The position numbers were made by a program, and so were the translations under genes. The notes under the pieces were generated by a model. That model had not been told where the DNA came from, searched no databases, and saw nothing but the letters and a program-made list of their open reading frames with translations. From assembly GCF_014698145.1 (NCBI RefSeq), contig NZ_JACJSM010000003.1, positions 124,001 through 188,000 of the forward strand: a stretch of DNA of 64,000 nt. Reading direction: 5' to 3'. Of this stretch, positions 1-64,000 are shown in pieces (position 1 is the first letter of the stretch; each line of letters begins with the position of its first letter). Origin of the DNA: Oscillatoria sp. FACHB-1406 (GTDB lineage Bacteria > Cyanobacteriota > Cyanobacteriia > Cyanobacteriales > Spirulinaceae).

Positions 1-163
1 CGATACTCTCGTCTATTTTCCTTGGGGAATTACTTCTCAGGCGAATGGCTCTCGCCAACAGTCCGAGACCGATTTTAAAGCGTTGCTCGGCAACAACACA
101 ATCTTGCAAATCGGCGGACAAGAAAGCTTGGGACGCGGTTTCGTTCAACAGTGGTTGGGATAG
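1..163 (+). CDS. cmr4: Cmr4-type RAMP protein, C-terminal end only (type III-B CRISPR effector)
   Basis: The open frame enters from the left edge and stops at TAG 161-163. The 53 visible residues end in ILQIGGQESLGRGFVQQW, the typical C-terminus of Cmr4 (the GG-x-E-x-x-GRG element). Cmr4 is the backbone subunit of the type III-B complex and, in studied systems, carries the target-RNA cleavage site; that catalytic part lies outside the window. The genes downstream on the same strand encode a small-subunit-like protein and a Cmr6/Cmr1-like RAMP protein, which supports the call. Other Cas7-group RAMP proteins have a similar tail, so the subtype assignment rests partly on neighbours. Confidence 0.7.
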   Translation, partial: DTLVYFPWGITSQANGSRQQSETDFKALLGNNTILQIGGQESLGRGFVQQWLG

Positions 164-190
164 AAGGCTATTTCAGTCAACAAGTCAACA

Positions 191-240
191 AATGACACTA
201 ACTTAAGGCTGGTGGGCGCTGCCCACCCTACGAAATATCT
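191..240 (+). repeat. Partial copy of dispersed inverted-repeat element (family 1) inside the cmr operon
   Basis: This stretch matches the left end of the elements at 4844 and 59353: a terminal segment ending ACTTAAGGCT, then the hairpin core GGTGGGCGCTGCCCACC (211-227) and CTACGAAATATCT. The right terminus is missing. It occupies most of the 117-bp spacer between the cmr4 stop and the chosen cmr5 start. An in-frame ATG at 212 falls inside the repeat, which is why that start was not used. Confidence 0.7.
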
Positions 241-280
241 ATTTCAGTCAACAGTCAACAGTTATCAGTTATTAGTCAAG

Positions 281-781
281 ATGAATATTTTCGATCCGCG
301 AACTTTAAGTGAGCCTGTTTACAAGGCTTTATCAGACTTACGCCGTCCCTACGAAGAGGCTTGGCAGAAAGCCACAAGGGAAATCGATAAAAAAATTTAC
401 TATAACCACCTCAAGGAGCAAAAAAATCAGGCGATCGAACTTTATACCTATATTTCGACTTGGGGGCTAATGCGTTGTAAGGCTGAAGAGAAATATTTAG
501 ACAAAAGGAAGTTAGGAGAGCCAGAAGTTACGAGAGTAGAGGATAAAGCGAAAATCGAGCAATACGGTAAAAGGGAAGTTATCCAAAAATACTTTTCCTG
601 TTTAGAAAATTTAGCAGCGAGTTCAGATACAAAAGATCTTGCTACCGATCGCGGATTAGATGTCCTCAAAGGTCTACAAGCCGATGAATACTTAGGCTTA
701 ATGGGTTTAGGACTCGAACTCGCTAATGAATTCAGCTTTTGGGCGAATGCCGTTTATCACGATATTAAAGGAGACCAGTAA
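281..781 (+). CDS. cmr5: Cmr5-like small subunit of type III-B effector
   Basis: This is a 166-residue, strongly charged and probably all-helical protein between the Cmr4 tail and the Cmr6/Cmr1 fusion, the usual place of Cmr5. Cmr5 forms the inner filament of the Cmr complex and helps hold target RNA. The C-terminal part (LQADEYLGLMGLGLELANEF) resembles the Cmr5 ending in which a conserved helix precedes an aromatic-rich tail. The start at ATG 281 was chosen because the alternative ATG at 212 lies in a dispersed repeat. The gene ends 2 bp before the next start. The assignment is by position and general character; family motifs are weak. Confidence 0.6.
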   Translation: MNIFDPRTLSEPVYKALSDLRRPYEEAWQKATREIDKKIYYNHLKEQKNQAIELYTYISTWGLMRCKAEEKYLDKRKLGEPEVTRVEDKAKIEQYGKREVIQKYFSCLENLAASSDTKDLATDRGLDVLKGLQADEYLGLMGLGLELANEFSFWANAVYHDIKGDQ

Positions 782-783
782 TC

Positions 784-2751
784 ATGAGTCCTAACCCTAT
801 ACAGCGCCCCAATAAACCGAATTCCACTCAACGCCCCGTTCAAAAAGCGAAAAAAGTTATCGATTCTTCCAGACAAAATCGAGGGAATGGCGGGGGGCGC
901 AATCATGGTGGAGGAGGGCAAGGGGGCGGTAATAACGGGCGAAACGAACCTTCTCCTTGGTTAGATGAAAACAACGAACCCTCTCCAACTCCAACCGCTA
1001 GTTTTGTGGAATATTTGCGTTGGATGCGCGCCCCAGACTCGGAATATAAAGATGAGACAAAAGTCCAAATTTTGCATTTAGCAACGGAGAACGCGAACTA
1101 CCGAGAACGACTCAAACAACTGGTCAAACGGACTGAAATAATCGCACAAGTTACCTTTCAAGTCAAATGTCCTTGGCGCATTCGCGTAGGCGGAACTAAA
1201 GGCCCAGAAAACATTTTACTTCCTGCTTTCGATGCTCTCGGAATGCCCTACATTCCCTCTGCAACTCTGCGGGGAGTCGCGCGAAATCAAGCCATTCGCG
1301 AACTGATGAAAAAGCAAAAATTAACTTGGGATGATGCCGATAAAAAAGTTGCTCCTTACTTCGGTTCTCTAGAAGTAGAAGAGAAAGCCAATCGCGCTGG
1401 AAAAGTCGTCTTTCTCGATGCTTACCCTGTCCCCAGCGAAAAAGGGGGGTTAGCAATGGATATGGCGAATAACATTTGGAAGTGGGAAGGAGAACGCCCC
1501 GACTATTCGCCTAATCCCAATCCTTTTTTATCGTTAAAAGAACCGACTTTTTTAATCGGTCTGCGCTTGGCAACAGGTTGCCAGGACGAGCGAGTTTTAG
1601 AGAAAGTTAAAACTTGGTTAATTGAAGGAATGCGATCGGGGATTGGCTCGCAAGTCAATACTGGCTATGGCGAACTGTTTACAGCCGGTGCGGGACACCC
1701 AACCAAAGAGTTTTTCCGCGTTGAATTTTCTTTAGAAGGGCAACTAATTCACGGATATAAAAAGTTTACTCAATGGAATTGGAACGACCGCCGCAATGAG
1801 TGGCAAATGCGAGGGATTGCCGAAGCAGAAGTCCGCCCGGTTGCCTTTAAATCGATGCTAAGGTACTGGTTCCGCGCTTTTGCTTTAGGCGTTCTTTCTT
1901 TTAAACAAGTGCAGGAATGGGAAGCCAAACTGTTTGGTGGAATTGACCCCAAACGAGAATATGGTTATTTGAAAGTGAACATTATTGATGGTAAAAAGAT
2001 TGAAAAAGAGGCTCGGCATAATGTGAGAGGTCAGAAAGAGTCTTGTGATAAGCAGCAGGGGACTCTAGTTTTATCTCTTTCTCCTGAAGCATCGAGACAG
2101 AAGAAAGAGGAATTGACAAGGCTTTATAAAGAGTTAACTTGGTTGATGTTTAATTTGGGTGGAATCGGTCAAGGTGCGAGACGACCTTGCTATTCGAGGG
2201 AAGGACGCGGTATTCCTTTGTATCGTGGTTCTACATTCTGCCTCGACAGTGATGATGAGCTTTGGACTCTCCCCAATACGATACAAGAGTTTCAAAAACA
2301 GTTTAAAAAACGATTAGTCGAGTTCTATCATGCGTTAGAAAAAGTGACGGAAATTCCGCTCGATTATCACAATCCGAAGCTGGTGGGTCGGGTGACTGAA
2401 GAAAAGTGGTTAAATGCGGTCGATGGCTACTGTAAAATCATCATTTGTACAGGTAATTCGGATAATCATAAGCCCTATGCTCTGAGTGTATTACATTGCA
2501 ATAGTTTTAAAGTCAATGCTGATAGTAAAAATGATAATGATAGTCAGAGGACACTTAAAAAAATATATGATGGCAATCTATGCGGTCAGGTCAAAAAACC
2601 AGTTAAGCCTTCACCCGTGTGGATTGCGGATTTAGGCGATTATCAAGTCGTGACCGTCTTTGGCGCGAATGTTAACCCTCGCGATCGCTATCTACAAGAA
2701 TTGCGATCGCGAACTTCACGCGACAACTATGTTCGAGTTTTCCCTTTATAG
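784..2751 (+). CDS. Fused Cmr6-Cmr1 RAMP protein of type III-B CRISPR system
   Basis: This 655-residue protein carries two RAMP halves. Residues 1-85 are a low-complexity Gly/Asn/Pro/Lys-rich leader. Residues about 110-305 look like Cmr6: IPSATLRGVARNQAI near 156 matches the SxxRG-type helix start, and the glycine-rich loop VNTGYGELF is near 292. Residues about 306-560 look like Cmr1: the LR-W-RA-type motif in FKSMLRYWFRAF near 356, ELFGG-like WEAKLFGGID near 380, and a glycine-rich loop GGIGQGARRPCYS near 458. Cmr6 and Cmr1 cap the Cmr complex at the crRNA 3' end, so a fusion keeps two neighbouring subunits together. An AAGGAG Shine-Dalgarno (768-773) sits inside the end of the preceding gene. 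No frameshift separates the halves. Confidence 0.75.
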   Translation: MSPNPIQRPNKPNSTQRPVQKAKKVIDSSRQNRGNGGGRNHGGGGQGGGNNGRNEPSPWLDENNEPSPTPTASFVEYLRWMRAPDSEYKDETKVQILHLATENANYRERLKQLVKRTEIIAQVTFQVKCPWRIRVGGTKGPENILLPAFDALGMPYIPSATLRGVARNQAIRELMKKQKLTWDDADKKVAPYFGSLEVEEKANRAGKVVFLDAYPVPSEKGGLAMDMANNIWKWEGERPDYSPNPNPFLSLKEPTFLIGLRLATGCQDERVLEKVKTWLIEGMRSGIGSQVNTGYGELFTAGAGHPTKEFFRVEFSLEGQLIHGYKKFTQWNWNDRRNEWQMRGIAEAEVRPVAFKSMLRYWFRAFALGVLSFKQVQEWEAKLFGGIDPKREYGYLKVNIIDGKKIEKEARHNVRGQKESCDKQQGTLVLSLSPEASRQKKEELTRLYKELTWLMFNLGGIGQGARRPCYSREGRGIPLYRGSTFCLDSDDELWTLPNTIQEFQKQFKKRLVEFYHALEKVTEIPLDYHNPKLVGRVTEEKWLNAVDGYCKIIICTGNSDNHKPYALSVLHCNSFKVNADSKNDNDSQRTLKKIYDGNLCGQVKKPVKPSPVWIADLGDYQVVTVFGANVNPRDRYLQELRSRTSRDNYVRVFPL

Positions 2752-3008
2752 CAATCTATATCCCGCTTATCGAAACTTATAATAAACCCTCAAAAAAACA
2801 TCGCCATCTTGCACCCCCCTCCCCCGACTCGGCCCGATCGCGCACAAAAAGCCTAAAACCCCTCCCTCCCCTCGAGCGATCGCGCCATAAGCTTGGTGGC
2901 GAAGCGAATTTTCATTCCGCCCAGCAGGACTCGGATTCCGACCGACCGACTCCTGCTATACTTTTTAAGCTTTAAACTCTATAAAAGTAATTCCTAAATC
3001 GTAACCCT

Positions 3009-4802
3009 ATGCGAACTCACTATTGTGGCGACATCAGAACCCATCATACCGGCGAAACGGTCACGCTCTGCGGTTGGGTAGATCGCCGTCGCGACCACGG
3101 TAAAGTTATATTTATCGATCTGCGCGATCGCGCCGGAGTTATCCAAGTTGTCAGCGATCCGGAACGCACGCCCGATTCCTACTCAGATGCAGATGCGTTG
3201 CGCAATGAATACGTGGTGCGAGTGACGGGGCGAGTCAGCGCGCGTCCGCCCGAATCCCTCAATCCCAAACTGCCGACGGGCGAAATCGAACTTTACGCCG
3301 ATCGCATCGAAGTCCTCAATGCAGTACGCAAGCAGCTTCCCTTCCAAGTTTCCAGCTTTGAAAACGAGTCGGTGAAAGAAGAGTTGCGCTTGAAGTACCG
3401 CTATCTAGATTTACGACGCGATCGCATGAACCGCAACCTGCAACTGCGCCATCAAGTCGTTAAAAGCATTCGCCGCTTCCTAGAAGACGAACGCGGGTTT
3501 ATTGAAGTTGAAACCCCGATTCTCACCCGTTCCACTCCAGAAGGCGCGCGCGATTACCTCGTTCCCGCCCGCGTTAACCCCGGACAGTGGTACGCCCTGC
3601 CCCAATCGCCGCAACTGTTTAAGCAATTGCTAATGGTGTCAGGGTGCGATCGCTACTACCAAATCGCCCGCTGTTTCCGCGATGAAGACTTACGCGCCGA
3701 TCGCCAGCCGGAATTTACCCAACTCGACATGGAAATGAGTTTCATGTCCCAAGAAGAAATTCTACAACTAAATGAAGATTTGGTTTGCCATATCTTTAAA
3801 ACCGTTCGCGGTGTCGATCTACCCCGTCCTTTCCCCCGCCTCACCTACGCCGAATCGATGGAAAAATACGGCTGCGATCGCCCAGATACCCGCTTTGGGT
3901 TAGAACTGGTGGAAGTATCCGATCTGTTGGGAAATAGCGGTTTTAAAGTCTTTTCAACTGCCGTCAAACAAGGCGGAATTATTAAAGTTCTGCCCATTCC
4001 CGGCGGGAACGATACAATTTCTAACGTTCGGATTAAACCGGGTGGGGATTTGTTCAATGAAGCCGCGATCGCAGGTGCAAAAGGCATTGCCTATATTCGC
4101 GTTAAAGAAGGCGGAAACATCGACACGATCGGCGCGATTAAAGATAACCTTAACGAAGAACAAACCAAAGAACTGCTCGATCGCGTCGGCGCAAAACCCG
4201 GACATCTACTCCTCTTTGGTGCAGGCGATGCTGCTACTGTTAACAAGTCTCTCGATCGCCTTCGTCAAGTCATCGGACAACAACTCGGACTCATCGACGA
4301 GGAGAAGGTTAATCTCGTATGGGTGACAGATTTTCCGCTGTTTGAATGGAACGCCGATGAGAAGCGTTATGAAGCCTTGCATCACCCCTTTACCGCCCCG
4401 AATCTCGAAGATTTGGACGATCTAAAAACGGCTCGTTCCCAAGCTTACGATCTCGTTTATAACGGTATAGAAGTAGGCGGTGGCAGTCTTCGCATCTATC
4501 AAAAAGAGATTCAAGAGCAAGTGTTCGCCGCGATCGGTTTATCGAAAGAAGAAGCCCAGCAAAAATTCGGCTTCCTTCTCGAAGCCTTTGAATACGGTAC
4601 GCCTCCCCACGGCGGCATTGCCTACGGACTCGATCGCCTCGTCATGTTGCTGAGTGGCGAAGAATCGATTCGCGATGTCATCGCCTTCCCCAAAACCCAG
4701 CAAGCGCGCTGCTTGTTAACCGATGCGCCCTCCAGCGTTGATGAAAAGCAACTTAAGGAATTGCAAGTTGTCTCTACTTATCAACCCGAAGATAATGGAT
4801 AA
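3009..4802 (+). CDS. aspS: Aspartyl-tRNA synthetase
   Basis: This 597-residue class II synthetase charges tRNA with aspartate (in cyanobacteria the enzyme is often the non-discriminating Asp/Asn type; not decidable here). An N-terminal OB-fold anticodon-binding domain ([20 protein letters not shown], residues 21-40) is followed by class II motif 2 with [18 protein letters not shown], a bacterial GAD insertion in the middle, and motif 3 ([13 protein letters not shown]) near the end. Length fits the bacterial family. It is a single gene; 257 bp upstream hold only HIP1 sites and a TATACT box near 2955. Confidence 0.96.
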
Positions 4803-4843
4803 TTGATAATTGATAATGGATAACGAAGAGAGACTAATTGATG

Positions 4844-4969
4844 ATGGATGAATGGCACTGACTTAAGGCTGGTGGGCGCTGTTTCACCCGACGAAATTAT
4901 CTGTAGAGACGTTGTATACAACGTCTCTACAGGCAATTTGTTCTTTCTTAAGTCAGTAATTCATCCATT
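4844..4969 (+). repeat. MITE-like element, family 1, full copy
   Basis: Imperfect terminal inverted repeats bound the element: ATGGATGAATGGCACTGACT on the left and AGTCAGTAATTCATCCAT on the right, each followed inward by TTAAG/CTTAA. Inside lies a perfect 28-bp palindrome at 4903-4930 centred on GTATAC. The same parts occur in reverse order at 23635-23747, so the whole unit has moved as a block. It encodes nothing and lies between the convergent aspS and hsp20 genes. Confidence 0.8.
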
Positions 4970-4995
4970 ATTCATTATCCCTATATCTATTAGGG

Positions 4996-5307
4996 TTAAA
5001 CTTTCGGCATCATTAACGTCAAAATCCCATCCACCAACTCGGCGCGAACAGAATCTTTTTGAACCGGAACGGGTAGCGGAAAATCGCATTTCAATTCGCC
5101 GTAATGGAGTTCCGATGGGAATAGCTCTTGTTCGGAGGGCTGGTTGTGCTTGTGATGTTCTCCCGATATTGACAGCACATCCCGCTCGATCTGAATTTCC
5201 AAGTCTTTAACTTTTAAACCGGGTATTTCCGCTTTTAAGATCAGATGCGTTGAAGTTTCTTTTACCTCTAAAGCCGGACACCAGACTTGATTATCTCTTA
5301 CAATCAT
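4996..5307 (-). CDS. Small heat shock protein, Hsp20/alpha-crystallin family
   Basis: This 103-residue ATP-independent holdase chaperone has an alpha-crystallin domain from about residue 9 (ALEVKETSTHLILKAEIPG) to the terminal DGILTLMMPKV. The A-x-x-x-n-GvL signature is present as VDGILTL. The protein stops directly after the last beta strand, so the C-terminal extension with the I/V-x-I/V oligomerisation motif, normally some 15 residues, is missing; the N-terminal arm is also short. A family-1 repeat element begins 26 bp past the stop. A good AGGAGAG Shine-Dalgarno precedes ATG 5307. Confidence 0.9.
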   Translation of the reverse strand: MIVRDNQVWCPALEVKETSTHLILKAEIPGLKVKDLEIQIERDVLSISGEHHKHNQPSEQELFPSELHYGELKCDFPLPVPVQKDSVRAELVDGILTLMMPKV

Positions 5308-5837
5308 TTTAATTTCTCTCCTGTTATATTAGGAGTTACAGCCCCGATCGTGTGGATTTAAAAGCGACTCAACTATTAATGTCTTTCTCACTCGACTTTT
5401 AAAAACCGTTTTTCTCGACTTTCAGATAAATCGATGTTTTGAATCGAGAGAGCGCCCGATTCGGTTAATAAGTTAGAAGTTAGAAATGACAGATAAACCT
5501 GATTTAATTGTTAGAATTGAGTCGGGATTAATCCACATCCCTGTTTGCGCTGTACTCGGTAAGTCCTTTTAACAATTTTCAGATCCTCTTCTTAACTCTA
5601 GGTTAAAGAAGATCTGGTGAGGAGAGTGTGAAGAAATTGTGAATATTTTTAACGGATCTTAGTTCGAGCGCGAACTGCTGGCGTTAGCAATCTGTTATGC
5701 TCGATCGCAGGCTTGCAGCAGAAAGCAGTCGCTTAGTTGCCGGAAAGACTGATGAGAGAATAGCCCTGTTATCATTGCATCGCAACATTTCTTTCTCTCA
5801 TCCATCAATTCCTAGCTGCCAGACTCGATCGCAAATC
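5308..5837. other. Non-coding stretch with one hairpin
   Basis: This 530 bp separates two minus-strand genes and has no convincing gene. The only structure seen is an imperfect hairpin at 5580-5616 with arms CAGATCCTCTTCTTAAC and GTTAAAGAAGATCTG. The DNA next to hsp20 should hold that gene's promoter. No CIRCE-type inverted repeat was found. Confidence 0.5.
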
Positions 5838-6011
5838 CTAACTGGAGTGAACCCACTCGCAGTACAGGCGATTGTTTTCATCGCGCAGCCAACGCGCGAC
5901 TAAAGGACGAGTTTCCGGTTGACTCGAACTCGTCGAAGATTGTTGCTGCGGCGCAGCTAAAGGCGCAGATTGCGTCGAGAGCGCACTCTTACGGGTCAGT
6001 AAAGTTGTCAT
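5838..6011 (-). CDS. Small conserved-looking protein of 57 residues, function unknown
   Basis: An ATG at 6011 opens a 57-codon frame ending at TAG 5838-5840. The first half is Ser/Gln/Ala/Pro-rich and looks disordered. The second half, RPLVARWLRDENNRLYCEWV, has the W-x-n-CxW layout of a compact domain seen in small cyanobacterial proteins of unknown role. The amino-acid contrast between the halves and the absence of stops favour a real gene. No function can be assigned. Confidence 0.55.
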   Translation of the reverse strand: MTTLLTRKSALSTQSAPLAAPQQQSSTSSSQPETRPLVARWLRDENNRLYCEWVHSS

Positions 6012-6121
6012 AACACCATACCCCCTAGTCTTAAACTAAGCTTAACCTGTTCTTTACCTAAGATAATTCATAGGGAGGAGGCATAATGCGATCGCGATCG
6101 CATCGACACAGAAATTTATAT

Positions 6122-6147
6122 AAAAAAAACGCCAGCCTGATGCTGAC
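6122..6147 (-). terminator. Rho-independent terminator of the pentapeptide-repeat gene
   Basis: Read on the minus strand: stem GTCAGC, loop ATCAG, stem GCTGGC, then CG followed by eight T residues. It lies 43 bp past the stop of the gene at 6190-6903. Confidence 0.75.
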
Positions 6148-6189
6148 GAAGATACAGAGGAAGAAACTGACGCAGGGTACAAGCGCCTT

Positions 6190-6903
6190 TTAATGCCGTC
6201 TTGACCCATCGGGCCAAATTGCGCCTGCAAGATCGGCTTCAGTTAAGATCGTTCCGGTGAGATCCGCTCCTGATAAGTCTGCCTTGCGTAAAATCGCGCC
6301 GCTTAAGTCGGCATAGCTCAAATCCGCATTCCGCAGGTTAACTTCGCTTAAATCGGTCGCAAGTTTCTCCGCATAATGGATTGTACCGAGACTCGCCCGA
6401 CAGAGTTTGGCTCCTTCCAAATTTGCCCGACACAAGAGCGCGCCATTCAACTTGGCATAACTGAGATCCGCACCGCTCAAATTCGCACTGCCCAGATCGG
6501 TGCGTTGATCCGAAGTCGGGCGTAAATCGGCTTCAAATAAAATCGCGTTGGATAAGTTAGCTGAGGTCAAGTTTGCGCCGCCGACAATCGCTTTACACAA
6601 ATTTGCGCCTTCTAAAAGCGTGCCAACGAGTTTTGCTCCACTCAAATCGGCTTCCCGCAGCAGCGCCCGCGATAAATCGGCATCGCTTAAATCCGTTCCC
6701 CAGAGTAAGGCTTCGCTGAGATCGGCAGCCGCTAAACGCGCCCGATGAAAATTAGTGCGCCCCAAGCGAGATTGCCGCAAATCCGCACCACTGAAATCCG
6801 CGCCGCTGAGATCGACATGAATCAATTCGGCTTCTAGGAGTTTCACTTCGAGAAAGCTTCGTTCTCCAAGGCGATATCGGTCGAGAAGCGCGCTAGGGTC
6901 CAT
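6190..6903 (-). CDS. Pentapeptide-repeat protein
   Basis: The 237 residues consist almost wholly of A(D/N)LSx pentapeptides (for example LSGADFSGADLRQSRLG, LSDADLSRALLREADLSGAK), predicting a right-handed quadrilateral beta-helix. The repeats start near residue 25 after a short helical leader (LLDRYRLGERSFLEVKLL) and run to the end, with a small break near 130 and 175. No signal peptide or membrane segment is seen, so a cytosolic protein is likely. The family is very common in cyanobacteria; most members have no assigned role. Confidence 0.9.
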   Translation of the reverse strand: MDPSALLDRYRLGERSFLEVKLLEAELIHVDLSGADFSGADLRQSRLGRTNFHRARLAAADLSEALLWGTDLSDADLSRALLREADLSGAKLVGTLLEGANLCKAIVGGANLTSANLSNAILFEADLRPTSDQRTDLGSANLSGADLSYAKLNGALLCRANLEGAKLCRASLGTIHYAEKLATDLSEVNLRNADLSYADLSGAILRKADLSGADLTGTILTEADLAGAIWPDGSRRH

Positions 6904-7090
6904 AATCTGAAAAAATCTCTAAAATATTAGCGGTCTGTTTCTGGGTCTTAGATACTGTATCAAAACTATACCGCTACTCTTGCGGCGTTACGTTCAAAAT
7001 TCCGAATTGGCGATCGCGTTTTCCTCCGGAGCGATCGCTCGCTCGTTTGAAACGAGGTTCAGCGTTGAATAGAAAGGGAATATCTCAAAG

Positions 7091-7696
7091 ATGCCTCAAT
7101 TAGCCCTGCAACAACTCCCTTGCGTTTTGCTCTTGTCTGTTTTGGGACTGACGAGCGCTTGTCAATCTCTCCCCGTACCGCCCGCACTGTTAAGTGCCGC
7201 AGGCGTTAGCGCCGAACCGGACTCCGCTCTCACTTACCGCAGCGAACGTCTCGGATTGAGTTTTTCCTATCCCCAAGAGTTAACCATTGAGGAAAAAGGA
7301 AGCACGATAAAGGTTTGGGCTACCGAAGATTACCGCGCCGTTCGGGAGGGCAGGTACGCGGGCGGAACGGAACTGCCGCCCCATTTAGCGATCTCGACTT
7401 ATCCCAATCCCCAGCATTTACCGCTGCGAAAATGGCTGCAAGGGTCGGGAAACGAGTATTTCGGTCTTCTTAAGGAAGATGTTCGAGAAATGCTCCTATC
7501 GAATCGCCCTACGCTTTTCTTCAGTTCCGATGCGCTCTACTCGCAGAAAAATGTTCTCTTCGCCAGTCGTCAGGGCGATCGCATCGCAGCGATTAGCAAG
7601 GCAGAACTCGAAGCTCGAGGGGGCGACGCTGCTAAATCTCAAACCTATCAACGCGCCTTCGAGCAAATTATCGCCAGTTTCTCGCCCGATAGTTAA
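7091..7696 (+). CDS. Putative lipoprotein, function unknown
   Basis: This 201-residue protein has a hydrophobic leader and a lipobox-like LTSAC near residue 24, suggesting a membrane-anchored lipoprotein. The mature part begins with a Pro/Ala-rich linker and then a domain starting YRSERLGLSFSYPQELTIEE, a pattern seen in PsbP-like or Mog1-like folds of cyanobacterial lipoproteins, but the match is only impressionistic. An AAGGGA Shine-Dalgarno precedes the start. It is 60 bp upstream of the next small gene on the same strand, so the two may be co-transcribed. Confidence 0.75.
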   Translation: MPQLALQQLPCVLLLSVLGLTSACQSLPVPPALLSAAGVSAEPDSALTYRSERLGLSFSYPQELTIEEKGSTIKVWATEDYRAVREGRYAGGTELPPHLAISTYPNPQHLPLRKWLQGSGNEYFGLLKEDVREMLLSNRPTLFFSSDALYSQKNVLFASRQGDRIAAISKAELEARGGDAAKSQTYQRAFEQIIASFSPDS

Positions 7697-7756
7697 ACCG
7701 AGCCAAAACTCGGTTGTGTCAAAATACGAAGGTGCTAACTTGCAAGGAGAAATTCA

Positions 7757-7939
7757 ATGGACGCGCAGACTCTCAAAGAAAAAGTGGTTAAAATTAAAGG
7801 TCAACGCGAATTTTTAGTGACTCTGCTCGAACAGCCCCATCTGGGAACGCTGCGTTTAGATGTCAACCAGGCGTTGGAAGAATTAGACGAACTGCTCGAT
7901 GAGTTCCGACAAACCTTTCCCAATACGGAACTATCTTAA
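7757..7939 (+). CDS. Small conserved cyanobacterial protein of 60 residues
   Basis: An AAGGAG Shine-Dalgarno stands 8 bp before ATG 7757. The protein is acidic and helical (LDVNQALEELDELLDEFRQTF) with no membrane segment, and looks like a short coiled or helical-hairpin domain. The function is unknown. It follows the lipoprotein gene closely. Confidence 0.75.
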   Translation: MDAQTLKEKVVKIKGQREFLVTLLEQPHLGTLRLDVNQALEELDELLDEFRQTFPNTELS

Positions 7940-7980
7940 GCGATCGCATCGCAGCTAAACGCGATCGCACGGAATTCGGC

Positions 7981-8012
7981 GAGGTTGGGTCGAGCGCGTG
8001 CCGCCCAACCTC
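7981..8012. other. Hairpin between small gene and ftsH
   Basis: Perfect 9-bp arms GAGGTTGGG and CCCAACCTC are separated by 14 bp. There is no T tract behind it, so it is at best a weak terminator or a structured leader element. Confidence 0.35.
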
Positions 8013-8229
8013 CGCATTGGCTGAAATTGACAGCTAAATTTTCATTTCAGTTGCGATCGCTTCCTCGAAACAAACCCAGCATTTCCCCTTGTCCCTTACA
8101 CTGACGTGCTATTTTTCCTGAGAAGCGTTAACATAAATTAATACAAGCAGATTTGCATTTTCAGTTTTAAATCTTGAATTCCGCCCAGAGCGGTACTAAC
8201 AGATCGTCAACCCCCAGGAGAGCGAGCGA

Positions 8230-10074
8230 GTGAACAAAAATAAAAAATGGCGTAACGCAGGCTTGTATGCCCTGCTTTTAATCGTTGTCCTTGCTTTAGG
8301 AGCAACATTTTTAGATAGCGAGCGAGAAGTCCGCAAAACCTGGAACTATACCCAGTTCGTTCAAGCCGTTCAAAAAGGTCAAGTCGAGCGCGTCCAACTG
8401 AGCGCAGACCGCAGCCGCGCTAAATTTGATTCTCAGGACGGCACGAAAGTCGAAGTCATCTTGCCCAGAGACGACGGACTGATCGATATTCTCACCACTA
8501 ATAAAGTCGATATTGCGATCGTTCCGCCCAACAACGAAGGGGCTTTGTTACGAACCCTCAGCGGTCTATTCTTCCCTATTTTATTACTGGTTGGCTTATT
8601 CTTTCTGTTGCGTCGCGCCCAAAGCGGCCCGGGTTCCCAAGCGATGAACTTCGGCAAATCGAAGGCTAGAGTTCAAATGGAGCCTCAAACGCAAGTCACA
8701 TTTGGCGACGTAGCCGGAATCGAGCAAGCCAAGTTAGAACTGAGCGAAGTCGTCGATTTCCTCAAAAACGCCGATCGCTTCACCGCCGTTGGTGCAAAAA
8801 TCCCTAAAGGCGTTCTCCTGGTGGGACCTCCGGGAACGGGTAAAACCTTACTCGCTCGCGCCGTTGCAGGCGAAGCAGGCGTTCCCTTCTTCAGTATCTC
8901 CGGTTCGGAATTCGTCGAAATGTTCGTTGGGGTCGGTGCGTCTCGCGTGCGCGACTTATTCGAGCAAGCCAAAACCAACGCGCCCTGTATCGTCTTCATC
9001 GATGAAATCGATGCGGTCGGTCGCAGTCGCGGTGCGGGTTTAGGCGGCGGTAACGACGAACGCGAACAAACCCTCAACCAACTTCTGACCGAAATGGACG
9101 GGTTTGAAGGCAATACCGGAATCATTATCATTGCCGCAACGAACCGCCCCGATGTCTTGGATGCAGCCCTGTTGCGTCCCGGTCGTTTCGATCGCCAAGT
9201 GGTCGTCGATCGCCCGGATTACGCCGGACGGGTGGAAATCCTCAACGTTCACGCTCGCGGTAAGACCTTGGGTAAAGATGTAGATTTAGAGCGCATCGCC
9301 CGCCGCACTCCCGGTTTTACCGGCGCGGATATGTCGAACTTGCTCAACGAAGCTGCAATTTTAGCCGCGCGCCGCAACTTGACAGAAATTTCGATGGATG
9401 AGATTAACGACGCGATCGATCGCGTTTTAGCTGGTCCTGAGAAGAAAGATCGCGTTATGAGCGAGAAGCGCAAGCAACTCGTCGCTTACCACGAAGCGGG
9501 ACACGCCCTCGTCGGCGCGCTGATGCCCGATTACGACCCCGTACAAAAAATTAGTATCATTCCTCGCGGTCGCGCTGGCGGTTTGACCTGGTTCACGCCG
9601 AGCGAAGAACGCATGGATTCGGGGCTTTACTCCCGCGCTTACCTGCAAAATCAAATGGCGGTTGCTTTGGGCGGTCGCGTTGCTGAAGAAATCATCTTCG
9701 GCGAAGAAGAAGTGACGACCGGAGCAGCCAGCGATTTACAACAAGTCGCCCGCGTCGCTCGCCAGATGGTGATGCGCTTTGGGATGAGCGAGCGCCTCGG
9801 CCCGGTGGCTTTGGGTCGCCAGAGCGGTAACGTTTTCTTAGGACGAGAAATTGCGAGCGATCGCGACTTTTCCGACGAAACCGCCGCAACCATCGATGAG
9901 GAAGTTCGTCAACTCGTCGATCGCGCTTATACTCGCGCCCGACAAGTGTTAGATGAGAACCGAGGACTGCTTGACAAATTGGCAGATATGTTAGTTGAAA
10001 AAGAAACAGTGGATGCCGATGAACTGCAAGAGTTGCTCGCTAACAACGATGTGAAGATGGCAGCGATCGCTTAA
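8230..10074 (+). CDS. ftsH: ATP-dependent zinc metalloprotease FtsH
   Basis: This 614-residue membrane protease degrades damaged or unassembled membrane proteins, in cyanobacteria notably photosystem II subunits. A transmembrane helix at about 12-28 is followed by an extracytoplasmic segment and a second helix ([14 protein letters not shown], near 115). Then come the AAA module with Walker A GPPGTGKT, Walker [11 protein letters not shown] and the second region of homology ATNRPDVLD, and the zinc site HEAGH near 425. The N-terminus [20 protein letters not shown] resembles the cyanobacterial FtsH1/FtsH3-like branch rather than the FtsH2 branch; the paralogue cannot be fixed here. The start is GTG, with AGGAGA upstream. 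Confidence 0.97.
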
Positions 10075-10101
10075 TTTCCATCTAACCTCAAATTTTCCGT
10101 C

Positions 10102-10150
10102 AACCTCGATTTCCTATTCTGAGAAGTCGAGGTTATTTTATTCTTTTCAA
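10102..10150 (+). terminator. Terminator downstream of ftsH
   Basis: Arms AACCTCGATTTC and GAAGTCGAGGTT form a 12-bp stem with one mismatch, followed by ATTTTATTCTTTT. Confidence 0.75.
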
Positions 10151-10274
10151 CTGCTTTTTAGAGTCGTTCGTTAATAACTGCTGAGTGTTCGCCGATCGCT
10201 GTTATACCAATTCTCCAAGTTCGGACGATACATCTTGAGGCTGAAACCCCTAATATATCTAGTTTTCTTCATTT

Positions 10275-10796
10275 TTAATTTTTAATTGGTATTAACTGTT
10301 CGCTAATCACAGATAACTGCGTCGGTCGATAGGTGCGAATGAAGTTGGATACGAGATCTCGTTCTGCAACCGTCGGTGTTGCCAAACATCCAGCCGTTCC
10401 CGCCTGACCGTTATTTTTGAAGGCTGAAGGGTCGTAGTGCAAGCCGAGACCGCTACGTTCCGTAGAGAAGGTCGGTGTAATCGCAGACCAAGCGCCGCCA
10501 AACTCGCCCCCGACGTTGATAACGCTGCCGGGATTGTCAAAGCGATAAACTCCAAACGGAAGCGGCGTTTGCGAACCGGCGCGATTCGAGGGCGTTTGTT
10601 GACCGGCGCGCCCGGAGACGGCACGAACGGTTTTAACCGTATTGCCGCTGTCGTCCACGAGCCGCACGCTGTAAACTTGAAGGCCATTGCCGATGGTTTC
10701 ATTCGTCTGCGTTGCGATAATTTCTGCTGCTGTTGCTGAGGAAGAAGCGATCGCGACGGTGAAAGCAGTTGTTGTTAGGAGTTGCAAAAATTTCAT
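10275..10796 (-). CDS. Secreted protein with L,D-transpeptidase-like motif
   Basis: The start at ATG 10796 gives a clear signal peptide (MKFLQLLTTTAFTVAIASSS, cut near ATAAE). The 173-residue protein has the layout of a YkuD-like domain: a Val-Arg-Ala-Val-Ser-Gly-Arg strand, a TP-like LPFGVYRF strand, then a histidine in LGLHYDPS and, 16 residues on, GTAGCLAT, matching the H-x14-S/T-x-G-C catalytic pattern of L,D-transpeptidases. It may cross-link or modify peptidoglycan. The longer reading frame upstream of the signal peptide has no Shine-Dalgarno and was not used. Similarity is motif-level only. Confidence 0.65.
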   Translation of the reverse strand: MKFLQLLTTTAFTVAIASSSATAAEIIATQTNETIGNGLQVYSVRLVDDSGNTVKTVRAVSGRAGQQTPSNRAGSQTPLPFGVYRFDNPGSVINVGGEFGGAWSAITPTFSTERSGLGLHYDPSAFKNNGQAGTAGCLATPTVAERDLVSNFIRTYRPTQLSVISEQLIPIKN

Positions 10797-11197
10797 GATT
10801 TCCTGTAAATGCGGGACGCTCGATCGCCACAGCACAACCAGCCCGTTCGATAGCATCGAAACGAACAGATGAGTTGATTGAAACGAGTAGAATGAGCTAG
10901 CTTTAGAGCTTTCGGTCAATTCAGGCAGATGCGGTGCTGAGAATTGCTGAGAGCGCGAGCGTCGATTGTTGTGTTACTTAGGACTACAATTCAGGAATGA
11001 TGTTTTACGGGAAACTCGGAGGGTATTTGTCGCACCGTAAAAAAGTTTTAAGGACAGAGAGAAACGCGAACCCCGATCGCCGCAGTCACCCTCTTGGGGG
11101 AGTATAATTGCAGCAAAGATCGCCGACGCGATCGATTTTTTAGGCACTGTACGTTGCGCTACGGCAAATAAAGCACCCTTTAATGCAGGCAGGATCG
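10797..11197. other. Divergent intergenic region
   Basis: This 401 bp separates the divergent secreted-protein genes and should hold both promoters. A TATAAT box is at 11103-11108, about 95 bp before the MORN gene start. No gene or repeat is seen. Confidence 0.4.
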
Positions 11198-11995
11198 ATG
11201 GATAAGACAAACACTAAGAAGCGAAGTCTCAACAAGCGGTTTGGTGCAGCGCTGGCTGTTGCAGCGCTGGTCGAACTCGCGGGAGGAATCAGTCTCCCTC
11301 AAACCGCGATCGCTCAAAACAATCCTTCCCAGGGAAGCCAAAAAAGACCTCCCGTTTGCCGTCCCGCCGTATTATCGGGCTTTACGCGCTGCAACTATGA
11401 AGGCGGCGATAACTACGTGGGCTATCTCGTTAATGGCTTGCCCAGCGGTCGCGGTACTTTTGTCTATGCTGGCGGCAATCGTTACGAGGGCGAGTTTCGT
11501 AACGGTCTTCCTAACGGGCGAGGACGCTTTATCTTCCAAGACGATGCTCGTTATGAAGGAAATTTTATCGATGGCGTGTTCCGGTCGGGACGAGCAATTT
11601 ACCCCAACGGCGATGTTTATGATGGAACCTTTACCGTCGTTCGGGACGTGAGTTCTGGCGAAGTCAGCAGTCAGCCGGGAGGACGGGGAACTTTTAGGTT
11701 TGCCAACGGTAGCCGCTATGTCGGGGAGTTCTTTGCGGGGCAACCGTTTGGTAAAGGAACCTTTATTCATGTCGTCGATGGCAGAGAACGCGGACGCTGC
11801 CAAGGTCAGTTTTTCAATCAGGCTTTGGATGGTAAAGGAACTTGCACCTATCCGAATGGCGATCGCTACGTTGGGGAATATCGGCAAGCTTTGCCGCATG
11901 GAACGGGGACGCTGTACCGCACGAATGGCACGCGATTCCGAGGCTTGTTCCGCGATAGCGAACCCTTCAGACCGTCACAGGAAACCAATTCTTAG
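11198..11995 (+). CDS. Secreted MORN-repeat protein
   Basis: This 265-residue protein has an N-terminal signal peptide (hydrophobic AALAVAALVELAGGISL, cut near AIAQN) and then at least seven MORN repeats of the YxGxxxNGLPxGxGxF type, for example YVGYLVNGLPSGRGTFVY and YVGEYRQALPHGTGTLY. MORN repeats form an antiparallel beta hairpin sheet and are often linked to membranes or protein contacts. Two cysteines (CRPAV, RCNYEG) precede the repeats and two more lie late. Start 11198 has AGGA upstream; ATG 11183 is also possible. No enzyme domain is visible. Confidence 0.85.
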   Translation: MDKTNTKKRSLNKRFGAALAVAALVELAGGISLPQTAIAQNNPSQGSQKRPPVCRPAVLSGFTRCNYEGGDNYVGYLVNGLPSGRGTFVYAGGNRYEGEFRNGLPNGRGRFIFQDDARYEGNFIDGVFRSGRAIYPNGDVYDGTFTVVRDVSSGEVSSQPGGRGTFRFANGSRYVGEFFAGQPFGKGTFIHVVDGRERGRCQGQFFNQALDGKGTCTYPNGDRYVGEYRQALPHGTGTLYRTNGTRFRGLFRDSEPFRPSQETNS

Positions 11996-12084
11996 CGCGA
12001 GATGCGATCGCCTCGATAATTGCTCGATAATTAAAGGCGATCGCGTCCCCTACTTTCCACAACCGAAGATTCAGCACCAAGCGT

Positions 12085-12675
12085 ATGAAATCCTTTCAAA
12101 TTGGGTCGCTTTTCTCGATCGCGGTATCGGCAGCCCTCACGGTCAATCCCGCCTTTGCCTTACCGGGCGAGCGTACCGAAGCCGTCTTAACCTGGATGAA
12201 TGCTAACCCCACTTTACAGCCAACCACGGGTAATAGCTTGACCGTTCGACGAGAAGATACGCCCTCTCGACGCTTTCGCTTCCAAGCTTCTGCCCTTCCG
12301 CCGGGGCGCATCAGCGTTCCCACGACTCCCGGACGCATTCGCAGCGAAAAGTTCGAGATCGTCGATATCGTTAACGGCGTACCAATGCAGCGCTTAGAAG
12401 AGTCCCTACGCGCGATCTACGGCTTGGATATCTATAATGACTATGCCCTCGCGTCTTTGCTCTACAGCTACCCCCATGCTGATACCCTAGAGCAAGGGCG
12501 GCGGCAGAATCTTCCCTCCCTCGGGGCGCAGCGAGGCGAACTGCGCGAAGGCAAGCGTTTTGCTTACTGGGTTGAAGTAACTTACGCTGAGGACGGAAAA
12601 CCGTTGAACGGTCAGGTGACGCTATTGCTGAAAGACGATTTAGAGAAACTGGCTTCTGAATTGCGCGATCGCTAA
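12085..12675 (+). CDS. Secreted protein, function unknown
   Basis: This 196-residue protein has a signal peptide (MKSFQIGSLFSIAVSAALTV, cut near AFALP). The mature part has an ordered C-terminal region with FAYWVEVTYAEDGKPLNGQV, which suggests beta structure, and a final charged helix. No family is recognised. It follows the MORN gene by 89 bp on the same strand and may share its transcript. Confidence 0.75.
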   Translation: MKSFQIGSLFSIAVSAALTVNPAFALPGERTEAVLTWMNANPTLQPTTGNSLTVRREDTPSRRFRFQASALPPGRISVPTTPGRIRSEKFEIVDIVNGVPMQRLEESLRAIYGLDIYNDYALASLLYSYPHADTLEQGRRQNLPSLGAQRGELREGKRFAYWVEVTYAEDGKPLNGQVTLLLKDDLEKLASELRDR

Positions 12676-12766
12676 TTTTTACGGTTTGACACTCCCTTGG
12701 GAATGCTTTTGGGTAGGAAGCGACGGTTATTCGCCCAGTTTTCGAGCGATCGGATTGTCTTTATTC

Positions 12767-12985
12767 TTAACGCTGTCTCTCAAAATCTTCAATTTGTTTG
12801 TTCCGTTCGTCGTTCGGGTTCTTGATATTTTTTTTCGGGAACAAACCCAGCATAAAATTATTGAGAGTAGTTCGAGTTTGCACGCTTGCGCCGCTTAACG
12901 GTTGCGGTAAAAACTTATCGCCAAAACCGATAAAAACGACTGCGAGTATAAAAGGAATAATAAAATTAAGAGGTTTTCTTTCCAT
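12767..12985 (-). CDS. Small membrane protein of 72 residues, conserved-looking
   Basis: The start at ATG 12985 gives a protein with one N-terminal membrane helix (NFIIPFILAVVFIGFGDKFL) and a polar tail rich in Asn, Lys and Arg. The hydrophobic helix followed by LPQPLSGASVQTRTTLNNFM is a pattern met in small cyanobacterial proteins annotated only as hypothetical. The function is unknown. It is convergent with the secreted-protein gene upstream. Confidence 0.65.
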   Translation of the reverse strand: MERKPLNFIIPFILAVVFIGFGDKFLPQPLSGASVQTRTTLNNFMLGLFPKKNIKNPNDERNKQIEDFERQR

Positions 12986-13014
12986 AAACGATCTCACTCA
13001 ACTAAAAAACGCTA

Positions 13015-13132
13015 TAAGTAGCCTGCCCTAAATTTCCTGCGTCATGTAACGAAATGTAAATCATTGATATCCAGTCAGAGCAAGAATTTGAGCGTTTTGG
13101 CATAGTTGAGTATTTCTGGGGCAGGCTACTTA
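13015..13132. repeat. MITE-like element with terminal repeats TAAGTAGCCTGCCC
   Basis: Terminal inverted repeats TAAGTAGCCTGCCCTA (13015-13030) and TGGGGCAGGCTACTTA (13117-13132) match in 15 of 16 positions. The 86-bp interior is non-coding. It begins 7 bp beyond the stop codon of the truncated response regulator at 13140. A related end (AGTAGCCTGAC) appears near 28391. Confidence 0.7.
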
Positions 13133-13139
13133 GTTCACT

Positions 13140-15188
13140 TTATTTGCGATCGTTTCGTTGCACACCCGGTAGGGGTACTCGACACCAAAACTCGATTTCG
13201 TCCCATTGCCTTCGCTTGGTATAGCACGACATCGGCTGATTTTGGCGCTGTGCCATATTTAGTAATAGCTCTAGATCCTGGATGGATTTGCGCCGCGTAG
13301 TAGTGCCAGTTAGCTCATCAATTTCTGCAAATCTGTGTAGGATTCGGGTTCGTTCCAGCCGATTCAGGATACGGGCAATTAGTTCGGGCCCGATAATCGG
13401 TTTCTGTATGTAGTCATCTGCACCTACAGCAAACACCTGATGTACGATCGCAGTATCATTATGGCCTGAGAGAAACAGCACGGGCAACTCACTCCAGCGT
13501 GGGTCGCTGCGAACCACCTGGCAGAGTTCAATACCGCTAAAATCAGGCATTTCTACATCTAAAATCAACAAGTCAGGCGTACTGGCTTGGAGTGTCTGCC
13601 AGAATAGCTTAGGGTCTGCCAAAGTTCTAACGTGAAAACCCCACGGTTCCAGCAGATTGGACAAAGCTGCTAGTACCTGAAGATCGTCATCGACAATTAG
13701 GATTCTGGCTTCCGGTTTCTGGGTGCGTTTGAGTTCCTGAGACACTGCTTTCACAATTTCTTCTGGGCTAATTGGTTTCTCTAAAAAGACATTTCCGCCC
13801 AAACGCGCTACTTCTACCCGATCGCTTAACTGATTGCGTGCTGTCAACACTAACACCGGAATCCTGGGATCTCGTTGCGCCAGTTCAGCTAGTAGAGTCA
13901 GTCCGTTCTCTGTCGTGTGGGGAAAGGTGAGGTCTAGGACAATAGCATCAGGTGGATGGCGCGCAATCGATTTTCTTGCAGCCGTTGGGTCTGTTGCTAC
14001 TTCTACCTGAAAACCCCAAACGATCGCTTCCCTTTTGACCTCTTCGGCCAACACTACATCATCATCGACCACCAGCAACCGACCCGACCTCATCTTTAAA
14101 GGGGGATTCGTCGCCGTTGTAGATGGCTTGTCTTCCACAGCTTGCTTGAGACGCACCACCAATTCTTCCAGTTGCCGCGCCTCATTTTCGCCCAAAGACT
14201 CTAAGCTTAGCAACTGTTCGATCTGCCGCGCCACCTCCGAACCTTTTGGGAAGCCAAATGAACCCAGCGAACCAATCAAGCGATGCGCCTCCATCCGAGC
14301 AGAAGTTCGCAGTCCCAGATCGAGATTTCCGGTAGAGATTTGGGCGATCGCTCGATCGAACAGCACGATATGCGATTCTAAAGTTTGTTTGAATGTATCC
14401 CATACTTGTTGAATAACTGCCTGCACTTTGGCTTGAGCTTCGCGCTTGTCTGCGGTCGCCATCGCAGCATTCTGCGTCTTTTCTGGAGAAATCGTTGGCG
14501 AGAGGGAATCTTTCGGTAGTTGTTTGAGTCGATAACCCAATCCGTATACTGTCTCAATCAAATCTCTAGTCATTCCCGCTGCTTTTAGCTTCTGGCGCAG
14601 ACCTTTGATTTGAGTGGAAACGGCTTCCTCTTGTGGAAATTCACCACTATACCAGATGCGGTCTAGGATGGCACTGCGGCTGAAAATACGTCGGGGATTG
14701 CGGAGAAAAAGCTCTAGTATGCTGAACTCTTTCGGGGTCAGGTGTAAGGCTTTTCCGCTATAAGTAACTTGAATGGCATCGGGGTCAAGCTGAAGCTTTT
14801 CCCAGGTCAACATAGTCAGTAAGCTAGAACTTCCCCTTCGCAGTAAAGCCTGAATCCGAGCGATTAATTCTGACATTTCATAAGGCTTGACCAGATAATC
14901 ATCGGCTCCTGCTTCTAAACCAATTACCCGATCGCTGGTGCTGTCTTTGGCACTCAACAGCAAAATCGGCATCTGTAAACCGTGCGATCGCAGTCGGCGA
15001 CAAAGACTAATTCCATCCAGCTTAGGGAGAACAATATCCAGCACGAGCAGATCGTAGTGAAGGTCTTGAGCCAGTGCCAAAGCCATTTGACCATCTGCCG
15101 CTATTTCAACAGTGTAGTGATGGGTAGTGAGTTCTTGTGCTAGGACATTAGCTGTCGTCTCATCGTCTTCTACTAGCAGAATTTTCAT
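13140..15188 (-). CDS. Complex response regulator REC-OmpR-HPT-REC-REC with truncated GGDEF
   Basis: This is a 682-residue protein from ATG 15188. Domains in order: receiver 1 (KILLVEDDE, phosphoacceptor in LLVLDIVLP), a winged-helix OmpR-type DNA-binding domain, an HPT domain with the histidine in MEAHRLIGSLGSFG, receiver 2 (DAIVLDLTFP), receiver 3 (LLILDVEMPDFSG), and the start of a GGDEF domain (FAEIDELTGTTTRRKS). GGDEF similarity stops about 30 residues later; the last 28 residues (CYTKRRQWDEIEF onward) are unlike the family and the diguanylate cyclase active site is absent. It is the last gene of the phytochrome operon. With HPT and three receivers it can act as both relay and output. 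Confidence 0.85.
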   Translation of the reverse strand: MKILLVEDDETTANVLAQELTTHHYTVEIAADGQMALALAQDLHYDLLVLDIVLPKLDGISLCRRLRSHGLQMPILLLSAKDSTSDRVIGLEAGADDYLVKPYEMSELIARIQALLRRGSSSLLTMLTWEKLQLDPDAIQVTYSGKALHLTPKEFSILELFLRNPRRIFSRSAILDRIWYSGEFPQEEAVSTQIKGLRQKLKAAGMTRDLIETVYGLGYRLKQLPKDSLSPTISPEKTQNAAMATADKREAQAKVQAVIQQVWDTFKQTLESHIVLFDRAIAQISTGNLDLGLRTSARMEAHRLIGSLGSFGFPKGSEVARQIEQLLSLESLGENEARQLEELVVRLKQAVEDKPSTTATNPPLKMRSGRLLVVDDDVVLAEEVKREAIVWGFQVEVATDPTAARKSIARHPPDAIVLDLTFPHTTENGLTLLAELAQRDPRIPVLVLTARNQLSDRVEVARLGGNVFLEKPISPEEIVKAVSQELKRTQKPEARILIVDDDLQVLAALSNLLEPWGFHVRTLADPKLFWQTLQASTPDLLILDVEMPDFSGIELCQVVRSDPRWSELPVLFLSGHNDTAIVHQVFAVGADDYIQKPIIGPELIARILNRLERTRILHRFAEIDELTGTTTRRKSIQDLELLLNMAQRQNQPMSCYTKRRQWDEIEFWCRVPLPGVQRNDRK

Positions 15189-15266
15189 TACTACCTTAGC
15201 TATTGCAACACTTGAGAGCTTACGAAACAAATTTGAGGAAATTTTGAGGCAAGCAGGATACAGACC

Positions 15267-15641
15267 TTACCACCCCAACGTGGAAGCGACTCGATTTGCT
15301 AGTGTCAAAGGGTCAAACGGTTTAGCGATTACCCCAGCCACGCCAAGCTTCGTAAACTGAGCTAAATCACTAGACTGTACCTTAGCAGTAAACAAAATGA
15401 CTGGAATGGCTTGAGTAGCTGAATTATTTTGTAACTCGCCCAACAGCGTGAGTCCGTCGAGATCTGGCATCATCACATCTAGTAAGATGGTGTCGAATGT
15501 TTGAGTTTGAGCTATAGCAAGTCCTTCTTTACCTGATAAAGCCGTCAGCGTCTCCCAACCCCCTAAGTTTTCTAGGCAAGCCTGAATAATCGTGCAGAGG
15601 TTTACTTCGTCATCAATAACCAGAATTCGTTTTCCTGGCAT
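15267..15641 (-). CDS. Single-domain response regulator
   Basis: These 124 residues comprise one receiver domain: acidic pocket DDE near 10, phosphoacceptor in ILLDVMMPDLDG near 54, the threonine in LFTAK, and the lysine in IAKPFDP. With no output domain, it probably shuttles phosphate or regulates a partner kinase. It sits 44 bp after the PAS kinase stop and 78 bp before the multidomain regulator, all minus strand. Confidence 0.93.
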   Translation of the reverse strand: MPGKRILVIDDEVNLCTIIQACLENLGGWETLTALSGKEGLAIAQTQTFDTILLDVMMPDLDGLTLLGELQNNSATQAIPVILFTAKVQSSDLAQFTKLGVAGVIAKPFDPLTLANRVASTLGW

Positions 15642-15685
15642 TTTTTAAAGTTTAAATCTATAAACTAAAATTGTAACATAACAGA

Positions 15686-17554
15686 CTAATCAAGAAGTTT
15701 TGGCAAGGTGAAATAAAAATCACTTCCTTGCCCTAAAACGCTTTCAACCCAGATTTTACCCCCGTGCTGCCGGACAATACTTTTACAAATAGCTAAACCT
15801 AAACCTGTTCCTCCTTTTTGGCGGGAGTCAGAAGCATCGACCTGTTGAAATCGTTCAAAGATACTTTCTAACTTATCGGCTGGAATGCCTCTGCCTCGGT
15901 CTTGGACTTGAAATAAAACCCAATCTGCTCGATCTTGAATACTAAGCGTAACTGTAGTCTGTGGAGGCGAAAATTTAATGGCGTTGCTGACCAAATTAAC
16001 CAAAGTTTGGATAATGCGATCGCTATCTGCCCACACTCGAACAGACTTCGATTCAACTGATAGCGAGATCTGACCTTGTACTGCTAAAGGTCGTACTGTT
16101 TCTACAGTCTGTTCTAAGAGTGTTGTTGCATCGCACCACTGCTGATTGAGATTGACTTTGTGTGATTGCAGTCGCTCTAAATCGAGAATATCATTAACCA
16201 GACGCACTAACCGTTCAGTATCGTGAATGGCGATATCTAACATTTGTTGGGCAGTTTCAGGCTTGTTTTTGAAGACTCCCGCAGCGAGTAACCCCAGAGA
16301 ACCACGAATGGAAGCCAGAGGCGTTCTCAGTTCGTGGCTAACAACTGAAATAAACTCGCTTTTCATCTTTTCAATAACTTTGCTTTCAGTCACATCCTCT
16401 ACAGTGCTAACATAGCCAATTAATTCACCAGAAACAGACAGGATCGGGGCTAATTGTACTCGACAAAAGCGAATGATTCCATCTTTATGAACGTAACGAA
16501 CTTCATCGGAAAATCCCTGTTTTTGAGACACCGCTTTAGACCAATTGGTGATAACTGGTTCTCGGTCTTCTGGGTGGACTAACTGTATCCAACCTTCTCC
16601 CAAGGCTTCCTCAAAGGTGCAATCACAAATCTGCTGATAGCAGCGATTTGTATAAACACGTAGCCCTTGAATATCCGTCATAAAAATGCCGACAGGCGAA
16701 CAATCACTCAGAGAACGGAATTTAGCTTCACTCTGTCTGAGTTCTTGTTCTGCTTGTAGGCGAACTTCTTCGAGGTGCTTTGCTAAGGTGATATCTTGGT
16801 GAACTGCAACGAAAACATCGCCATAGTTTGGATGCCTAAATACAGAGGAAGTTGCACTACACCAAAAAGGAGTGCCATCTTTCTTAACATTATGAACTTC
16901 ATAGCTAGCTTCGCTGTTTTGGAAAACAGCAGCCCGAATCGCTTGATTGATATCTTCTGCCGTTACCCCATCACTGGCATAGTTGAGAATCGAAACGTGC
17001 TGACCGTTAAGTTCGCCAGATTCATAGCCAAACATCTGCTCAAATTTAGGATTGGTATAGATAATAATTGCATCTTCGACTCTAATTAAGCAAATGCCTT
17101 CTGCCATGTTGCGGGTAATTACAGCTTGAAGATCGAGCAGTTGCGCTTGTTCTAAAAGAATTAGTTGGGTATGCTTCTGCTCCATCACTGTTTCTAAGAG
17201 GTGATGGTTCAATTGCTCTATCTTTTGTTTGCTATCTCGAAAATTGCTAGTCAGGAAGTTAATTAAAAAAGCAACTAACACGAAAATAATAAGTTGAACT
17301 ATATCTTCCGATCGCTCAGTCCAAAATTGATGTTGGGGGACAATAAACCAATAATTGATTGCCAACGTAGAAAGAACAACAGTAACGCTTCCCGATCGCC
17401 AGCCACCATACCAAGCCGTCACAATAATAGCGATATAGAAAAACGCACCTATGGTTCTGTGCAGAAACGGTTCAAGACTGAATGTCAGGAATAGCGCGAT
17501 CGCTGTAGCGCCAATTGCAACTGCATAGGGCAAAAATCGCCGCTCGAATTTCAT
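15686..17554 (-). CDS. Membrane-bound PAS sensor histidine kinase
   Basis: This is a 622-residue kinase from ATG 17554 (AAGG upstream; the longer frame would need a TTG). The N-terminus has a DUF4118-like four-helix membrane module (RTIGAFFYIAIIVTAWYGGW). Two PAS domains follow (IYTNPKFEQMFGYESGE and VYTNRCYQQICDCTFEE), then HisKA with SHELRTP and a HATPase with N box NLVSNAIKFS and G boxes DRGRGIP and GGTGLGLA. The kinase core is nearly identical to that of the adjacent phytochrome kinase, so the two probably arose by duplication and may phosphorylate the same regulators. Confidence 0.93.
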   Translation of the reverse strand: MKFERRFLPYAVAIGATAIALFLTFSLEPFLHRTIGAFFYIAIIVTAWYGGWRSGSVTVVLSTLAINYWFIVPQHQFWTERSEDIVQLIIFVLVAFLINFLTSNFRDSKQKIEQLNHHLLETVMEQKHTQLILLEQAQLLDLQAVITRNMAEGICLIRVEDAIIIYTNPKFEQMFGYESGELNGQHVSILNYASDGVTAEDINQAIRAAVFQNSEASYEVHNVKKDGTPFWCSATSSVFRHPNYGDVFVAVHQDITLAKHLEEVRLQAEQELRQSEAKFRSLSDCSPVGIFMTDIQGLRVYTNRCYQQICDCTFEEALGEGWIQLVHPEDREPVITNWSKAVSQKQGFSDEVRYVHKDGIIRFCRVQLAPILSVSGELIGYVSTVEDVTESKVIEKMKSEFISVVSHELRTPLASIRGSLGLLAAGVFKNKPETAQQMLDIAIHDTERLVRLVNDILDLERLQSHKVNLNQQWCDATTLLEQTVETVRPLAVQGQISLSVESKSVRVWADSDRIIQTLVNLVSNAIKFSPPQTTVTLSIQDRADWVLFQVQDRGRGIPADKLESIFERFQQVDASDSRQKGGTGLGLAICKSIVRQHGGKIWVESVLGQGSDFYFTLPKLLD

Positions 17555-17638
17555 AACAATGCCTTTTTGCCCCTTAATTAATTTTCTCAAGCTTCTATGA
17601 ATTCTCAAATAGATAAATAAAAGTGCAAACGAACTTAA

Positions 17639-20600
17639 TTAATCAAGGGGTATAGGTACAGTGAAATAAAAATTACTGCCTTGCCCTAAAACACTTTCCA
17701 CCCAAATTTCACCCCCGTGCTGCCGGACAATACTTTTACAAATAGCTAAACCTAAACCTGTTCCTCCTCTCTGGCGGGAATCAGAAGCATCGACCTGGTG
17801 AAATCTACCAAAAATAGTTTCTAACTTATCAGTAGGAATGCCTCTGCCTCGATCTTCAACCTGAAATAAAACTCGGTCGGCTTGCGCTTGAACCTTCAGC
17901 GTAACGGTTGTATGAGAAGGTGAAAATTTAATCGCATTACTAACTAAATTAACCAAAGTTTGAATGAGGCGATCGCTATCCGCCCAGACTTGGACAGAAG
18001 TTGGCTCAACTAATAGCACAATCTGACTTTCTACTGCCAAAGTTTGTATTGTTTCAACTGATTGTTGCAAAAGTATAGCCGCATCGCACCACTGCTTATT
18101 GAGATTAACTTTGTGTGACTCCAATCGCTCTAAATCGAGAATGTCATTAACTAGACGCACTAACCGTTCAGTATCGTGACTGGCAATGTCTAACATTTGT
18201 TCAGCAGTTTCCGGCTTGTTTTTGAAGACTCCCGCAGCGAGTAACCCCAGAGAACCGCGAATTGAAGCCAGAGGCGTTCGCAGTTCGTGGCTAACAATCG
18301 AGATAAATTCACTTTTCATCTGTTCGATAACTCGACGTTCGGTGACATCTTCTACCGTTCCCACATGACCGATTAATTTACTGCTACTGCTAGTCATAGA
18401 TAGGGTAGATGTTCTCATCTGAGCAAAATGAATAGTTCCATCTTGATGGACATAGCGAACCTCAGCCGAAAATTGTTGTTGAGAGGATAGGGTTTGCGAC
18501 CAATCTCGCATTAGCCATTCTCGGTCTTCTGGGTGAATGAATTGTAACCAACCTTCTCCCAATGCTTCATCAAACGTATAGCCACAAATCGCCTGACAGC
18601 GTGGATTGGTATAGGTACAGCGTCCCTCTGCATTCATGCGGAAAATACCAACTGGCGAATTTTCACTTAAAGAGCGAAATTCAGCTTCACTTTGCTGCAA
18701 CGCTGCTGCTACCTGCTGACGTTCCTTGAGTTCTTCCTGAAGTTGCTGGTAGAGTTCCGATTGTTGAAGGGCGATCGCCATTTGGTTAGCTAGTTGCTGA
18801 ATTAATTCAATTTCCCAAGCTTGCCACTCTCTAGGTCTAGAGCATTGATGAATAATTAGCAATCCCCAAAGGGTATTTTGTTGGATAATTGGTACAACCA
18901 GTTCGGCTCTTACTTGAATCTGTTCGAGAAATTCCACCATACAGGGAAGCAAAGCTTCGTTATGAAGGCGATCGGTGAGAGTGAAAACTTTCCCTCGAGC
19001 ATAACTATGACGGCAGTGTTCGGGAAAAGCTTCTTCAGGTAAGGTAATATTGGCAATCTGCGGCCATTCCGCTGCGATCGCTTCAGAAATTACAGTTCCA
19101 GTACAATCCGGCCAAATTCGATAAACTACCACTCTATCGGCTGCTAATAACTGGCGCACTTCACTAACGCTAGTATTGAGGATTTCTGTGAGGTTGAGGG
19201 ATTGACGAATTGCTCTAGCTACTGCAACCATCAACCGTTCTCGTTCCATTTGCTGTTGCAAGGCAGTTTGAAAGTGTTCTAGTGCCTGAGTGCGCTGTTG
19301 AACTCGAATTTCTAACTCCTGATTGAGTTGCTGTAAAGCCGCTTCAGCTTGTTTGCGTTCCGTAATATCTCGCTGCACCGCTACCCAATTGGTGTACCAA
19401 CCTGTTTCATCGGCAACAGGTACAATGCTAATTTCAACCCAGAAATGGGAGCCATCTTTGCGATAGTTGAGCAAGTCAATTTGTACTGGCTGCCATTTTT
19501 TTAAGGCTGACCGAATTTGCTCTAAAGCCGTCCGGTCTGTGTTTTCCCCTTGCAAAATACGCGGAGTTTTGCCTAAAACTTCCTCTAAGGTATAGCCCGT
19601 CATGCGTGTAAAGGCAGGATTGACATACACTATTCGAGGGCCAGGTTCGTCTATGGGTTCAGCTTCAGTAATGACTACCGCATCATGGGTTGTCAGGACA
19701 ACAGATTCTAACAGGCGCAGTTGTGCTTCTCTCTTCTTGCGATCGCTAATTTCCACCACTGTCCCCAGCATCCGCACCGCATGACCATCTGCGTCGTAGA
19801 AAAATTTGCCCTTCCCCTCAATCCAGTGGATGCTACCATCAGGCCAAACTACTCGGCATTGATGTTCGTAATCCTGCCTTTGAAGGCGTGCTTGCTCTAC
19901 TGCTAATGCGATCGCTGCTCGGTCTTCTGGATAAACATAAGCTATAAACGCCTCATAAGTTCCCGCAAAACTTCCCGGTTCCAACCCAAATAACTGCTCG
20001 TGACCCCTTGACCAAATAATACGATTCGTCAACAAATCCCAATCCCAAATTCCCATTTCGGCAACTGACAAAGCTAAGGTTAATTGCTGATTAACTTTAG
20101 CGAGTTCATCAGCTTTCCGTAGCACAATTCCAACGATCGCACTTCTCAGTTCTAAAGCTATTGCTATTTCACACTGCTGCCAAGGTAAAGATTTACATCG
20201 AACCGTTTCTTGCCATAGCTCAAACGATTTGCGAGGCGTTAGACGGATCTCTCCATTCTGTTTAACTTCAACAGGCTTATTCGGATTACCTGCCCAGTTT
20301 ACAGTTTGAATAACTTCCGGGCGAAACCACAAAATATAATGTTTTTGGATGTGAGATATAGGAAGTGCCAGCAACCCACTAGCAGCTTCTTTGAATTTCT
20401 CAGCGGCCGGATAAATTTTAAATAAAGAATCTGTATGAAAAATATCTCTTTCGTTGTTTGTTACCAACCAATTAATTAACTCTTGAATGTCAGCTAGATC
20501 GGGCGTTTGACCGATAAGGGTTACACTTTCATTGGCATAAATAGCTGCTCCTCGAGCGCCTACTAAGTCTAGCAAATTACTTCTCTCCTTGAGTAAGCCA

Positions 20601-21646
20601 TCTACAAAGCTCTCTTCTTGAGAAATAGCTTCAACAAATTTAGACTGAATCGAGTTTAACTTAATTCGGTAATCCAATTTTTCGTTATCTTCTTTAGAAG
20701 CTAATTCTAAAGCCATAACTTTTCCTAAAAGCTCGCAAGCAGTACGGATTTTATACGAAATATATTTCGGTGAGTGATGATGACAAGCAATTAATCCCCA
20801 GAGTTTCTGGTTCCTCATTAACGAAATTGACATTGAAGCCCCGACACCCATATTTTTGAGATACTCAATATGGATAGGTGAAACACTTCTTAACACACTA
20901 AAGCTAAGATATAGCGGTTGATTGGTAACTGGATTTACAACAGGAAATAGTTCTACAGGTTGATAATTCACATCAGGAATTAATCGCAGTAAATTAAGTC
21001 CATATAAATGCCTTGCTTGGCGGGGAATGTCTGAAGCTGGGTAGTGTAAGCCAAGATAAGGAGTCAATTCCTCTAATTTATCTTCAGCGACGACCGTACC
21101 CGCGTCTTCCGCATCGAATTGATAGACCATCACTCGGTCAAACCCTGTCAGTTTTCGCACTTCCTCGACAATCGCTTGACATAGTTGATTTAAAGTGGTT
21201 GTTTTTTGGATTTTAGCAATGGGCGCTTGAACTAAATGATAAAAGCTAAAAAAATCACTGAATTCTTTTGATGTAACGGGTTCTAATTCAAGGATTAACA
21301 AACCCTCAGAACGATGAAGAATACCATCAAAGATCATCTCTCCTTTTTGAGTATTGAGAGATAACTCGAGCGGATTGATTGTTCCCATTCCTTCATCTAA
21401 ATTTTTCTTAATTTGCTGAATTGATTGAGACTCAAAAAACACTTGTAAATTTTCTCCTAATAAATTCTGTGGCTGAATACCAAGAATTCCTGAAGCATTG
21501 TGACTAATTTGTAAGATTTTTAGTTGAGGTTCTTGCAAAGATAAAAGGATTCCGTGAGGCTGAATCGATCCCGGAATGTGAATAGGTTCTTTGTCACAGT
21601 TGGTTAAAGAGACGGGAGGATGAAATAAGAAATTATTGTGATTCAT
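17639..21646 (-). CDS. Bacteriophytochrome-type hybrid-sensor histidine kinase (PAS-GAF-PHY-PAS-PAS-GAF-PAS-HK)
   Basis: This 1335-residue red/far-red light sensor has the photosensory core at the N-terminus: Cys17 in LTNCDKEPIHIPGSIQPHG is the biliverdin-attachment cysteine of bacteriophytochromes, PASDIP has Asp206, the pocket histidines lie in SPIHIEY (259) and CHHHSP (289-291), and the PHY tongue PRKSF is at 471-475. The Cph1-type GAF cysteine is replaced by Ile258, so biliverdin rather than phycocyanobilin binding is expected. Two PAS domains (about 530-790), a second GAF (about 850-1000), a further PAS and a HisKA/HATPase core with SHELRTP follow. It is the first gene of a four-gene minus-strand operon. 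An IS630 remnant lies 36 bp upstream. Confidence 0.93.
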   Translation of the reverse strand: MNHNNFLFHPPVSLTNCDKEPIHIPGSIQPHGILLSLQEPQLKILQISHNASGILGIQPQNLLGENLQVFFESQSIQQIKKNLDEGMGTINPLELSLNTQKGEMIFDGILHRSEGLLILELEPVTSKEFSDFFSFYHLVQAPIAKIQKTTTLNQLCQAIVEEVRKLTGFDRVMVYQFDAEDAGTVVAEDKLEELTPYLGLHYPASDIPRQARHLYGLNLLRLIPDVNYQPVELFPVVNPVTNQPLYLSFSVLRSVSPIHIEYLKNMGVGASMSISLMRNQKLWGLIACHHHSPKYISYKIRTACELLGKVMALELASKEDNEKLDYRIKLNSIQSKFVEAISQEESFVDGLLKERSNLLDLVGARGAAIYANESVTLIGQTPDLADIQELINWLVTNNERDIFHTDSLFKIYPAAEKFKEAASGLLALPISHIQKHYILWFRPEVIQTVNWAGNPNKPVEVKQNGEIRLTPRKSFELWQETVRCKSLPWQQCEIAIALELRSAIVGIVLRKADELAKVNQQLTLALSVAEMGIWDWDLLTNRIIWSRGHEQLFGLEPGSFAGTYEAFIAYVYPEDRAAIALAVEQARLQRQDYEHQCRVVWPDGSIHWIEGKGKFFYDADGHAVRMLGTVVEISDRKKREAQLRLLESVVLTTHDAVVITEAEPIDEPGPRIVYVNPAFTRMTGYTLEEVLGKTPRILQGENTDRTALEQIRSALKKWQPVQIDLLNYRKDGSHFWVEISIVPVADETGWYTNWVAVQRDITERKQAEAALQQLNQELEIRVQQRTQALEHFQTALQQQMERERLMVAVARAIRQSLNLTEILNTSVSEVRQLLAADRVVVYRIWPDCTGTVISEAIAAEWPQIANITLPEEAFPEHCRHSYARGKVFTLTDRLHNEALLPCMVEFLEQIQVRAELVVPIIQQNTLWGLLIIHQCSRPREWQAWEIELIQQLANQMAIALQQSELYQQLQEELKERQQVAAALQQSEAEFRSLSENSPVGIFRMNAEGRCTYTNPRCQAICGYTFDEALGEGWLQFIHPEDREWLMRDWSQTLSSQQQFSAEVRYVHQDGTIHFAQMRTSTLSMTSSSSKLIGHVGTVEDVTERRVIEQMKSEFISIVSHELRTPLASIRGSLGLLAAGVFKNKPETAEQMLDIASHDTERLVRLVNDILDLERLESHKVNLNKQWCDAAILLQQSVETIQTLAVESQIVLLVEPTSVQVWADSDRLIQTLVNLVSNAIKFSPSHTTVTLKVQAQADRVLFQVEDRGRGIPTDKLETIFGRFHQVDASDSRQRGGTGLGLAICKSIVRQHGGEIWVESVLGQGSNFYFTVPIPLD

Positions 21647-21682
21647 CGTTAATTTTGTTTTTTGAGATTTGTATTATAATAA

Positions 21683-21880
21683 TTAACAATTGAGATTCAA
21701 GGCGGCACTAATATCTACATCTCGCCATCGCCCTTCTCCGGCATTATCATCCGCCATCAAAAGGACATTGGCATGGCACACTTCTTTAGCTGACCTTTTG
21801 CCGTTTTTACTGATTTTCAGCAGTTCTTGGCGTTGCTCTAAACTCAGTTTAATGCGATACTTAGCATCGGGGTTACTCAT
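21683..21880 (-). pseudogene. IS630-family transposase, N-terminal remnant
   Basis: Sixty-five residues from ATG 21880 read YRIKLSLEQRQELLKISKNG, then SAKEVCHANVLLMADDN and WRDVDISAALNLN, the N-terminal helix-turn-helix start of IS630/Tc1-type transposases. The frame stops at that point and the phytochrome gene begins 36 bp further, so the DDE catalytic domain is gone. No terminal repeats were found around it. Confidence 0.7.
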
Positions 21881-21945
21881 CGGCGCGATCGGAAAACTCT
21901 TACACACCATTTTAAGTTTGTCGAGGTATTAGTCTAAACTTCAGA

Positions 21946-23592
21946 ATGAATGTCGATCGAGAAACGGCTACGATGAAAACCCGCGATGGGGTAAGATTGG
22001 ATGCAGATATCTACCGCCCCGATAGCAACGAACGGTTTCCCGTGTTGCTGATGCGGCAACCTTACGGGCGCGCGATTGCTTCCACCGTTGTCTACGCGCA
22101 TCCCCAGTGGTACGCCAGCCAAGGGTACATCGTCGTCGTGCAAGATGTACGCGGTAGGGGAACCTCTGAAGGCGAATTTGAGTTATTCGCGCGCGAAGTG
22201 GAAGACGGGTTTGATAGTGTCGAGTGGGCGGCACAATTGCCGGGAAGTACCGGCGAGGTGGGGATGTATGGGTTTTCCTACCAAGGAATGACGCAACTGT
22301 ACGCCGCACAAGCCAAATCGCAGGCACTTAAAGTATTGTGTCCGAGCATGGTTGCTTACAATTTATACTCCGATTGGGCGTATGAAAATGGGTCTTTTTG
22401 TTGGCAAGCAAATTTAGGCTGGGCGGTGCAACTTGCAGCAGAAACGGCTCGTTTGAAAGGAGATTTGACGGCGTTTAAAACGTTGTATCTCGCGTCGCGG
22501 AATTTACCGTTATACGATTTTTCACCACCGTTTGATGAATGTTTGAGGAGGTATGCACCGGGGAATTTTTTCTATGAATGGTTAAACCATTCTACCGAGG
22601 ATGAGTATTGGCAAAATCTTTCGCCGAATTTAGAGGGAGTAGATTTGCCAATGCTGCATATTGGCGGTTGGTTCGATCCTTATTTACGAGGAACACTAAA
22701 CTTATATCGATCGCGTCTCGCATCCGCAAACCCTCAATCGTTAATTATCGGGCCGTGGGCGCATCTACCCTGGGGAAGAAAGCTCGGAGAAATCGACTAT
22801 GGAGAGACAGCCCAAAGTGCGATCGATCGCTTGCAACTGCGTTGGTTCGATTACTTTTTAAAAGGCATCGATACGGGACTTTTAAACGATCCGTCCGTTT
22901 GTTTATTTGAAATGGGAAGCAATCAATGGCGGTATTTCGAGGAGTTTCCTCAACCCGAATTTAAACTTTATGGTTTTGCGAGCGATGGTTTAGCGAGTAT
23001 TCGGGAAGATGGGGGAAGTTTAGTAGAATTGCAGGCGGATTCTAGCACTAAGAAAGGTGAAAGCTGCGAAGATATTTTAGTAAGAGATCCTTGGCGACCC
23101 GTGCCAGCATTAGGCGGTCATGCGATGAGTCCGGCGGGTTCTTTTGAGCGTTCTGCGCTTGATTGTCGCAGCGATATTTTAACCTATACGAGCGCGCCGC
23201 TAACCGCAGAGTTACAGATTGTGGGCGAAGTTTGGGTAGAAGTAGATTGCGTTGCGGATGCGCCGAGTTTCGATTTATGTGCGGTGTTATCGGAGGTGCG
23301 GCAGCCAGGGAGCGTTTATAATGTTACGCAAGGTTATCTTCGCTGCGATCGCGCGCCCCAGATGCGTCATACTTTAAAGATTCCCCTGCAAGCAACTTGT
23401 GCGAAAATCGAGCCAGGGTGTTGCTTGCGTTTGAGCTTGAGTGCGGATTGTTTTCCAGCTTATGCGCTGAATCCGGGGACGGGAACTGAGGCGAAAGTTG
23501 CCAACTTTTTAGAGGCTAAAATTATTACAATTCGAGTACGCAGCGGACAAGATTCGCTATCGTGCTTGCGGTTGCCAATTTATCATCCTTAA
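21946..23592 (+). CDS. CocE/NonD family hydrolase (X-Pro dipeptidyl-peptidase S15-like)
   Basis: This 548-residue alpha/beta hydrolase begins with the family start MKTRDGVRLDADIYRP and has QDVRGRGTSEG for the oxyanion region. The nucleophile Ser is in MYGFSYQGMTQ (near 110), the acid in WFDPYLRGTLNLY (near 240) and the His in GPWAHLPWG (near 272). The C-terminal part (from about 390) is the jelly-roll typical of CocE and S15 enzymes. Substrates in the family are esters, amides or proline dipeptides; this one cannot be specified. No signal peptide is seen. Confidence 0.9.
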   Translation: MNVDRETATMKTRDGVRLDADIYRPDSNERFPVLLMRQPYGRAIASTVVYAHPQWYASQGYIVVVQDVRGRGTSEGEFELFAREVEDGFDSVEWAAQLPGSTGEVGMYGFSYQGMTQLYAAQAKSQALKVLCPSMVAYNLYSDWAYENGSFCWQANLGWAVQLAAETARLKGDLTAFKTLYLASRNLPLYDFSPPFDECLRRYAPGNFFYEWLNHSTEDEYWQNLSPNLEGVDLPMLHIGGWFDPYLRGTLNLYRSRLASANPQSLIIGPWAHLPWGRKLGEIDYGETAQSAIDRLQLRWFDYFLKGIDTGLLNDPSVCLFEMGSNQWRYFEEFPQPEFKLYGFASDGLASIREDGGSLVELQADSSTKKGESCEDILVRDPWRPVPALGGHAMSPAGSFERSALDCRSDILTYTSAPLTAELQIVGEVWVEVDCVADAPSFDLCAVLSEVRQPGSVYNVTQGYLRCDRAPQMRHTLKIPLQATCAKIEPGCCLRLSLSADCFPAYALNPGTGTEAKVANFLEAKIITIRVRSGQDSLSCLRLPIYHP

Positions 23593-23634
23593 AGCGCGAT
23601 CGATCTGGCTCTACTTTATCAATTATCCCTTGTC

Positions 23635-23747
23635 GAATGGCACTGACTTAAGAAAGAACAAATTGCCTGTAGAGACGTTGTATACAACGTCTCTACGATA
23701 ATTCTATAGGGTGGGCAGCGCCCACCAGCCTTAAGTCAGTGCCATTC
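23635..23747 (-). repeat. MITE-like element, family 1, inverted full copy
   Basis: Perfect 18-bp terminal inverted repeats GAATGGCACTGACTTAAG and CTTAAGTCAGTGCCATTC bound a 113-bp unit. It holds the same 28-bp palindrome as the copy at 4844 (here 23669-23696) and a second hairpin GGTGGGCAGCGCCCACC (23709-23725). The order of parts is reversed relative to 4844, showing insertion in the opposite orientation. It lies between the hydrolase gene and ligA. Confidence 0.85.
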
Positions 23748-23787
23748 ATCCCTTGTCAATTGTCAACTCTTAAATGGATGCGCGTAG

Positions 23788-25875
<2,088 letters not shown>

Positions 25876-25898
25876 GAATAAGGCGAATTGAATAAATA

Positions 25899-26075
25899 GG
25901 AGCTATAGCGTTTTTCGTACCCATTAGGTACGAATTTCTATAAGTCTCAAAAAATTCAAGTTTTCATTGAACCTTCTTAAAATCGAACTATAGCAGTTTT
26001 CACATGGATAAGGTACACCCAGAGGGCGAATACCATTCGCCCCCACGGAGCGGCGTTTAATAACGCTATAGCTCC
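25899..26075. repeat. MITE-like element, family 2, with TATAGC ends
   Basis: Perfect 14-bp terminal inverted repeats GGAGCTATAGCGTT and AACGCTATAGCTCC enclose 149 bp of non-coding DNA. An internal TATAGCAGTTTTCACATGGA (25989) and hairpin GGGCGAATACCATTCGCCC recur in the element at 43358. It fills nearly all the space between the convergent ligA and permease genes, ending 5 bp before the permease stop. Confidence 0.8.
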
Positions 26076-26080
26076 AATAA

Positions 26081-27298
26081 CTACGCCGTTCTCAAAGCCA
26101 CAATCGGATCCAACTTCGCCGCACGACGAGCGGGAAATACCCCAAAAAATAAACCAATTCCACCGGAAATGCTAACCGCTAGGATAATAGCAGCGGGAGA
26201 AATTCCAGCTTTGAGCGGACTGATAGCACCGACGAGTAAAGTCCCGCTTACGCCTAATAGCGTTCCGAGCAATCCTCCTGCGGCTGAAAGGATTACAGCT
26301 TCGATTAAAAATTGGGTTAATATCTCGCTTTCTTGCGCGCCAACTGCCTTGCGCAGCCCGATTTCTTGAGTACGTTCGGTGACAGAAACGAGCATGATAT
26401 TCATAACACCAATCCCGCCAACTAATAGAGAAATTCCCGACACTGCCGCCAGCATTACAGTGAGTCCGCTTGTTACTGTATTAACAATCGTGAGAATATC
26501 TTTCTGCGTTCGCACCCCAAAGTCATCTTTCCCCGTAATTTTGTGGCGCAAGCGCAATAAATTTTCAATTTGAAATCTTGCCGCGCGCACGCTTTTTTCA
26601 TCTTTAGCAGAAACATTAATAAAAGAAACTTCAGTACCGTAAGGCGAAGTTCGTCCTACGACTTGACTGGACATGGTGCTGAGGGGAATGTAAGCGGTGT
26701 CGTCTTGGTTGTTGCCGAGGAAAGATCCTTTTGCTTTCATTACGCCGATGACTTCAAAGCCAATATTTTTGATGCGAATGCGCTTGCCAATCGGTTCTTC
26801 GCTGCTAAAGAATTTTTTTGCAATTTCCGAACCCAGCACGACAACGCGATTGTTGCGTTGGAGATCGGAATCATTAATAAATCGACCGCTAGCAATCTCA
26901 AAACTGCGAACTGAGAGAAATGTGGGAGTCGCACCGATAATGGTTTGATTGGTGTTGCGACTGCGATAGGAAATAATTTGAGAGAGGGTGATTTGTGGTG
27001 CAACTTCTTTGACGGTGGGAACTTGGGACGCGATCGCATCCGAATCGGCTAACACCAACGTTTTAGGAATATCGAAGGTCGTTCGCCGTTCTTCCTCGGA
27101 ACCGGGGACGACAAATAAAACGTTGGGACCGAGCGATTCAAACTGTTCTGCTGCTAAGCGTTGCGCGCCTTGACCGATCCCAATCGTGGCAATCGTGGAA
27201 GCGTTGCCGATAATAATTCCGAGCATCGTTAAAACGCTGCGAAGTTTGTTATTGGCAAGCGTTGTCGTTGCCATTTGAATGCTTTCAACCGGATTCAC
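26081..27298 (-). CDS. ABC transporter permease, MacB/FtsX type
   Basis: This 405-residue protein has the MacB topology: an N-terminal helix (LRSVLTMLGIIIGNASTIAT), a periplasmic domain of about 220 residues, then three C-terminal helices (VSGISLLVGGIGVMNIMLVS, AVILSAAGGLLGTLLGV, ILAVSISGGIGLFFGVFPA) and the coupling segment RRAAKLDPIVALRTA. The coupling motif ERTQEIGLRKAVGA is typical. Such permeases work with an ATPase and often a membrane-fusion protein in export of lipoproteins, peptides or drugs. No ATPase gene adjoins it here. Confidence 0.9.
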   Translation of the reverse strand: MNPVESIQMATTTLANNKLRSVLTMLGIIIGNASTIATIGIGQGAQRLAAEQFESLGPNVLFVVPGSEEERRTTFDIPKTLVLADSDAIASQVPTVKEVAPQITLSQIISYRSRNTNQTIIGATPTFLSVRSFEIASGRFINDSDLQRNNRVVVLGSEIAKKFFSSEEPIGKRIRIKNIGFEVIGVMKAKGSFLGNNQDDTAYIPLSTMSSQVVGRTSPYGTEVSFINVSAKDEKSVRAARFQIENLLRLRHKITGKDDFGVRTQKDILTIVNTVTSGLTVMLAAVSGISLLVGGIGVMNIMLVSVTERTQEIGLRKAVGAQESEILTQFLIEAVILSAAGGLLGTLLGVSGTLLVGAISPLKAGISPAAIILAVSISGGIGLFFGVFPARRAAKLDPIVALRTA

Positions 27299-27414
27299 GA
27301 GCGATTGCCCTCCTCAAATCAGTGTTTTAGCTTATTTTCTCGAACTTGTCAGCGGAAAAATTTATATCAATGCTTCGCACCCAGCGCGAGACGGATAGCT
27401 GCCCGAAGCTTCGA

Positions 27415-27795
27415 TTACGAATGGGGCGGGCGACGGTTCCAGGTATCCCAAGCCGCCTTCACGCCCGCTGCTAAACTGCGCGTTTCCACTGAAAGTTTCT
27501 CGGCTTGCAGGCGCGCGTCGGTTAAACTGCGATCGACTTGTCGAGCGACTTCGCTGGCGCTATTCGCACCATCGTTCAGTTCTTCGGTTAGTTCGACAAT
27601 TTCTGAGCCAGTGAGACGAATTGCTTCTAATGTCGGCGGAAATTCCTGTCGGAGGGTATCGAAGAGTTTCTCCGCACTGCGCGCCGCCCGGGAGATTTCT
27701 AGAACCGCAGGAATCAGCGCGACTAAAACAGCCGTTAAGCTAACGGCTACTAAAAAGAGTGACAGTCCCAGCCAAAAGATTGGATCTACTAGCAC
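27415..27795 (-). CDS. DUF948-like membrane-anchored protein
   Basis: These 126 residues comprise one N-terminal membrane helix (LGLSLFLVAVSLTAVLVALI) followed by a long amphipathic helical segment resembling DUF948/YoxC-type proteins. It stands 9 bp downstream of the YtxH-like gene on the same strand. Both families form membrane-tethered coiled coils and often occur together in cyanobacteria. The role is unknown, probably envelope or stress related. Confidence 0.8.
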   Translation of the reverse strand: MLVDPIFWLGLSLFLVAVSLTAVLVALIPAVLEISRAARSAEKLFDTLRQEFPPTLEAIRLTGSEIVELTEELNDGANSASEVARQVDRSLTDARLQAEKLSVETRSLAAGVKAAWDTWNRRPPHS

Positions 27796-27804
27796 GCAAT
27801 TTCT

Positions 27805-28167
27805 CTATAAACGACGGTCGAGGGGCGTGGAAGGATTGGAGACGCTAGGACGAGGGGGCATGAGTTGCTCGCGCTGCTGCTGGCTAGCTTCTAAGCCCGC
27901 TGCGATCGCGTCCTTGAGTCGGTTGAGCGTGTCTTCCCAGTTTTGCAGCGCCGACTCCGATAAGCGATCGGCTTGCAATTGTACCGTTGTGGATAAATCT
28001 TCCGCTAGTTCGGGTAATGCTTCCGCTGACTTCTCCAGCAGTCGCCGCGTTTCCTTACCCGAACGAGGGGCAAATAATAAGCCTGCTGCCGTGCCGATTG
28101 CCGTGCCGACTAGCATTCCGCCAATGAACCATCCCGTGCTTTTCGTTGTCACGATCCCACCTCGCAT
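27805..28167 (-). CDS. YtxH domain protein
   Basis: This 120-residue protein from ATG 28167 (GAAGGGAAGT just upstream). The N-terminus has the YtxH signature: one glycine-rich membrane helix (GWFIGGMLVGTAIGTAAGLL) immediately followed by FAPRSGKETRRLLEKSA. The rest is helical and ends with a Pro-rich tail. Family members are membrane-anchored, often general-stress proteins. It is the first gene of a pair with the DUF948-like gene. Confidence 0.88.
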   Translation of the reverse strand: MRGGIVTTKSTGWFIGGMLVGTAIGTAAGLLFAPRSGKETRRLLEKSAEALPELAEDLSTTVQLQADRLSESALQNWEDTLNRLKDAIAAGLEASQQQREQLMPPRPSVSNPSTPLDRRL

Positions 28168-29255
28168 ACTTCCCTTCAATTCTACCAAGATCCATCGCAG
28201 TGCTTCGCTCGGGCTGCGGAGCGGTTAGTCACGATTAAGGCAGAACGTAACTCATTCAGACGAAGAAACCCTGAGAGTGCAACTGTTCTTCTCTCAAGGT
28301 TTCGACCATAAATTAGATATCAGAAAGTTTTCGGAAAGTTTTCGGAAATATTTTAGGAATAAGAAATCAAATCGGGCTACTCAGTTAAGAAGTAGCCTGA
28401 CAAGGTTGACAATATATTTCTCCATTAGGGCTGAAGTTTCAGCCTTCGGAGAATTGACAGCACAGTGGATTGATAGGTGAGAGTAACATTCAACCTTTGG
28501 TTTCATCTTTTCTAGAATCGTCTATTTGCTCCGATAGCGCTTGGATCTCAGTCCGGAATTTCTGTGAGTCTTATCAACCAAAATCTCGATCGCTAACATA
28601 AAAAACTTGTGATTTATCGCACAAGGGTATCGCTTCAAAAAATGCTTTGCCCGAAATTTTTAGCCTTTAGCTCTTCCAAAATAGAAATCGTGTCAGCGAT
28701 CCGCGACGCGATCGCTATCCAGCAAACTCAAAGGAGCCTCTGAAGTTGTACCATTGATGTCTTACCCTCACAGATCGAAATTATTCACAACCCATCGCTA
28801 AAAATCCGGAACTATCTTTACACGCTTCCGACTGAGGTGTATTATCGAAGAATATTACCGATTTGTAAGCAAAACTAGCGCTAGGATTGGCTTTAAAATA
28901 AATCTAGGTTCTTAAAATTTTCTCGCTAATTAAGACACCCAAAATACTGCAATTGTTATTAGTCGCTTAACCGTGCATCTCTCCTAACAAACTCGGTTTT
29001 TTCTAGAAAGTCGATCCAATCTTCGTTGAGTATAAATCCGCTTCCACTTCTGACCTCACTTCGTACAATACCCCTGCTGATTCAGCGAATTGGCAGTTTG
29101 TTGCAAAGATCGATCGGATTTGTGGTGGCGACGGATAGCCTGAATAATTTCTTGCCCATGAGGATTATTGTCGGGTATCCAAACCTTCTAATTCAGTTGC
29201 TTAAACGTCCTCAAAAATATCGGTTGAATCCTACAAACCCAGAGTTATCAATTTT
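28168..29255. other. Long region without a clear gene
   Basis: About 1.09 kb between divergent genes. It contains a hairpin at 28265-28303 (arms GAAACCCTGAGAG and CTCTCAAGGTTTC), an element-like end AGTAGCCTGAC near 28391 resembling the terminal repeat at 13015, and the decayed fragment listed at 28984-29187. Open frames here are short and show no protein-like composition. Confidence 0.5.
28984..29187 (-). pseudogene. Decayed recombinase-like helix-turn-helix fragment
   Basis: The minus strand reads PHGQEIIQAIRRHHKSDRSL then QQTANSLNQQGYCTK, a stop (TGA), and in the same frame GQKWKRIYTQRRLDRL. This layout resembles the linker of serine recombinases (xGxxIIxxI...L..ia..LN..G..T..G..W). The TGA replaces an expected Arg codon (CGA). 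There is a stop upstream and no start, so it is a relic at most. Confidence 0.3.
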
Positions 29256-29711
29256 ATGATGCGAGCCGAAGAAATCATGACGCGCGAGGTGGTGACAATA
29301 AAAGGTTCTGCCACTGTCGCCGAAGCTGTTGCCTTAATGAAAGAGAAAAAGTTGCGCGCTCTAATTATCGAGCAGCGTAACGAGATCGATCCCTACGGTA
29401 TTGTTAGCGAAACCGATATCATTAACAAAGTTGCGGCTTACGGTCACGACCCGAAAAAAATGCGGGTCTACGAGATTATGACTAAGCCGTGCATTACGGT
29501 GGATCCGGATTTAGGGGTAGAATATGTCGCGCGCTTGTTTGGAATGACGAGAATTCGCCGCGCGCCCGTCGTTCGCGAGAAGTTACTCGGCATTATTTCA
29601 GTGAGCGATATTCTCTATAAAAGCGATTTTGTAGAAAAACCAAAGGGCAGTTTTACTCTGTATTGTGAGGATAATCCAATCGCTACTGAAACTAGCCTTT
29701 ATGAGGATTAG
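29256..29711 (+). CDS. CBS-pair domain protein
   Basis: This 151-residue protein consists of two CBS domains: EEIMTREVVTIKGSATVAEA (4-23) and YEIMTKPCITVDPDLGVEYV (about 72-91), each ending in the GIVSETDI or GIISVSDIL strand-helix. CBS pairs bind adenine nucleotides and regulate partners; stand-alone pairs are frequent in cyanobacteria and chloroplasts, where some modulate thioredoxins. The target is unknown. Confidence 0.93.
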   Translation: MMRAEEIMTREVVTIKGSATVAEAVALMKEKKLRALIIEQRNEIDPYGIVSETDIINKVAAYGHDPKKMRVYEIMTKPCITVDPDLGVEYVARLFGMTRIRRAPVVREKLLGIISVSDILYKSDFVEKPKGSFTLYCEDNPIATETSLYED

Positions 29712-29893
29712 GGCTTCAGCAGCGTTAGGATTCTTAATCGACGATTGGGCTGGCGTGAAAATGAACGCTTTACGCTCGAGAAGCGAAATTTAGAATCGAA
29801 TGTTATTTTATCGACCCTCGCGAGGAACATTATGATTACGGGCATCCGTGTCAATCTACCGAGCTTGCGTGTCAAGTCGCAAGTTTCGACCCT

Positions 29894-29926
29894 AATGTAG
29901 AGGCGTTTTATTATCGTCTCTACATT
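29894..29926. terminator. Bidirectional hairpin between the CBS gene and the convergent DUF928 gene
   Basis: Arms AATGTAGAGGCG and CGTCTCTACATT (one mismatch) with a 9-nt loop, followed by TTCT on the plus strand. Its place between two convergent stops fits a shared terminator. The arms resemble the palindrome GTAGAGACG of the family-1 elements, so it may be derived from one. Confidence 0.5.
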
Positions 29927-29979
29927 TTCTGTTATTCAATCCTTAAACCGTTTATCCGGTTAAATCCGGAAGTGGGAGA

Positions 29980-30747
29980 TTAACGAGAAGCCGTTGCTGG
30001 GTTTTGCAAGCCAACAGAACTCAGCAGCGAGCTTAAGTCTGCTTCGATGCTAGGATCGTTAGGATTGGCTGATTTAGCGCGATAGAAGGCGGCAAGTGCA
30101 TCATACCAGGCTCCGAAATGGGCATAGGCGATCGCGCGATCGCGATCGTTAGCGGCTTTGTCAATTGTGACTTGAAGTTCCTTGCCGGGGGCGACGCGCT
30201 CGACCCAACTAATATAAACAGGATTGGCAGAAGGTCGCTTTTCGTTGCACTGGAGGCTAACCGTCCACATATAAAGTTGACCCGGTACGAGTTCGGGTAT
30301 ATCGGCTGGGAGATCGAGGGCGACAATACCGGCCTTCGAGACTGAAACTTGCTTTTCGTAAACCGTTTCGTCAATGCCGTTATTGCCGGGACGAAGTAGA
30401 GAAAATTTAATCGGTACGGAGATAGGTTGCGAAACGCTCCAGAAAAAACTCGGATGCGCCGATACGGTTTGTCCCGCTACTTCCTGGGAAGGGAGGAGTA
30501 ATGCGAGTTGCGAACTCCGTTGAGAGCCATCGCATTCGCGTAAAGTTGTATCTTGACCGTCTCGCGAGGCTGCACCTTGGCTGCGGGCGGGTTTTGAATT
30601 GACGGGCAGGTTGAACAGCGATTTTGCTGCCGATGTAGATTCGGCTGAGGCAGCCTGTAGGCCGAGTCCTCCAGGAGGTGCGCAAGGGAGCAACTGCGAG
30701 CAAAGAAATGAAATCGAGAGTAAGGTCAAACAGCGAGGGAACAACAT
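29980..30747 (-). CDS. DUF928 family secreted protein
   Basis: This 255-residue protein has a signal peptide (LTLLSISFLCSQLLPCAPPG) and a DUF928-type core: SQLALLLPSQEVAGQTVSAH, then FFWSVSQPISVPIKFSLL, then the LYMWTVSLQCN strand with its cysteine, and a helical tail (AHFGAWYDALAAFYRAKSAN). DUF928 genes in cyanobacteria are often found with filamentous-haemagglutinin-type secreted proteins, and here it follows such a gene on the same strand 410 bp on. An accessory role in that system is an inference. Confidence 0.85.
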   Translation of the reverse strand: MLFPRCLTLLSISFLCSQLLPCAPPGGLGLQAASAESTSAAKSLFNLPVNSKPARSQGAASRDGQDTTLRECDGSQRSSQLALLLPSQEVAGQTVSAHPSFFWSVSQPISVPIKFSLLRPGNNGIDETVYEKQVSVSKAGIVALDLPADIPELVPGQLYMWTVSLQCNEKRPSANPVYISWVERVAPGKELQVTIDKAANDRDRAIAYAHFGAWYDALAAFYRAKSANPNDPSIEADLSSLLSSVGLQNPATASR

Positions 30748-31157
30748 AACAATAACCAGTTTTTATAGTCTAGGGAATGTCTTATAAATTTTCCTTGAAT
30801 CTGCTGCTGTAAGCCAGAACAGATTGTTTCGAGATCTGAGAATCGATAAGAAATAGTAAAACGATGATGCGATCCGAAAAACCCTCTCGAGGCATAAGGG
30901 GAAGCGAGTTGAAGTCTGTAGCGGGCGAGGACAAAACTGTAGGGACGCGAGGAGAAGGGAACTCTTGTCCGAAAGCGCTGTGGTGCAATCTCGAGTTTTG
31001 TTCATGGCTACCCCTGAAATTCAACAATCGTTTCAGCGTGAATTTGCTGAAGCTACTCCTTATTCTTATTTCCTCTCACCCCGGAATTTTTACTTATACC
31101 CCATTATAATCATCGCGTTCAAAAGCGCAACGCGAATCGAACCGCGATTGGGAAAAC
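30748..31157. other. Spacer between adhesin and DUF928 genes
   Basis: 410 bp between two minus-strand genes. No credible gene, repeat or strong hairpin was found. It probably carries the DUF928 promoter. Confidence 0.4.
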
Positions 31158-34100
31158 TTAATTTAGCTTTTCTGTTTCCGAACTCGGAGCCATACAAACG
31201 AGCGATCGCGCTTGCTCGATCTCTTGCATTTGGGCGCTCGTTCCTAAAATCAAACGTCCGTCGGCGGTAGCTGCCAGTCCCCCAGCTTCGACGACGGGAT
31301 CGCCCACTTTCCAAGCTGCTTGCGGTTCGCTTGAAGCTGGCGCTGCCAAGGGCGAACTACCACTCAATCCTCGAACGCCAACCACTTCATACCGACCGCG
31401 AATGGCATCATAAGGGTTTGTCGGAATGCCGCCCGTACCCGTAACATAAAAAGTTCCGTGCTGGGCATTGCGACGAGTCAGGCAGGAATTCGCGATCGCG
31501 GTTTCCGTATCGATAAAATTGCTCGCCAGCCGTTGCAAGGAATTTTGGAGGAATGTAAAGTCTGGGAAGCGCACCGCACCGCTCGCGCCCGTCACCGAAG
31601 AAGCGGAAATATCGACGCGCCCATTGCCCCGAAACCGGGCAAAGTCTCCTACATTGCGCCCCACCCCAAACGCACTGATGTTTGAGAACAGATCGGCAAT
31701 AAAAGTGTCGGAATTGATGAGAATGTTACCCCCATCGCCCCGAACCGCATTGGCTAGGATGTCGCTGTCGTTTAAAGCCAGGAATATCGGAGAGATGAGC
31801 GTAATATTACCGCCTCCTCCAGTACCATCAAAAACGCTGCTACTAATTAAACTACTGTCGGTCAGCAGCGTATTGCGGGCAGAGATGGCAATGTTGCCGC
31901 CTCCTGCGTGCAGAGAAGTCGCCGTAATTTCGCCCCCGCGACTGACAAAGTTTGACGCAATCCGAAGCTCGATATCTCCTGCCCTGCCGCTTCCTTCGGA
32001 GTTGGAGGAAATACGAGCCAAATTGAGGTCGAGCGTGTCGGTGCTGAGTTTAATGTCGCCACCATCGCCGATCGCGCTTGCTGCTACATTGCTAGTAATC
32101 CGGCTGTCGGTTAATTGCGTCTCTCCTTTCACTGAAATAGCGATCGAACCGGCACTCCCTTTCCCCGCCGTACTCCCAGAAATTTCTGCACCATTGCTTA
32201 AGTTCAGGCGATCGGTCTCGATCTCGATATTGCCGCCGTTCCCCGTTGCTCTCTGTCCCACCGCGCTAAGGATTCCGCTTCCCGATAGGTTCGTGCTGTC
32301 GCTGGCATGGATGTCAATCTTCCCAGCATCACCTCGACCTTGAGTGCTAGCGGATAACAGGGCGTTATTGGTCAAGGATAGCGAACGGGTGGCGATGCCG
32401 ACGTTTCCCCCTCTGCCGATTCCGGTTTCGCCAACAGCCGAGGATGCGGTACTGCTGTCGATCGCGATCGCATTGTCTGCCCTTAAACTCACGCTTCCTG
32501 CGTTTCCCGCACCCGCTGTCGAGGAGGAGACCGCACTGTTGTTCGTCAACTGAATTAAGGGGGCTGCAACCGTCACATTGCCGCCTTTACCCCGACCGCC
32601 GACTTCAACATCAGAGGTTACGCTACTCCCATCTAGGCGGACGGTTCGCGACGCTGCAAGGCTAACACTGCCAGCATTCCCCGCTCCCGCCGTGGAGGAG
32701 GAAGCTTGCGCGTCATTATTTAAGGCGATTTCCGGGGCGTTTAAGCTGACATTGCCCCCATCCCCTACACCCGTGCTACCTACTGCGGAAACGGCACTGC
32801 TATTATCGAGGAGCAGTCTTTCGCTGGCACTCAAATCGACAATTCCTGCATTTCCTCGACCGAAGCTACTCGAGGTGGCTTGAGCGTTATTAGCTAAGGA
32901 TAACAAACGACCCGATAGCGAGACATCGCCCCCATTGCCTCTACCTCCGGCTTGTACCGCAGAAGTTGCACTGCTATTGTTGAGGTTAACGCGATCGCCC
33001 CGTATTTCCACACTGCCCGCATTTCCCGCTCCCGCCGTGGAGGAGGAGGCTTGCGCGTCATTATTTAAGGCGATTTCCGGTGCGTTTAAGCTGACATTGC
33101 CCCCATCCCCTGCACCCGTGCTACCTACTGCGGAAGCGGCACTACTGTTATCGAGGGTCAGTTTTTCGCTGGCACTCAAATCGACAATTCCTGCATTTCC
33201 TCGACCGAAGCTACTCGAGGTGGCTTGAGCGTTATTAGTTAAGGATAACAAACGACCCGATAGCGAGACATCGCCCCCATTGCCTCTACCTCCGGCTTGT
33301 ACCGCAGAAGTTGCACTGCTATTGTTGAGGTTAACGCGATCGCCCCGTATTTCCACACTACCCGCATTCCCCGCTCCCGCCGTGGAGGAGGAAGCTTGCG
33401 CGTCATTATTTAAGGCGATTTCCGGTGCGTTTAAGCTGACATTTCCCCCATCCCCTACACCCGTGCTACCCACTGCGGAAACGGCACTGCTATTATCGAG
33501 GCTTAGTTTTTCGCTGGCGCTTAAACTGACGCTCCCAGCGTTCCCATTTCCGGCTGTCGATGAGCTAGCTTGAGCGTTGTTAGTCAGGGATAACAAACGG
33601 CCCGATAGCGAGACATCGCCCCCATTGCCTCTACCTCCGGCTTGTACCGCAGAAGTTGCACTACTGTTATTGAGGTTGACGCGATCGCCCCGTATTTCCA
33701 CACTGCCCGCATTCCCCGCTCCTGCGGTGGAGGAGGAAGCTTGCGCGTCGTTATTTAAGGCGATTTCCGGTGCGTTTAAGCTGACATTACCCCCATTCCC
33801 TAAACCCGTGCTACCCACTGCGGAAGCGGCGCTGCTGTTATCGAGGTTCAGTCTTTCACTGGCGCTTAAATCTACCACGCCTGCATTTCCTTGACCGAAG
33901 CTACTCGATGTGGCTTGAGCGTTATTAGTCAGGGATAACAAACGACCCGATAGCGAGACATCGCCCCCATTGCCTCTACCTCCGGCTTGTACCGCGGAAG
34001 TTGCACTGCTGTTATTGAGGTTGACGCGATCGCCCCGTATTTCCACACTACCCGCATTCCCCGCTCCCGCCGTGGAGGAGGAGGCTTGCGCGTCGTTATT

Positions 34101-37100
34101 TAAGGCGATTTCCGGTGCGTTTAAGCTGACATTTCCCCCATTCCCTAAACCCGTACTACCCACTGCGGAAGCGGCGCTGCTGTTATCGAGGGTTAATCTT
34201 TCGCTGGCGCTTAAATCGACAATTCCTGCATTTCCTTGACCGAAGCTACTGGAGGTGGCTTGAGCATTATTGGCTAAAGATAATAAACGACCCGATAGCG
34301 ATACATTTCCGCCCGAGCCGTTTGCGCCCGATCGCACTTCGCTGGAAACGGTGCTGCGATCTAGGGCGAGCGTATCAATATTCGTGTCAATTTTGGCGCT
34401 CCCAGCATTCCCAAAACCGGCAGTTGCAGAGGAAACCAGGGAGCCATTGCTCAGGCTGACGGCAATAGGAGAGCCTGACGCTGTGCCTGCGAGGGTGACA
34501 TTGCCTGCCATACCCCGACCTCCGGCTTCAACAGTCGTCAGAGCGCGACTATTATCTAACGAGATCGCGCGATTCCCCAGCAGGCTTACATCGCCCGCAT
34601 TGCCCCGTCCTGCGGTACTCGAAGAGATTTCGGAGTTGCTGCGTAACGCGATCGTATCGCCGATGAGCGTAACCATGCCGCCATTACCCGCTCCGGTTGC
34701 TTCAACATCGCTCTCGATGCGACTGTTATTGTCGAGAGCGATCGCGCCGGTGGCTGTAAGGCGAACATTACCGGCGTTACCCGTCCCTGCCGTACTCGAA
34801 GAAATGCTAGAACTATTATCCAAAGAGAGGGATTGTCCGGTCATGGTAATGTTACCGCCGTTTCCTACCGCACCCAGAGCGACTCGACTCTCAACGCGAC
34901 TGTTATCCAGGGCAACTGCTTGGGTTGCATTTAAGTTAACCGTTCCGGCATTGCCCTGCCCGAAAGTACTCGAGGAGGTGACGGCACTATCGGTCAAGGA
35001 CAGCGTTCCTGCGGTCGCGCTCAAGTTAACCGTTCCGGCATTGCCCTGCCCGAACGTACTCGAGGAGACGATCGCGCTATTGCGAAGGGCAACGGTGGGT
35101 CCGATAACGCTGACGTTTCCGCCTTGCCCGACTGCACGAGCGCCGACTTCGCTATCCACCGTGCTGCGATCGAGGATAATCCCTTGGCTCGCTTGCAGAT
35201 TCACCGTTCCGGCATCGCCTTGCCCTTGAGTTCGCGAGGAAACCGTCGAACCATTGACTAGGGACAGCAAGCGCGCGTTAACGCTAATATCGCCGGCTCG
35301 GTTTTGACCGCTCTGAGCTACGGTACTCAAAATCTCGCTGCTGTCAATTGTCGCGCGATCGCTCGCATTCAAGTTTACGGTTCCCGCCCGTGCTAACCCA
35401 GAAGTATTCGAGGAAATTTGAGAGCTATTGACTAAATCTATGTTTTGTGCATTAAGGGTGACATTACCCCCCGTATTGGTTGCCGCGCCGACAGAATTAT
35501 CGCTAGAAACGCGACTGTTATCGATCGCGATATCCCGCGCCGCAAATAAATCGATATTACCCGCATCGCCGGTTCCATAACTATTCGAGGAGATTCTAAC
35601 GCCGCCCGCGATCGAGACATTGCCGCTGTCAGCCCGGACGGTTACAGTCCCGGCTTGAGAAGTGCCGTTCGTTAGAGAAGAAACAACGGTTTGATTCTGG
35701 AGCGCAACTTCGCCCCCTCGAATCGTGACAACTCCGCGCGAAAAGGAGGGAACTGTTGCTGTGCCAGCGTCGCTAGTAACGCGGCTGTTGTTGATATTCA
35801 GGCTTTGGGTTCCCAGCAACGTCACTTGTCCGGCGTTACCGCTTCCTTGGTTGCTCGAGGAAATGGCAGCGTTATTAAGAATGTTGAGGACGCGCGCGCC
35901 GATCGCGACTTGTCCGGCATCATTACCCGCAGTGGTGCTGCCCTGACTGGCAATCGTGCTATTGTCGATCGCGGCGGTATCGCTGAAATTTAGCGAGATT
36001 GTACCGGCTTTGCCGAGTCCGAAGGTACTCGAAGTAATTTCAGCGCGGTTTTGCAATGCCAGCGATTGCCCTTGCAGCGCGATCGTTCCCGCATTCCCCG
36101 TAGCAGCGGCTTCGGTGGTACTCACCACCCGACTATTATCAATGTTCAGCGCGTTATTCGCTGTAATCTGAATTCGTCCCCCATTGCCTCGGTTAAAGGT
36201 GCTGGAGGTAATCAGCGCGCCATTGCTGACATTGACTGCGTTGCCCGAAATTGCGATATTTCCCGCCGCCGCCGAGCCGTAAGTATCGCTATTAATCGTC
36301 ACCCCATTAAACTCGACATTCCCATTAACCGAGCGAAGGCTGATATTACCGCCGCCGCCGTTTTTACCGCCCGAGGAATCCATTGCCCCCGCGCGAATGT
36401 CGCCGCTTGCATTCAAGGTTATAGCGCCCCCATTCCGGCCGAAGCGATCGGCACCTGCTACTAGCGATAGCAACTGACCGCCACTGGTATCTATTCCCCC
36501 GTTGCTGCTACTAATCGCGATCGCACCGCTATCGCGCTGGGTGGATCGCGTATCGATCGTTTGAGTGGCAATCCCATCTCGCGCCAACAACGTGACGTTT
36601 CCGCCATTGCGATTGACTGCACTCGCCGAAGTATTGATGTCACCCGTCTGAATGCCCGCCCGCGAGTCAATCACAACCGTTGCTGCATTCCCGATGCTGT
36701 TACTCCCAGCGATCGCACCTATGGTAATGTTTCCCCCTCCTAGGCTGAGGTTGGGGCTGTATTGCGTCGATAGATAAACGATACCGTTAGCTGCCGCCGC
36801 CGTATTATTGAAAACGATGCGATTGAGGTTAATCTCCGCGTTTCCCGACATTCCGACCGCTAGGGGAGAACCGAAAAAGCTTGTCGTTCCGGCCCGAATA
36901 TCGAGCGCAGGGCGAGTCGTGCCGTTAATCGCAAGCGAAGTCCCGTTAGAGAGCGTTACCGTACTGTTATTGAAGAGAACGCCTGCGCCGGTAATCGCGA
37001 TCGTGCCGGTAGAGAAAACGCTGCCGCCCGCTAAAATTTGCAGCGAAGTCCCCGTGTAATTGTTAAAGAAATAATCGCCGGAAACCTGAAAAACGGGATC

Positions 37101-37979
37101 GTCGATACTGATTAAATCTCCCAAGTTTCCATTCATATTTTCGACGCGGAAGTTTCCCAAGCTGCGGAATCTTCCATCGCTAACAATAGGGTTATCGCTA
37201 CGCAGGATTGTATTGCCGCCAGACGTAATCTCGCTATTGGGATGGCGCAAGATAGAAATATTAAGATTGCGCTCGCCTTGAACGAGTAAATTACTACCGC
37301 TTGTCGTATTGAAAGGGGCTGTCGCACTATCGGCAATCGTTAGAGAGTTAAGCGCTTCTAAGGTTAAGTCTCTACCCGCGTGGAGTTGTCCGGAGAGATC
37401 GAGATTAGCCCCCGATAGAATCAAACTGCCGCCCACTGTTAAATTGCCCCGGCTGACAATACTTTGGGTAGCAACCGCGTTATGAAATAGAGCGCCCGGT
37501 TGAATGCTTAATAAACTGCTGTTCCCGATATCGCTGGCACTGTAATAGCCGTTATTATTCTCGAAGAGAATGCGATCGGCGGTGCTGGCAGTAAAAGAAC
37601 CCGCGATATCGAGTTGGACGTTTGCGCCGAAGATAATGCCGTTCGGATTTAACAGAAAGAGATTGGCATTGCCCAGAACGCCCAATCTGCCTAGGATTTC
37701 GGAGGGATTGCTGCCCGTAACGCGCGTGAGGATATTTTCAACAGCAGCGGGATTGCTGAAGTAAACGCCACTGCCTTCGCCAACATTGAACTCGCTGAAG
37801 CTATGAAAAAGATTGATACCGCGTAAAGCGCCGCCATCAATGCGATTGTTTGTATCGTCAAGGGGAACGATCGCTGAATTTTCGGTACCGAGAGTGCTAT
37901 CGGGAACTAGGGGCAAAGCGAAAGCTTCATTCCCTAATAGCAGCACGATTAAAGCTGGTATTGCACGCTGGAGTTTCAT
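31158..37979 (-). CDS. Filamentous-haemagglutinin-type exoprotein (two-partner secretion, TpsA)
   Basis: This 2273-residue secreted beta-helix protein has a signal peptide (MKLQRAIPALIVLLLGNEAF) and a haemagglutination-activity/TPS domain at about 25-240 with the NPNGIIFG motif (LFLLNPNGIIFGANVQLDIA) required for recognition by an outer-membrane TpsB pore. The long middle consists of degenerate units of about 55-58 residues (STAG-GNAG-V-L ... LDNS-x-S-V ... G-GNGGNV-L). In five places pairs of units form near-identical 115-residue repeats. The C-terminal segment has the paired cysteines of cyanobacterial members (ANSCLTRRN and SLVCMAPS). No TpsB gene is visible. Likely roles are adhesion or aggregation; the target is unknown. 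Confidence 0.9.
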   Translation of the reverse strand: MKLQRAIPALIVLLLGNEAFALPLVPDSTLGTENSAIVPLDDTNNRIDGGALRGINLFHSFSEFNVGEGSGVYFSNPAAVENILTRVTGSNPSEILGRLGVLGNANLFLLNPNGIIFGANVQLDIAGSFTASTADRILFENNNGYYSASDIGNSSLLSIQPGALFHNAVATQSIVSRGNLTVGGSLILSGANLDLSGQLHAGRDLTLEALNSLTIADSATAPFNTTSGSNLLVQGERNLNISILRHPNSEITSGGNTILRSDNPIVSDGRFRSLGNFRVENMNGNLGDLISIDDPVFQVSGDYFFNNYTGTSLQILAGGSVFSTGTIAITGAGVLFNNSTVTLSNGTSLAINGTTRPALDIRAGTTSFFGSPLAVGMSGNAEINLNRIVFNNTAAAANGIVYLSTQYSPNLSLGGGNITIGAIAGSNSIGNAATVVIDSRAGIQTGDINTSASAVNRNGGNVTLLARDGIATQTIDTRSTQRDSGAIAISSSNGGIDTSGGQLLSLVAGADRFGRNGGAITLNASGDIRAGAMDSSGGKNGGGGNISLRSVNGNVEFNGVTINSDTYGSAAAGNIAISGNAVNVSNGALITSSTFNRGNGGRIQITANNALNIDNSRVVSTTEAAATGNAGTIALQGQSLALQNRAEITSSTFGLGKAGTISLNFSDTAAIDNSTIASQGSTTAGNDAGQVAIGARVLNILNNAAISSSNQGSGNAGQVTLLGTQSLNINNSRVTSDAGTATVPSFSRGVVTIRGGEVALQNQTVVSSLTNGTSQAGTVTVRADSGNVSIAGGVRISSNSYGTGDAGNIDLFAARDIAIDNSRVSSDNSVGAATNTGGNVTLNAQNIDLVNSSQISSNTSGLARAGTVNLNASDRATIDSSEILSTVAQSGQNRAGDISVNARLLSLVNGSTVSSRTQGQGDAGTVNLQASQGIILDRSTVDSEVGARAVGQGGNVSVIGPTVALRNSAIVSSSTFGQGNAGTVNLSATAGTLSLTDSAVTSSSTFGQGNAGTVNLNATQAVALDNSRVESRVALGAVGNGGNITMTGQSLSLDNSSSISSSTAGTGNAGNVRLTATGAIALDNNSRIESDVEATGAGNGGMVTLIGDTIALRSNSEISSSTAGRGNAGDVSLLGNRAISLDNSRALTTVEAGGRGMAGNVTLAGTASGSPIAVSLSNGSLVSSATAGFGNAGSAKIDTNIDTLALDRSTVSSEVRSGANGSGGNVSLSGRLLSLANNAQATSSSFGQGNAGIVDLSASERLTLDNSSAASAVGSTGLGNGGNVSLNAPEIALNNDAQASSSTAGAGNAGSVEIRGDRVNLNNSSATSAVQAGGRGNGGDVSLSGRLLSLTNNAQATSSSFGQGNAGVVDLSASERLNLDNSSAASAVGSTGLGNGGNVSLNAPEIALNNDAQASSSTAGAGNAGSVEIRGDRVNLNNSSATSAVQAGGRGNGGDVSLSGRLLSLTNNAQASSSTAGNGNAGSVSLSASEKLSLDNSSAVSAVGSTGVGDGGNVSLNAPEIALNNDAQASSSTAGAGNAGSVEIRGDRVNLNNSSATSAVQAGGRGNGGDVSLSGRLLSLTNNAQATSSSFGRGNAGIVDLSASEKLTLDNSSAASAVGSTGAGDGGNVSLNAPEIALNNDAQASSSTAGAGNAGSVEIRGDRVNLNNSSATSAVQAGGRGNGGDVSLSGRLLSLANNAQATSSSFGRGNAGIVDLSASERLLLDNSSAVSAVGSTGVGDGGNVSLNAPEIALNNDAQASSSTAGAGNAGSVSLAASRTVRLDGSSVTSDVEVGGRGKGGNVTVAAPLIQLTNNSAVSSSTAGAGNAGSVSLRADNAIAIDSSTASSAVGETGIGRGGNVGIATRSLSLTNNALLSASTQGRGDAGKIDIHASDSTNLSGSGILSAVGQRATGNGGNIEIETDRLNLSNGAEISGSTAGKGSAGSIAISVKGETQLTDSRITSNVAASAIGDGGDIKLSTDTLDLNLARISSNSEGSGRAGDIELRIASNFVSRGGEITATSLHAGGGNIAISARNTLLTDSSLISSSVFDGTGGGGNITLISPIFLALNDSDILANAVRGDGGNILINSDTFIADLFSNISAFGVGRNVGDFARFRGNGRVDISASSVTGASGAVRFPDFTFLQNSLQRLASNFIDTETAIANSCLTRRNAQHGTFYVTGTGGIPTNPYDAIRGRYEVVGVRGLSGSSPLAAPASSEPQAAWKVGDPVVEAGGLAATADGRLILGTSAQMQEIEQARSLVCMAPSSETEKLN
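32690..34300 (-). repeat. 345-bp coding tandem repeats in the adhesin gene
   Basis: The anchor CGACCCGATAGCGA (or close variants) recurs at 32908, 33253, 33598, 33943 and 34288, exactly 345 bp apart, giving four full copies and one partial copy of a 115-residue unit. Copies are nearly identical in DNA, differing at scattered sites. The third copy differs most, with a TAGNGNAG variant. Confidence 0.92.
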
Positions 37980-38022
37980 GTTGGCAGATGACGAGCGAGT
38001 GCATTGAATAACTCATTATTGT

Positions 38023-38060
38023 TGGGGGATTTTCCCTACTCTTTTGGGGAGATTCCCCCA
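38023..38060. other. Hairpin in the region upstream of the adhesin gene
   Basis: Arms TGGGGG and CCCCCA, with a second inner pairing of TCCC with GGGGA, in the 284-bp region between the peptide-binding lipoprotein stop and the adhesin start. It could terminate the former or form a leader for the latter. There is no T tract. Confidence 0.35.
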
Positions 38061-38263
38061 CCCCAATTGGATAGTTGGACGACAGCCCTACGGTATCGTC
38101 TCAATGCTAACTCTATTTTCAGCAAAAAGAGCAAACTTGTGAAAAAGTTATGAATACCTAGACCGCAGGGGATTAGCAGGCGATCGCAGTTATGATTCTT
38201 TTTTATCGAAAGCTTGAGAACCTCCTTCTCATCGCTCCCATTCAAATTTTATTCCTGTAGCTT

Positions 38264-39982
38264 TTAATCGGTTTTACGCCGCCACTGGGCAACTCTCCAA
38301 GTATTTAAATCCCAGGGCGTTAGCTCGAATCCCTCGAGGGTAGTGGCAATCCCTACGGTTTCTTGGCGCGCGATAATGGGTAGGACGATCGCTTCGCTGA
38401 CTAATTTGTCGTTTAATTGGATGACGAGGGCTGCGCGTTTCTCTGGGTTCAACTCTGCGCCCATCTGCTGCCAGAGGCGATCGTATTCCGGGCTACAATA
38501 ACGCGAGACATTATCACCCGTCCAATTATTCTTTTTCTGAGGAATTTCTTTACAGGTGTAGGTTTTGAAGTAGGTCAGGGGATCGGGGTTGGTATTTCCG
38601 GTGCTGAACATTTGCAAATCGGCTTCAAAATGTTCGGTTGTTTCTTTGTTAGCGGGATCGCTGGAAAAGTAAATACTGGCATCAATGCTTTTAAGTTCGA
38701 CCCCAATCCCAATTTGTTGTAACGTTTGTTTGATAATCTCTTGCGTTTTTTGGCGCAATGGGTTAACAGAAGTTTGAAAAAGAATTTTCATTTCAATGCC
38801 GTTGCGATCGCGCGTACCGTTCCCATTGGTATCCTTCCAGCCCGCCTCATCAAGCAACTGTGCGGCTTTTTGCAAGTTAAATTCATAGCGAGTATTGGGG
38901 GAGACAAACTGTGGCGGTGCGACCAGGAAATTAGCAGTAGCCTTGCCCGTGGAGCCGTATAATTGAGTCGCGATCGCGTCGCGATCGATCGCGAGATTCA
39001 ACGCCTGCCGCACCTTAAGATCGCTCAAAAACGGATGGGGAAATTGTACGCTCGACTTCTCCCCTTCTACCGTCGTGCGATTGGGATCGCTATGATTGAT
39101 AAGCACTCGTTCCACCAACGAATTCGGAGTCGTCACCACGCGCCCCCGCCCCGCCGTTTCAAACTCCTTTAAAACCGGCGCTTCCAACTGCAAATTGTAG
39201 GCAAAATCGGCATCCCCCGTTTGCAGCACCGCCCGCGCTGCCGAAGTTGCATCGCCGCCCCCCTTCAATTCCACCCGCTTAAACCCAACACCGTTCGCCT
39301 CCCGATATTCCGGGTTCGCCTCGTAAACCACCGTATCGCCCGGTTTGAACTCCACAACGCGATACCCTCCCGTCCCTACGGGTTTGAGGTTAGCGGGCGC
39401 TTCCCGCGCGTTTGCCCCCGCATACTTCGCATACAGATGTTGCGGGAGAATCATTCCTTCCGTTCCCACAAAAACCGTAAACCAAGCCGGATTCGGCTGT
39501 TTAAAGGTAACTTTTACCGTTAAGGGGTCGATCGCTTCGACTTTTTCAATCAATTCGTAAGCACCCGCCGTTGTCGCCCCCACTGCCGGTGTCGTCACGA
39601 ATTTGTGAGTAAACACCACATCGGCAGCAGTAAAGGGCGTACCGTCCGACCATTTTACATTCGGTTTCAACTTCCAAGTGACCGAACGCCCATCTTTGGC
39701 TACCCCGCCATTCGCAACGCTGGGAATCTCCGCAGCGAGGAAAGGAATCATCGTCTTCCCGTCCTTCTCAAAACTAGCAAGGGGTTCGAGGGTAATGCGA
39801 CTGGCTTCAGAATCTTTAAATCCTGTGGAGAGATGGGGATTGAGAATCGTCGGCGCTTGCCAGTAGAGGAGTTTTAAGGTGTCGGGATTGGCGGTTTGTT
39901 GCGTTGTCGTGGCTGGGTTGCAGGCGGCGAGGGCGAGAGCGAAGATAAAGGGGGAAAGGCGGGGAAGGCTAATTTTGGGCAT
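38264..39982 (-). CDS. ABC transporter substrate-binding lipoprotein, peptide/nickel family (SBP_bac_5)
   Basis: This 572-residue lipoprotein has a lipobox LALAAC near residue 21. The mature part has the family 5 solute-binding layout: LYWQAPTILNPHLSTGF at the start, VTWKLKPNVKWSDGTPFTAA near 105 (the signature of DppA/OppA/NikA-type proteins), and PDPLTYFKTYTCKE late. It delivers oligopeptides or similar ligands to an inner-membrane ABC transporter; permease and ATPase genes are not adjacent, which is common in cyanobacteria. Confidence 0.93.
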   Translation of the reverse strand: MPKISLPRLSPFIFALALAACNPATTTQQTANPDTLKLLYWQAPTILNPHLSTGFKDSEASRITLEPLASFEKDGKTMIPFLAAEIPSVANGGVAKDGRSVTWKLKPNVKWSDGTPFTAADVVFTHKFVTTPAVGATTAGAYELIEKVEAIDPLTVKVTFKQPNPAWFTVFVGTEGMILPQHLYAKYAGANAREAPANLKPVGTGGYRVVEFKPGDTVVYEANPEYREANGVGFKRVELKGGGDATSAARAVLQTGDADFAYNLQLEAPVLKEFETAGRGRVVTTPNSLVERVLINHSDPNRTTVEGEKSSVQFPHPFLSDLKVRQALNLAIDRDAIATQLYGSTGKATANFLVAPPQFVSPNTRYEFNLQKAAQLLDEAGWKDTNGNGTRDRNGIEMKILFQTSVNPLRQKTQEIIKQTLQQIGIGVELKSIDASIYFSSDPANKETTEHFEADLQMFSTGNTNPDPLTYFKTYTCKEIPQKKNNWTGDNVSRYCSPEYDRLWQQMGAELNPEKRAALVIQLNDKLVSEAIVLPIIARQETVGIATTLEGFELTPWDLNTWRVAQWRRKTD

Positions 39983-40160
39983 ATTGTTGAGTGAATTAAA
40001 AATTAAAAATTAAAAATTATTATCCTCAGAAAGGGATACGGGCGTGGATAGAGAAGCCTGTTTAACGCTTTATTCCAATCCGCTGGTACGGCGTTGACAG
40101 TTCTATTGTCCGGCTCGTTTTCTTTATAATAAGGAGCGGTCTTCTTAAGGTAATTTTGCC

Positions 40161-41282
40161 GTGACTTCCTCCGAACTTGCCCGCACGCCATTATACGATC
40201 GCGCTGTCCGACAAGGCGCTCGCCTCACTGCCTTTTCTGGCTGGGAAATGCCCGTTCAGTTTGCTGGTTTAAAGCAAGAACACGAAACGGTAAGGACTTC
40301 AGCGGGAATGTTCGATATTTCTCATATGGGGAAGTTTGTCCTGCAAGGAAAAGAACTCATCGAAGCGTTACAACCGTTGGTTCCTTCCAATCTCGCGCGC
40401 TTGCAGCCCGGTCAAGCTCAGTATACAGTCTTACTCAATCCCGAAGCCGGAATTATCGATGACGTAATTTTCTATCGTCAGGAAGATAGCACCGCTGGGG
40501 AACAGCGAGGCATTTTAATCGTTAATGCTGCGACCAAAATCAAAGATAAAAACTGGCTGCAAGCTCATTTAAACGCTCCCTCCGCCATCTTAACGGACGT
40601 TTCCGACGAAAATGCTCTGATTGCCGTGCAAGGGCCTCGTGCGGCGGCAGTCCTACAAACCTTGGTGGCGGAAGATTTGGGCGCAACGCCCGCCTTCGGA
40701 CACCTCGATGCAACGATTCTGGGGAAACCGGGATTTTTAGCGAGAACGGGTTATACCGGGGAGGATGGGTTTGAGGTGATGGTTGCGCCGGAGGTGGGAG
40801 GATTGCTTTGGGATGCGCTGTTGGCGGCGGGAGTTGCGTCTTGCGGCTTGGGGGCGCGGGATACCCTGCGGTTGGAGGCAGCAATGGCGCTGTACGGGCA
40901 GGATATCGACGAAGCAACGACTCCGTTAGAGGCGGGGTTGGGCTGGTTGGTGCATTGGGATGATAAGGAGGATTTTATCGGGCGATCGCGCTTGGAGCAA
41001 CAGAAGGCAGAAGGCGTAAAGCGGCGTTTGGTGGGTTTGGAGATGGAAGGACGCTACATCGCCCGTCACGGTTATCCGGTGGTGGTTGATGGGGTTGCGG
41101 TGGGGGAAGTGACGAGTGGTACGCTTTCGCCGACGCTGGGCAAAGCGATCGCGCTAGCCTACGTTCCCGCAACTTCGAGTAAAATCGGACGAACCTTTGA
41201 TGTAGAAATTCGCGGCAAACTTCATCCGGCGAAGGTGGTGAAAAAACCGTTTTATCGCTCGTCGCATCGGCAATCTATTTAA
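40161..41282 (+). CDS. gcvT: Aminomethyltransferase (glycine cleavage T protein)
   Basis: This 373-residue enzyme transfers the methylene group from aminomethylated lipoyl-H protein to tetrahydrofolate, releasing ammonia; in cyanobacteria the glycine cleavage system is part of photorespiration. It starts TPLYDRAVRQGARLTAFSGW, with FDISHMGK for the folate pocket, the catalytic Asp region near LTDVSDENALIAVQGPRA, and GYTGEDGFEV plus the C-terminal barrel. The start is GTG. The H protein gene lies at 53750 in this window, so the system's genes are dispersed. Confidence 0.96.
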   Translation: MTSSELARTPLYDRAVRQGARLTAFSGWEMPVQFAGLKQEHETVRTSAGMFDISHMGKFVLQGKELIEALQPLVPSNLARLQPGQAQYTVLLNPEAGIIDDVIFYRQEDSTAGEQRGILIVNAATKIKDKNWLQAHLNAPSAILTDVSDENALIAVQGPRAAAVLQTLVAEDLGATPAFGHLDATILGKPGFLARTGYTGEDGFEVMVAPEVGGLLWDALLAAGVASCGLGARDTLRLEAAMALYGQDIDEATTPLEAGLGWLVHWDDKEDFIGRSRLEQQKAEGVKRRLVGLEMEGRYIARHGYPVVVDGVAVGEVTSGTLSPTLGKAIALAYVPATSSKIGRTFDVEIRGKLHPAKVVKKPFYRSSHRQSI

Positions 41283-41302
41283 TGAATAATGAATGGTGAA
41301 TA

Positions 41303-41653
41303 ATGAATAATTGGAATATCAAGAGATTGAATGGGTTGGCGATCGCGCTTTTTTTAGCTTTCCTCCTCTATTCTTCCCCAGCCATCGCCGCCCCGACAAC
41401 AGCGGGCGCTCAATTATTTGAAGTCCATTGTGCCGGTTGCCATGCCAATGGCGGTAATATTATCCGGCGCGGAAAAAACCTCAAACAAAAGGCATTACAG
41501 CGCAATGGAGTTGATACCCTTGCCGCTGTCACAGAAATCGTCACCAATGGTAAGAATAATATGTCAGCGTTTCGCGATCGCCTCAGCCCGGAAGAAATCG
41601 AAACAGTTGCCGCCTACGTTCTCAATCGTGCATCTGAAAACTGGAAAAATTAA
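41303..41653 (+). CDS. petJ: Cytochrome c6-like lumenal electron carrier
   Basis: This 116-residue protein has a signal peptide (LAIALFLAFLLYSSPAIAAP) and a mature class I cytochrome c of about 87 residues: haem site CAGCH, axial methionine in NNMSAFRDRL, and the c6-type C-terminus EEIETVAAYVLNRASENW. The NGGNIIRRGKNL segment resembles the c6B/c6C branch more than the classical PetJ that shuttles between cytochrome b6f and photosystem I; the symbol is therefore a family label. The stop overlaps the start of the next gene by 1 bp. Confidence 0.85.
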   Translation: MNNWNIKRLNGLAIALFLAFLLYSSPAIAAPTTAGAQLFEVHCAGCHANGGNIIRRGKNLKQKALQRNGVDTLAAVTEIVTNGKNNMSAFRDRLSPEEIETVAAYVLNRASENWKN

Positions 41654-42558
41654 TGATAGACCAAAAGTCTCCCCGTTCTTACGCTCTCCTCTCCATCGCC
41701 GCTGCCGTTGCTACTATCGCCCTCAAATTTGTAGCCTATAAATTAACAGGTTCGGTGGGATTGCTCTCCGATGCGCTCGAATCGGGGATTAACTTAGTTG
41801 CCGCCGTTGTTGCATTTTGGGCGCTATCTTTTGCTGCAAAACCACCCGATGAAGAACACGCTTTCGGACATACGAAAGCCGAATACTTTTCCAGCGGTTT
41901 AGAAAGTATTTTGATTTTACTAGCTGCGGTAGGAATTGCGATCGCGGCTTGGGGGCGCTTATTTAATCCTCAACCCCTCGAACAAGTCAATATCGGTTTG
42001 GTGCTTTCCCTCGCAGCCACAGCCATTAACGGTGCTGTCGCTTGGATTTTGTTAAAAGCTGGGCGGCGACTGCGTTCTATTACCCTCAAAGCTGACGCAC
42101 ATCACCTCCTCACCGACGTTTGGACTTCCTTTGGTGTAATCATTGGTATTTTCATCGTTAAACTCACGGGTTTATTAATTCTCGATCCAATTATTGCGCT
42201 TCTTGTCGCTGTTAATATTGTTTGGGCAGGCTTTAAACTTTTAAAAGAAACAGGTTCGGGACTTCTCGACAGTTCCATTCCCAAAGAAGAGCGAAAAATT
42301 ATTACGAATATTTTAGCTTCCTACGAAGAGCGCGGCATTCTTTTTCATGCTTTGAGAACGCGGGTTGCCGGTTCGCGCCGCTTTATTATGTTTCACGTTT
42401 TAGTTCCGGGAGAATGGACAGTTTTACAAGGTCATACTTTATGTGAAGAAATCGAACTCGCGATTATTAAAGCATTGCCGGAAAGTTTTGTGATTTCTCA
42501 CCTCGAACCCAAAGACGATCCGAGCGCTTGGGCTGATGTCAATTTAGAGAGAGTATAA
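41653..42558 (+). CDS. Cation diffusion facilitator (CDF) family metal exporter
   Basis: These 301 residues include membrane helices near 10-30, 38-60, 80-100, 112-132, 150-170 and 175-195. Metal-site residues are seen in LLSDALESG (helix 2) and LKADAHHLLTDV (helix 5, the H-x-x-x-D pattern). The C-terminal cytosolic domain (about 205-295) has HALRTRVAGSRRFIMFHVLV and ISHLEP, typical of CDF dimerisation domains. It exports Zn, Co, Fe or Mn in exchange for protons. Start and upstream stop overlap (TAATG), implying translational coupling with the cytochrome gene. Confidence 0.94.
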   Translation: MIDQKSPRSYALLSIAAAVATIALKFVAYKLTGSVGLLSDALESGINLVAAVVAFWALSFAAKPPDEEHAFGHTKAEYFSSGLESILILLAAVGIAIAAWGRLFNPQPLEQVNIGLVLSLAATAINGAVAWILLKAGRRLRSITLKADAHHLLTDVWTSFGVIIGIFIVKLTGLLILDPIIALLVAVNIVWAGFKLLKETGSGLLDSSIPKEERKIITNILASYEERGILFHALRTRVAGSRRFIMFHVLVPGEWTVLQGHTLCEEIELAIIKALPESFVISHLEPKDDPSAWADVNLERV

Positions 42559-42692
42559 GCTGTTCGTCATTTAAATTGTGATGTGGGGCTGACGGGGAGA
42601 TTGAGTTTACCCAATTTGAATGCGCCTTAGCTTAATCTAGCGATTTTCCTTAAGTTTGCATTGTTTACGTCGTCTAAACTAGAACAATACCC

Positions 42693-43298
42693 CTACTCAC
42701 TCGCTGCTTCCTCTTCCCCCAATTCAACTTTATTGTAAACCTCGGTGATGGGAACTTCTAACTGAAGCGTTTCAAAGCTTAAAATTGTATCTTCCGCATC
42801 GTCCTCGCGATACAACCAACGCTTGCGATCGGTCTTGACAAATTGCTCGATTTTTGTTTGCGACTGTTCGACTAAAATATATTCTTGAAAGCTTGGAATC
42901 GTTCGATAATAATCAAATTGTTCGCCCCGGTCGTAACGGCGACTCGATCTTGGTAAGACTTCAATGATAATTTGAGGATTGACGATTGTATCTTTACGAT
43001 TGTTATGATATTCCACGCGATCGCTAATTACCATAACATCCGGGTAAGTGTAAACTGAAGCATCGGGAATCCATAGCCGGACATCTCCAATAAAAACATT
43101 GAAGTTCTTGCCGTTTAAACCCAGACGCAATGCTAAATAGAGATTGCCGCTAATTTGGTTGTGAGTTACAGTTCCCCCTGTCATCGGTATAATCTGTCCT
43201 TGGCGATATTCATTTTTAAACTCAGCGGTTTCCTCAATCGCGAAATACTCTTCTGGCGTATAAGTCTGTTGTTGGGATTTTTCGAGAGTAGCAACCAT
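42693..43298 (-). CDS. Uma2 family putative restriction-endonuclease-fold protein
   Basis: This 201-residue protein from ATG 43298 begins with the family start YTPEEYFAIEETAEFKNEYR followed by QGQIIPMTGGT. The PD-(D/E)xK-like elements are YTYPDVMVI and PQIIIEVLPRSS, then YDRGEQFDYYRTIPSFQEYI. The family is hugely expanded in cyanobacteria; its function is unproven and probably linked to DNA ends or transposition. Its active-site acid residues are kept. Confidence 0.92.
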   Translation of the reverse strand: MVATLEKSQQQTYTPEEYFAIEETAEFKNEYRQGQIIPMTGGTVTHNQISGNLYLALRLGLNGKNFNVFIGDVRLWIPDASVYTYPDVMVISDRVEYHNNRKDTIVNPQIIIEVLPRSSRRYDRGEQFDYYRTIPSFQEYILVEQSQTKIEQFVKTDRKRWLYREDDAEDTILSFETLQLEVPITEVYNKVELGEEEAASE

Positions 43299-43357
43299 AT
43301 CACTTATCAATAATCCACTAAGTTGATATAAAAAAAGCAATCTAAAAATCTGGCTGT

Positions 43358-43553
43358 TATAGCAGTTTTCACATGGATGAGTACACCCAGCGGGCGAATA
43401 CTATTCGCCCCTACGGGGCGGCGTTTAATTTCGAGACGGGGCGGCGTTTAATTTCGAGGAGACCTCGAAATCCGCGCCCCTAAGACCTCGAAATCCGCGC
43501 CCCTACCGATTTGATTTTTGGAACTGTACCTCACGCAAACGAAAAATGCTATA
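43358..43553. repeat. MITE-like element, family 2, with internal duplications
   Basis: Terminal inverted repeats TATAGCAGTTTTC and GAAAAATGCTATA match in 12 of 13 positions. The left portion (CACATGGATGAGTACACCCA and the hairpin GGGCGAATACTATTCGCCC) matches the element at 25899; the right portion (ATTTGATTTTTGGAACTGTA) matches 63669 in reverse. The middle holds two direct duplications: GGGGCGGCGTTTAATTTCGA twice and GACCTCGAAATCCGCGCCCC twice. Confidence 0.8.
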
Positions 43554-43813
43554 TACCAAATTTAAGATGACTTTGCCTAGAATTAACTCTCCTAAATTTT
43601 CAGGATAATGGTGCGTTACGCTTCGCGCTCCACACCCTACTTTTTATTCTAAGTAGGCGGTTGTAATTAAATAGAATGTGGGGAGGGCGGGTTTTGATTT
43701 CTAGAGCGCTCTCATAACAACAGTTTCAGCTAAACCCGCCCCTACAGGTCTTGTTAACTTTTTTTATGCGCCCCTACTTATACAACTTCACATCAATCTG
43801 GTATTAGAACAGC
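43554..43813. other. Non-coding spacer with a long inverted repeat
   Basis: Arms GGGCGGGTTT (43685) and AAACCCGCCC (43732) flank a 37-bp loop, a further dispersed-repeat-like unit upstream of the radA stop. No gene is seen. Confidence 0.5.
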
Positions 43814-45337
43814 TTATTCTTCCATTTCCCCAAATTCTTCTTCCTCTTCCCCTTCGATTTGCGGGGTGCTACCGAATCGCGGTTGCGGCGGAATTGCAGC
43901 GACAATCGCATCGATTACTTTTCCAACGGGAATAATTTCCAAACCTACATCGTCGGCATAATTTTGCCCTTTAGGAACGATCGCGCGTTTAAATCCTAGT
44001 TTAGCCGCTTCCTTTAACCGCAATTCCATCTGCGACACCAAACGCACCTGTCCGCCCAATCCCACTTCGCCGATTAACACCGTGCGCGGATCGACGATGC
44101 GATCGCGGAAACTTGCTACAATCGCGATCGCCATCCCTAAATCCCCCGCCGGTTCCCCTACCCCCAATCCGCCCGCCGAAGCGACGTAAGCATCCAACTT
44201 CGAGAGGGGAACGCCAACCCGTTTTTCCAACACCGCTAAAATCTGCTGCAAGCGATTGTAATCTACCCCCGTCGTCGAACGGCGCGGCGAAGCATAACTC
44301 GTCGGACTCACCAATGCTTGCAACTCCACCACTAACGGGCGAGTCCCTTCGCAAGCAACGACAGTAGAAGTCCCGGGAACAAACTCATCGCGACTGCCCA
44401 AAAATAACTCAGAAGGGTTTGCCACTTCCTCCAAACCCCGTTCCGCCATTTCAAAAATCCCGATTTCGTGCGTCGAACCGAAGCGATTTTTAACCGATCG
44501 CAACAATCGATGCGAAGCGTAACGATCGCCCTCAAAATACAATACCGTATCGACTAAATGTTCCAACACCCTCGGCCCCGCGATCGCGCCTTCTTTAGTC
44601 ACATGACCGACAATCAACAGGGTAATATTCTCCCGCTTCGCCACCTGCATCAACGCCGAGGTACACTCTCTCACCTGCGCTACCGAACCCGGGGCAGAAC
44701 TTAACGAAGCAAAATACAGCGTTTGAATACTATCAATCACCGCCACATTCGGCTTCAACGATTCCAGTTCTCTTAATATTTCTTCTAAATCTGTCTCCGG
44801 CAGCACGTACAAATTCGGATCCGTGGTTCTCACCTCCGCCGCCTTCCCATTCCCCTCGCCCTCCAACACCGAAGTTCCTACCCCCAACCGCCCCGCGCGC
44901 AACTTCACCTGTTGTCCCGATTCCTCCGCACTCACATAAAGAACGCGGAAATTTTTTGCTAACTGGTTCGCCGTTTGCAATAATAAAGTTGACTTGCCAA
45001 TTCCGGGATCTCCCCCAATCAGCACCAACGAACCCGGAACTACGCCGCCCCCCAAAACGCGATCGAACTCTGCATAGCCCGAAGGAAAGCGAACCTGTAC
45101 GTCCTCTGCAATTTGGGAAAAACGCACCGATGCTCGCGGTTCTGGGGTTCCCGTCGTTCGGCGCGAAGAAGACTTGCTCGACTGCCAACCGCCCCGATTA
45201 ATGACTCCCGGCGTTTCTGGCGCGAGAACTTGCTCCTCCAGAGAGTTGTAAGTTCCGCAGGTAGGACACTTGCCGAACCATTGGGGAGATTCAGCGCCAC
45301 ATTCATTACAAGAGAAGCTCGTGCGCGGTTTTGCCAT
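43814..45337 (-). CDS. radA: DNA repair protein RadA
   Basis: This 507-residue protein has an N-terminal C4 zinc finger (CNECGAESPQWFGKCPTC), a RecA-like ATPase with Walker A GGDPGIGKSTLL, the RadA-specific KNRFGSTHEIGIFEM motif and a C-terminal Lon-protease-like domain (SPRRSTTGVDYNRL, then GLGVGEPAGDLGMAIAIVAS). It promotes branch migration in recombination. The acidic tail (EGEEEEEFGEMEE) is unusual but plausible. It is divergent from rpaB. Confidence 0.97.
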   Translation of the reverse strand: MAKPRTSFSCNECGAESPQWFGKCPTCGTYNSLEEQVLAPETPGVINRGGWQSSKSSSRRTTGTPEPRASVRFSQIAEDVQVRFPSGYAEFDRVLGGGVVPGSLVLIGGDPGIGKSTLLLQTANQLAKNFRVLYVSAEESGQQVKLRAGRLGVGTSVLEGEGNGKAAEVRTTDPNLYVLPETDLEEILRELESLKPNVAVIDSIQTLYFASLSSAPGSVAQVRECTSALMQVAKRENITLLIVGHVTKEGAIAGPRVLEHLVDTVLYFEGDRYASHRLLRSVKNRFGSTHEIGIFEMAERGLEEVANPSELFLGSRDEFVPGTSTVVACEGTRPLVVELQALVSPTSYASPRRSTTGVDYNRLQQILAVLEKRVGVPLSKLDAYVASAGGLGVGEPAGDLGMAIAIVASFRDRIVDPRTVLIGEVGLGGQVRLVSQMELRLKEAAKLGFKRAIVPKGQNYADDVGLEIIPVGKVIDAIVAAIPPQPRFGSTPQIEGEEEEEFGEMEE

Positions 45338-45408
45338 TGTTCAATATTGAGGGAAGATTAACCCTGAATTAGAATGGGATACAAAGATTTATAGTTAACC
45401 GAACTTTG

Positions 45409-45426
45409 TTTACACGACTTAACAAT
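45409..45426 (+). promoter_or_regulatory. Candidate HLR1 (RpaB-binding) site upstream of rpaB
   Basis: TTACA at 45410 and TAACA at 45420 are spaced 10 bp, one mismatch from the tandem TTACA pair of HLR1, the known RpaB box. Single TTACA words recur near 45468 and 45510. It lies in the radA-rpaB divergent region. Autoregulation is inferred. Confidence 0.4.
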
Positions 45427-45578
45427 TAAACAATCTTTAAAAACTCTTTAATTGTAGCGAGAACCCTTACATTAGAGACAGATCGCCCTTCAACGCGATA
45501 TTCTAGAAAAACCCTTACAGGTAATTTAAATTAAAACTTTGCAATCTGCTGTCACAAAAAAGGAGCGAAGAAAAAACC

Positions 45579-46310
45579 TTGGAAACTCATAAGGAAAAAA
45601 TTCTCGTTGTCGATGATGAAGCAAGCATTCGCCGCATCTTGGAAACTCGCTTGTCAATGATTGGCTACGATGTCGTCACCGCAGCAGATGGAGAGGAAGC
45701 GATTTCAACTTTCCGCACGGCAGATCCGGATTTGGTGGTATTAGACGTGATGATGCCGAAGTTGGACGGTTACGGCGTGTGCCAAGAACTGCGTAAGGAA
45801 TCCGATATCCCCATTATTATGCTAACGGCTTTGGGTGATGTTGCCGATCGCATTACCGGATTGGAACTCGGTGCGGACGATTACGTGGTGAAACCCTTCT
45901 CGCCCAAGGAACTCGAAGCGAGAATTCGTTCCGTTCTACGACGAGTTGAGAAAAATGGTAGTCCCGGAATTCCCAGTTCTGGGGTGATTCAAGTCGGTTC
46001 GATTAAAATCGATACCAACAAGCGCCAAGTGTACAAAGGCGACGAACGCATCCGCCTGACGGGAATGGAGTTTAGCCTGCTAGAATTGCTTGTCAGTCGC
46101 TCTGGGGAAGCATTTTCGCGATCGGAAATTTTGCAGGAAGTTTGGGGATATACCCCCGAACGCCACGTCGATACGCGCGTGGTGGACGTTCACATTTCCA
46201 GATTGCGCGCCAAATTAGAGGACGATCCCAGCAATCCCGAGTTAATTTTAACCGCACGCGGAACGGGATATTTATTTCAACGCATCCTCGAACCCGGTGA
46301 AGAAAAGTAG
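45579..46310 (+). CDS. rpaB: OmpR-family response regulator RpaB (Ycf27)
   Basis: This 243-residue regulator has a receiver domain (KILVVDDEASIRRILETRLS, phosphoacceptor in LVVLDVMMPKLDG near 57) and a winged-helix DNA-binding domain (YKGDERIRLTGMEFSLLELL, WGYTPERHVDTRVVDVHISR). This sequence is highly typical of RpaB, the essential cyanobacterial regulator of high-light and photosystem genes that works with kinase NblS (Hik33). The frame begins at TTG 45579 with AAGGAG upstream, and the residues just after it match the family N-terminus. Confidence 0.95.
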   Translation: METHKEKILVVDDEASIRRILETRLSMIGYDVVTAADGEEAISTFRTADPDLVVLDVMMPKLDGYGVCQELRKESDIPIIMLTALGDVADRITGLELGADDYVVKPFSPKELEARIRSVLRRVEKNGSPGIPSSGVIQVGSIKIDTNKRQVYKGDERIRLTGMEFSLLELLVSRSGEAFSRSEILQEVWGYTPERHVDTRVVDVHISRLRAKLEDDPSNPELILTARGTGYLFQRILEPGEEK

Positions 46311-46388
46311 CATTGCTAGGGGAGTTACAGAATCCAAAATTCTGTTCCTCACCCGGGTTTTAGAAATTCAAAGTCGGATGTAATTCTT

Positions 46389-47033
46389 GTGTCTAAACCC
46401 GATCCGAATCGAATTCTGCGACTACTGCCCTTAGTTGGGGGCAGTATAGGGGGGATTTTATTATTAGTTAATCGCTTCGCAAGCGAGGGGTTAACCGAGT
46501 CGCAGTCTCGTTCGGATGTGGTGGGCGTAATCTTAAGTGCGTTATTGATTTTGGTGGGATTGATTTGGCAGCAGATTCAACCGCGATCGCCCGATACGGT
46601 TACTTTAGCAGGCGAAGAAGGCTTTGAACTCGCCGAACATCTGCCCGAAGCGGTCAAAATTGAGTTAGCTTGGGCATCGCATTTATTATTAACGAATACG
46701 GTAACGCGATCGCTCGTTCTTTACTACGATGGCAAAACTTTGATGCGGCGCGGCATTTTAGGTAAAAACCCGGAAGTAAAACCGGGCGCAATTCTCAAGC
46801 GCGTGCTAGACAAACGTAAAGCCGTCTATTTAGTCGATTTAAAAGTTTATCCCGGTCGGATTGAATTCGACCATCTCCCAGAAAATACGCAGGGCGCGAT
46901 CGCGCAGCCGGTAGGAGCGAAAGGAATCCTGATTCTAGGAGCGAATGCGCCGCGCAGCTATACTAAACAAGACGAGCGGTGGATAGAAGGAATTGCCGAC
47001 AAGCTCGGAGAAACCTTAGAACGTAATTCGTAA
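46389..47033 (+). CDS. Cofactor assembly of complex C subunit B (CCB2/CCB4-like)
   Basis: This 214-residue protein has two N-terminal membrane helices (LLPLVGGSIGGILLLVNRFA and VVGVILSALLILVGLIWQQI) and a soluble domain with ELAWASHLLLTNTVTRSLVL and YLVDLKVYPGRIEFDHLPEN, the pattern of cyanobacterial and chloroplast proteins needed for covalent haem ci attachment to cytochrome b6. The start is GTG. The last codons run into a 7-bp tandem repeat. It follows rpaB by 78 bp on the same strand. Confidence 0.8.
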   Translation: MSKPDPNRILRLLPLVGGSIGGILLLVNRFASEGLTESQSRSDVVGVILSALLILVGLIWQQIQPRSPDTVTLAGEEGFELAEHLPEAVKIELAWASHLLLTNTVTRSLVLYYDGKTLMRRGILGKNPEVKPGAILKRVLDKRKAVYLVDLKVYPGRIEFDHLPENTQGAIAQPVGAKGILILGANAPRSYTKQDERWIEGIADKLGETLERNS

Positions 47034-47064
47034 TTCGTAATTCGTAATTCGTAATTCGTAATTT
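47023..47064. repeat. Tandem heptamer repeat GTAATTC
   Basis: Five perfect copies and one variant (GTAATTT) of the 7-bp unit. The first copies form the final codons and stop (AAT TCG TAA) of the complex C gene, the rest are non-coding. Such short tandem heptamers are typical of cyanobacterial intergenic DNA. Confidence 0.9.
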
Positions 47065-47071
47065 TTAATTA

Positions 47072-47671
47072 CTACCCCCGCACTTTCAACGTTGCCCCAG
47101 TATATCCCGTCGTCAGCCACAAAACCGCTCGCGCGCCATCGCGAACGCACTTTTGAACGGGTTCCGGTTCGCGTCCGCTGGGAACGGCGATGGGCTTAAT
47201 GGTAATCCCGCGACTGCCGAAGACGATTTCGCCAACGATGCGAGCGCGCAACATATGATCGTCGGAGGTGATTAAATAGACGCTGTGGATATTTTGCGCT
47301 TTTAAGCGATCCACTAAGGTCGTAAAGTTGGTAACGGTATCTCGGGCGGCGTAGTCGAGGTAAACGCGATCGCGCGCGATCCCCCGATTGCCAAATAGCC
47401 GTTTAGCATAATCTTCCGGACTGCCCGAGGACACCCAAATCGGCAAATCGGGATGCTGTCGCGCAAATTTCGCGGCGTAAGCCTCCCGCCGTTCCTCGCC
47501 GCCCAGGACAAAAATCGCCTGCGGCTTGACTAATAAGCTTTTAAGCTCCTTGTAAGTAGCAAAGAGCGCAATTCCAACGAGGGGTATAGCCCATAGCGGA
47601 ATGCGCCTTTTTGACTTAGATGCTTGCAACCGTCTCGATTTTCTTCGAGCGGAATCCCTGTTCCCTAACAT
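47072..47671 (-). CDS. DUF218 (YdcF/ElyC/SanA-like) membrane protein
   Basis: This 199-residue protein has a basic N-terminus, one membrane helix (IPLWAIPLVGIALFATY) and a DUF218 domain: AIFVLGGEERREAYAAKFAR, WVSSGSPEDYAKRLF, then DTVTNFTTLVDRL and YLITSDDHMLRARIVGEIVF. Family members act in cell-envelope or vancomycin-related functions in E. coli; the biochemical activity is uncertain. The helix suggests the domain is outside the cytosol. Confidence 0.88.
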   Translation of the reverse strand: MLGNRDSARRKSRRLQASKSKRRIPLWAIPLVGIALFATYKELKSLLVKPQAIFVLGGEERREAYAAKFARQHPDLPIWVSSGSPEDYAKRLFGNRGIARDRVYLDYAARDTVTNFTTLVDRLKAQNIHSVYLITSDDHMLRARIVGEIVFGSRGITIKPIAVPSGREPEPVQKCVRDGARAVLWLTTGYTGATLKVRG

Positions 47672-47733
47672 TCATTAATTTTGTGCGATCGTTCGACGGG
47701 ACTGGCCGGATTTGAACCGGCGACCTAGCGCTT

Positions 47734-48591
47734 CAGATTAGTGTGAGTTTCCCCACTCTCCGGACTATTCCTTCACCATAGGATAAACCATTAGGTGGCA
47801 GCCGTTTCGTTGTAGGAGGTTTGAACTTTACCTAGCATACTGGGATGGATATAAGGTCTCAGGAAAGTTAAAAAATTTTTTCCCGCCCGAGTCCCCAAGC
47901 GCAGGCGATAAGTTCCTCGACTTTTGCTTAACCCCCAATCAACGCCCCACACTTCCAAAAAATAGCGCGCGATTACCTCGTTGGCTTCCTTCGAGAGATG
48001 GGTATTGAGGGCAATTTCGATCGCGTGGATTTTACCGGCTTTGCGCTTGTACGATTTTGCGCCCTTGTCCATAAACCAAATGGCGATTCCTTGAGGGGTT
48101 AAGAAATTGAGAAATTGACGGGTAATTCGTTTGAGATTGCCGCAATAGAGTTTCTTAACTAAGACTCGAGTTAGGGGAATCAGTTTTGGTTCGAGGCGCA
48201 GGACGCGATCGCCCCAGCGATTGCTCCGTTCTCGAAGGTACACTGGCTGTTGGGTAATCTCCTCGAGTAGTGCTTTCTCGAACAGAAGGTAAGCGCTTTG
48301 CGACGGGGCGCGTTCGATAAAGAAGTTGCGATCGCGTTTTTGGGCGACTCCCAACAGCATTCCCGCTAAAATTCCCCGTTGCTCTTTTTTAGATGAGACA
48401 TTGTAGTCCATCGGTTTTAGCTCTCTACAACCAGTCTCTGCACCTTCCGTTTCCCCCGCGCTGCGATGCTTTCGCGAGCGTCCGAGATTCGGCTTGGCTC
48501 AAGATTACCGTATCTGCTTTCACAAACTTAGGCTCCCTTGAATTTGACTGCATTCATCGGGGAAGTTTCCCTCCGCGATGCCCGAGCGTTC
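47734..48591 (-). ncRNA. Group I self-splicing intron in tRNA-Arg(CCU)
   Basis: This 858-nt intron starts after U36 of the tRNA and ends in G before A37, as group I introns require (5' exon ends in U, intron ends in G). The core is typical of cyanobacterial tRNA introns: the P4/P6 block TTGAGCCAAGCC (48491-48502), P3/P7 block GGTGCAGAGACT (48433-48444), a P7 3' strand ATAGTCC (47762-47768) and a terminal hairpin GTGGGGAAACTCAC (47743-47756). A candidate guide GGAGG (48570-48574) pairs with exon CCUCC; the conserved U-G pair at the 5' splice site was not resolved by eye. The open frame lies between the P7 strands, in the P8 region. Confidence 0.9.
47791..48411 (-). CDS. Intron-encoded LAGLIDADG protein with altered catalytic positions
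   Basis: This 206-residue protein sits inside the intron, starting at ATG 48411. Two LAGLIDADG motifs are visible: GILAGMLLGVAQ near 13 and LTPQGIAIWFMDKG near 104, with the LAGLIDADG_2-like surroundings. Such proteins cut the intronless allele (homing) or help the intron fold (maturase). The acidic residue that binds the catalytic metal, at position eight of each motif, is Val in the first and Lys in the second, so DNA cleavage is doubtful. The protein is basic, in keeping with nucleic-acid binding. Codons are intact to the TAA at 47791. Confidence 0.85.
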   Translation of the reverse strand: MDYNVSSKKEQRGILAGMLLGVAQKRDRNFFIERAPSQSAYLLFEKALLEEITQQPVYLRERSNRWGDRVLRLEPKLIPLTRVLVKKLYCGNLKRITRQFLNFLTPQGIAIWFMDKGAKSYKRKAGKIHAIEIALNTHLSKEANEVIARYFLEVWGVDWGLSKSRGTYRLRLGTRAGKNFLTFLRPYIHPSMLGKVQTSYNETAAT

Positions 48592-48760
48592 AGGAGGCGC
48601 TTGCTCTATCCAACTGAGCCACAGCCCCTTGGTCGGCAATTGACCTCTGATATTTTATCAATAAAATCGAGAAATCGAGTTTCTGGTTTCGAGAGGATCG
48701 TTCCCAATCCCACGAATGATATCTTGAAGATCTAGCACCTTCACGTCCTTATAAAGAGCC

Positions 48761-49207
48761 ATGATGAAATTTGGCAGTCCCTCCTCCGATACAGGAGATG
48801 ACATTTGGAAAGCTCGCCTCGATCGCTTTGTCCTGGAAAATGCTAAAGAACTTGCAGTGTTAGCTTGGGGCTTTCACCTCGAGCGCGGTGACAGCGACGA
48901 AATATTGGGGATCGATCTCAAACCTACCCCGCACTTTATCTCGTTTTCTCGCTCGGCAATCGAACGTCTCAATCGGAACGTTAGCAATCAATTGCAGGAA
49001 ATCCTAGGGATTCTGGACGGACACAATCCCGAAAAAGAAGTTCTTTATATCGCGATCGGCAACGGACAACTGAAACTGCTGAATTTTGCTCCCGAACCGC
49101 CGCCCCCAGCTTGCTTTGAGGAAAGCGATCGCGACTTAACGGAGTTAGCTGACGATCTCGAAGCGCGCTTGAGCGAAATTTTTTCCGAGTCAAAATCCCA
49201 AGCTTAG
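48761..49207 (+). CDS. Conserved-looking hypothetical protein, 148 residues
   Basis: The protein has no signal or membrane segment. It has an ordered first half (DDIWKARLDRFVLENAKELA, LAWGFHLERGDSDEILGIDL, ISFSRSAIERLNRNVSNQLQ), a strand LYIAIGNGQLKLLNF near 97, and an acidic helical C-terminus. It looks like a small soluble cyanobacterial protein. No family recognised. Start ATG 48761 with AAAGAG upstream; a second ATG follows directly. Confidence 0.75.
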   Translation: MMKFGSPSSDTGDDIWKARLDRFVLENAKELAVLAWGFHLERGDSDEILGIDLKPTPHFISFSRSAIERLNRNVSNQLQEILGILDGHNPEKEVLYIAIGNGQLKLLNFAPEPPPPACFEESDRDLTELADDLEARLSEIFSESKSQA

Positions 49208-49262
49208 CCGCGTCCTTTCAAGGGCTAGCAGAGAACTCAAGCAAACTCCAAACTCGAAACTC

Positions 49263-49793
49263 TTAAAAGCAGAAATTGACTTCACTCACCGTAAGTTGTC
49301 CGTCAAAAGCATAAATACTAATGCGGGCGATATTGTTTCGCGAACTGGTTGCGTACAGTGGGGCGTTCGGAGGAAGGCTCGAGTTGGATTCAGCTAAATT
49401 AGCTTGAGGAAGTTCGTCTCGGGCGATGAGGTTGCCTTGGCGATCGTAAGCCGAGAGGATAATCGGCTGAGAACTGGTGACGTGACAGCTAAAGTAGTGA
49501 AGCGGACGCTTAAAGACGAGTTCCATCCAGCCGTCGCGGGGCGCGCCCATCAGTAGAGTCGAGCCGGAGTGAGGGGGATAAGCGGCGTTGGAGGGTTGAA
49601 GCGCGATCGCGTTTCTCAGGGTAATCCCCCATTCTTTAAACTGTTCTTCAACGACTTCAAAAGATTCCAAGCGCTCCAAATTCAGTCTCGAGCAAACTGG
49701 GTTGCTTTTCGAGCGATCTTTGTCTGCAATCGCTACATTTCTCAACGATCTAGCTCCGAGGCGCTTTTCTAACACAGTTTGGCAATGCACCAT
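49263..49793 (-). CDS. Hypothetical protein, probably beta-sandwich
   Basis: These 176 residues include a core WMELVFKRPLHYFSCHVTSS followed by PIILSAYDRQGNLIARDELP, then ARISIYAFDGQLTVSEVNF. This resembles the beta-sandwich of galactose-binding-like domains of cyanobacterial extracellular proteins (the AYDRxGNLIAxDE and YAFDGQ strands). There is no clear signal peptide, so it may be cytosolic or the fragment of a larger ancestor. Function unknown. Confidence 0.7.
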   Translation of the reverse strand: MVHCQTVLEKRLGARSLRNVAIADKDRSKSNPVCSRLNLERLESFEVVEEQFKEWGITLRNAIALQPSNAAYPPHSGSTLLMGAPRDGWMELVFKRPLHYFSCHVTSSQPIILSAYDRQGNLIARDELPQANLAESNSSLPPNAPLYATSSRNNIARISIYAFDGQLTVSEVNFCF

Positions 49794-50274
49794 ATGTCAA
49801 TCCTTTGTGAGTGAGAGCGATTTCCCTGGAATCCTTTCATTCTTACTCAAAAATTTTAGAGGACAAGAATTTATCGGGACACTGGAGAAATTGTCTGAAA
49901 GGGGAGAGTCTGTAGATGACTACAACAAGCGCTGGTTGGATTTCTGAATCGATTTTTTTCTGACGCTTGGCAAACCAGAATTGGCTTGTCAATGGGGAGT
50001 TCGCTTAAATCGAAGATGCGATACTTCCTAATCCTTGCGCTTATCACCCTGACTTGGCACAGAAGGCACTGCCTCCATTGCTCATCGCTCGACCATCATT
50101 TAGCGAGCGATGTCGCTACAACTCAACTTAAGTATCGATAAGATTAACCTTAAATTGTGAAAAAGTTAGGAAGGCAGGGAGAATGATACTTTTCTTAAAT
50201 ATACGCATAAACCTTGTCCTGCAAAGCTTTTAGCGATTCCGGCGGCTTCGCACCTGCAAGATTTTACGGAATCT
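49794..50274. other. Spacer with a possible gene remnant
   Basis: 481 bp between two minus-strand genes. The plus strand at about 49855-49947 reads NFRGQEFIGTLEKLSERGES then VDDYNKRWLDF and a stop, with protein-like composition, but no start or further domain is near. The rest shows no gene or repeat. Confidence 0.4.
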
Positions 50275-51225
50275 TTAGCCCTCGCCATCAAACCAACTTT
50301 CAATGCCAAAACCGACAGCGCGGTGAGGGTTGCCGAGTTCGGCGGCGAGGTGTAAAGCCGCTTGTCTGCCGATCGCGGTTTCAAAGACAGAAGAAAAAAC
50401 AGCATCGAGGGGATGGTGCTGACAAAATTGGCGCAGGCGTTGAGGAGAACCGGCGATCGCAGCTTTGATAACGAAGATACCGCGCCAGCCGCGATTGTGA
50501 CAATCTTGAAGTTGGACTAAACTCGCCACGGATTCATCCAAAGCCAAAGGAATAGCGCTGCTATCGCTCAAGCGCAACATCGTCTCGAACTCGTCCGGCG
50601 ATAGGGGTTGCTCGATAAACTCAACGCATCCCGCTCGCTCTGAGGAACTCAGCCATTGTTTAGCAGTGGCTAAGGTTAAGCCGCCATTCGCATCCAAGCG
50701 AAGTTTAACCCCTGGGGGCAATTCTTCAACCAAGCGATCGAATAATTGAAGTTCTACTGCGATTGGCTCAACGCCAATTTTCCATTTAAACGTGCGCCCT
50801 CCTGCCTCCCACAGCGGTTGCCAAGCTTGTAACGCTCTCGCTCCGGCGGGCAGTAAATAACTGTAGTGTTGCGGTGGAAGCTCGCGAGCCGAATGCGGAT
50901 GCAAGCATTGCTCCAAAGCCGATTCTAAGGCAAATTGACAGGCGGGAAGATGGGCGGGAATGGCGGCAATCTCAGCGCTTGTTACTACCGAGCCATAGTT
51001 TTTGCACCACGCGATCGCGTCTTCGAGGGTTTCCGAGCCAAACCACGGTAACGGCGCAATTTCGCCCCAACCTTCGCGTCCCTTATCGTCGCTCAAACGC
51101 ACGAGCGCTCCTTCGCGTACCGTCCATACCCCATGATAAGTCTTTAAAGGTTGGCGAAAGCGGTATTGGTAGGGGCGAAGTTCGAGGCGATAGGTTAGGG
51201 ACGTTTCGACTTGTGAGACTTCCAT
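50275..51225 (-). CDS. menC: o-Succinylbenzoate synthase (phylloquinone pathway)
   Basis: This 316-residue enolase-superfamily enzyme dehydrates SHCHC to o-succinylbenzoate on the way to phylloquinone, the photosystem I quinone. Barrel residues are in order: acid-base Lys in FKWKIG, metal ligands in [14 protein letters not shown] and LALDESV, and Lys in FVIKAAI. The N-terminal capping domain begins [20 protein letters not shown]. The start overlaps the end of yidD by 31 bp. Confidence 0.95.
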
Positions 51226-51491
51226 TGCGATAAGTTAACGATCTTTTTTTGACCGTTACGGTGGGTTTGCCATTCTTCGACGGTGGGAACGGGATCGTAG
51301 CCGCCGGGATGGAAGGGATGGCAGCGAGCAATGCGCTGGGCGGCTAATTTCGTACCGAGAAGGGGCCCAAAACGCGCGATCGCATCCATCGCATATTCCG
51401 AACAAGTCGGGGTAAAGCGACAAGCAGGCGGGAGCAGCGGCGAAATAAATCGTTTGTAGCCTTTTAACAACAAAAGGAGTAAGCTTTTCAT
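51195..51491 (-). CDS. yidD: Membrane protein insertion efficiency factor YidD
   Basis: These 98 residues comprise a basic amphipathic N-terminal helix ([17 protein letters not shown]), the cysteine signature [11 protein letters not shown] near 24, and [14 protein letters not shown] near 57, all hallmarks of YidD, which assists YidC in inserting membrane proteins. The C-terminal extension beyond VEEW overlaps menC out of frame. Confidence 0.95.
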
Positions 51492-51514
51492 ATCTTTCAG
51501 ATTGATGTTGAAGG

Positions 51515-52243
51515 ATGAGTTATCATTGCCTACCCGTTATGAGTTTCTCATTATCAAGTATTAATTACCAATTATTAACGATTAACGAGCTATTTCCGAT
51601 TGGCTTAACAACGATATATCTCATTCTTGTTATTGTTATCGCTGAGGCGTTAAATCGTTTAACTCATTTTGGAGCAGAATTCACGCGCAAAATCGTGCAT
51701 ATTGGAGCGGGGCAGGTGATGCTTTTCGCTTGGATTTTTAACATCCCGGCTTGGGTGGGCATAGGGGCGGCAGCGATCGCGGCGCTTGTTGCTATTGTCT
51801 CTTATTTTTTGCCGATTCTGCCTAGTATTAACAGCGTCGGGCGCAAGAGTTTGGGAACTTTTTTTTATGCCCTCAGTATTGGCTTATTGGTGGCTTGGTT
51901 TTGGCCCTTGCAATTGCCGCAGTACGCCGCGATCGGCATTTTGGTGATGGCGTGGGGCGATGGACTTGCTGCGGTTGTCGGGCAACGTTTTGGCAGACAT
52001 CCCTATACACTCTGGGGCAGTCGCAAAAGTTGGGAAGGAACGCTAGTGATGGCGGGAGTTAGCAGTTTGGTGACGTTTTTGATTTTAGGTGCGGTGCAGG
52101 GCGCAAGTTGGCAAACGGCTGGTATTTCGGCGGCGGTGGGCAGTTTTGCGGCGTTACTAGAAGCGTTTTCTCGCGTTGGGATCGATAATTTAACCGTACC
52201 GCTCGGAAGCGCTGCTTTGAGCTTTTTCTTGAACTCGAGATAG
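51515..52243 (+). CDS. Phytol/polyprenol kinase-like membrane protein (VTE5-type)
   Basis: This 242-residue membrane protein has seven or so helices. It has the CTP-dependent kinase signature of VTE5/dolichol-kinase relatives: [20 protein letters not shown], then [20 protein letters not shown], the [17 protein letters not shown] motif and [16 protein letters not shown]5 phosphorylates phytol released from chlorophyll for tocopherol or phylloquinone synthesis, which would fit the menC neighbour. The N-terminus may start later, since the first 25 residues ([10 protein letters not shown]) come from AT-rich repeat-like DNA. Confidence 0.85.
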
Positions 52244-52256
52244 TGATGATTTCCGG

Positions 52257-52298
52257 CGGTGGCAGCGCCCACTTTCATTAAGTCAGTGCCATTCGACT
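52257..52298 (-). repeat. Partial copy of family-1 inverted-repeat element
   Basis: GGTGGCAGCGCCCACT (core hairpin side) then TTAAGTCAGTGCCATTCGAC, the terminal repeat seen at 23635-23747 and 4844. Only the half next to the phytol-kinase stop is kept. Confidence 0.65.
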
Positions 52299-52368
52299 GT
52301 ACACTAGAGAACTGTTTGCTTATAACTGAATAACGGATTAATTATTCACTGCTCACTAATAACTGATT

Positions 52369-53247
52369 ATGGATTCGGTATTTGCGATCGCGATCGAGCA
52401 AGACCAATACAAAAGCTACATCCTGACCGACCAAGAACACCAAAGCCGCTTGGAAATCGTACCGGAACGCGGCGGTATTGCTACAAAATGGCGCATCCAA
52501 GGTCAAGACATTCTTTATTTGGATGAAGAACGGTTTGCAGATCCGCGCGCAAGCGTTCGCGGCGGGATTCCGATTTTATTTCCCATCTGCGGCAATTTGC
52601 CCGGAGATACTTACACGCGCAACGGCAAGTCCTATCAACTCAAACAGCACGGTTTTGCGCGCGATTTACCTTGGGAAGTGCGATCGCGCCTAACGGATGA
52701 TTGCGCGGGAATTATCCTCGCGCTTGATAGCAATGCTCGGACTCGCGCCCTCTATCCGTTTGATTTTCAACTGGAATTTACCTATCGCCTCAAAGGAATG
52801 ACGCTGGCGATCGAGCAACGCTATACCAATCGTTCCAAGGATATCATGCCTTTCTCGACGGGTTTGCACCCCTATTTTTGGTGCGCGGATAAAACTCAGC
52901 TTGAATTTGAGATTCCCGCTACCCACGTCGAGGGTAAAGGAGTCCCCGAAGGGAAGAGCTTTAATGGAACTTTTGATTTTGATGTCGATGAGATCGATGT
53001 TGCCTTGCGTCCGGTGACGGGAAGTACCGCGATCGTGCGCGATCGCCGTCGCAAGCTCCAAATCGACATCTCCTACTCCAAAATCTACTCCACCCTCGTT
53101 TTTTGGACGCTGAAGGGCAAAAATTACGTTTGTTTGGAGCCGTGGAGCGCGCCGCGCAATGCCCTCAATACCGGCGAAAATTTGACGTACCTGGAACCGG
53201 GGCAGACTTGCGAAGCTCGTGTCGAGTTGCGCGTCAGTTATTTGTAA
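52369..53247 (+). CDS. Aldose 1-epimerase family (galactose mutarotase-like) protein
   Basis: This 292-residue beta-sandwich protein has family marks ASVRGGIPILFPICGNLPGD, LKQHGFARDLPWEV with the catalytic-type His, FSTGLHPYFWC near 165 and CLEPWSAPRNALN late (the E in the EPW motif). Members include hexose-6-phosphate mutarotases and uncharacterised epimerase-like proteins; the substrate here is open. No signal peptide. Confidence 0.9.
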   Translation: MDSVFAIAIEQDQYKSYILTDQEHQSRLEIVPERGGIATKWRIQGQDILYLDEERFADPRASVRGGIPILFPICGNLPGDTYTRNGKSYQLKQHGFARDLPWEVRSRLTDDCAGIILALDSNARTRALYPFDFQLEFTYRLKGMTLAIEQRYTNRSKDIMPFSTGLHPYFWCADKTQLEFEIPATHVEGKGVPEGKSFNGTFDFDVDEIDVALRPVTGSTAIVRDRRRKLQIDISYSKIYSTLVFWTLKGKNYVCLEPWSAPRNALNTGENLTYLEPGQTCEARVELRVSYL

Positions 53248-53277
53248 GCAGCGCTGAAAAAAAAATCGAGATTTTCC

Positions 53278-53308
53278 TTGACAATTTCCGAACGACTTGT
53301 GCTATAGT
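53278..53308 (+). promoter_or_regulatory. Promoter of tRNA-Lys
   Basis: TTGACA (53278-53283) and TATAGT (53303-53308), 19-bp spacing, 34 bp before the tRNA. The spacing is slightly long but the boxes are good. Confidence 0.5.
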
Positions 53309-53342
53309 TGTAAACCGTGCGAGCTAATAAAAAGCACGCAAT

Positions 53343-53414
53343 GGGTCGCTAGCTCAATGGTAGAGTACTCGGCTTTTAACCGATTGGTTCTGGGTTCGAG
53401 CCCCAGGCGACCCA
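53343..53414 (+). tRNA. tRNA-Lys(UUU)
   Basis: The 72-nt cloverleaf has acceptor GGGTCGC/GCGACCC, D arm GCTC, anticodon loop CTTTTAA (anticodon UUU), T arm CTGGG TTCGAGC CCCAG and discriminator A. CCA is not encoded. A TTTT run follows. Confidence 0.96.
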
Positions 53415-53749
53415 TTTTGATAGAAATCAATTTTTAGGCTGCTAGGTTTCGGGTTCCAGACGGCTAAACCTCCCGTCTCCCGCCCGCTCCTACGCCCGAT
53501 ATTCTCGAACATTACAATGGTGGCAATGGGTTTGGTATTAATAGCACCGATAGCCAAACGCGGCACTCAATTTTCTCTGTAGGGGCAGAGCATTGCTCTG
53601 CCCTAACTCTGGGAAATAGTGCAAAACCTATGGGAGTTAGTATGAGTCAATCTTGCCTGCGTGGGGATTATCAAAATCTCCATTTTGAATTTCGATGGAG
53701 AAGCTTTGAGCCTGATTGACTAGAGATTAGGTTACTAGCTATTAACCCC
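53415..53749. other. Spacer with short dispersed hairpin
   Basis: 335 bp after tRNA-Lys. A perfect hairpin GGGCAGAGCATTGCTCTGCC (53583-53602, plus one base) sits in TAGGGGCAGAGC context, a common cyanobacterial repeat type. No gene is seen. Confidence 0.5.
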
Positions 53750-54142
53750 TTACTCGCCCTCAACTAGCGCGCGATATTCGTTCGCAGTCAGAACATCCTC
53801 GAGATCGCTATCGGGATTATCGAGGCGAACTTTCAACAACCACCCCTCCCCGTAGGGATCCACCACAATGTCTTCCGGGGCGGAGATCGCGCCTTCGTTG
53901 CGTTCGATTACCGTTCCCGTAACCGGCGCTTTCAACTCTTCAACCGCTTTCACCGACTCCACCGTTCCAAAAGTTTCGCCCGCTTCGATATTATCCCCTT
54001 CCGCAGGCAATTCGATAAAGACGATATCGCCAAGCTGGTCGATTGCATAGGCGCTAATCCCAATGGTGGCAATCTCGCCATCCAAACGCACGTATTCGTG
54101 AGTATCTAGATACTTTAAATCGTCCGGATATTCAAGTTCCAT
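53750..54142 (-). CDS. gcvH: Glycine cleavage system H protein
   Basis: These 130 residues shuttle the aminomethyl group between the P, T and L proteins on a lipoyl arm. The lipoyl lysine is in [19 protein letters not shown] (Lys in ESVKAV near 65), and the start [20 protein letters not shown] and end [20 protein letters not shown] fit the family. Pairs functionally with gcvT at 40161. The start is ATG 54142, and the gene is divergent from ftrV. Confidence 0.97.
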
Positions 54143-54342
54143 CTTTTCGTTTTCCTAATCCTCTATATGCTGTATCGATGATTTTGACTGGCTCCCCAAT
54201 CGGCGCGGCGACGGACACCTTACTGAGGATTATTATTGTTGCGCTCCCCAATTTACCAGAAATTGCCCCGATCGCGGTACACTGGTAAGGTTTACGAATT
54301 TTTAAATTCGAGATAGCGTACACGAGAGAGAAGACTAGCTCT

Positions 54343-54564
54343 ATGAAAGTTGGCGATCGCGTTCGAGTGATTCAATCGGTTGTTGTCTACCATCATCCCG
54401 AGCATAAGAAGGGAGCATTCGATCTTAAAGGGATGGAAGGAGAAATTAAGGAGATCGTAACCGAATGGCAAGGCAGACCTGTTAGTGCAAATCTTCCTGT
54501 TTTCGTACAATTTATGCCTAAATTTAAAGCACATTTCCGAGAAGACGAGTTAGAAATTATTTGA
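54343..54564 (+). CDS. ftrV: Ferredoxin-thioredoxin reductase, variable chain
   Basis: This 73-residue protein is the SH3-like alpha subunit that shields the catalytic subunit's 4Fe-4S centre in the enzyme that passes light-derived electrons from ferredoxin to thioredoxin. Family sequence: KVGDRVRVIQSVVVYHHPEH, then GMEGEIKEIVTEWQGRPVSA and KFKAHFREDELEII. The last 15 bp overlap the 3' end of the convergent futC-like gene. The catalytic chain gene is not in the window. Confidence 0.95.
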   Translation: MKVGDRVRVIQSVVVYHHPEHKKGAFDLKGMEGEIKEIVTEWQGRPVSANLPVFVQFMPKFKAHFREDELEII

Positions 54565-55635
54565 CTCAAGGGGAAAAACGCGGTAATTGCCTCCGGCAAC
54601 CGAAACCTTAATTCTCGCGCCGACGGGCAGCACTTTTAGGGCATCCATACGGGCAATTAATTCTCGTCCCGATGGCGTTTCCAAGCGATAGCGATGCTCG
54701 CGACCGAGAAATTGGCGATCGCGCACGACCGCTTCCCCCGCTTCATCCTCTTGCAATATTAAGTCTTCCTGCCGAACCATCAATTCGCCGCGCTCGATAT
54801 TATCGTTGTTATCGTTCTTATTATCCTGAAAATAACCAATTTCCGTAACCCAACCCTTCCCCTCTCGTCGAGCCGGGATTGAGTTCGATTGAGCGACAAA
54901 TTCCGCCACAAAGTGTGTTGCTGGTTCCTGATAAATCGTCTCCGGGCTACCAAATTGCTCTAATTGTCCCTGCCGCATCACGGCTATCCAGTCGGAAATT
55001 GAGAGTGCTTCTTCTTGGTCGTGGGTCACAAAAATCGCTGAAGTTCCCGCCGCTTTGAGAATTTCTCGCAACTCCTGCCGCAGGCGCAAGCGCACTTGTG
55101 CGTCTAAATTGCTTAACGGTTCGTCGAGCAGCACCAGTTGCGGGCGCGGTGCGAGGGCGCGGGCGAGGGCGACACGCTGCTGCTGTCCGCCTGAGAGTTG
55201 GTGCGGGTAGCGCTTTTCCAGTCCTTGCAGCCCGACCAAGGCTAAGACTTCGCCCGCACGTTGTTGGGCGGCTGCCGAGAGTTTTCCGCTCGAATTCGAT
55301 AACCCAAAAGTAACATTTTGGCTGACGTTAAGATGGGGAAACAGGGCGTAGTCCTGAAACACCATCCCCACGCCGCGCTTTTCTGGAGGCAACCAATGTC
55401 CCAACCCAGCAACTTTACGACTGGCAATTTCAATTGTGCCTCCATCCGGTCGCTCAAAACCAGCAATCAGTCGCAGTAAGGTTGTTTTGCCACAACCGGA
55501 GGGACCTAGGAAGCTGAGGATGTCGCCGGAATGGAGGGTTAGGGTAACGGCATTGACTGCGGGCGGTGCTTGAGAAGAATACTGTCGGGTTGCTTCTTGG
55601 AGGTGGAGAATAACGGCAGGGTAGGAGTCAGTCAT
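54550..55635 (-). CDS. futC: ABC transporter ATP-binding protein, FutC/FbpC type (iron)
   Basis: This 361-residue ATPase has Walker A GPSGCGKTTLLR near 44, Q-loop VFQDYALFPHL, signature LSGGQQQRVALARAL near 140, Walker B LVLLDEPLSNLD and the H-loop in FVTHDQEEAL. A C-terminal TOBE-like domain (from about 250) marks the iron/spermidine/sulfate subfamily. The divergent neighbour is a double-domain iron-type permease, so ferric-iron uptake is likely. The substrate-binding FutA-type gene is not adjacent. Confidence 0.85.
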   Translation of the reverse strand: MTDSYPAVILHLQEATRQYSSQAPPAVNAVTLTLHSGDILSFLGPSGCGKTTLLRLIAGFERPDGGTIEIASRKVAGLGHWLPPEKRGVGMVFQDYALFPHLNVSQNVTFGLSNSSGKLSAAAQQRAGEVLALVGLQGLEKRYPHQLSGGQQQRVALARALAPRPQLVLLDEPLSNLDAQVRLRLRQELREILKAAGTSAIFVTHDQEEALSISDWIAVMRQGQLEQFGSPETIYQEPATHFVAEFVAQSNSIPARREGKGWVTEIGYFQDNKNDNNDNIERGELMVRQEDLILQEDEAGEAVVRDRQFLGREHRYRLETPSGRELIARMDALKVLPVGARIKVSVAGGNYRVFPLESNNF

Positions 55636-55815
55636 TAGTTATCAATAGATTGCTTAACAGTGGATCGTTAATAATGAAGCTTAGAACTTCTAGCTTAGAA
55701 TTCTTCGTTGTCAATTCTTGCGGGCTAATTGTCAATTACCCTGTAGCAATCATTTACGTTTTTGAGATTAATTTGCATTAAAGTGGATTTTAGTATTTTA
55801 GGAGGTCGCGCGCAG

Positions 55816-57498
55816 GTGTCAATGCTTTCCTGGCAACAGTCAAAATTCTTGCGTTCTGAGTTTAACGGTTGGACGGTTGCAGTCGGTGCGATCGCGCTTC
55901 TGATTGCCGCGCCCGTTCTCTGCGTCCTCAGTAGTGTTTTCACCGATGCGACAGAGATTTGGCGGCACTTAGCGACTACGGTACTTTGGGATTATATCGC
56001 TAATTCTCTGTGGCTCGCGATCGGGGTTGGATTGGGCGTATTAGTCATCGGTACGGGAACGGCTTGGTTAGCAACGATGTGCCGCTTTCCGGGGCGTGGG
56101 GTTTGGGAGTGGGCGCTGTTGATGCCCTTAGCGGCTCCTGCTTACATTCTCGCCTACGTTTACACCGATCTCCTCGATTATTATGGGCCGGTACAAGCCG
56201 CTCTGAGGAATATCTTTGGGTGGGAAAGCGTTCGCGACTATTGGTTTCCTAACATTCGTTCCCTCAGTGGCGCGATCGCAATGTTCGTTCTGGTTCTGTA
56301 CCCTTATGTTTATCTTCTCGCTCGCGTCGCGTTTCTCGAACAGTCGCGCTGTACCTTAGAAGCGAGTCGCTGTTTGGGCTGCAATCCCTGGCGTAGTTTT
56401 TTTCGCGTCGCGCTGCCCCTCGCCCGTCCTTCGATTGTGGCCGGTTTAGCCCTCGTCCTCATGGAAGTTCTCAACGACTTCGGAACCGTACAATTTTTCG
56501 GCGTATCCACCTTTACCACGGGAATTTATCGCACTTGGTTGGGGATGGGACAGCGCGTTGCTGCGGCACAACTCGCTGCTTTTTTACTGCTGTTCGTCCT
56601 ACTCCTTATTGTTTTAGAACGCTACGGTCGCCGCCAAGCGAAATACTACCAATTTGGTAATGCTACGCCGCTCGTCCAACAGTTCGAGCTAGGCGGATGG
56701 CGGGCTATTTTAGCGAGTTTGGCTTGTTTTCTGCCCGTGTTTCTCGGTTTTCTGCTGCCGGTGGGATTTTTACTGCAAATGACGCTGACAAACCTTCAGA
56801 AAACGCTAAAGCCTCAATTTTGGGAGTTTGCCAGTCATAGCTTGATTTTGTCGTCGCTGACCGCAGTTTTAGCGGTTGCGATCGCGTTAATTTTAGCCTA
56901 CGGACAGCGCTTGCAACCCTCCTTTTTCAATCGCCTCGCCGCGCGTATCGCTTCGATGGGTTACGCCATCCCCGGTTCTGTGATTGCTGTCGGCGTACTG
57001 ATTCCCGTCGGCAATATCGATAACGCGATCGATCGTTTTGCTCGTGCTACCTTTAATGTTTCCACCGGACTTCTCTTCAGCGGTACGATTACCGTTCTCA
57101 TCTTTGCCTATCTCGTGCGTTTTCTCGCCGTTTCCTTTAACACCGTCGAATCCAGCCTCGCTAAAATTAAACCCAGTTTGGACGATGCCGCTCGCAGTTT
57201 AGGACGCGCGCCCGCTGAAGCTTTAGTAGAAATTCATACCCCCCTGATGGCGGGCGGATTGTTGACGGCGGCTATGTTAGTTTTTGTCGATGCGATGAAA
57301 GAATTACCGGCAACATTAGTCATTCGTCCCTTTAATTTCGATACACTAGCGGTACAGGTCTATAATTATGCTTCCGACGAACGTTTAGTTGAAGCTTCTG
57401 CTCCTTCGTTAGCTATCATTTTGGCAGGTTTAATCCCGACAATCTTCCTAAGTTGGCAAATCGCGAGGTCGAAAATCAAAAATAAAGTTCAGTCTTAA
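55816..57498 (+). CDS. futB: ABC transporter permease, FutB/FbpB type (iron)
   Basis: This 560-residue protein has about 12 membrane helices, two tandem MetI-type domains with EAA loops: CTLEASRCLGCNPWRSFFRV (about 180-200) and SLDDAARSLGRAPAEALVEI near 460. This two-domain layout is typical of ferric-iron permeases such as FbpB/FutB. GTG 55816 was preferred because AGGAGG is 10 bp upstream; ATG 55822 is an alternative. It pairs with the divergent ATPase gene. Confidence 0.88.
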   Translation: MSMLSWQQSKFLRSEFNGWTVAVGAIALLIAAPVLCVLSSVFTDATEIWRHLATTVLWDYIANSLWLAIGVGLGVLVIGTGTAWLATMCRFPGRGVWEWALLMPLAAPAYILAYVYTDLLDYYGPVQAALRNIFGWESVRDYWFPNIRSLSGAIAMFVLVLYPYVYLLARVAFLEQSRCTLEASRCLGCNPWRSFFRVALPLARPSIVAGLALVLMEVLNDFGTVQFFGVSTFTTGIYRTWLGMGQRVAAAQLAAFLLLFVLLLIVLERYGRRQAKYYQFGNATPLVQQFELGGWRAILASLACFLPVFLGFLLPVGFLLQMTLTNLQKTLKPQFWEFASHSLILSSLTAVLAVAIALILAYGQRLQPSFFNRLAARIASMGYAIPGSVIAVGVLIPVGNIDNAIDRFARATFNVSTGLLFSGTITVLIFAYLVRFLAVSFNTVESSLAKIKPSLDDAARSLGRAPAEALVEIHTPLMAGGLLTAAMLVFVDAMKELPATLVIRPFNFDTLAVQVYNYASDERLVEASAPSLAIILAGLIPTIFLSWQIARSKIKNKVQS

Positions 57499-57550
57499 AA
57501 ATGGCTTGGGAGCAGGTCAAACTTGCGCCGCGATCTCCCTCATCCCCCGG

Positions 57551-57616
57551 CCCCTTCTCCCAACCTTGGGCGAAGGGGAGTAGCCTCAAAGTCCCTCTCC
57601 CAACTTTGGGAGAGGG
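57551..57616. repeat. Two adjacent hairpin repeats
   Basis: CCCCTTCTCCCAACCTTGGG with partner CGAAGGGG (57551-57578) and CCCTCTCCCAACTTTGGGAG with AGGG (57593-57616), in a spacer following the permease gene. This is a common intergenic repeat type of cyanobacteria and may also stop transcription. Confidence 0.6.
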
Positions 57617-57728
57617 ATTTAGGGAGAGGGCGACAAAAGTAACTTGCTCCCAATGGCTTTGCTGAGTCGTTTCTCTTTAATCGCTGAAGAATTAAATTCC
57701 TGTTTTCCCTTTACAAATAACCGTTAAT

Positions 57729-58412
57729 ATGCAACAAGTTTCTTTAAATCTGATTGCGATCGCCATTTTTTTGATGACGGTTTCCGTCCTCCTCGGGCCG
57801 CTCGTTCATCTCTCGCCTGCGATTCCTGCCGCCGCTACCCTAGCTGTTTTGGGATTAGCAACTATTGATACTTTAGGATTGGGCGGGCGCGGCGTAACCC
57901 TACTGCTCGATAGCGTAGCGAGACTTTCAGGGAAATATCGCGATCGCGTTCTCCATCACGAAGCCGGACATTTTCTGACCGCTTATTTTCTCGGAATTCC
58001 GATTAAAAGTTATACTTTAAATGCCTGGGAAAGTTTCAGAGCCGGGAATCCGGGAGTCGGGGGCGTTGTTGTCGATACCGAGCAACTGAGAAAGAGCGTT
58101 CCGCCTCAAGAAATTCGCCTTTTTGTCGATCGCTTTTCTACCGTTTGGATGGCGGGAATTGCCGCAGAAGAACTGTTGTATGAAACAGTAGAAGGTGGCG
58201 AAGATGACCGCAAGAAAGTCACCGATACGCTGCTATTTTTCGGGCAGGAGCGATCGCAATCTCAACTCAAACAACAGTGGGGAAAACTTCAGGCTAAAGC
58301 CTTAATTGAAAAGCATCGCGAAGCCTACGACGCTTTAGTTGAAGCGATGCGAAAACGAGCCGATATTGCCGACTGCTATCAAGCGATTCAAGAACGCGCT
58401 GCGGAGAATTGA
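57729..58412 (+). CDS. FtsH-related (M41-like) membrane metallopeptidase without AAA domain
   Basis: This 227-residue protein has two N-terminal membrane helices (LIAIAIFLMTVSVLLGPLV and IPAAATLAVLGLATIDTLGL) and then the zinc motif HHEAGHFLTAYFLGIPI near 76, with AGIAAEELLYETVEGGEDDR, which resembles the M41 third-ligand segment (aspartate in EDDRKK). The family is known in cyanobacteria and plastids as ATP-independent relatives of FtsH. The substrate is unknown. It is followed, 33 bp on, by a hydrolase gene. Confidence 0.85.
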   Translation: MQQVSLNLIAIAIFLMTVSVLLGPLVHLSPAIPAAATLAVLGLATIDTLGLGGRGVTLLLDSVARLSGKYRDRVLHHEAGHFLTAYFLGIPIKSYTLNAWESFRAGNPGVGGVVVDTEQLRKSVPPQEIRLFVDRFSTVWMAGIAAEELLYETVEGGEDDRKKVTDTLLFFGQERSQSQLKQQWGKLQAKALIEKHREAYDALVEAMRKRADIADCYQAIQERAAEN

Positions 58413-58445
58413 TTGAAGTTTTTTAAGATTGGTGAAATTTTGCTG

Positions 58446-59207
58446 ATGACTGAGTTAATGAATAGAGTAACGACTTTAACGAACCCCAGTTCCGCTTTAG
58501 CAGCGATTGAAGCTGCTTTACCCATTGACCCTCAACCCTATACTATAGGCGATCGCCCCACCGGATTAGTTATCGTTGATGTGGTCAATGGCTTCTGCAC
58601 GGTCGGCTATAGCCCTTTAGCGCCAACAGAACCCGACCGACAAATTGCTACAATGGTATCGGAGAGCGATCGCTTAGCCAAAGCTTTTGCAGCCAAAAAT
58701 TTACCGATTTTAGCTTTTCTAGATGCCCACGAACCGGGCAAACCCGAACCTCCCTATCCGATTCATTGCGAAAAAGGATCTGGAGAAGAAGAATTAGTGC
58801 CGGAACTCAAGTGGTTAGAAACTTATCCCCTCACTACCCTTATTGAAAAAGACTGCATCAACGGCTTCATTGGTTCTATTGACATTAATACGGGAAATAA
58901 TGCCTTAATTGATTGGGTTAATCAACACCGTTTGGAAGCTTTAGCAGTCGTTGGTATCTGCACGGATATCTGTGTGATGGATTTCGTTATCACCCTGCTT
59001 TCGGCTCGCAATCATGACATGACGCAGACTTTAAAAGATATTATTGTTTATACCGAAGGTTGCTCTACCTACGACCTTTCCGCTGAGGTAGCAGCCCAGC
59101 AAGGACTGCCTAAAACAGCCATTCATCCCCAAAGCATTGCACACCATATCGGACTCTATACGATGGCAGAACGAGGAGCTTTTATTGCCTCGCAAGTTTT
59201 CGTATAA
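58446..59207 (+). CDS. Isochorismatase/nicotinamidase family hydrolase
   Basis: This 253-residue cysteine hydrolase has the triad: Asp in LVIVDVVNGFC, Lys in IEKDCINGF and Cys in VVGICTDICVMD. The metal site pattern DAHEPGKPEPPYPIHC near 100 resembles nicotinamidase. Start ATG 58446 was chosen over TTG 58413. Possible roles are nicotinamide or ureido-group hydrolysis; not fixed. Confidence 0.9.
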   Translation: MTELMNRVTTLTNPSSALAAIEAALPIDPQPYTIGDRPTGLVIVDVVNGFCTVGYSPLAPTEPDRQIATMVSESDRLAKAFAAKNLPILAFLDAHEPGKPEPPYPIHCEKGSGEEELVPELKWLETYPLTTLIEKDCINGFIGSIDINTGNNALIDWVNQHRLEALAVVGICTDICVMDFVITLLSARNHDMTQTLKDIIVYTEGCSTYDLSAEVAAQQGLPKTAIHPQSIAHHIGLYTMAERGAFIASQVFV

Positions 59208-59653
59208 AGTTGTTCGATTCTGGCATGGAGTTAATCTTTGTAAAAGCTAATTTAACCTTCAAGATTACTATAATGACATTCATAAAATTCAAGAGAAATG
59301 GGAGCGTCAGACGGGAGTATCCCTAGGGTATATCTTTAGTGAATAATTGACAATGGATGAATGGCACTGACTTAAGGCTGGTGGGCGTTGCCCACTCTAC
59401 GAAATATCTGAAATAAGAGTTGAAAAGAGGTACAAAAATTGAAATTAGATGGGTAGGGGCGAATGGCATTCGCCCGCGCGGTGTACCTCACTCTAAACAG
59501 AGTTAATGCTGTCGTCATAAGCTGAAAATACGTTCCCGTTTTGCTGGAGTTAAGAGGCAAGACGACTTGACAACTCTATCGCAAAGAATGGAGTTGTCCT
59601 TTAGAGTGATACGTTTGTGCTATCCTCAATAAGATTGACTCCAAAATGCGATT
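59208..59653. other. Spacer with a partial family-1 element and a second repeat
   Basis: 446 bp. At 59353-59408 lies the left half of a family-1 element (ATGGATGAATGGCACTGACT then AAGGCTGGTGGGCGTTGCCC). At 59453-59492 lies GTAGGGGCGAATGGCATTCG then CCCGCGCGGTGTACCTCACT, similar to family 2 pieces. A hairpin-like pair lies near 59556-59612 (GACTTGACAACTCTATCGCA with the reverse of AGAATGGAGTTGTCC). No gene is seen. Confidence 0.5.
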
Positions 59654-61102
59654 ATGTCCTCGACAATTCTATTCTGGCATCGCAACGACCTGCGTTTATC
59701 CGATAACATCGGACTTGCCGCCGCCCGCCAAATAACGCCCAAAGTTATCGGTGTTTTCTGTCTCGATCCCAACATCTTACAACGGGATGACATTGCGCCC
59801 GCTCGCGTTGCCTACATGATAGGTTGTCTGGAGGAGTTGCAAGAATCTTATCAAAAAGCGGGCAGCGAATTGCTTATTCTCCACGATACTCCCGAGGTTG
59901 CCCTACCCAAGCTCGCGATCGCGTTGCAAGCTAAAAGCGTATTCTGGAACTTAGATGTCGAACCCTATGCCCGCACTCGCGACGAAACCGTGCAGCAAAA
60001 CCTCGAAGCGGAAGGGATTACCGTAGAAACCGGCTGGGATAAACTGCTGCATTCTCCCGGCGAAGTCCTCGCCAAGGCTACCGGAAACCCTTACACGGTT
60101 TATACGCCCTTCTGGAAGAATTGGAGTAAGCAGTCCAAAGCAGCGCCCGCAGCAACGCTAGCAGGGGCGGAAGGATTAACCGAAAGCGAACGAAAAAGCG
60201 CGATAGAAGCGGGGGCGCAAAGCTTACCTTCGGCTAAAGATTTGGGTTACAACTGGGAAAATGGCTTTGTTTTAACGCCGGGAGAAACCGCCGCGCGGGA
60301 GCAATTGGAGGCCTTTTGCGATCGCGCCCTGCTCGATTACCGAGAGCAACGCAACTTTCCCAGTATTGATAGTACCTCGAAACTGAGCGCCGCACTCAAA
60401 TTCGGCGCGATCGGCATTCGTACCGTCTGGAACGCAACGACAGAAGCGTATCAAAATGCTCGCAGCGAAGAAACCCAAGCCAACATCGAAACCTGGCAAA
60501 AAGAACTGGCATGGCGAGAATTTTATCAACACGCGATGTACTTTTTTCCCGAACTCGAAAACGGCCCCTATCGCCCCTTATTTAAAGATTTTCCTTGGAA
60601 TAATAACGAGAAACATTTCAAAGCATGGTGCCAGGGAAAAACCGGCTATCCTATCGTTGATGCTGCGATGCGCCAACTTAATGAAATCGGCTGGATGCAC
60701 AATCGCTGCCGCATGATTGTTGCCAGTTTTTTAACTAAAGATTTGATTATTAATTGGCAGTGGGGAGAAAAATATTTTATGCAAAACTTGTACGACGGCG
60801 ATCTTGCGGCTAATAACGGCGGTTGGCAATGGAGCGCTTCTAGCGGTATGGATCCGCAGCCGTTGAGAATTTTCAATCCTAGCAGTCAAGCCCAAAAATT
60901 CGACCCTGAAGGCGAGTATATTCGTCAGTGGATTCCCGAATTAAGTTCCCTCGATTCCGAATATTTAGTAACGGGAAAAATACCGACATCGGAACGAAGA
61001 TCTTGCGGCTATCCCCAACCGATTGTAGACCACAACAAACAGCAACGCGAATTCAAACGGCGCTACAGCGAGCAACAAGCGGAAACTTCTTTAAAGAATT
61101 GA
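59654..61102 (+). CDS. phr: Deoxyribodipyrimidine photolyase (class I CPD photolyase)
   Basis: This 482-residue enzyme repairs cyclobutane dimers with blue light and FAD. N-terminal alpha/beta antenna domain ([20 protein letters not shown]) and a C-terminal helical FAD domain with [37 protein letters not shown] near 360, [20 protein letters not shown] and [19 protein letters not shown]. The overall pattern matches the cyanobacterial enzyme that uses 8-HDF as antenna. Start ATG 59654. Confidence 0.95.
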
Positions 61103-61703
61103 AAAAGACGGAGCCGAAAGCTGGAAAAATTTAAAAAGGTATGGCATTCTAAAGGTAAGTTCATCTACCCGAAGGCTCTAGCACGGCAATTAAAGCAAAA
61201 AGCTGTTGTTTCTTCTCAAAGCTAGAGGAAGACTGGGGGCAGGAGATACTCTGCAAGCTCGGTAGGCACTGCACCCGGTTATGAATTGGGGTTCCTCGTG
61301 CTTCGATGACTAACAAAGTCTAGAGCAGACGTTAGTACAGAGCAACTTTTAGCTCGCACACCTTCAAAATTAGCAAAATGCTCCCAGGGTGGGTATTTTA
61401 ATACTAAAATTCCGCCTCGGACGGTGGGAACGAGTTGCATCTAGTTCTGTTGCTCTGATATTTATAGAGCTAGTGGGTTACAAACAAGAGGTTGCAATCT
61501 GCCATTTTTTATCGACCACCCGCAGGCATTCCGAAGTGTTGGCTTGACTTGTATCAAACCTTAAACTGTCCGCTTTTTCGCCCGAGCTTGGCGATTGTAA
61601 CTTTAGATAAAGTTAGTCCCTCAAAAATTGTTCGTCTAGCGTTAACCCTGAAGACGCTACCCGTAATTTTAATCTGATTCTTTTTCAATCGCGACTTACT
61701 TAA
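61103..61703. other. Long spacer without a clear gene
   Basis: 601 bp after the photolyase gene. Open frames are short and lack protein-like composition. No repeat or strong hairpin was found. It could hold a small RNA, but nothing specific supports this. Confidence 0.4.
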
Positions 61704-62219
61704 ATGCCTAAAATGTTTAGTCAAGCTTTATCCCGTTCGACCATCCTCCCTCCCACTCAAGTCCTCAGTCAGTTGCACAGCGGGCAACTGTTGCGAGTCG
61801 ATGCGACGCGAGGCAATGCGATTATTGTCTGCCATCGCCACCACGCCGAAATTGCAGGGCCCGGTTCGGCAGTGGGGGGGTTACTCGATATTGATTGTCG
61901 CCGCGCGATTCCCATCGGGCAAATTGCTTTAACGCACCCAGAGTCTCATGAAGAACGCCGCAAAGCTTTTCAAATGCGGCAGCGCTGGATTAAAAGCACC
62001 CAAAAGGTGGCAGAGAATCCGGTGCCGTTGCAGCGAGGGGAGTTAATTTTAAGAATGTTGGAACGGTATTGTGGGGTGGAAGCGATCGCGCAGTTACCCG
62101 ATGATGTTATCGCACAATTGGTCGGCGTGCTACCAGAAACCATCGTCATGGCGAGGAAAGTTTTAGTTTCGCCTCCAGAAATGTCCGTCCAACCTCCTCA
62201 AATCGTTACCGCCGGTTAG
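61704..62219 (+). CDS. Conserved-looking hypothetical protein, possible DNA-binding C-terminus
   Basis: These 171 residues include a first part with PPTQVLSQLHSGQLLRVDAT and RHHAEIAGPGSAVGGLLDID. A charged helix follows (HEERRKAFQMRQRWIKSTQK), then RGELILRMLERYCGVEAIAQ and LPDDVIAQLVGVLPETIVMA, a spacing like a helix-turn-helix (compare Crp-type C-termini). No cofactor motif. Function open. Confidence 0.7.
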   Translation: MPKMFSQALSRSTILPPTQVLSQLHSGQLLRVDATRGNAIIVCHRHHAEIAGPGSAVGGLLDIDCRRAIPIGQIALTHPESHEERRKAFQMRQRWIKSTQKVAENPVPLQRGELILRMLERYCGVEAIAQLPDDVIAQLVGVLPETIVMARKVLVSPPEMSVQPPQIVTAG

Positions 62220-62249
62220 AGTGAAGTCAAGTACAAATGACCTGAATTT

Positions 62250-62687
62250 TTAAGGGTACGGCAAACGCGGGCGCACCCCGTAGTGACGATAGTACCAATA
62301 ATCCTTCAGAATTTGAGCGTGGTCGAAACAGAGATTCGACGGTTGATTCCAACTCTCAAAGATGCCAATATTTTTCGCATCGTCCGCCGCTGCTGGTTCC
62401 CCCGTTGCTGCCGCTAAAAAGACAACGCTGAGTGTATGCTGGCGAGGGTCGCGCTTCGGGTCGGAATAGACGTAAAATTGTTCGAGCAGTTCGACTTTTA
62501 AACACACTTCTTCCTCGGCTTCCCGCTGCGCTGCAACTTCGACGGGTTCGCCATAATCGACAAATCCTCCCGGAATTGCCCAACCGTAGGGCGGATTTTT
62601 GCGTTCGATTAAGACAATGGGACGGTGAGGGCGATCGATAAGTTCGATGATAATATCAACAGTCGGGGTGGGATTGCGATAAGTCAT
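62250..62687 (-). CDS. Nudix hydrolase
   Basis: This 145-residue protein from ATG 62687 has a complete Nudix box: [20 protein letters not shown] then EVCL (G-x5-E-x7-R-E-U-x-E-E-x-G-like). N-terminal [20 protein letters not shown] and tail [20 protein letters not shown]. The [11 protein letters not shown] context resembles ADP-ribose pyrophosphatase or 8-oxo-dGTPase types. It is 18 bp from the divergent gpsA start. Confidence 0.92.
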
Positions 62688-62705
62688 CCTGAAACAGGAA
62701 ATGAT

Positions 62706-63656
62706 ATGAATGATGAGTTGGATCGTAGCACTTTGAAGCCTCAACCGCAGATCGTCGCGATTTTGGGGTCGGGGGTTTGGGGAACGGCGTTAGGGACACT
62801 AGCGGCGCGCAATCGGCATGAAGTTCGCTTTCACTCTCGCCGCAGCGAAGGCTCTTGGGAAGATGCGCTCGCCTCTGCTAATCTAGCAGTATCGGCAGTT
62901 TCCATGTCCGGCGTTCGCCCCACCATCGAACAGCTACAGCGCCTCGTCCTGCCGCCGGATTTGATTATTGTCAGCGCCACGAAAGGATTAGATGCCCTGT
63001 CGCTGCAAACGCCCTCTCGAATTTGGCAGGCAGCTTTTCCCCAACATCCCATTGTCGTGCTTTCGGGGCCGAATTTATCGAAAGAAATCGATCGCGGTTT
63101 GCCCGCAGCAACGGCAGTCGCAAGCGAGGATTTAGAAGCTGCAAAAAGGGTTCAAACCATTTTCGCATCGGAAAGTTTTCGCGTCTATGTGAATGCTGAC
63201 CCTATCGGCACGGAATTGGGAGGAACCCTGAAAAATATTATGGCGATCGCGGCCGGGGTGTGCGATGGTTTAAACTTAGGAACCAATGCCAAAGCCGCGC
63301 TTCTCACCCGCGCCCTACCCGAAATCATCCGCGTCAGCGCTCATTTTGGCGCAACGCCTAGTACCTTTTACGGATTATCCGGCATCGGCGACCTGCTCGC
63401 AACCTGTAACAGTCCCCTCTCGCGCAACTATCAAGTTGGCTATCAACTCGCGCAGGGTAAAACATTAGCAGAAATCCTAGAGTGCCTGGAAGGAACCGCA
63501 GAAGGGATTAATACCACCGAAGTGTTAGTGCGATTGGCAAAAGCAGAAAAGATTGAAGTACCCATTGCAGAACAAGTTCGCCGCTTGTTAGAAGGCGAAA
63601 TTACGCCCCAACAAGCCGTTCACTCATTAATGGAACGAGAATTAAAGGCAGAGTAG
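62706..63656 (+). CDS. gpsA: Glycerol-3-phosphate dehydrogenase [NAD(P)+]
   Basis: This 316-residue enzyme reduces dihydroxyacetone phosphate to sn-glycerol-3-phosphate for membrane lipids. Rossmann motif [15 protein letters not shown] near 20, [17 protein letters not shown] with the catalytic-region residues, [20 protein letters not shown] with the active-site Lys, and [20 protein letters not shown]. Start ATG 62706 has AGGAA upstream; the longer frame was not used. Confidence 0.96.
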
Positions 63657-63668
63657 GGAGAAAATTTT

Positions 63669-63745
63669 ATAGCGTTTTTCGTTTACGTGAGGTACAGTTC
63701 CAAAAATCAAATCGGTAGGCTGGTGGGCGCTGCCCACCCTACCCA
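63669..63745 (+). repeat. Composite of family-2 end and family-1 core
   Basis: TATAGCGTTTTTCGTTTACG then TGAGGTACAGTTCCAAAAAT matches the end of the element at 43358 in reverse. It runs straight into GGCTGGTGGGCGCTGCCCAC (family-1 core, 63719-63738), without termini. It begins 12 bp past the gpsA stop. Confidence 0.65.
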
Positions 63746-63789
63746 ATATGCTAACTTAACTCAATTCTCCGTATTGTTCGGCAAGCTCA

Positions 63790-63906
63790 AAGTAGTGCCG
63801 TGACACACCTTAAATGAGGCTTTAGAAAAACTCTTGAAACCCGATCGAGTAAGCAATAGAACGAGAAACCTATCGCACAGTTTTAGCTGTGTCACGGCAC
63901 TACTTT
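63790..63906. repeat. MITE-like element, family 4
   Basis: Perfect 18-bp terminal inverted repeats AAAGTAGTGCCGTGACAC and GTGTCACGGCACTACTTT enclose 81 bp of non-coding DNA. The 117-bp unit has no coding potential. After it the window ends in a 16-bp direct repeat (TCCCCGTCCCCCCATC, 63969-64000). Confidence 0.8.
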
Positions 63907-64000
63907 TTCCTTGCTATTTGGGGGAATAATGTAGCGCTATCTCTTGTTAAAATTTCTCTCACTCCCTCTCCCCGTCCCCCCATCTCCCCGTCCCCCCATC

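Follow-up and report, generated by a model that had tools for sequence, protein, structure and literature searches.

A LAGLIDADG gene without catalytic aspartates in a cyanobacterial tRNA-Arg(CCU) group I intron: a probable splicing helper whose reading frame overlaps the ribozyme core

The split tRNA gene and its group I intron

The window, the whole stretch of 64,000 nucleotides of Oscillatoria sp. FACHB-1406 DNA that was analysed, contains a tRNA-Arg(CCU) gene interrupted by an intron with an open reading frame (ORF). The original prediction had placed this gene at 47697-48628, with two 37-nt exons that join to a 74-nt tRNA across a gap of 858 nt. These values are exact. With introns allowed, ARAGORN calls a split tRNA-Arg(cct) at c[47697,48628], entirely on the minus strand, which had gone unstated, and puts the 858-nt intron after exon nucleotide 37, between U36 and A37. 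The intron begins after U36 and ends in G, as predicted. In the direction of transcription the features are:

48592-48628, minus strand: 5' exon, 37 nt, ending in the anticodon CCU (U36) (ARAGORN intron mode; an intronless homologue is 74/74 identical to the joined exons)
47734-48591, minus strand: group I intron, 858 nt (ARAGORN; Rfam Intron_gpI, E=2.6e-6; ORF-less same-site homologues above the gathering score)
48581-48583, minus strand: internal guide GGG, which forms the 3-bp P1 with the 5'-exon CCU (U36.G) (sequence)
48546-48551, minus strand: P3 5' strand GCAGUC (6/6 pairs with GGCUGC; covariation)
48432-48436, minus strand: P7 5' strand GACUG (Rfam alignment)
48421-48431, minus strand: P7.1 5' arm GUUGUAGAGAG, carrying the weak Shine-Dalgarno-like region of the ORF (matched versus swapped arm energies)
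47791-48411, minus strand: ORF of 206 aa, LAGLIDADG_2 (I-SceI type), with V22 and K116 at the catalytic Asp positions (PF03161, I-SceI alignment, family table, AlphaFold2/Foldseek)
47809-47818, minus strand: P7.1 3' arm CUCCUACAAC, which is also the C-terminal codons (..T)SYN (matched versus swapped arm energies)
47798-47803, minus strand: P3 3' strand GGCUGC, within the C-terminal codons TAA(T) (P3 covariation)
47774-47797, minus strand: P8 hairpin CACCUAAUGG..CCUAUGGUG, including the UAA stop codon (sequence)
47763-47767, minus strand: P7 3' strand UAGUC (sequence)
47734-47762, minus strand: P9 region (GGGGAAACUC hairpin) and terminal intron G (sequence)
47697-47733, minus strand: 3' exon of tRNA-Arg(CCU), 37 nt (ARAGORN intron mode)

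In the proposed comparison with intronless relatives, genome G392, of the same host family, has an intronless tRNA-Arg(CCU) gene identical to the joined exons at 74/74 positions. The lack of a group I match, or a separate intact tRNA-Arg(CCU) gene, had been named as evidence against the split gene. The group I model matches, and no second CCU tRNA was found among the surveyed tRNAs of the FACHB-1406 genome; this survey combined searches and stretches and depended on a scan in which 150 of 334 candidates received a score, which makes it strong but not conclusive. Searching for the joined anticodon arm as a pattern returned no exact match and only matches at background level. Two tRNA-Arg(UCU) genes turned up in the same survey, so the host may have no strict need of the CCU tRNA. 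Many tRNA kinds are present twice in the genome. Clusters of many tRNA genes lie within about 2.3 kb on C5 (L065, G000:C5:121000-124500) and about 1.5 kb on C2 (L066, G000:C2:144000-146400), with a smaller group on C1 (L067, G000:C1:48000-49000).

In agreement with the original prediction the intron is a group I intron; it is of the tRNA type, IC3-like. Rfam Intron_gpI matches from P3 to P7 at 48548-48397(-) with 32.7 bits (E=2.6e-6). The ORF interrupts the model, which keeps this value under the gathering score of 50; relatives with an ORF-less intron at this site reach 57-70 bits. The hallmarks of the class, a U.G pair at the 5' splice site, a terminal G and the P3/P7 pairing, are present in the sequence and, for P3, in covariation, and TCGGGC around the internal guide is conserved among the introns read. 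The RNA is predicted to splice, for which the identity of the intronless allele to the joined exons is indirect evidence.

A 187-nt probe consisting of the 5' exon and the 5' part of the intron matches 293/391 genomes of the host order, many over its full length, and the ORF-less introns read at this site are mostly 204-323 nt long, with one of 394 nt. Since the intron site is this common in cyanobacteria, the ORF and not the intron is the special part of the locus. The expectation that ORF-bearing copies are uncommon did not hold: 47 of them were collected at this site. In ORF-less introns (e.g. L159, L166, L170, L172 and L187) the P6 loop can pair with the loop of P7.1, a label used here for an extra stem between P7 5' (GACUG) and P3 3'. 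This loop-loop pairing covaries, with -6.6 kcal/mol for matched against -4.2 kcal/mol for swapped loops and 0/1000 shuffles as low in 28 introns. In the ORF-bearing introns the ORF stands in place of that P7.1 loop.

Overlap of the reading frame with the ribozyme core

The ORF had been placed between the two P7 strands, and its position can be narrowed to the loop of P7.1, between P7 5' and P3 3'. P7.1 is present in most relatives and absent from some ORF-less introns (L173). Its arms have a matched mean energy of -13.1 kcal/mol, compared to -8.6 kcal/mol when arms are swapped between introns, so swapping costs 4.5 kcal/mol on average, and 0/2000 shuffles were as low. P3 occurs in five covarying types, with 6/6 pairs in all 34 introns read. 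An alternative P3' strand, GACUAC at the ORF start, was dropped, as GGCUGC at the ORF end pairs better and covaries.

In ORF-bearing introns the P7.1 5' arm, with a Shine-Dalgarno-like region, directly precedes the start codon; the FACHB-1406 copy has a weak match there, at -2.9 kcal/mol. The 3' end of the reading frame doubles as ribozyme: the last codons form the P7.1 3' arm and P3' and run into P8, which contains the stop codon. This overlap with P7.1, P3 and P8 was missed by the earlier reading. Translation and ribozyme folding should be mutually exclusive on one RNA, because a ribosome that reaches the stop codon would open P7.1, P3 and P8, and the closed helices would hide the start region. 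The overlap itself is a matter of sequence geometry; any regulatory role would come on top of it. In ten relatives (L008, L010, L036, L037, L039, L040, L041, L048, L053 and L056) the aligned start codon is ATA, not ATG. This is one change on the tree, and most carriers combine it with a strong Shine-Dalgarno-like AAGGAG in the usual spacing.

The intron-encoded protein and its catalytic positions

The protein matches PF03161 (LAGLIDADG_2) with E=1.1e-29, which bears out its predicted LAGLIDADG identity. All 20 aligned members (20/20) match this family and no other, and NCBIfam has no named family for the protein. The AlphaFold2 model has a pLDDT of 89.9; its only disordered part is residues 200-206 (pLDDT <50), which are encoded where the ORF overlaps ribozyme elements. 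The top Foldseek matches are I-WcaI and I-SceI, with TM scores of about 0.76 and 0.74, followed by lower matches to the bI3 maturase and WhiA domains.

A LAGLIDADG homing endonuclease has an acidic residue at the end of both motifs. When the protein is aligned to I-SceI, V22 falls on D44 and K116 on D145, the two catalytic residues of that enzyme, so both Asp are lost (D44->V, D145->K). The earlier reading missed this loss, and its implied picture of a mobile intron with a homing endonuclease is not supported by a protein that lacks both catalytic acidic residues here and in most relatives. Of the relatives in the same tRNA, 26 are non-redundant; 19 of these have neither Asp, five have a single one and two (L002 and L010) have both. 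In the alignment of relatives, column 22 ranks second in variability among 206 columns and column 116 ranks 13th, while the motif neighbours G17, L19, L20, G21, W112, D115 and G117 are invariant. The residues at the two catalytic positions predict a loss of nuclease activity, and L002 and L010 may still be nucleases.

Outgroups outside tRNA genes are D/D in 7/7 cases (two nrdB introns, one intein and four others). With D as the ancestral state and no regain allowed, the two sites need 11 and 12 independent losses; equal-cost parsimony gives 4 and 4 changes and allows Asp to be regained, so the tree does not prove the direction of change. An nrdB gene whose group I intron encodes a D/D relative of the ORF has more group I and group II intron matches nearby (L062:2641-3165(-)).

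Selection and descent

Relatives were collected from phylum, family and order searches, the last with hits in 48/391 genomes at E<=1e-15; the genomes searched sample species unevenly. All 47 ORF-bearing copies in tRNA-Arg(CCU), a few of which are named MAG loci whose genomes were also in the searched set, are inside the intron at the same site. In 44/47 the frame stays intact across the folded domain. The other three (L056, L057 and L058) have frameshifts, all in one poly-A run past the second motif; the run is of 9-10 A, and two families share the position of the frameshifts. Either transcript slippage or a sequencing error could be the cause. Pairwise dN/dS of close pairs, by a simple count method, is about 0.04-0.4 and mostly 0.1-0.3. 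Where both members lack both Asp the values are 0.17 (L024/L026), 0.19 (L027/L028) and about 0.09-0.39 (Q/R clade).

These data bear on the possibility that the protein is an ordinary degenerate homing endonuclease whose gene has reached the decay stage of the homing cycle, left without present function in a fixed intron. Active-site residues would go first in such decay, frameshifted copies exist, and many same-site introns have no ORF. Against this stand the low dN/dS and the full-length frames in 44/47 copies, found across families whose dS is saturated, and the age of the Asp losses, which are common to whole clades still under purifying selection. We regard simple decay as unlikely.

The ORF tree tracks the host family, with 10 changes where 9 is the minimum possible and shuffling gives a mean of 28. 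This pattern fits an intron that is no longer spreading. It weakens the proposal that the intron is still mobile, with an endonuclease that works, or nicks, through other residues. Such activity could be imagined in view of the intact fold in AlphaFold2 and Foldseek, the two D/D relatives and the five with one Asp. In the known LAGLIDADG mechanism, however, metal ions are held by a residue pair, and V/K, K/K, W/K, R/C and similar pairs cannot do this. Intronless alleles also persist in the same host family, and continued mobility appears very improbable. The intron-core tree is weakly resolved (11 changes, 2 of them forced), and both a single ORF gain and repeated loss fit it.

Related ORFs occur in 898-nt introns of tRNA-Asn(GUU) genes at L059:1315-2284(-), L060:1434-2403(-) and L061:1263-2232(+), where motif 1 ends in K or E and motif 2 in D. 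In G423 and G465, two other genomes of that family, the two tRNA-Asn exons match with about 0.3 kb between them. None of the five genomes searched showed a full-length tRNA-Asn(GUU) free of interruption.

Proposed role of the protein

The protein is encoded inside the intron that it accompanies and appears to be kept for its fold, not for nuclease activity, which the residues predict to be absent. We therefore suggest that it is probably a maturase, a retained non-nuclease splicing helper of its own intron. A LAGLIDADG protein can also be kept for binding DNA: WhiA is a DNA-binding regulator derived from this fold. A comparable regulator, acting perhaps on the tRNA gene or on its own transcription, would be in line with the WhiA domains among the Foldseek matches and with the basic character of the protein (pI 10.3). 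The 47 copies in tRNA-Arg are all intron-borne, however, and no second copy of the ORF was found in the FACHB-1406 genome, which fits better with a role in cis on the intron and gives the regulator only a small chance.

In the preferred maturase mechanism, the gene in the P7.1 loop would derive from an I-SceI-like homing endonuclease whose nuclease site has died; the protein would be kept for binding intron RNA and promoting folding or splicing, and the intron would now be vertically inherited as part of the tRNA gene. In the present cycle the precursor would be transcribed, and with P7.1 open a ribosome could start within or beside the P7.1 5' arm and read across the P7.1 3' arm and P3' into P8. 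Once ribosomes are gone, closure of P7.1, P3 and P8 would cover the start region and make the ribozyme core complete. This core would then be stabilised by the basic protein, and splicing would free the 74-nt tRNA. Splicing in the cell, RNA binding, a need for the protein and on/off translation belong to this model; the gene anatomy, active-site loss, selection, covariation and coding/core overlap on which it builds can be read from the sequences.

Two observations temper the maturase reading. The frameshifted L056-L058 still retain the intron, and ribozymes of this type can do without the protein in places, as many same-site introns of other families lack the ORF. Further, L002 and L010 keep D/D, so the selection seen could partly reflect past homing.

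Relation to known systems and implications

The closest known systems are the LAGLIDADG group I maturases, the bifunctional I-AniI and the fungal mitochondrial bI3/bI4, of which some relatives retain just one of the two activities (PMC3943268). These proteins are likewise encoded in their own group I introns, but the hosts are mitochondrial protein genes instead of a bacterial tRNA gene, and the FACHB-1406 family has an I-SceI-type fold with the active site lost in most relatives. A bacterial LAGLIDADG protein from a Thermotoga 23S intron reportedly stabilises the group I intron that encodes it (PMC3984707); there the host gene is an rRNA gene and the organism a hyperthermophile, and no report of family-wide active-site loss was found for it. 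I-Ssp6803I is also encoded in a cyanobacterial tRNA group I intron, that of tRNA-fMet (PMC1995217), but is a PD-(D/E)XK enzyme and an active homing endonuclease. I-SceI and I-WcaI share the fold and the sequence family (PF03161) with the FACHB-1406 protein, which lacks both of their catalytic Asp.

Chloroplast matK is a gene inside the trnK-UUU intron (PMC2694360). We compare it here as a vertically inherited maturase gene in a tRNA intron; it differs in its group II intron and its reverse-transcriptase-derived maturase. In the literature searched, which did not include the 1997 survey of cyanobacterial tRNA introns, no paper was found that describes a cyanobacterial tRNA-Arg(CCU) intron with a LAGLIDADG gene, and this does not establish that none exists. 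As far as the literature found shows, the tRNA host gene, the repeated active-site loss and a reading frame that overlaps P7.1, P3 and P8 are new.

More tentatively, and with somewhat less than even confidence, the family may be a lineage of single-purpose group I maturases in a bacterial tRNA gene of several cyanobacterial families, in which the nucleotides shared by gene and core act as a switch between ribosome access and folding, and would then be a group I counterpart of matK. Arguments about how an endonuclease becomes a maturase usually draw on a small number of fungal mitochondrial pairs. At the site of this one intron, related bacteria offer D/D, single-Asp, no-Asp, frameshifted, ORF-less and intronless versions, which makes the step from selfish nuclease to maturase directly testable. 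The locus is also an example of a ribozyme core that shares its nucleotides with the end of a protein gene.
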